Of a DNA stretch of 20,182 nt, positions 1 to 20,182 are shown in pieces (the first letter of the stretch is position 1; every line of letters starts with the position of its first letter). A program made the translations under genes and the position numbers. The notes beneath the pieces are model-generated. The model was not told the DNA's origin. It did no database searches and saw nothing but the letters and a program-made list of their open reading frames with translations. Source of the stretch: a virus; the IMG/VR virus record IMGVR_UViG_3300025695_000125, positions 1 to 20,182 of that record. One strand, written 5' to 3'.

Positions 1-135
1 ACCAATACACCACAAAAGGACAAAACTCGCTTAAAAGTACTTTAAAATGCGAAATAAAGGGAAGTATGACGGGTATTAAGTAGTATAGATAAAGTAACCA
101 ACACTCCCCACAAACAATCTTTTCCAACTGCCAAG

Positions 136-151
136 CAATTCAATAGGGTAT
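136..151 (+). repeat. 16-bp repeat CAATTCAATAGGGTAT, copy 1
   Basis: An exact match of 16 bases to 13898-13913 in the same orientation. Here it lies about 270 bases before the first tail gene, with no obvious -7 box directly upstream. An incomplete echo, ATTCAATA followed by CCCC, occurs near 191-202. Confidence 0.6.
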
Positions 152-203
152 AGTGTCAGCTTTTTCGCATACGTTTTCGACTTGTTATAGATTCAATACC
201 CCA

Positions 204-350
204 AACTAAGTATATTATTCTCCAACTGCCACACAAAGAAATAGTTTCTCCCTATATTATACTCAGTACAATATACTCAGTATAATATACTAAGTATAAT
301 ACTATTTTTTTTTATTATATATAACTAAGTATAATATACTAAGTATTATA
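204..350. repeat. 14-bp iteron array, consensus WACTMAGTAYAATA
   Basis: Three copies lie head to tail with no spacer at 260-273, 274-287 and 288-301. After a T/A-rich spacer, two more lie at 323-336 and 337-350, and one diverged copy sits alone at 204-217. Copies differ at one to three positions, and the ACTMAGT core is almost palindromic. Regular 14-bp spacing fits cooperative binding of a protein, such as a repressor or activator of the tail promoter or an origin-binding protein. Function is inferred from arrangement only. Confidence 0.75.
217..232 (+). repeat. 16-bp repeat ATTCTCCAACTGCCAC (second copy at 1538-1553)
   Basis: Identical to positions 1538-1553 inside the tail-terminator-like gene, in the same orientation. 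A shorter 11-base version, TCCAACTGCCA, lies at 123-133. Three occurrences of one core, two of them in the control region, suggest a binding site rather than coincidence, although the copy inside a gene weakens a purely promoter-linked role. Confidence 0.5.
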
Positions 351-363
351 CTATAGTAATACT
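342..363. promoter_or_regulatory. Inverted repeat, possible operator
   Basis: AGTATTA at 342-348 and TAATACT at 357-363 are perfect inverted copies separated by 8 bases; the spacer region also contains the 10-base palindrome TACTATAGTA (349-358). It overlaps the last iteron and ends 14 bases before the -7-like box at 378. This is where a regulator would block or recruit RNA polymerase. The assignment rests on sequence symmetry and position. Confidence 0.4.
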
Positions 364-377
364 GTAGAAAAATTTAT

Positions 378-385
378 TATCTTTG
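378..385 (+). promoter_or_regulatory. Bacteroidetes-type -7 box upstream of the tail module
   Basis: TATCTTTG matches the Bacteroidetes sigma -7 consensus TAnnTTTG exactly and lies 34 bases before the ATG at 420. No clear -33 TTTG is seen in the iteron/inverted-repeat region upstream, so the promoter may need an activator. Transcription would start near 392 and give a short leader. Confidence 0.5.
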
Positions 386-419
386 AGTTACAAAAATCCA
401 GTAATGAATTACTTTTTAT

Positions 420-1112
420 ATGGGGAGAATAGAATTAGAAGTACCAGCATCTCTTGAGGCGATAACCCTTGGGCAATATCAACGTTATCTAAAAATATTA
501 GATGACAACAAGGGAGATGAGTACAATGACTTTGTGAATAAGAAGCTCGTTGAGATATTCTGTAATGTTAATCTGAATGATGTGGAGTCAATCCCAGTTG
601 TTGAGTTTGACAAGATACTAAATATCATCCGCAAGGCCTTTGAGGAGAAGTATTCGCTCCAGAGACATTTTGAAGTTGGAGGAGTTGAGATGGGTTTTAT
701 ACCAAAGCTTGACGATATGAGTTTAGGGGAGTATGTTGATGTAGAAGCTACAATTTCAGATTGGCAAGAGATCCATAAAGCAATGGCGGTTCTATACCGA
801 CCAGTGAACTTTAAGAGTAAAGACAGGTACACCATAGCTCCCTATAAGCCGAATGATGAACTGAGGGAGTGGATGAAAGAAATGCCGTTAAGTGTTGTGA
901 TGGGAGTTATGGTTTTTTTTTACGATTTAGGGATCGAGTTATCGAAAGCTTCCCTTCATTATTTGGAGATGGAGATGAAGAAAGCCAAGACCTCTCGGCT
1001 CAGGGAAACTTTGGGAAAAAATGGGGTTGGTATCAGTCAATTTATGGACTCGCTAAAGGAGACCTCAGCAAGTTTGACAAAGTTACAGAAGAACCACTTT
1101 TTAAATGCTTAA
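420..1112 (+). CDS. Tail assembly chaperone, 0-frame product (gpG-like)
   Basis: This 230-residue cytoplasmic protein is the probable counterpart of lambda gpG, the chaperone that coats the tape measure during tail assembly. The assignment rests mainly on gene architecture: a second conserved-looking reading frame overlaps its 3' end and is reachable by a -1 shift at a canonical slippery site (1013-1022). The N-terminal part has a helical start (residues 13-30), an LYRPV motif (125-129) and a hydrophobic segment PLSVVMGVMVFFYDLG (156-171), all of which I associate with this family in flavobacterial phages. Residues 201-230 are made only without frameshifting. The ATG at 420 is the first in frame after the -7 box at 378. 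It lies more than 6 kb from the tape measure, unlike lambda, where G-T immediately precedes H. Confidence 0.7.
   Translation: MGRIELEVPASLEAITLGQYQRYLKILDDNKGDEYNDFVNKKLVEIFCNVNLNDVESIPVVEFDKILNIIRKAFEEKYSLQRHFEVGGVEMGFIPKLDDMSLGEYVDVEATISDWQEIHKAMAVLYRPVNFKSKDRYTIAPYKPNDELREWMKEMPLSVVMGVMVFFYDLGIELSKASLHYLEMEMKKAKTSRLRETLGKNGVGISQFMDSLKETSASLTKLQKNHFLNA
1013..1022 (+). promoter_or_regulatory. Slippery site for -1 ribosomal frameshift
   Basis: In the frame of the gene starting at 420 the codons read ttG GGA AAA AAT. This contains two overlapping X XXY YYZ heptamers, G GGA AAA (1013-1019) and A AAA AAT (1016-1022). The first differs from the lambda G-T site GGGAAAG only in its last base. The site lies directly before the downstream frame's conserved-looking segment KKWGWYQSIYGLA. 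The only nearby downstream hairpin I see is weak (AGTC/GACT, 1035-1050). Confidence 0.7.
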
Positions 1113-1183
1113 TGTATCTAACATTTGAAAAGGAGAAAAACGAATTAGAAGCAGCTATGATAAAAAAATCAATGAGGAGATGA
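1019..1183 (+). CDS. C-terminal extension of tail chaperone made by -1 frameshift (gpT-like)
   Basis: Read in the -1 frame relative to 420, this segment adds 54 residues (starting KWGWYQSIYGLA, ending MIKKSMRR) to the first 200 residues of the chaperone, giving a fusion of about 254 residues analogous to lambda gpGT. In lambda the T part bridges the chaperone-coated tape measure to tail tube subunits. The extension looks like real protein: an aromatic WGWY start, then a helical segment FEKEKNELEAAMIKK rich in charged residues. The open frame runs back to 869, but a separate start there would give an unconvincing N-terminus, so production by frameshifting is preferred. Its TGA overlaps the next ATG (ATGA, 1180-1183), suggesting translational coupling. 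Confidence 0.65.
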   Translation, partial: KWGWYQSIYGLAKGDLSKFDKVTEEPLFKCLMYLTFEKEKNELEAAMIKKSMRR

Positions 1184-1671
1184 AAGAATACTACAACCTG
1201 ATCGACAATATCTACACTTACCTTTCTGGGAACAACAACATCAACACCGTTACCTATGGGGATATATTTGATGTGGATTTAGCAAAACAAACTATTTTCC
1301 CACTCGCCCACATAATCATAAACGATGTTACCTTTAGCGATCACTTTATGACATTCTCAATAAATGTAATTTGTATGGATGTGGTAGATGAAACAAAAGA
1401 AGATAAGCAACAGAGAAATTCTATTTATGGGAGCGATAATAAACAAGATATTCTAAATTCAATGTTGAGTGTGGTCAATGGATTACAAAGCTCACTTAGG
1501 CGTGGGGGTATGAATGATAACAACTACGAAATAAATGATTCTCCAACTGCCACTCAGTTTGAAGATAGATTTGAAAACTTGCTTGCTGGCTGGTCCCTTA
1601 CTTTGAATGTGGAGATACCAAACAATGATATGGCCCTTATAAATGAGGATGGAACTTCTTGCTTGTCGTAA
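1180..1671 (+). CDS. Tail terminator / tail-completion-like protein
   Basis: A 163-residue soluble protein that I associate with a conserved family of flavobacterial phages sitting where a tail terminator (lambda gpU-like) or neck protein would be. Visible features are a helical N-terminus (YYNLIDNIYTYLSG, residues 4-17), a motif YGDIFDVDLAKQTIFPLAHI (26-45), alternating hydrophobic strands (TFSINVICMDVVD, 58-70) and a C-terminal segment with FEDRFENLLAGWSLTLNVEIP (about 126-146). This order of helix, strand and late helix followed by a strand suits the small alpha/beta fold of tail terminators, but the role is inferred from position. The ATG overlaps the stop of the frameshifted chaperone and is preceded closely by GAGGAG. 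Its DNA contains an exact 16-base match to the left non-coding region (1538-1553). Confidence 0.6.
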   Translation: MKEYYNLIDNIYTYLSGNNNINTVTYGDIFDVDLAKQTIFPLAHIIINDVTFSDHFMTFSINVICMDVVDETKEDKQQRNSIYGSDNKQDILNSMLSVVNGLQSSLRRGGMNDNNYEINDSPTATQFEDRFENLLAGWSLTLNVEIPNNDMALINEDGTSCLS

Positions 1672-2261
1672 TGGGATTACTGGAGAAATTCAAAAACACA
1701 CAAACGTATCTTGAGAACTATTCTGAGAAGCTCAAGAAACTACTCAAGCTTGAAATAGAAAGATCAAGAACGAGAAACTATCAACCAACAGGAAGTGTAA
1801 ATTCTCCAATCAATACAACTGGAAGCTTAGCTAATAGTTTGTCTTTGTTCTCAAAAATATCCTCTAATAAACTGACTTATGGAATAGAGGGTAATTCTTA
1901 CGCCAATAAGCTGAACGAGGGCAAACCTCAAGGAACAATACCAGATGTAAGGGGTATTATTCAATGGATAAGAGACAAGAGAATAACTTTGGTAGATTAC
2001 ACCAACAACAACAAGCCAGTCTCTCTTGACGATATAAATAAAGTAGAAAGAATAGCGTACCATATTGCAAACAAGATAGCACTTAGAGGAACACCTGAAA
2101 CTGCTGGGTTTATAGACAAAGCTATTGAGAATTCGATGGTGGACCTTAACAACCTCGGAGATCAAGTAGGAAAAGACGTTTCCCTAAACGTAGAGGACAT
2201 TTTGCTAAAAGCAGGTTATATTAAAAAGGGAGAAAACTACGAATATAAATTTGAATCCTGA
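1671..2261 (+). CDS. HK97 gp10-like tail-completion / neck protein
   Basis: A protein of 196 residues. The ATG at 1671 is chosen because it overlaps the previous stop (TAATG), the junction used repeatedly in this window; a TTG four codons upstream is less likely. It resembles the HK97 gp10 group of small head-tail joining proteins: an N-terminal helix rich in Lys/Glu (GLLEKFKNTQTYLENYSEKL), a central YANKLNEG element, a short helix GIIQWIRDKRI, and a late helical block IAYHIANKIALRGTPETAGF followed by IDKAIENSM. In the family this protein helps close the neck between connector and tail. It sits beside the tail-terminator-like gene and upstream of large tail proteins. The assignment is by motif pattern and context; no catalytic residues are expected. 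Confidence 0.6.
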   Translation: MGLLEKFKNTQTYLENYSEKLKKLLKLEIERSRTRNYQPTGSVNSPINTTGSLANSLSLFSKISSNKLTYGIEGNSYANKLNEGKPQGTIPDVRGIIQWIRDKRITLVDYTNNNKPVSLDDINKVERIAYHIANKIALRGTPETAGFIDKAIENSMVDLNNLGDQVGKDVSLNVEDILLKAGYIKKGENYEYKFES

Positions 2262-3946
2262 TGCCAGACTATAGATTAAATTCAAGAAGCCCGTATTATA
2301 TTGATGGAGAGGTTGAAATCACTGAGGTAACCCCTCCACCTCCAGTAGAAGAAAATACTCCCCCAACAGTTACGATCACCGCATCTAATGATACTCCTTA
2401 TGTTGGAGAAACAATAACGCTAACTGCGGTAGCTACCGATTCAGATGGCACTGTTGTAAGTTATAGTTGGAATACATCAGAGACTACAACTTCTATAGAT
2501 GTGGTGAGGAATAAAGAGCTCTGCCACGACTTTTACGTTGTAGTTACTGACGATGATGGAGACACTGCAACTGCTACTAAAAGAATATGCTGGCAAGAAG
2601 TCCCAGATATTATAACAAATCCAGAAACTACAGATGTGGCTTGTGGCGAAACTTTTGGCGAGGGATCCTTTACTGGGGAAATCGTTTATCGTATTACCGA
2701 TGTAGGAGATAAGATAGGAGATATAGAATTATTTGTTATTGCTCCTCAAGCTGGATCATTTGATGTCCCAGTAAATTTTACATTAGAATGGAATGGGTTA
2801 ACCGCTTCTACTGGTTACGTTGGTAGTTCAGACTTTGATAACCAATTATTGGGGAGTGGAGTTGAATCAGGAGATATATTTACTCTTAGCGAAACAACTA
2901 AGTCCTCTCCTACCTCTGTAAGCTTAACTAAGTCTGCTGCCACCCCTACAGAAGTCTTAATAAGGGCAACCACCCCATTAATAAATGACCAATTTCAACT
3001 TATAACAAGCTGTCCAGATGTAATTCCAGCAGTAACTACAAAATATTATACCCTTGAATCTACTTGTGATGTTGGTGATACTACCTTTACCTATACAGAT
3101 GTAGATGGTGCTACTCAAACAGTTAATCTTGGGTTCGGAGAAACACAACTTGTTTCAGCTCAAGAGGGAAGTGTGTCTGTGCCAGTTTGCACTGGAGTTG
3201 TAACAGAAGGAGGGCAAAGTTTTGACAAAGGGACTCCAGCATTAACTTTTGATGACAAAACAGATATTGTAATATTGTTTGATGATTCTGGATCTATGGC
3301 TGAAACAGAGCAACCATTGCTTGATATGGCTAATGGTATATTGAAAGAAACATTATTGTCGTACTATCAAGGCAATGTTGCAGAGTATGAAAAAAGAGTA
3401 AATGTTTATAAGTATAAAGATTTTGCTCAAGAATTTATACAACCAGTTTTTCCAGACAAATCTGTATATTATTATGAAAGATTCTTGAAGCTTGCGAATT
3501 ATGGCAAAATAAACGCTGACGCAAGCAGATCGATATATTTGATCTTTACAGATGAAGTTCAATATTCTGGTACTTCATCAGAATATTACAAATATCAAAC
3601 AGACTTCTTGGATTCTTCTTTTGCTGCAATAAACCAATCAAGATCTGTTTATCTCTCTGAGCTTGCAGATTACAGAACTTTCTTAAATAGTGTGAGCTAT
3701 GGAGAACATCTTATGAGGTTATTTGCTGTGCAAAAAGCAACAAGACCAGACGATCCAGTAACGGTATTTTTGCAAAATATATTTAGCGGAGAAGAATCAT
3801 TCTATGGTGATAGAAGTTTGGCAGATAGGTCTGAAGCATCTATAGAAGAGGATGTATTGAGGAATGGAGTTTCGTATTCAGCAGATAAATATTATTATTA
3901 CAACTACGTGGTCAAAGCGTTAAGAGATTACGGATTTAATATATAA
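2261..3946 (+). CDS. Tail-module protein with PKD-like and von Willebrand A-like domains
   Basis: A 561-residue protein with a modular build. Residues 1-15 (RLNSRSPYYIDG) look like a docking segment. A Pro-rich stretch (25-35) leads into a PKD/Ig-like beta domain at about 35-108 (PPTVTITASNDTPYVGE ... YVVVTDDDGD). A beta-rich middle (120-320) follows. From about 334 there is a von Willebrand factor A-like domain: strand DIVILF, then D341-D-S343-G-S345, matching the metal-binding DxSxS (MIDAS) motif, and later a strand ending IYLIFTDEV with T430-D431 at the usual TDG position. No signal peptide is seen, as expected for a virion protein. PKD and vWA folds mediate adhesion elsewhere, so a virion-surface role is likely but inferred. 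The start overlaps the previous stop (TGATG). Confidence 0.6.
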   Translation: MPDYRLNSRSPYYIDGEVEITEVTPPPPVEENTPPTVTITASNDTPYVGETITLTAVATDSDGTVVSYSWNTSETTTSIDVVRNKELCHDFYVVVTDDDGDTATATKRICWQEVPDIITNPETTDVACGETFGEGSFTGEIVYRITDVGDKIGDIELFVIAPQAGSFDVPVNFTLEWNGLTASTGYVGSSDFDNQLLGSGVESGDIFTLSETTKSSPTSVSLTKSAATPTEVLIRATTPLINDQFQLITSCPDVIPAVTTKYYTLESTCDVGDTTFTYTDVDGATQTVNLGFGETQLVSAQEGSVSVPVCTGVVTEGGQSFDKGTPALTFDDKTDIVILFDDSGSMAETEQPLLDMANGILKETLLSYYQGNVAEYEKRVNVYKYKDFAQEFIQPVFPDKSVYYYERFLKLANYGKINADASRSIYLIFTDEVQYSGTSSEYYKYQTDFLDSSFAAINQSRSVYLSELADYRTFLNSVSYGEHLMRLFAVQKATRPDDPVTVFLQNIFSGEESFYGDRSLADRSEASIEEDVLRNGVSYSADKYYYYNYVVKALRDYGFNI

Positions 3947-3948
3947 TT

Positions 3949-5037
3949 ATGGCAACACTAAGCAGTTCAACGTTAAAACTATGGGTATATACAGGTCAGA
4001 TAAATTCTTACGATCCAACTGACCCTAACTATACCATAACCAAAACTAAGTTGCCAGGTGATGATACTATTGTATTCGAGATAGCTGAATTAGCAAAAGA
4101 CTTCATTCCAATTTACTTTGATGGAGACTATGGTACTTCTGTTCTTACTGCGTGGGCCACTTGGGAAATAGTATCTACATATAGTGATGGGAGCACCTCA
4201 TCGAAATCAAATACAATACTTGCCTCCCACGGATATGGGTATTTTGAAGATGAGATAAATCCACAGCTTATTGACTCTCCACTTCAGCAATCTAATACTT
4301 GTATTTACTGGAAGCACGATGAGAAGATAAGAGTTCCACTATATAGGGATAGACAGTTTTATTCTATGGAGTTTTTTATAGATGATGAATCTGTAAGCTA
4401 TCAGAGTTTTGGAAGTGTTATAGTTCCACTTACCGCTGATAACACCTATTTAAAAGCTGACAAAACCTTATTTACAGCCGATAGGACATCCACAATACAA
4501 TTAGATTCAAGTGGATTTCAAACAAGCGGAATCTCTCCTCGTGTGGGAGTAAATAAGATAGTTCTTACCACAAGCAACAATGAAGAAATAGAACTTACTG
4601 TTAATTTAATTGAGGAGTGTAAAAACACCCCATACAAAGTTACGTTTATCAATAAGTTTGGAGCTTTGCAAGATATTTGGATGTTTGGTAGAAGGAAAGA
4701 GAGGGCAAACGCTACAAGAGAATCTTTTAAGGTGAATACTATAGAATCCCCCACAACTGGAGTGTATTATCCAACACACAAGGCTACTGACAAAATTCAC
4801 AATGTTGGAGCTAAGAAATCATTAACTTTAAACACTGGTTTTGTTTGTGAGGATTACAATGAAGTAATACAACAATTATTATTATCAGAGCACGTTTGGA
4901 TTCACGAAAACAATAAAGTATTCCCAGTAATTCCTAAAGATAATGTAGTAGAATACCAGACGAATCTATATGAGAAGTTACTAAATTACACAATTAATTT
5001 TGATTACGCTTACAGCGAGATAAACTTAGTTCGATAA
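3949..5037 (+). CDS. Phage tail protein, baseplate or distal-tail-like
   Basis: A 362-residue protein that I place among conserved tail proteins of flavobacterial phages without a firm function. It is beta-rich: strands at LKLWVYTGQ (9-17), an acidic segment, then YWKHDEKIRVPLYRDRQFY (120-138). Residues 162-180 carry a repeated TAD/KAD motif (TADNTYLKADKTLFTADRT) that recurs in the small protein at 16063-16284. The C-terminal half begins with VTFINKFGALQDIWMF (231-246) and ends with NEVIQQLLLSEHVWIH (304-319), the most family-like parts. It lies two bases after the preceding stop and overlaps the next gene by TAATG, so it probably assembles with the 776-residue protein that follows, near the tail tip. 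Confidence 0.55.
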   Translation: MATLSSSTLKLWVYTGQINSYDPTDPNYTITKTKLPGDDTIVFEIAELAKDFIPIYFDGDYGTSVLTAWATWEIVSTYSDGSTSSKSNTILASHGYGYFEDEINPQLIDSPLQQSNTCIYWKHDEKIRVPLYRDRQFYSMEFFIDDESVSYQSFGSVIVPLTADNTYLKADKTLFTADRTSTIQLDSSGFQTSGISPRVGVNKIVLTTSNNEEIELTVNLIEECKNTPYKVTFINKFGALQDIWMFGRRKERANATRESFKVNTIESPTTGVYYPTHKATDKIHNVGAKKSLTLNTGFVCEDYNEVIQQLLLSEHVWIHENNKVFPVIPKDNVVEYQTNLYEKLLNYTINFDYAYSEINLVR

Positions 5038-7367
5038 TGCAGAGAGTACAATTATACGTTGAAGACACGGATAGTAACCTTCAGCTTGTAGATTTGTTTC
5101 AAGATGAGTCTATACAAGTTACTTCTACTATTCAAGACATTAGAGATATTGGTAAGGTATTTACTGATTACTCCCAAACATTCAATGTTCCTGCTTCCGA
5201 TACTAACAATAAGATATTCCGACATTTCTACAATTACTACATTACAAATGGTGCTTACGATTCGAGAAAGAAAAAGCGTGCGGAAATCCATATAAATTAT
5301 ATGCCATTCCGTAGGGGTAAGATATTTCTCAATGATGTTAAGATGAAGGGAAATAAAGCCTATTCTTATAATATTACTTTCTATGGGGAGACTGTTTCTC
5401 TCAAAGATTTAATAGGGGATGATGAGCTTACTGATTTATCTTATTTAACTAACTATAATCACTCTTATACTAATCTTCAAGTTCAATCTGGATTTGAGGC
5501 TGGTATAGACTTTGTAATAAATTCTAATTTGCAGGAAAAGGCAATTATATATCCTCTTATTACTTCAAAGAAAAGATTATTTTTCAACTCGGATATTGAT
5601 TCAAATATAGAACTTAATAGTACTGGAAATCTTTATCACGACTCATCTAATCCTGACACCGAAAGGGGTCTCGAATTTACCGATCTCAAACCTGCAATTA
5701 GAACTATCCATATAATCGAAGCTATAGAAAGCCAGTATAATATAAACTTCACGAGAGACTTTTTTGACTCATCAGCATTTAGTAATTTATACCTTTGGCT
5801 TAATAACGTGAAGGGAAATTACAATGAAGAAAAAGATTTATTTATATATGATGTTGAAAGTAGCAACTATTCCGTTGATACATCTTATTCTCCTTACAGC
5901 TTAACAAATACTGATATATCAGAAATTACTTTTGAAAGTGATATTATGAGTATTACTAAGAGTAGTTCTTACGATTATCAAATAGGTATGAGGGCTGATT
6001 TCACTCCGAATTGGACAGGCGGTGCTTTTCAAACGATATTCATTGAATGCGATGCCTTAGGCAATACAATACAAGAATACGTAATACCTCATTTTCTAAT
6101 AGGATACAATACTTTTTTAAGCTTTTATAGAGTTTTTGAATCTACAGATCCTTCGGGAACTAAACACTTTAAGTTTAGAATAAAGTCTAAGGACATACTT
6201 ATACTAACTACTCCAAGGATATTTGGAATTAAATATAACACTGGTGTTTCAGGAGGACAGATTGAAGTTTATTCAGACACGAATGTAACTCCAGATGGAA
6301 TAACAACATCCATAGACATAGATTTAAATAGAGATCTATTTATGCCTAAGATAAAGATCATTGACTTCCTTACTGGCATATTTAAGATGTTTAACCTTAC
6401 GGCTTATTTTATAGACGATGTTTCAGATCCCAAGTTTGGGCAGATATATGTTGACACTTTAGATAATTATTATGGTGATGCTGTAAATAATAAATTAGGC
6501 GCCACAATAGATATAGATAAATATTTAGACACAACTGAACACGCTGTAGGGTCAATACTTCCCTTTACAGACATAGAATTTAAATATAAGGAAAATCAAG
6601 CATTATTGATGAGGCAACACGAAGAAGCTTTTAACGAAGTTTTTGGTGATGCTGAATTTAATGTTAGGAGAAACTTCCCAAATGAAATTGACAGAGGAAC
6701 TAAATATGAAATAAAAATACCTTTTGTCCATTTAAAATACGAAAGACTAATAAATGGCAGTCTTGAGTCTCAAGATTTTAGTAGTGGAGCAGGTGATATT
6801 ACTGGTCAAACATCACTTCAGTGGGGTTATTCTGCTGGAGGTGAATTTAATCCTGACACTTCAGTTACTCCGCCTAATGGTGATTATGACTCTTTGAATA
6901 TTAATCCATTGTTGTTTTATGGTATATTAGAAGAAAATTTACCTTCTGATGATAGAATAAACTGGATCTACGAGGGTGATACACCAGTAGCTATAAATAG
7001 TTATTGGAGACCATCCAATTCAAATGAAGCTGGTAGTACAACAGTTGCTCCTGAATTTACATTAAACTTCGATCAAGAATTTGATGAGTGGAATGGGGTT
7101 GATTACTCATTAGTAGATAATCAAGAAAGCGCATCTTTATATAATAAGTTTTACAAGAATTATGTTGAAGGTGTTTTTAATGTTGCGAAACGAGTTTTTA
7201 AAGTAACTGCTTATTTGCCTCCTAATATACTTGTAAATTATAAATTAAACAATCAGATAAAGATACAAGACCAGATGTTTCGGATTAATTCTATAACAAC
7301 CGAACTTACAACAGGCAAATCAGAATTAGAACTATTGAATATATTTAGCCAAGATATAGTAGAATGA
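5037..7367 (+). CDS. Large tail tip / baseplate-hub-like protein
   Basis: A 776-residue protein whose N-terminal 130 residues look strongly conserved in type: KVFTDYSQTFNVPASDTNNK (40-59), IFRHFYNYYI, PFRRGKIFLNDVKMKGN (90-106) and YNITFYGETVSLKDLIGDDE. I associate this pattern with large tail proteins encoded upstream of tape measures in Bacteroidetes phages. The rest is beta-rich and aromatic. The C-terminus (KVTAYLPPNILVNYKLNNQI ... TTGKSELELLNI) resembles the end of tail hub proteins that check element boundaries, but that is weak. No peptidase or glycosidase motif was recognised. Its position between another tail protein and the tape measure supports a tail-tip or hub role. Its stop overlaps a small gene at 7364. 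Confidence 0.55.
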   Translation: MQRVQLYVEDTDSNLQLVDLFQDESIQVTSTIQDIRDIGKVFTDYSQTFNVPASDTNNKIFRHFYNYYITNGAYDSRKKKRAEIHINYMPFRRGKIFLNDVKMKGNKAYSYNITFYGETVSLKDLIGDDELTDLSYLTNYNHSYTNLQVQSGFEAGIDFVINSNLQEKAIIYPLITSKKRLFFNSDIDSNIELNSTGNLYHDSSNPDTERGLEFTDLKPAIRTIHIIEAIESQYNINFTRDFFDSSAFSNLYLWLNNVKGNYNEEKDLFIYDVESSNYSVDTSYSPYSLTNTDISEITFESDIMSITKSSSYDYQIGMRADFTPNWTGGAFQTIFIECDALGNTIQEYVIPHFLIGYNTFLSFYRVFESTDPSGTKHFKFRIKSKDILILTTPRIFGIKYNTGVSGGQIEVYSDTNVTPDGITTSIDIDLNRDLFMPKIKIIDFLTGIFKMFNLTAYFIDDVSDPKFGQIYVDTLDNYYGDAVNNKLGATIDIDKYLDTTEHAVGSILPFTDIEFKYKENQALLMRQHEEAFNEVFGDAEFNVRRNFPNEIDRGTKYEIKIPFVHLKYERLINGSLESQDFSSGAGDITGQTSLQWGYSAGGEFNPDTSVTPPNGDYDSLNINPLLFYGILEENLPSDDRINWIYEGDTPVAINSYWRPSNSNEAGSTTVAPEFTLNFDQEFDEWNGVDYSLVDNQESASLYNKFYKNYVEGVFNVAKRVFKVTAYLPPNILVNYKLNNQIKIQDQMFRINSITTELTTGKSELELLNIFSQDIVE

Positions 7368-7516
7368 TAAAGCAAATATTAGAGTTACTGGCAATAGATA
7401 ATTGGTACGGAGTATCAGAGAATATAGATATTGCGAAAGGTAAGTATAGAGCTTGCGGTAATATGGTGGATGTCAAGGAACAATTAAAGAGAGCAAGATA
7501 TGGCAGCGGAAAATAA
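7364..7516 (+). CDS. Small conserved-looking protein between hub and tape measure
   Basis: A 50-residue frame beginning MIKQILELLAIDNWYG and ending KRARYGSGK. Its ATG overlaps the stop of the preceding tail gene (ATGA) and its 3' end overlaps the tape measure start by 17 bases, the spacing expected of a translated gene in this operon. It starts with a hydrophobic helix, then NWYGVSENIDIAKGKYRACG and a basic C-terminus. Without it there would be a 132-base gap in an otherwise gap-free module. No function is recognised; a tape-measure accessory or small structural protein is possible. Confidence 0.6.
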   Translation: MIKQILELLAIDNWYGVSENIDIAKGKYRACGNMVDVKEQLKRARYGSGK

Positions 7517-9530
7517 AAAGATAATAGTATCTATAGAGGTCAAGGGAACAGGTGCTGAAGCTGTATCTAAATCTACGCAGAAAGCCACCCAAGACCTAAG
7601 TAAACTAACTGAAGCTGAGATTAAACAAAGAATTGAAGCGGAGAAACTAAAAATAACAAATGCAGCCGTAGCCGCATCATTTAAAGAACAAGCCGCATCT
7701 CAATTAGCTGCTGCGAATTCAGGCAAACCATTTAGAGCACAAGCTGGTCTTAACAACGCCATATTGCTTGAAACCTCTCGATTAGCTTCTGATGCTGGTT
7801 ATGGATTTACAGCTATTGCAAACAACCTTTCTCAAGTAATAAGTTTATTTTTTAGTTTTAGTAAAACTGCTGGAGGAGTTGTAAATTCATTAAGGCAATT
7901 AGGAAGAAGTTTGCTTGGCAGTGGAGGTATCTTGATTGCAATTCAATTACTTATTGCTTTTGGTGATGATATATACAACTTCTTCTTTGGAGCTTCAAAG
8001 GCTGCCGATGAATTTAAAAAGAAAATAGATGAATTAACAAAATCTATTTCTAATCAAATAGGATTGTTTGATAGACTTGTAACTGGTCTTGTTAAATTTT
8101 CTACATCTGGAAACGCATTAAAAGATACTGTTTCATTATTATCAAATAGATTTTCTAAGTTTGAGAATGGAATGAAAAGACTAAAAGAACAAGGGCTTGA
8201 TCAAAATGATGATGCTGTAAAAAATTTAGTTAATTCTTTTGGTAGATTATTAAATGTAGAAAAAGAACTTATAATAGCTGACGAAAAATACAAAAAAAGC
8301 TTAACAGAACAAGGTAAGGAAACAAAAGAATCCATAAAACAAAGAGGAATATTTAATCAACTCTTAAGGGAATTAATAGAACTTGAGAAATTATTTGAAT
8401 TAGAAACTAAAAAAGGCACTAAATCTACTCAAAGGAGAAATAAGGCTTTTAGAGAGGGTGATTTAGATTTTGAACAAGAAAGACAAAAATCAAGAGAAAG
8501 GGTACTTAGGGATCTAACAAAAAGTGAAGAGTCTCAAACCATAATTCAATTCCAGGGAATTAGAGATAGGGCAAGGATAAAAACTCAAGAATTTAAAGAT
8601 GACCAAAAAAGAAGACTTGATGCCTTTTTAAAGACAATAGAAAATGACAAAAACTATGAGGAACAAAAAAAGGAGGCAACTGAAAGTTTTAATAAGTCTA
8701 TAAGAGAAGCTGAAGAAGAATTACTTTCTTACATTTTACAAATTAATAAAGAACAAGCAGTTGCTCTACAAAATCTGACAATAGAACAGTCTCGTCAATT
8801 ATTAGACTTTTATAGAAAGAGGGATCAAGATTTAGCTGTATTATCCCAAAAAAGGGATGACCAAGAAATATTAAATGAAGGTATAAAAGCTGGAAATCTT
8901 CTGGAGTTAAGGCAAAATCAGTTAGAATCTGATAGGCTGTTTATACAGCAAAGATTAGATAGCGAAAACTTATCTTTCAAGGAGAGAGTTAGACTACAAC
9001 AAGACTTAAGTAAAGTTGAAGACGAACAGGCTACAATAAGAATAAGAATAGCTGAGGCAGAGGCTCAAGGAAAAAGAGAATTATTGAATCAAGTAGGAAA
9101 TGCTTTAAATGCCTTTTCTGATTTAGCTGGTAGAGAGACTGAAACAGGTAGAGCTTTAGCGATAACCTCTACTCTTATATCGACATACTCCGCAGCTCAA
9201 AAAGCTTTTGAATCTCAATTCCTTCCTATACCAACATCCTCAAGTCCAATAAGAGGAGCTTTAGCAGCAGCGGCAGCGGTTGCAAGTGGGTTAGCAAATG
9301 TTAGAGCTATAGAATCTGGAGGAAGAACAAGGCCATCTACCGCTAAATCTCAAGTAACTGTAGAAGCACCAGACTTTAATGTGGTTGGAGCTTCTCCAGA
9401 AAGCCAGTTAGCACAGTCTGTAGCTGAACAACAAACTAAACCTATAAAAGCCTTTGTAGTGGGTAAAGACGTAACTACTCAACAAGAATTAGATCGCAAT
9501 ATTAGAACAACTGCTGGATTAGGCGGTTAA
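7500..9530 (+). CDS. Tail tape measure protein
   Basis: A 676-residue protein that sets tail length and is packed in the tail lumen. The N-terminal region is Ala/Lys/Glu-rich and helical. Residues 94-112 (RLASDAGYGFTAIANNLSQ) match a motif I associate with phage tape measures, followed by a hydrophobic segment (about 142-165, GILIAIQLLIAFGDDIYNFF) that could insert into a membrane during DNA entry. Residues about 170-530 are long charged coiled-coil sequence. A second hydrophobic Ala-rich stretch lies near 580-595. The C-terminus has DFNVVGASPESQLAQ and KAFVVGKDVTTQQELDRNI, typical of Bacteroidetes phage tape measures. At the usual 0.15 nm per residue the tail would be about 100 nm. No sheath gene is recognised, consistent with a siphovirus-like tail. 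Confidence 0.88.
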   Translation: MAAENKKIIVSIEVKGTGAEAVSKSTQKATQDLSKLTEAEIKQRIEAEKLKITNAAVAASFKEQAASQLAAANSGKPFRAQAGLNNAILLETSRLASDAGYGFTAIANNLSQVISLFFSFSKTAGGVVNSLRQLGRSLLGSGGILIAIQLLIAFGDDIYNFFFGASKAADEFKKKIDELTKSISNQIGLFDRLVTGLVKFSTSGNALKDTVSLLSNRFSKFENGMKRLKEQGLDQNDDAVKNLVNSFGRLLNVEKELIIADEKYKKSLTEQGKETKESIKQRGIFNQLLRELIELEKLFELETKKGTKSTQRRNKAFREGDLDFEQERQKSRERVLRDLTKSEESQTIIQFQGIRDRARIKTQEFKDDQKRRLDAFLKTIENDKNYEEQKKEATESFNKSIREAEEELLSYILQINKEQAVALQNLTIEQSRQLLDFYRKRDQDLAVLSQKRDDQEILNEGIKAGNLLELRQNQLESDRLFIQQRLDSENLSFKERVRLQQDLSKVEDEQATIRIRIAEAEAQGKRELLNQVGNALNAFSDLAGRETETGRALAITSTLISTYSAAQKAFESQFLPIPTSSSPIRGALAAAAAVASGLANVRAIESGGRTRPSTAKSQVTVEAPDFNVVGASPESQLAQSVAEQQTKPIKAFVVGKDVTTQQELDRNIRTTAGLGG

Positions 9531-9540
9531 TTTAAAAGAT

Positions 9541-10881
9541 ATGAGAATTATAGAATTACTTATTGATGAGGATGAATTGTTATCAGGTATCGAAGCTATC
9601 TCTATAGTTGACCGACCAGCAATTCAAGAGCACTTCGTTGCGTTAAACGAGCATCAAAGACATCAACTTGCTGAAGTTGACAAAGAAAAAAGAATATTAA
9701 TGGGAGCTGCCTTAGTTCCAAATAAACACATCTATAGAGCCGATGGTGATGAGGAGTACTATATTTACTTCTCAGAAGATACTGTTAGAAAAGCCTCCGA
9801 ATTATTCTTAATGAGGGGGAATCAAAACAAATCTACTCTTGAACATCAAGCTGAACTCCACGGCCTATCAGTTGTAGAATCTTGGATAGTGGAAGATGAG
9901 GTCCACGACAAGAGCGTAAAATATGGAATGGAACTTCCAGTAGGGACTTGGATGGTTTCAATGAAAGTAAACAATGAAGATGTTTGGGAAAATTATGTTA
10001 AGACTGGTTTGGTCAAAGGTTTCTCTATTGAGGGATATTTTACTGATAAGGTTAATATGGCAGAGGTCCAAAGTATTGATGAGAGTGAGGCGAATGAAAT
10101 ACTTTTAGAAGTTCAGGATTATCTTGAAGAAAAGATGTTAAAGCTTAAAACTTATAGCGATTATCCTGAAGGAGTGGTAAGCAATGCAAAAAAGGTTCTT
10201 GAATGGGTAGATAAAAATGGATGGGGTTCTTGTGGGACTGCTGTTGGGAAACGCAGAGCCTCCCAATTAGCCTCCAAATCCAATCTAACGGTCTCAACGA
10301 TAAAAAGGATGTATAGCTTCCTATCTCGCCACGCAAAGGATTTAGAAGTCTCTAAAAGCTATTCTGATGGATGCGGTAAATTGATGTATGATGCCTGGGG
10401 AGGAAAAGCTGCTCTACGATGGAGTAGAAGTAAACTAAAAGAATTAGGAGAAATAGATTTAGCAGAGGTTGATGAGAAGGGAAATGTAAAGTCCAGTCCT
10501 AAGGCCCCTAAGTCTGATACTCCAAATCCATCTCCAAAAGGAGAAGGTACGGCTAAAGGAGACGCATCTGGTAAAAGAGGTGCTAAGGTTTCCGAGAAAG
10601 ATAAAGCCACTCTAAAAAAGAAAGCAGATGATTTCAATAAAAAATATAAAGATAAATTGGGTTACGGTGTCAGTAGTAGTGTTCTCGCTTCTGTTTATCA
10701 ACGTGGCTTGGGAGCTTTTAATACAAGTCATAGCCCTAAAGTTAGATCGGCTTCTCAGTGGGGTTTTGCGAGGGTTAATGCCTTTTTATACTTAGTAAGA
10801 AACGGCAGGCCTCAGAATCCAAAGTACACTACCGATTACGATTTGCTCCCAGAAAAACATCCTAAATCAAATAAAAAATAA
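9541..10881 (+). CDS. XkdF-like prohead protease with two extra C-terminal domains
   Basis: A 446-residue protein with three parts. Residues 1-170 form an XkdF-like (S78-type) prohead serine protease: SIVDRPAIQEHFVALN, RILMGAALVPNKHIYR (51-66), STLEHQAELHGL with candidate catalytic His102, and VKGFSIEGYF with candidate nucleophile Ser162. This enzyme would cleave scaffold and capsid during maturation. Residues about 206-300 form a second domain with GWGSCGTAVGKRRASQLA (227-244) and GCGKLMYDAWGGKAALRW (277-294), seen in various phage and microbial proteins. After a basic, Pro/Gly-rich linker (317-350), residues about 355-440 resemble DUF5824 (VYQRGLGAFNTSHSP, QWGFARVNAFLYLVRNG, DYDLLP). The later domains have no assigned chemistry; they may act in maturation or be released. 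It sits 10 bases after the tape measure and overlaps the next gene (TAATG). Confidence 0.82.
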   Translation: MRIIELLIDEDELLSGIEAISIVDRPAIQEHFVALNEHQRHQLAEVDKEKRILMGAALVPNKHIYRADGDEEYYIYFSEDTVRKASELFLMRGNQNKSTLEHQAELHGLSVVESWIVEDEVHDKSVKYGMELPVGTWMVSMKVNNEDVWENYVKTGLVKGFSIEGYFTDKVNMAEVQSIDESEANEILLEVQDYLEEKMLKLKTYSDYPEGVVSNAKKVLEWVDKNGWGSCGTAVGKRRASQLASKSNLTVSTIKRMYSFLSRHAKDLEVSKSYSDGCGKLMYDAWGGKAALRWSRSKLKELGEIDLAEVDEKGNVKSSPKAPKSDTPNPSPKGEGTAKGDASGKRGAKVSEKDKATLKKKADDFNKKYKDKLGYGVSSSVLASVYQRGLGAFNTSHSPKVRSASQWGFARVNAFLYLVRNGRPQNPKYTTDYDLLPEKHPKSNKK

Positions 10882-11513
10882 TGGCAGCAAGAAACACATC
10901 CTACAGAGTCCACGTTCAACATACAGATTCTACTGAAGTAAATTCAGTAAACATTGAAAACGGAGCAATGCTCCATACTGAGGATGCTCTGTATATGGGT
11001 CATAATGGTAGTAACGTAATAGTATACCCCCAAACCCTTGGAGCTTCTGTTGGACTTGGTTGGGCAAGATACGATGATGGACAATACACTTCTTCAAGCA
11101 AGTTAGCTCTTGCGGATGGAGTAGAAGTTTCGTTAACAAACAATGGAGCGTCTATCTACAGAAGCCATTCTTCGATTGATCTCTACAATACATCTACCAA
11201 CAAGGTCCTCGGAATAAACGAGAACGATGTGTATATGATGACTGTGGTTTTTAAAGTATCTGCTCCCAATGCAAATCAAACTCATATAGATCTAAGATTT
11301 GTAGGGTCTGGAGAAATAGAAAGACTCCATAAAACAATGGGATTTTATAAGGGTAACGATGCAGAACAGAACTTCCACGAGGTATTTCAATACTATACAG
11401 ACGCTACGTTTGTTAGTGATGGAGTCGATCTTAGGATAATGGCTGATGGTGGATCTGCTGTTGTTTGGGACATCATATTTTTTATACAACGTACTCAAAA
11501 CGCTGGATTATAA
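10881..11513 (+). CDS. Jelly-roll-like decoration or fibre protein
   Basis: A 210-residue protein lying between prohead protease and scaffold. Residues 1-50 have a short docking-type segment ending TEDALYMGHNGSNVIVYP. From GWARYDDGQYTSSS (60-73) onwards the sequence has the alternating beta pattern of C1q/TNF-like jelly-roll heads seen in phage fibres and capsid decorations: strand-rich MMTVVFKVSAPNANQTHIDLR, a middle loop, and a final strand VVWDIIFFIQRT (194-205). The genomic place among head genes favours a capsid decoration or head-fibre protein. The fold is inferred from hydrophobic patterning and remembered similarity, not from a search. No signal peptide or transmembrane segment is present. 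Confidence 0.5.
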   Translation: MAARNTSYRVHVQHTDSTEVNSVNIENGAMLHTEDALYMGHNGSNVIVYPQTLGASVGLGWARYDDGQYTSSSKLALADGVEVSLTNNGASIYRSHSSIDLYNTSTNKVLGINENDVYMMTVVFKVSAPNANQTHIDLRFVGSGEIERLHKTMGFYKGNDAEQNFHEVFQYYTDATFVSDGVDLRIMADGGSAVVWDIIFFIQRTQNAGL

Positions 11514-11665
11514 TGAAAAAACCAATAAGAAGAAAGAAAAACGCAACCGTATCAAGGACCTCCCCCACAAGTAGTAAAAGAGGATGTCTTTGTCCTGATG
11601 GAAGGACTTATTCAAGAGACTGCTGTGATGGCAGTTTAGAGGCTCAAGGCATAGGTAGAGTATAA
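11513..11665 (+). CDS. Cys-rich mini-protein (CLCPDG...CCDGSLEAQGIG)
   Basis: A 50-residue protein; the ATG at 11513 overlaps the previous stop (TAATG) and is preferred over an upstream ATG at 11465 inside the preceding gene. The first half is strongly basic (KKPIRRKKNATVSRTS), the second has four cysteines in the pattern C-x-C-x(9)-CC followed by DGSLEAQGIG. I recall this motif from small proteins of other flavobacterial phages, again near capsid genes. The cysteines might bind metal or, in a mature particle, form disulfides; the basic tail could contact DNA. Function is unknown. Confidence 0.65.
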   Translation: MKKPIRRKKNATVSRTSPTSSKRGCLCPDGRTYSRDCCDGSLEAQGIGRV

Positions 11666-11715
11666 AAATCTAACACCTATTATTTTACAAGTTATTTTAA
11701 CAAATTATAATTATT
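11666..11715. promoter_or_regulatory. AT-rich leader before scaffold gene
   Basis: These 50 bases are almost all A and T, with no recognisable hairpin and no good TAnnTTTG box. The gap is larger than most in the module and precedes the highly expressed scaffold-capsid pair, so it may be an unstructured, A-rich ribosome entry region typical of Bacteroidetes, where Shine-Dalgarno pairing is weak. A promoter here is not supported. Confidence 0.25.
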
Positions 11716-12228
11716 ATGAGTTCAACAACAATTTTGAATGAGATTTTACAAAAGTTGTCTGTGTTGACCAAAGAAGACGAACTCGCTCAAGAACTATCCG
11801 AACAAGAAGTTCAAGAGGAGGTCGTTGAATCTGTAAACGAGGCAACTGAGGAAGTTGAAGAAGAAACTACTGAATTATCAGGAGAAGCTACCGAAGAAGT
11901 AGAGGCTGCTGAAGAAGTAGAACCTCAAGAGGAAGAAGAACTTGCCGAAGGGTATGTTTCTGAAGCAAAATATCTTGAGGATATGTCTAAGCTTAAAGCT
12001 GAGATTGACGCAATCAAAAAAATGATTGATGAGGAAATGGGCTATATGAAGAAAGAAAAAGAAGCTCTATCTGAGCAAGTAAAGGAACTTTCTAAAGAAC
12101 CAGCCGCTGAAGCAATTAAACACAATCCAGAAGCTGAGGAGAAAAAGAAATTTAACTTCGCTTATGGACAAAACAAACCCCAGAACACTTTTGATCGTGT
12201 GATGGCAAGAATTAGTAACAAACAATAA
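11716..12228 (+). CDS. Capsid scaffolding protein
   Basis: A 170-residue protein placed immediately before the major capsid gene. Residues about 18-78 are extremely Glu-rich with few aromatics. Residues 83-128 form a predicted coiled coil (YLEDMSKLKAEIDAIKKMID and KEKEALSEQVKELSKE). The C-terminus becomes mixed and basic (KKKFNFAYGQNKPQ, then NTFDRVMARISNKQ), the usual arrangement for a scaffold whose C-terminal helix binds capsid subunits. Composition, size and position all fit a phage scaffold that is removed, probably by the protease at 9541-10881, before DNA packaging. A tail or membrane role is unlikely given the absence of hydrophobic segments. Confidence 0.78.
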   Translation: MSSTTILNEILQKLSVLTKEDELAQELSEQEVQEEVVESVNEATEEVEEETTELSGEATEEVEAAEEVEPQEEEELAEGYVSEAKYLEDMSKLKAEIDAIKKMIDEEMGYMKKEKEALSEQVKELSKEPAAEAIKHNPEAEEKKKFNFAYGQNKPQNTFDRVMARISNKQ

Positions 12229-12244
12229 TTAAATTTAAACAAAA

Positions 12245-13207
12245 ATGGCTACAACTTTTGACAACAGTACTGCATCCTACGCTGGGGAATTTGCTGGTCA
12301 GTATATCGCTGCTGCTCTCCTTGAAGGTGCTACTATCGCCAATGGCGGTATTACAGTAAAACCAAACGTGAAGTTCAAAGAAGTCATCAAGAAAGTATCT
12401 TCCAACGATATTGTTAAGGATGCTACTTGTGATTTCGATCCTACTTCTACTTTGACTCTTACTGAGAGAATTCTTACTCCTGAAGAACAACAAGTTAACT
12501 TGCAACTATGTAAGAAAGATTTTAGAGATGACTGGGAAGCTATCCAAATGGGATATTCTGCTTTTGACAATCTTCCTCCTTCTTTTAGCGATTTCTTAAT
12601 CGGCCACGTTGCTGCTAAAGTTGCACAAAGAACTGAGCAATCTATCTGGACTGGAGATACTACCGCAGCAGGTGGTGGACAATTCGATGGTCTATCTACT
12701 TTGATTTCTACTGACGCTGATCTACCTTCAGGCCAAGAAGTACTTGGTACTTCTGTTAATGCTGGAAACGTAATTACTGAGCTCGGTTCTATCGTAGATG
12801 CTATTCCTTCTTCTCTTTACGGAAGTGAGGATCTTTACTTGTACGTTTCTCAAAACATCGCAAGAGCTTATGTTAGAGCTTTAGGTGGATTCGGAACTTC
12901 TGGTCTTGGTGCTAATGGTGTTAACGCTGCTGGAACTCAATGGTGGAACAACGGATCTCTATCTTTTGATGGAGTTAAAATCTTTGTTGCCAACGGTCTT
13001 GCTGACAACACTGCTATGGCTGCTGAAAAATCAAACTTGTTCTTCGGTACTGGTCTATTGTCTGACCACAACGAAGTTAAAGTTATTGATATGGCTGACC
13101 TTGACGGTTCTCAGAACGTAAGAGTTGTAATGAGATTTACCGCTGGTGTACAGTATGGTATTGTTGATGATATCGTAACTTACGGTATTGCAAACTCTGC
13201 CAACTAA
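12245..13207 (+). CDS. Major capsid protein (HK97-fold type)
   Basis: A 320-residue protein that should form the icosahedral shell. It follows the scaffold by 16 bases and has the size and features of HK97-fold subunits: a helical N-terminal arm (ASYAGEFAGQYIAAALLEGA), a segment EEQQVNLQLCKKDFRDDWEA (79-98), a long helix around FSDFLIGHVAAKVAQRTEQS ending in WTGD, then a mixed domain with YVSQNIARAYVRALGG, and the late FGTGLLSDHNEVKVIDM and QYGIVDDIVTYG strands. Codon use is restricted (GCT, ACT, TCT, GGT and CTT strongly preferred), unlike neighbouring genes and in keeping with very high expression. A strong intrinsic terminator lies 17 bases after the stop. The assignment rests on family appearance plus context. 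Confidence 0.88.
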   Translation: MATTFDNSTASYAGEFAGQYIAAALLEGATIANGGITVKPNVKFKEVIKKVSSNDIVKDATCDFDPTSTLTLTERILTPEEQQVNLQLCKKDFRDDWEAIQMGYSAFDNLPPSFSDFLIGHVAAKVAQRTEQSIWTGDTTAAGGGQFDGLSTLISTDADLPSGQEVLGTSVNAGNVITELGSIVDAIPSSLYGSEDLYLYVSQNIARAYVRALGGFGTSGLGANGVNAAGTQWWNNGSLSFDGVKIFVANGLADNTAMAAEKSNLFFGTGLLSDHNEVKVIDMADLDGSQNVRVVMRFTAGVQYGIVDDIVTYGIANSAN

Positions 13208-13224
13208 TAATAATTTAAATAATC

Positions 13225-13264
13225 AAAAAGGGTGGGTCGGTTCATAGCCTACCTGCCCTTTTTT
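13225..13264 (+). terminator. Intrinsic terminator after major capsid gene
   Basis: AAAAAGGG (13225-13232) pairs with CCCTTTTT (13256-13263). The inner stem continues through two G-T wobbles and GGT/ACC, one mismatch and a further GG/CC pair, closing on a loop near TTCATA. A T run reaches 13264. The A/T base of the stem could also work on the opposite strand, but no minus-strand genes are present. It separates capsid from tail-tube transcription, perhaps only partly. Confidence 0.85.
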
Positions 13265-13277
13265 AATACTAAAAACT

Positions 13278-13829
13278 ATGGCTTGTGATTTAACTGGTGG
13301 AAGATTAAAACCTTGTAAAGATGCTGTAGGTGGTATCAGAAAGATTCACTTTGTTGACTTCGGAGACTTGGGAACCGTAACTTTAGGTTCAAGTGATGAA
13401 GTAACTGATATGGATGGAACTTTCTCTTACCATACTTACGATGTCAAAGGCAATTCTTCCTTAGAGACAAATATTCAGACTTCCTTGGAGAATGGAACTA
13501 CCTTCTTCGAGCAAGTACTAAACGTAACGCTACACAAACTTACTAAAGAGGACAACAAAGAGCTTAAACTTATGGCTTATGGAAGACCTCACGTTTTTGT
13601 AGAAACATTTGATGGCAATTTATTGTTGGTTGGTAGAGAACACGGAGCTGAAGTAACTGGCGGTACTGCTGTTACTGGAACTGCAATGGGTGATCTTCAA
13701 GGATACACTCTTACTCTTACTGCTAACGAGATAACTATGCCTAACTTTGTTGATGGAGCTACTTCAGCCGATCCTTTTGCTGGTATGGCTTCTGCTACTG
13801 ATAGTCAATCTACTCAGCGTGCTGTGTAA
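13278..13829 (+). CDS. Major tail tube-like protein
   Basis: A 183-residue protein that I associate with a conserved Bacteroidetes phage family. It starts with MACDLTGGRLKPCKDAVGG, including two cysteines, then IRKIHFVDFGDLGTVTL. The middle has YDVKGNSSLETNIQTS (54-69), ENGTTFFEQVLNVTLHKL (71-88) and a segment KELKLMAYGRPHVFVETFDG; the end carries GTAMGDLQGYTLTLTANEI. This alternating strand pattern with one central helix, plus amphipathic Gly/Thr-rich loops, is what tail tube subunits show, and an abundant virion protein is expected from its own terminator and from capsid-like codon choice. A head decoration protein is the main alternative. Both flanking terminators suggest it is transcribed as its own unit or as a read-through product of capsid transcription. 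Confidence 0.6.
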   Translation: MACDLTGGRLKPCKDAVGGIRKIHFVDFGDLGTVTLGSSDEVTDMDGTFSYHTYDVKGNSSLETNIQTSLENGTTFFEQVLNVTLHKLTKEDNKELKLMAYGRPHVFVETFDGNLLLVGREHGAEVTGGTAVTGTAMGDLQGYTLTLTANEITMPNFVDGATSADPFAGMASATDSQSTQRAV

Positions 13830-13852
13830 TTAGATTAATAGTTTATCAATTC

Positions 13853-13882
13853 AAAAGGGGGGTGTTTTACTCCCCTTTTTTT
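13853..13882 (+). terminator. Intrinsic terminator after tail-tube-like gene
   Basis: AAAAGGGGGGT (13853-13863) pairs with ACTCCCCTTTT (13869-13879) with one G-T wobble around a five-base GTTTT loop, and a T run follows to 13882. This is an 11-bp stem with a canonical U tract. It directly abuts the promoter-like box at 13884, so one transcription unit appears to end exactly where the next begins. Confidence 0.88.
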
Positions 13883-13883
13883 G

Positions 13884-13891
13884 TATCTTAG
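13884..13891 (+). promoter_or_regulatory. Bacteroidetes-like -7 box before portal unit
   Basis: TATCTTAG differs from the TAnnTTTG consensus at one position and is preceded by the T run of the terminator. The ATG at 13929 is 37 bases downstream, and the 16-base repeat CAATTCAATAGGGTAT begins at 13898, close to the expected transcription start. No clear -33 element is visible, since the terminator stem occupies that place. Confidence 0.5.
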
Positions 13892-13897
13892 CAAAAA

Positions 13898-13913
13898 CAA
13901 TTCAATAGGGTAT
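13898..13913 (+). repeat. 16-bp repeat CAATTCAATAGGGTAT, copy 2
   Basis: Identical to positions 136-151 in the left non-coding region. Both copies are in intergenic DNA upstream of a structural operon, and this copy lies at or just after the predicted transcription start. A shared regulator site or leader element is inferred. Confidence 0.6.
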
Positions 13914-13928
13914 TAGTTATTTTATTAT

Positions 13929-14270
13929 ATGGAAATATTACCAACATCAGGAGACCAAATACTGAAGATAATCCCTCGTGAAGATGCGGATGCTCCAGTT
14001 ATAAAGTTAACTAATAAGGACACAAGGAATACAGTAACCGTAACTCCAGCCAAGACAACTGAACAAGATTATATGGTGTTAAATGGAACTTTCTCTCTTA
14101 CTGAAGATACTATCTATAGATACGTTGTAGAGAAGTCCTCAGAAGACACCACAGAAATATACAGAGGCCTTATATACGCCACTGACCAAACAGATTTAGA
14201 AAAATACTATGTGAATCAGGATCAGTACACCGAGGAGGATAGTTTCGATAACGAATTTATTATAATATAA
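13929..14270 (+). CDS. Small beta-rich phage protein upstream of portal
   Basis: A 113-residue protein of a type I associate with Bacteroidetes phages, function unassigned. Sequence patterning suggests an Ig-like or BppU-N-like beta sandwich: ILKIIPREDADAPVIKLTN, YMVLNGTFSLTEDTIYRYVV (48-67), EIYRGLIYATDQ (76-87) and a terminal DNEFIII. It opens the transcription unit that follows the second terminator and overlaps the portal gene by TAATG. Such small sandwiches often decorate capsids or fibres. No catalytic motif, signal peptide or membrane segment is visible. Confidence 0.6.
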   Translation: MEILPTSGDQILKIIPREDADAPVIKLTNKDTRNTVTVTPAKTTEQDYMVLNGTFSLTEDTIYRYVVEKSSEDTTEIYRGLIYATDQTDLEKYYVNQDQYTEEDSFDNEFIII

Positions 14271-15496
14271 TGTCAAGGAGAAAATCACCAAATAGAATAA
14301 ATCCTGTGAAGCCAAAGGACTCAATCCACGTTGTTAATTTATCAAGTTACACGGCTCCCCAAGTTGTAGAATCAAAAAGATACGATTGGGTAGAGTATGG
14401 AGATGATAATCAATATTTTCAATATCTTATAGATAGATACAACGGATCTCCAACAAATAATGCTGCTGTCAATGGGATAGCCGAAATGATTTATGGGAGA
14501 GGATTAGATGCTACCGACAGCGAGTCTAAACCAGAAGACTACAGTAAAATGAAGGAGCTATTCTCCAAAGACTGTATGAAGAAGGTTTGTTATGACTATA
14601 AAATGATGGGTCAGGCAGCACTCCAAATAATCTATTCTAAGGACCGATCTGCTATCGTACAAGTCGAACATATGCCTATTGAAACGTTAAGGGCTGAGAA
14701 GGCTTCTGATGGCGAAATAAAGGCATATTATTACAGTAGTGATTGGTCCAAAGTACAAAAGAACGATAAGCCTAAAAGAATATCGGCTTTTGGTATGAGC
14801 AAGGATGGGATTGAGATATTATATATCCGACCCTATAGAGCTGGGTTTTATTATTATTCCCCAGTGGATTATCAAGGTGGCTTGCAATACTCTGAATTGG
14901 AGGAAGAAATTGCCAACTACCATATTAATAATATACAGAATGGCTTACAGCCTTCTATGTTGATTAACTTTAATAACGGAACTCCTGATAAAGAACAAAG
15001 AGACGCCATTGAAAGAGCGATTTATGATAAGTTTAGCGGTACGAGTAATGCAGGTAAATTTATTCTTGCATTCAACGACAGTAAGGAACTTGCTGCAACT
15101 ATTGACCCTGTAACCGTACCAGATGCCCATCAGCAATATCAATTCCTTTCTGATGAGAGTATGAAGAAGATTATGGTGTCCCATCGTATTATTTCTCCAA
15201 TGTTAGTTGGAATAAAAGACAATAGTGGTCTTGGTAACAACGCAGATGAGCTTATGACAGCTTCGCTCCTTATGGACAATACTGTTATTAGACCAATGCA
15301 AGTTACTATTATAGATAGTCTTGAGAGAATATTAGAATACAACGGAATTGAACTTGACATCTACTTTAAGACTCTACAACCTCTTGAATTTACTGATTTG
15401 ACAAATGCGATTAGTGATAGTGAGATTGAGAAAGAAACTGGAGTGAAGAAAGATGTAGAAGAAACTATAGATGAACAAATAGAAGATATTGAATAA
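14270..15496 (+). CDS. Portal protein
   Basis: A 408-residue protein forming the dodecameric ring through which DNA enters and leaves the capsid. Diagnostic segments are YDWVEYGDDNQYFQYLIDRY (38-57), SPTNNAAVNGIAEMIYGRGL (60-79), a helical core VCYDYKMMGQAALQIIY, the loop VEHMPIETLRAE, SMLINFNNGTPDKEQRDAI and the stem helices near DNSGLGNNADELMTASLLMD. The C-terminus is short and acidic (KKDVEETIDEQIEDIE) compared with many portals of 450-550 residues, but the core appears complete. The gene lies downstream of the capsid gene, opposite to the usual terminase-portal-capsid order, and no terminase is found adjacent. It overlaps its neighbours on both sides by TAATG. Confidence 0.85.
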   Translation: MSRRKSPNRINPVKPKDSIHVVNLSSYTAPQVVESKRYDWVEYGDDNQYFQYLIDRYNGSPTNNAAVNGIAEMIYGRGLDATDSESKPEDYSKMKELFSKDCMKKVCYDYKMMGQAALQIIYSKDRSAIVQVEHMPIETLRAEKASDGEIKAYYYSSDWSKVQKNDKPKRISAFGMSKDGIEILYIRPYRAGFYYYSPVDYQGGLQYSELEEEIANYHINNIQNGLQPSMLINFNNGTPDKEQRDAIERAIYDKFSGTSNAGKFILAFNDSKELAATIDPVTVPDAHQQYQFLSDESMKKIMVSHRIISPMLVGIKDNSGLGNNADELMTASLLMDNTVIRPMQVTIIDSLERILEYNGIELDIYFKTLQPLEFTDLTNAISDSEIEKETGVKKDVEETIDEQIEDIE

Positions 15497-15999
15497 TGGC
15501 AACACCCCTTTTTATAAAGAGATCGGACCTCGTAAAGAATACAGCATTAAGCGGAAATGTTGATCCTGATAAGTTTTTGCAGTTTGTAAAGCTTGCTCAA
15601 GAAATCCACATCCAGAACTTTTTGGGGACTGACCTATACGATAAAATCAGTAGTGATATATTAGCCGATTCTTTGACTGGTGATTATCTTGCTTTGGTGA
15701 ATGATTATGTACAGCCGATGCTTATCCATTATGCAATGTCTGAGTATTTACCTTTCGCATCTTATACAATAGCTAATGGGGGAGTATTCAAATATAATAG
15801 TGAGAATGCCACCCAGCCTCAAAAGGAGGAGATAGATATTTTGATTACCAAAGAGAGGGATTATGCTGAATACTATACTAATAGGTTTATAGATTATATG
15901 AGTTTCAATGCGAGTTCTAAGTTTCCAGAGTATTACAGTAATAACAATGAGGATATATATCCAGATAAAGAAAATTACTATCAAGGATGGGTTTTATAA
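15496..15999 (+). CDS. Head-tail connector-like protein (DUF6712 type)
   Basis: A 167-residue, mostly helical protein that resembles DUF6712 proteins of Bacteroidetes phages, which are placed next to portals and thought to be head-completion (adaptor) proteins. Recognisable parts are LFIKRSDLVKNTALSGNVDP (5-24), FLQFVKLAQEIHIQNFLGTD (27-46), a helix DYVQPMLIHYAMSEYLPFAS and a late segment ERDYAEYYTNRFIDYMSFN followed by KFPEY. The start overlaps the portal stop (TAATG), so the two are probably co-translated and assemble on the same vertex. Confidence 0.7.
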   Translation: MATPLFIKRSDLVKNTALSGNVDPDKFLQFVKLAQEIHIQNFLGTDLYDKISSDILADSLTGDYLALVNDYVQPMLIHYAMSEYLPFASYTIANGGVFKYNSENATQPQKEEIDILITKERDYAEYYTNRFIDYMSFNASSKFPEYYSNNNEDIYPDKENYYQGWVL

Positions 16000-16112
16000 A
16001 GAAACAGTATAAACCAAAGAAAGAAAACGAAATTAAGCTTAGTAGTTACTTAAAAAAGAAAGATGGCAAACTCAATAAATTGGGGAAAGACGTACTGCGA
16101 AATCCACGATAA
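15987..16112 (+). CDS. Very small basic protein overlapping both neighbours
   Basis: A 41-residue frame, MGFIKKQYKPKKENEIKLSS onward to KLGKDVLRNPR. Its ATG lies inside the last codons of the connector gene with AAGGA just upstream (reading caAGGATG), and its end overlaps the next gene by 50 bases. It is very rich in Lys and has no hydrophobic segment, so a DNA- or RNA-contacting protein is possible. Support comes from filling the only gap in the unit; a chance frame cannot be excluded. Confidence 0.45.
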   Translation: MGFIKKQYKPKKENEIKLSSYLKKKDGKLNKLGKDVLRNPR

Positions 16113-16284
16113 CAGTGGGTGGGGAGATGAGGAATGGACAACGTATTATATTCCAGATATTTCAGCTCCTACTTGCTGGTCAGTCGTTCCAGTTACTCCC
16201 TTTACAGCCGATTTGATAAGCTATTTTGGTGGAAATATAACAGCAGATAATACAGTCTTTAAAGCAGATAAAACACAATTATAA
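16063..16284 (+). CDS. Small structural protein with TADNT/KADKT motif
   Basis: A 73-residue protein starting MANSINWGKTYCEIHDNSGW, with SAPTCWSVVPV in the middle and ending FTADLISYFGGNITADNTVF then KADKTQL. The C-terminal TAD/KAD motif is shared with residues 162-180 of the tail protein at 3949-5037. I recall similar small proteins in flavobacterial phages but no function. A virion role, perhaps anchoring to a common partner of the tail protein, is inferred from the shared motif and the position between connector and fibre genes. Confidence 0.6.
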   Translation: MANSINWGKTYCEIHDNSGWGDEEWTTYYIPDISAPTCWSVVPVTPFTADLISYFGGNITADNTVFKADKTQL

Positions 16285-16294
16285 AGAATAGAAT

Positions 16295-17113
16295 ATGGCA
16301 ACATCAAGTTTAACTCAACCAACAAGTGCTTCTACTGGGAATATCCCATACGTTGGTACTACCGCTAATGATAATACTGGTAGTCCGTTAAGAGATGCGT
16401 TTAGCAGAATCAACAGCAGACTTATTGAAATATACGGATCTCAGGATGGTTCTAATGTGGTTCAAACTCCATTTGTTGATGGAGATAATATTAAAAATGA
16501 TACTATAGATTCCAAACATTACGCTGCTGGTTCTATTGATGAGGAACACCTAAATATTACAAATTCTCCAAGTGCGAATCAAGTACTTCAATGGGATGGT
16601 GGAACTGGTTTTACTTGGGTAAATCAATACGATGGGGATATTACTTCTGTTGTTGCTGGATTAGGTCTTACTGGTGGAGCAACTGAAGATGATGCTACCT
16701 TAAACGTTGGAGCTGGTACTGGTATTACTGTAAATGCCAACGATGTTCAGATTTCTGATAACGGAGTAGATCACCAACAATTATCTGCAAGTTATACTGA
16801 ATTATCTGCTTTAGGAACAGGAAGCTCATTTGCATTGAACTTTGACAGTGCTTGTACTTTTACAGCAACTATGGATGCTAACGCTACATTTACTTTGTCA
16901 AATGCTCAGCAAGGTCAAGTTATAGATCTAATATTAAGTGGTAACTTTACAGTTACTTTTGCTGAAACAGGTTCAACCTTCAATAAAGTTGGTTCAACAA
17001 GTTACGATGGATCTACCACCAACATTATACAAATTATTTGTACTGATGATTCATCAGGAAGTAAAATATATCACTACGCAGTAGGAACGTACGCATCTTC
17101 AATAACCGCATAA
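16295..17113 (+). CDS. Tail fibre-like protein
   Basis: A 272-residue protein. Residues 18-47 (IPYVGTTANDNTGSPLRDAF followed by RINSRLIEIY) are a hallmark N-terminal motif of fibre proteins in marine phages. Then come short repeats typical of trimeric shafts, including NQVLQWDGGTGFTWV (95-109), GDITSVVAGLGLTGG (114-128) and ATLNVGAGTGITVNANDVQI (134-153). Residues about 165-270 form a beta-rich tip (FTATMDANATFTLSNAQQGQ ... SSGSKIYHYAVGTYASS). It would be a trimeric structural fibre on the outside of the particle. It is followed after two bases by a fibre-assembly-like gene and then the adhesin. Confidence 0.75.
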   Translation: MATSSLTQPTSASTGNIPYVGTTANDNTGSPLRDAFSRINSRLIEIYGSQDGSNVVQTPFVDGDNIKNDTIDSKHYAAGSIDEEHLNITNSPSANQVLQWDGGTGFTWVNQYDGDITSVVAGLGLTGGATEDDATLNVGAGTGITVNANDVQISDNGVDHQQLSASYTELSALGTGSSFALNFDSACTFTATMDANATFTLSNAQQGQVIDLILSGNFTVTFAETGSTFNKVGSTSYDGSTTNIIQIICTDDSSGSKIYHYAVGTYASSITA

Positions 17114-17115
17114 TT

Positions 17116-17676
17116 ATGAAAGCAAGAGTAGAAAACGGAAATATCAAACTATACAAAACCCTGCCAAGCGAATACAAGAAAGCTGATGGTAGCGTAATCC
17201 TAAACTTTAGGAAAGCTTCAACTGATGTGTTGGAGGCCGAAGGATTTTACGATGTGGTTAAGCCAAGCTACGACTCCCAAATTCAAACAAAGGGAGGATT
17301 GTATTTTGATGAAGCATCCAGTATAGTTACATACGCAGTTACCGATATAGATTTCAATCAGGATATAGCTATCTTGGACGATAATGGTGATCCAACTGGA
17401 GAGACTGAAAAGCGTTATAAGATTGCTGATATAAAAGCTCAGAAGTTAGCTGAAATCAAGTCCAAAGCAGGGGAGCTATTAAAACCTACTGATTGGCAAG
17501 TTATCAGAAAGATGGAAAGAAACATTGATATAGACTTGGATGTAGCGACAGAAAGAGCAGATATACTTGCTGAAGCCAATAGGTTAGAAGCTGAGGTTAA
17601 CGCTAAGAAGTCCTACAAGACAGTATTACAATATCAAGTTAGATTTTTTCCACCATCTGAAGAACAAGTGATATGA
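17116..17676 (+). CDS. Tail fibre assembly-like protein (DUF4376-like C-terminus)
   Basis: A 186-residue protein without hydrophobic segments. The N-terminal half is mixed (ENGNIKLYKTLPSEYKKADG). The C-terminal half has ADIKAQKLAEIKSKAGELL (104-122), then KPTDWQVIRKMERNIDIDLD (123-142) and VATERADILAEANRLEAEVN. The TDW..IR..E pattern with following R and charged helix is what tail-fibre assembly proteins and DUF4376 domains carry in many phages. It stands between the fibre and the adhesin and overlaps the latter by ATGA, so a chaperone or fibre-tip role in adsorption apparatus assembly is probable. No peptidase motif is visible. Confidence 0.6.
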   Translation: MKARVENGNIKLYKTLPSEYKKADGSVILNFRKASTDVLEAEGFYDVVKPSYDSQIQTKGGLYFDEASSIVTYAVTDIDFNQDIAILDDNGDPTGETEKRYKIADIKAQKLAEIKSKAGELLKPTDWQVIRKMERNIDIDLDVATERADILAEANRLEAEVNAKKSYKTVLQYQVRFFPPSEEQVI

Positions 17677-19742
17677 GTTTCAATAAAAGATTTTTCCCAG
17701 TAGGGGGGATAGTTGCATCTTCAGAAGCAGCCTGTCTAACCGATACAACTGACATCTTTGGCGATTCAAGTGGTGTTGCTTTATATTCTTTGGATTACGA
17801 TGGAAGTGATGCAAGTGGTAATTACGATGGCACACCTACAAACGTTGAGTTCGGAGTAGGCGGTCAAATAAACTATGGTGCAAGGTTTAACGGTAGTAGT
17901 AGTTATATTGATACAGGTATTGGAGGTTCAGTATTAGGGGAGTTATTTTCTGTATCTTTTTGGTTTAAAACCTCAACCACAGGCACATTTCAAACTATTT
18001 TTGATAACGGAGGTAACACTTCGGCATCAACAGGTTTTGCAATTACTATTCCAACTGATAATATTTTAAAAGCAAATTTTACTAATAGCGGCGGCGGTGG
18101 TGGAATTGACGTTTTTACTTTATCCACCAATACAACAGTTACAGATGGTAATTGGCATCATTGCGTAATAACATATAATGATGAATCGGTAAAAATATAT
18201 CTTGATAATGGTACACCTATTACAGGAACAAATACAGAGCCATTTACACAAGCAGCTAATAATTTAAGAATCGGTGCTTATTATGCGGATGGAAATTTGC
18301 TTGAATTTAATGGAAGTTTAGACCAAGTAAGAATATTCGATAAAGCGTTATCTTCAAGCGAAGTATCTACTCTATACGCAGAAACCGCTTGTGTATATGA
18401 GTGTACTACTGATACAGTAGATTTCGCTACAACCAATTTAGCTTATTACAAATTGGACAATTCAGCAGAGGATGAAACAGGAACCTATGATGGGGCAGCT
18501 ACAAATGTAAATTATGCCTTTGGTCGATTTGGTCAAGCTGCGGTGTTTAATGGGAGTAGTAGCGTGATATTGGTTGAGGATTCTTCGGCTAATGCCTTTG
18601 GGTTTGCTAACCATACAGGGACAGCGAGTGCTTGGGTGAATATAAATAGTTTTTCTGCAGAAAACAATATACTTGCAAAAAGAGATATTGGTAATCCAGG
18701 CAATAGGCATTGGATGTTACGTGTTGATACGTCAAATAATATTAATTTTTATATTTATAATACTGATACTAATCAGCAAGCAGTTATATCAAGTACAGTT
18801 CTTAATGCAAACCAATGGTATCATATTGCAGTTACATTGACAACTTCTGATGTTAAAATCTATATAAATGGCGTTGAGGATACGACTGCAAGTTCTACTT
18901 ATTCTACAATTCAGAATGATGGTGCTGATTTACAAATTGGCAGAAGGGGTACAAATACAAGCCACAATTATTTTGACGGCAAAATAGACCAAGTACGCAT
19001 CTTTTCAACTGCCCTTACATCAGACCAAGTAACACAACTTTACGAGGAAAAACAATGTTTTGATACTGTAACAGAACCAACAGGAAATTTAAGATTTGAT
19101 GAGTTTTGGGCAGGATATGACGATGGTCAAACTAATAGAGCAGAATTTAAGTTAAGTGGTAAAGGTGTAGATTTCAATACCTATTCCGAAGGACACGCAG
19201 TATTAAATCAAAACCCTCAAACAAGTGGTAAATACTATTTAGAAATAAAATTGGTTGGTACAAGTGGACACGATTTATTCGGTGTATTCAATAGGAGTAC
19301 AAATACTGACTATGACGTTTCACCATACGCTCAAAAGAACCCAATAGACGCAAATTATGGGGCTTTTTTATATGCGAGGGGTAGTGGTGTTTATATAGGT
19401 AATGTTTCACAAAGTGGATTTACAAATCTTTCCCTTACTGATGGAGATATTGTTTGTATGGCTGTTAATGTAGATGAGAAAAGAATATGGTGGGGCAGAA
19501 GGGATGGTTTAAGCGATTCAAGCGTTACTTGGAATAGCGGAAATCCAAATGGAGGATATGGTGGTTTAGAAGTTAGTTTTGTACCATCTGATGTAATTGT
19601 TGCACATACCTCTGAAACCCTTTCTCGATTTAGCGAATTTGAGGTTTTAGACCACGCTGATATGTTGGAGCCACCTTTTAACTTTTCATATTTAGATGGT
19701 GCGTTTACAGCATCACTAACAGAAAATGAAGCTAATTTCTAA
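17673..19742 (+). CDS. Adhesin with two LamG-like domains and a SPRY-like domain
   Basis: A 689-residue protein, probably the receptor-binding component. A short N-terminal segment (1-30) precedes two concanavalin/LamG-like domains in tandem: residues 36-236 (ARFNGSSSYIDTG, SVSFWFKTS, WHHCVITYNDESVKIYLDNG, DQVRIFDKALSSSEVSTLYA) and 256-460 (AVFNGSSSVILVED, ASAWVNINSFS, QWYHIAVTLTTSDVKIYING, DQVRIFSTALTSDQVTQLYE). The two are clearly related but diverged, so an old duplication. Residues about 517-650 resemble SPRY domains (SGKYYLEIKLVG, LTDGDIVCMAVNVDEKRIWW, SGNPNGGYGG). LamG folds bind glycans, so recognition of host surface polysaccharide is inferred. No enzyme active site was recognised. 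Confidence 0.75.
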   Translation: MSFNKRFFPVGGIVASSEAACLTDTTDIFGDSSGVALYSLDYDGSDASGNYDGTPTNVEFGVGGQINYGARFNGSSSYIDTGIGGSVLGELFSVSFWFKTSTTGTFQTIFDNGGNTSASTGFAITIPTDNILKANFTNSGGGGGIDVFTLSTNTTVTDGNWHHCVITYNDESVKIYLDNGTPITGTNTEPFTQAANNLRIGAYYADGNLLEFNGSLDQVRIFDKALSSSEVSTLYAETACVYECTTDTVDFATTNLAYYKLDNSAEDETGTYDGAATNVNYAFGRFGQAAVFNGSSSVILVEDSSANAFGFANHTGTASAWVNINSFSAENNILAKRDIGNPGNRHWMLRVDTSNNINFYIYNTDTNQQAVISSTVLNANQWYHIAVTLTTSDVKIYINGVEDTTASSTYSTIQNDGADLQIGRRGTNTSHNYFDGKIDQVRIFSTALTSDQVTQLYEEKQCFDTVTEPTGNLRFDEFWAGYDDGQTNRAEFKLSGKGVDFNTYSEGHAVLNQNPQTSGKYYLEIKLVGTSGHDLFGVFNRSTNTDYDVSPYAQKNPIDANYGAFLYARGSGVYIGNVSQSGFTNLSLTDGDIVCMAVNVDEKRIWWGRRDGLSDSSVTWNSGNPNGGYGGLEVSFVPSDVIVAHTSETLSRFSEFEVLDHADMLEPPFNFSYLDGAFTASLTENEANF

Positions 19743-19783
19743 TGAATGTTATATTTTCAAAAATAGAGTGAAATGAAAATAAG

Positions 19784-19936
19784 ATGGAAGATTTGAAAAT
19801 ATTTGGAATATACGGATTGAATATAGGTGCATTGGCATTTAGTTTTAGCGAGATTAATCCTGCTATACAATTCTTGGTGCTTTTAGCTACTTTAACTTTT
19901 ACTGTAATTCAAATAATTAAAGCCCTTAAAAAGTAA
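19784..19936 (+). CDS. Small membrane protein, holin-like
   Basis: A 50-residue protein, MEDLKIFGIYGLNIGALAFS onward, with hydrophobic stretches at about 7-20 and 26-45 split by SEINPA, and a basic C-terminus (KALKK). Small size, one or two membrane helices and a Lys-rich tail fit a holin, the membrane protein that triggers lysis, but no endolysin is visible in the window, so the role is inferred. The ATG at 19784 follows a 41-base gap after the adhesin and the stop overlaps the next gene (TAATG), which also encodes a membrane protein. Confidence 0.6.
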   Translation: MEDLKIFGIYGLNIGALAFSFSEINPAIQFLVLLATLTFTVIQIIKALKK

Positions 19937-20182
19937 TGCCACAAATCGACATCGATGGAGATGGAAAAGCAGACCTACAAATAGACGTTAAAACGCTTGT
20001 AGGAATCGCTATGGGGTTGTTTTCTATCGCTGGTGTGTATTTTACTTTAATGTCGCAAATACAAGCCTTAGAAGTATCGGTAATGCGTATGGAAGCCGAG
20101 TTAAAAATGAATAGTGAATTCAGGATTAAATGGCCAAGAGGCGAGATGGGAAACTTACCTGATGATGCAGAGCAAAATCTAA
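19936..20182 (+). CDS. Membrane protein with DxDxDG motif, cut by window end
   Basis: The first 82 residues are visible; the frame is open at the right edge. The N-terminus is PQIDIDGDGKADLQIDVKT, with a DxDxDGxxD loop like those of Ca-binding EF-hand or thrombospondin-type repeats, then one membrane helix (about 20-40, LVGIAMGLFSIAGVYFTLMS), then a charged helix and FRIKWPRGEMGNLPDDAEQN. I recall proteins with this layout in flavobacterial phages. Topology is a short N-terminal part, one anchor and a coiled coil or extended C-terminal part, which suits a spanin-like or holin-partner protein. Which side the acidic loop faces cannot be told. Confidence 0.6.
   Translation, partial: MPQIDIDGDGKADLQIDVKTLVGIAMGLFSIAGVYFTLMSQIQALEVSVMRMEAELKMNSEFRIKWPRGEMGNLPDDAEQNL

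Follow-up and report, generated by a model that had tools for sequence, protein, structure and literature searches.

The question raised by this locus is where, and by which machine, the reading frame changes in a phage gene whose end appears to be read in two frames. The window, that is, the whole stretch of DNA analysed here, comprises the 20,182 bases of a virus record of the IMG/VR type. The earlier note had seen in it a lambda-like G/GT pair produced by a -1 shift at two overlapping heptamers. The idea that -1 recoding yields a pair of tail chaperones, and that both frames are coding, is well supported, but the site assigned to the shift was wrong, and the lambda mechanism is not established. 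The run of Ts proposed here as the slip site is located about 100 nt upstream of these heptamers (Table 1).

Table 1. Positions in the window of the gene, its putative slip site, and associated features
Feature	Positions	Strand	Basis
0-frame gene (G-like), 230 aa	420..1112	+	ORF; relatives; phrog_32199; AF2 pLDDT 85.3
Run of nine Ts, putative slip site; GTT TTT TTT TAC, translated V F F Y	913..921	+	At least 9 T in 317/317 unique relatives
-1-frame extension (T-like domain)	914..1183	+	Conserved -1 peptide in alignments; AF2 pLDDT 86.7; without conserved start
Dual-coding overlap: -1 frame together with residues 168-230 of the 0-frame product	921..1109	+	Codon-position rates; stop/shadow simulations
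TTTA(G)-type conserved motif; TAG at 928-930 stops the third frame just past the run	927..930	+	214/223 relatives
Overlapping heptamers GGGAAAA/AAAAAAT, incidental	1013..1022	+	Not conserved: 3/217 and 38/217
ATGA stop/start coupling, -1 frame to next gene (1180-1671)	1180..1183	+	ATGA at the -1 stop, 159/223 relatives
Tape measure protein, 676 aa, 6.3 kb downstream	7500..9530	+	Homology to gp50 of a Nonlabens phage (E 4e-14)

The Site of the Frame Switch

Five scans of IMG/VR, one scan of genomes, and a tblastn search against phage records yielded 353 relatives, 317 of which are unique around the site; all counts given over these relatives are counts of related sequences, without independence between events. 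The run at the slip site has nine Ts in 264 of the 317, ten in 52, and twelve in one, and in none of them is it shorter than nine. Three phases of the run with respect to the codons are found, namely XTT TTT TTT T, TTT TTT TTT, and, in a single case, AGT TTT TTT TTG; judged from these sequences, it is the length of the run that is kept and not its exact codons. Elsewhere in the coding sequence of the same loci, such long U-runs hardly occur: about 1.4 Mb contains 4 with a length of nine or more. Where the codons are XTT_TTT_TTT, which supply eight Ts, the next base is T in 295 of 295 loci; the codon thus begun encodes Y, W, C, L, F, or S, and every one of the 30 Leu codons in this place is TTR. 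Where the codons are TTT_TTT_TTT, which supply nine, the next base is T in 13 and C in 8 of 21 loci, all eight of the latter being Leu CTN. This difference in the next base after eight and after nine Ts indicates that the conserved property is a length of at least nine and not the heptamer. Irrespective of the slipping machine, which is no part of this claim, the sequences make it very probable that the frame is recoded at the T9 run, giving rise to a chaperone-like pair with dual coding.

The heptamers singled out by the earlier note do exist: the 0 frame reads TTG GGA AAA AAT at 1011-1022 and contains two in-phase X_XXY_YYZ heptamers, GGGAAAA (1013-1019) and AAAAAAT (1016-1022), beyond which it extends for 30 codons, to 1112. 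A frame shift there would have canonical heptamers in the correct phase to work with, yet among the 217 unique relatives that have the KWG motif, an X_XXY_YYZ heptamer occurs at the first position in only 3 and at the second in 38. Homologues without the slippery heptamer, which had been set beforehand as grounds for giving up this site, have thus been found, and the heptamers fail as the slip signal; AAAAAAT itself is accounted for by AAA AAA TGG, which encodes KKW in the -1 frame. Moreover, a shift at 1013-1022 would leave untranslated the -1 stretch 914-1012 (segment ovA), which is conserved, with its YPELF motif and F5, and which has the codon-position pattern of dual coding. A switch at these heptamers is therefore highly improbable.

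The Two Products and the -1 Domain

Residues 1-167 of the 0-frame gene are common to both products; with 87 residues from the -1 frame, the predicted fusion product has about 254 aa (GT-like), beside the 230 aa of the 0-frame product (G-like). The fusion junction reads MVFF followed by LRFRDRV... The -1 frame is protein-like from 914 on, inside the T9 run, where it reads FFLRFRDRVIESFPSLF..., and it is there that conservation begins; past the heptamers, it reads GKKWGWYQSIYGLA... and meets its stop at 1181-1183, within the ATGA that couples it to the next gene, as had been pointed out earlier. The third frame is shut within 2-5 codons of the T run in 214 of 223 relatives. The best description that PHROGs offers of the 0-frame protein is phrog_32199 (E 8e-23), a family of unknown function. 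Upstream of the gene, the non-coding positions 240-380 are rich in AT and contain several near-repeats of CTAAGTATAATA; this is a possible promoter or regulatory region.

Among the relatives, the domain encoded past the T run is conserved, has 81-93 residues with the pattern FFLxFRxR...KWGWYQSIY...EKEKxELE, and ends in ATGA. Its peptide runs straight on from the T run, with F1, F2, and F5 invariant and WGWY conserved in the alignments. AlphaFold2, run on alignments of relatives, models the domain as all helical, and no useful PDB match was found for this model.

One explanation of the two frames is that two genes merely overlap, the -1 ORF being a gene in its own right with its own start, for example, the GTG at 869. 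A mechanical ORF, 869-1183, exists, and in a Nonlabens phage the corresponding gp41 is annotated as a gene of its own. Against this, the -1 frame is shut three codons or fewer upstream of the T run in 25 of 223 relatives, the -1 peptide has no Met in 45 of 223, the positions of Met are not conserved, and the conservation of the protein starts at the T run itself, all of which makes a separate gene very unlikely. No conserved start of the -1 frame was found in the 223 relatives, and stops in this frame were found in none of the relatives except locus L030, such that neither a conserved start nor interruption by stops, both named in the earlier note as telling against a frameshift, applies here. 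The stop in L030 (6483-6590) lies shortly before KWGW and represents a sequencing error or a broken copy. Another possibility is slippage at the level of the DNA, a form of phase variation in which the run would vary among phage genomes and a subpopulation would carry fused genes. Runs of nine Ts are mutable in replication, which counts in its favour; however, no genomic fused ORF is present in the 317 unique relatives, and all the observed run lengths and phases preserve the same 0 frame, which leaves phase variation hardly credible.

Dual Coding of the Overlap

Past the T run, the 0 frame of the relatives stays open for another 55-80 codons or so, and the overlap has a median length of 178 nt. 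In the window, substitution rates and simulations show constraint on both frames across some 190 nt (914-1109); the proposal that two peptides are encoded in the overlap is thereby upheld, but the earlier figure of about 90 bases was too low. Rates of substitution by codon position were obtained from 69 non-overlapping pairs of related loci. For positions 3, 1, and 2 of the 0 frame, respectively, they are 0.282, 0.090, and 0.049 upstream of the T run, 0.105, 0.059, and 0.115 in the overlap, and 0.076, 0.042, and 0.191 past the 0-frame stop, where the last of these is position 3 of the -1 frame. The rate at the third position of the -1 frame in the overlap is 0.60 times (95%, 0.50-0.73) that in the part where the -1 frame codes alone, and 0.41 times the third-position rate in the part where the 0 frame codes alone. 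These rates show that neither frame has its free third position in the overlap.

The 0-frame tail might nevertheless be a mere shadow of the -1 protein, devoid of function. The GVGINQFM of this tail is indeed a shifted reading of WGWYQSIYG, the AlphaFold2 confidence of the 0-frame protein drops to about 50 past residue 190, and two relatives have short tails, of 28 codons from the run in L082, the locus of the Nonlabens phage, and of 10 codons in L197, so a long tail is not required everywhere. However, when the -1 proteins are held fixed and synonymous codons are redrawn, the 0 frame is expected to be open for as long as observed in only about 4 of 223 relatives (in the converse simulation, the -1 frame is expected to be open in about 1.6 of 221). 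The similarity of the 0-frame tails lies above that expected from the shadow of the -1 protein, with a mean z of about 3-5, and in diverged relatives, with 55-65% identity in the -1 protein, the first part of the tail has an identity of 0.41 versus the 0.23 expected as a shadow. Together with the reduced variation at the -1 third positions, these results indicate selection on the 0-frame tail; in addition, the modelled helix 157-192 crosses the slip point, mostly at high confidence. A functionless shadow is thus unlikely, though less so than the separate gene or phase variation, and selection on both frames is the preferred reading.

Slippage of the Polymerase or of the Ribosome

The shift most likely results from slippage at the homopolymer itself: at the T9 run, a minority of the products would change to the -1 frame, and most would be the 0-frame protein, the minority share of the fusion being presumed. 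In G/GT pairs, assembly depends on unequal amounts of the two products. An important question is which machine slips, since RNA polymerase slippage and -1 ribosomal slippage would yield an identical fusion protein. From the sequences, RNA polymerase slippage, which would put one extra U into the mRNA, is the somewhat favoured cause. Programmed transcriptional slippage yields a mixture of transcripts in which U is inserted or deleted; it calls for a homopolymer of about nine or more A or T in any phase, and runs of T9, T10, and T12 in three phases are what is found here; T runs longer than 8 are in the known range for transcriptional realignment (PMC3711429).

The other explanation is a classical, tandem -1 programmed ribosomal frameshift of low efficiency on U_UUU_UUU (914-920), in the manner of lambda gpG/gpGT and without slippage of the polymerase. 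An in-phase X_XXY_YYZ heptamer, T_TTT_TTT, is present at these positions within the run and likewise in every relative, which is inevitable in any T9 run. The tail-chaperone frameshifts characterised to date are described as ribosomal and low-level, and strong RNA stimulators may be dispensable for them (PMC5009743); in an HK97-like cluster, an efficiency of 6-7% has been measured (PMC3711429). On the other hand, seven in-phase Ts suffice for the ribosome, and a version with eight would retain the heptamer, yet no run of seven or eight Ts is seen in the 317 relatives, and the loss of one flank is offset by the extension of the other, such that nine Ts remain. Nor was a downstream stimulatory structure, a common but not obligatory companion of ribosomal frameshifting, found: in 10 representatives, the RNA (folded without pseudoknots) folds no better than shuffles, with z from -0.83 to +0.95. 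The flanking Ts can, however, be put down in part to amino-acid preferences, i.e., to hydrophobic 5' codons and to Y, W, or L after FF in the 0 frame; because of this, slippage of the polymerase is preferred with restraint, and ribosomal frameshifting is given a considerable, if lesser, probability.

Precedents for slippage of the polymerase are Shigella mxiE and Thermus dnaX, where transcriptional slippage occurs at T9/A9, and which resemble the present case in having a homopolymer of at least nine and in the same fusion product being expected (PMC3711429, PMC5009743). No phage tail chaperone made by transcriptional slippage was found in the literature searched. The broader proposition, namely that in a large lineage of Bacteroidota phages the chaperone ratio is set by slippage of the polymerase on a T run that must be nine or longer, with the next 60 or so codons read in two frames to give different, conserved C-termini, falls just short of being probable.

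Relation to Tail Assembly Chaperones

The gene at 420-1183 appears to encode the tail assembly chaperone pair of a lineage of Bacteroidota siphophages related to the Nonlabens phages P12024S/L, a role that we infer from the gene context, the recoded design with two products, and a weak fold match. The 0-frame protein, modelled by AlphaFold2 from alignments of relatives, has as its top PDB match 2ob9, the tail assembly chaperone of HK97, with Z 4.1 and rmsd 3.8 over 69 residues; this match covers residues 1-78 with 9% sequence identity, and the rest of the protein is unmatched. A match of this kind to a predicted model is suggestive of a tail chaperone but weak, and Foldseek returned no PDB match with E below 0.001 for the same model. 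Searches by sequence against solved structures gave no match, Pfam gave none for the 0-frame or the -1 protein of the window (with scattered weak hits across the family), and PHROGs gave the window protein an unnamed family only, while 6 of 71 relatives match phrog_166, "tail protein", weakly.

The tail assembly chaperones of lambda, gpG/gpGT, were reportedly described by Levin in 1993 and by Xu, Hendrix and Duda in 2004. By analogy with this pair, the part common to both products would form a coat on the tape measure protein, and recruitment of the tail tube protein would fall to the 87-residue helical -1 domain. The likeness lies in the shared N-terminus, the -1 switch into a second domain, and the position among tail genes upstream of the tape measure (PMC5009743); computationally, the conserved T run and the open -1 frame give the switch before the stop of the first ORF by which G/GT recoding is recognised. 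In contrast to lambda, the slip site is a homopolymer of at least nine Ts, the 0 frame continues for about 60 codons past it, and the tape measure gene is 6.3 kb away; no named chaperone family is matched in Pfam or PHROGs. In the SEA-PHAGES training genes, the distance from the slip site to the in-frame stop averages 26 nt (PMC10885494). The assignment of the tape measure gene, and with it the distance of more than 6 kb given in the earlier note, is confirmed by homology to Nonlabens gp50, which in turn has a hit (E 5.6e-12) to phrog_9483, tail length tape measure protein. With several genes in between, the usual though not obligatory order of major tail protein, chaperone, and tape measure is not found. 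Far from the chaperone gene, at 13278-13829, a 183-aa protein of phrog_19091 (unknown function) adjoins a candidate major capsid protein and looks like a candidate tail tube or major tail protein. In the protein at 9541-10881, an XkdF-like protease domain (PF14550, E 8e-16) is accompanied by a match to DUF5824 (PF19141) at the C-terminus.

The same gene pair is found in the Nonlabens (Persicivirga) phages P12024S/L (Inhavirus) as gp40/gp41. In the cultured P12024L, with 33% identity to the protein of the window, the T9 run is the same, with the codons CTT TTT TTT TAT (GTT being replaced by CTT), and so is the -1 domain, which reads FFLSFRERLRDLYPELY...KWGWY. The 0-frame tail differs in having 27 codons, and GenBank lists two separate hypothetical proteins (L082:12001-12695), of which gp41 has its annotated start inside the -1 frame; gp40/gp41 is probably one recoded gene. 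A remote structural relative occurs in Flavobacterium phage 6H (KC959568; L399:10044-10939), where the annotated protein, of 191 aa, ends early and open stretches are present in other frames. In related IMG/VR loci (L400 and L403-L410), there is one uninterrupted ORF of roughly 290-305 codons and no sign of recoding. The early end in 6H probably stems from a break of the frame in the sequence as deposited, and the lineage is probably one without recoding.

Significance

Recoding at the T run is a variant of the known recoding of tail chaperones, in which the new elements are the rule on the length of the homopolymer and the long overlap coding in both frames. An unannotated, recoded gene, probably for tail chaperones, has been identified in a group that counts at least several hundred IMG/VR representatives and a cultured phage. 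The dual-coding overlap is unusually long, and there are signs of selection on both of its frames. The strict rule of at least nine Ts, which goes beyond the heptamer, can help to decide whether a phage morphogenesis gene is recoded in transcription or by the ribosome, and the Nonlabens phage and its host constitute a direct test system for the question of which machine slips.
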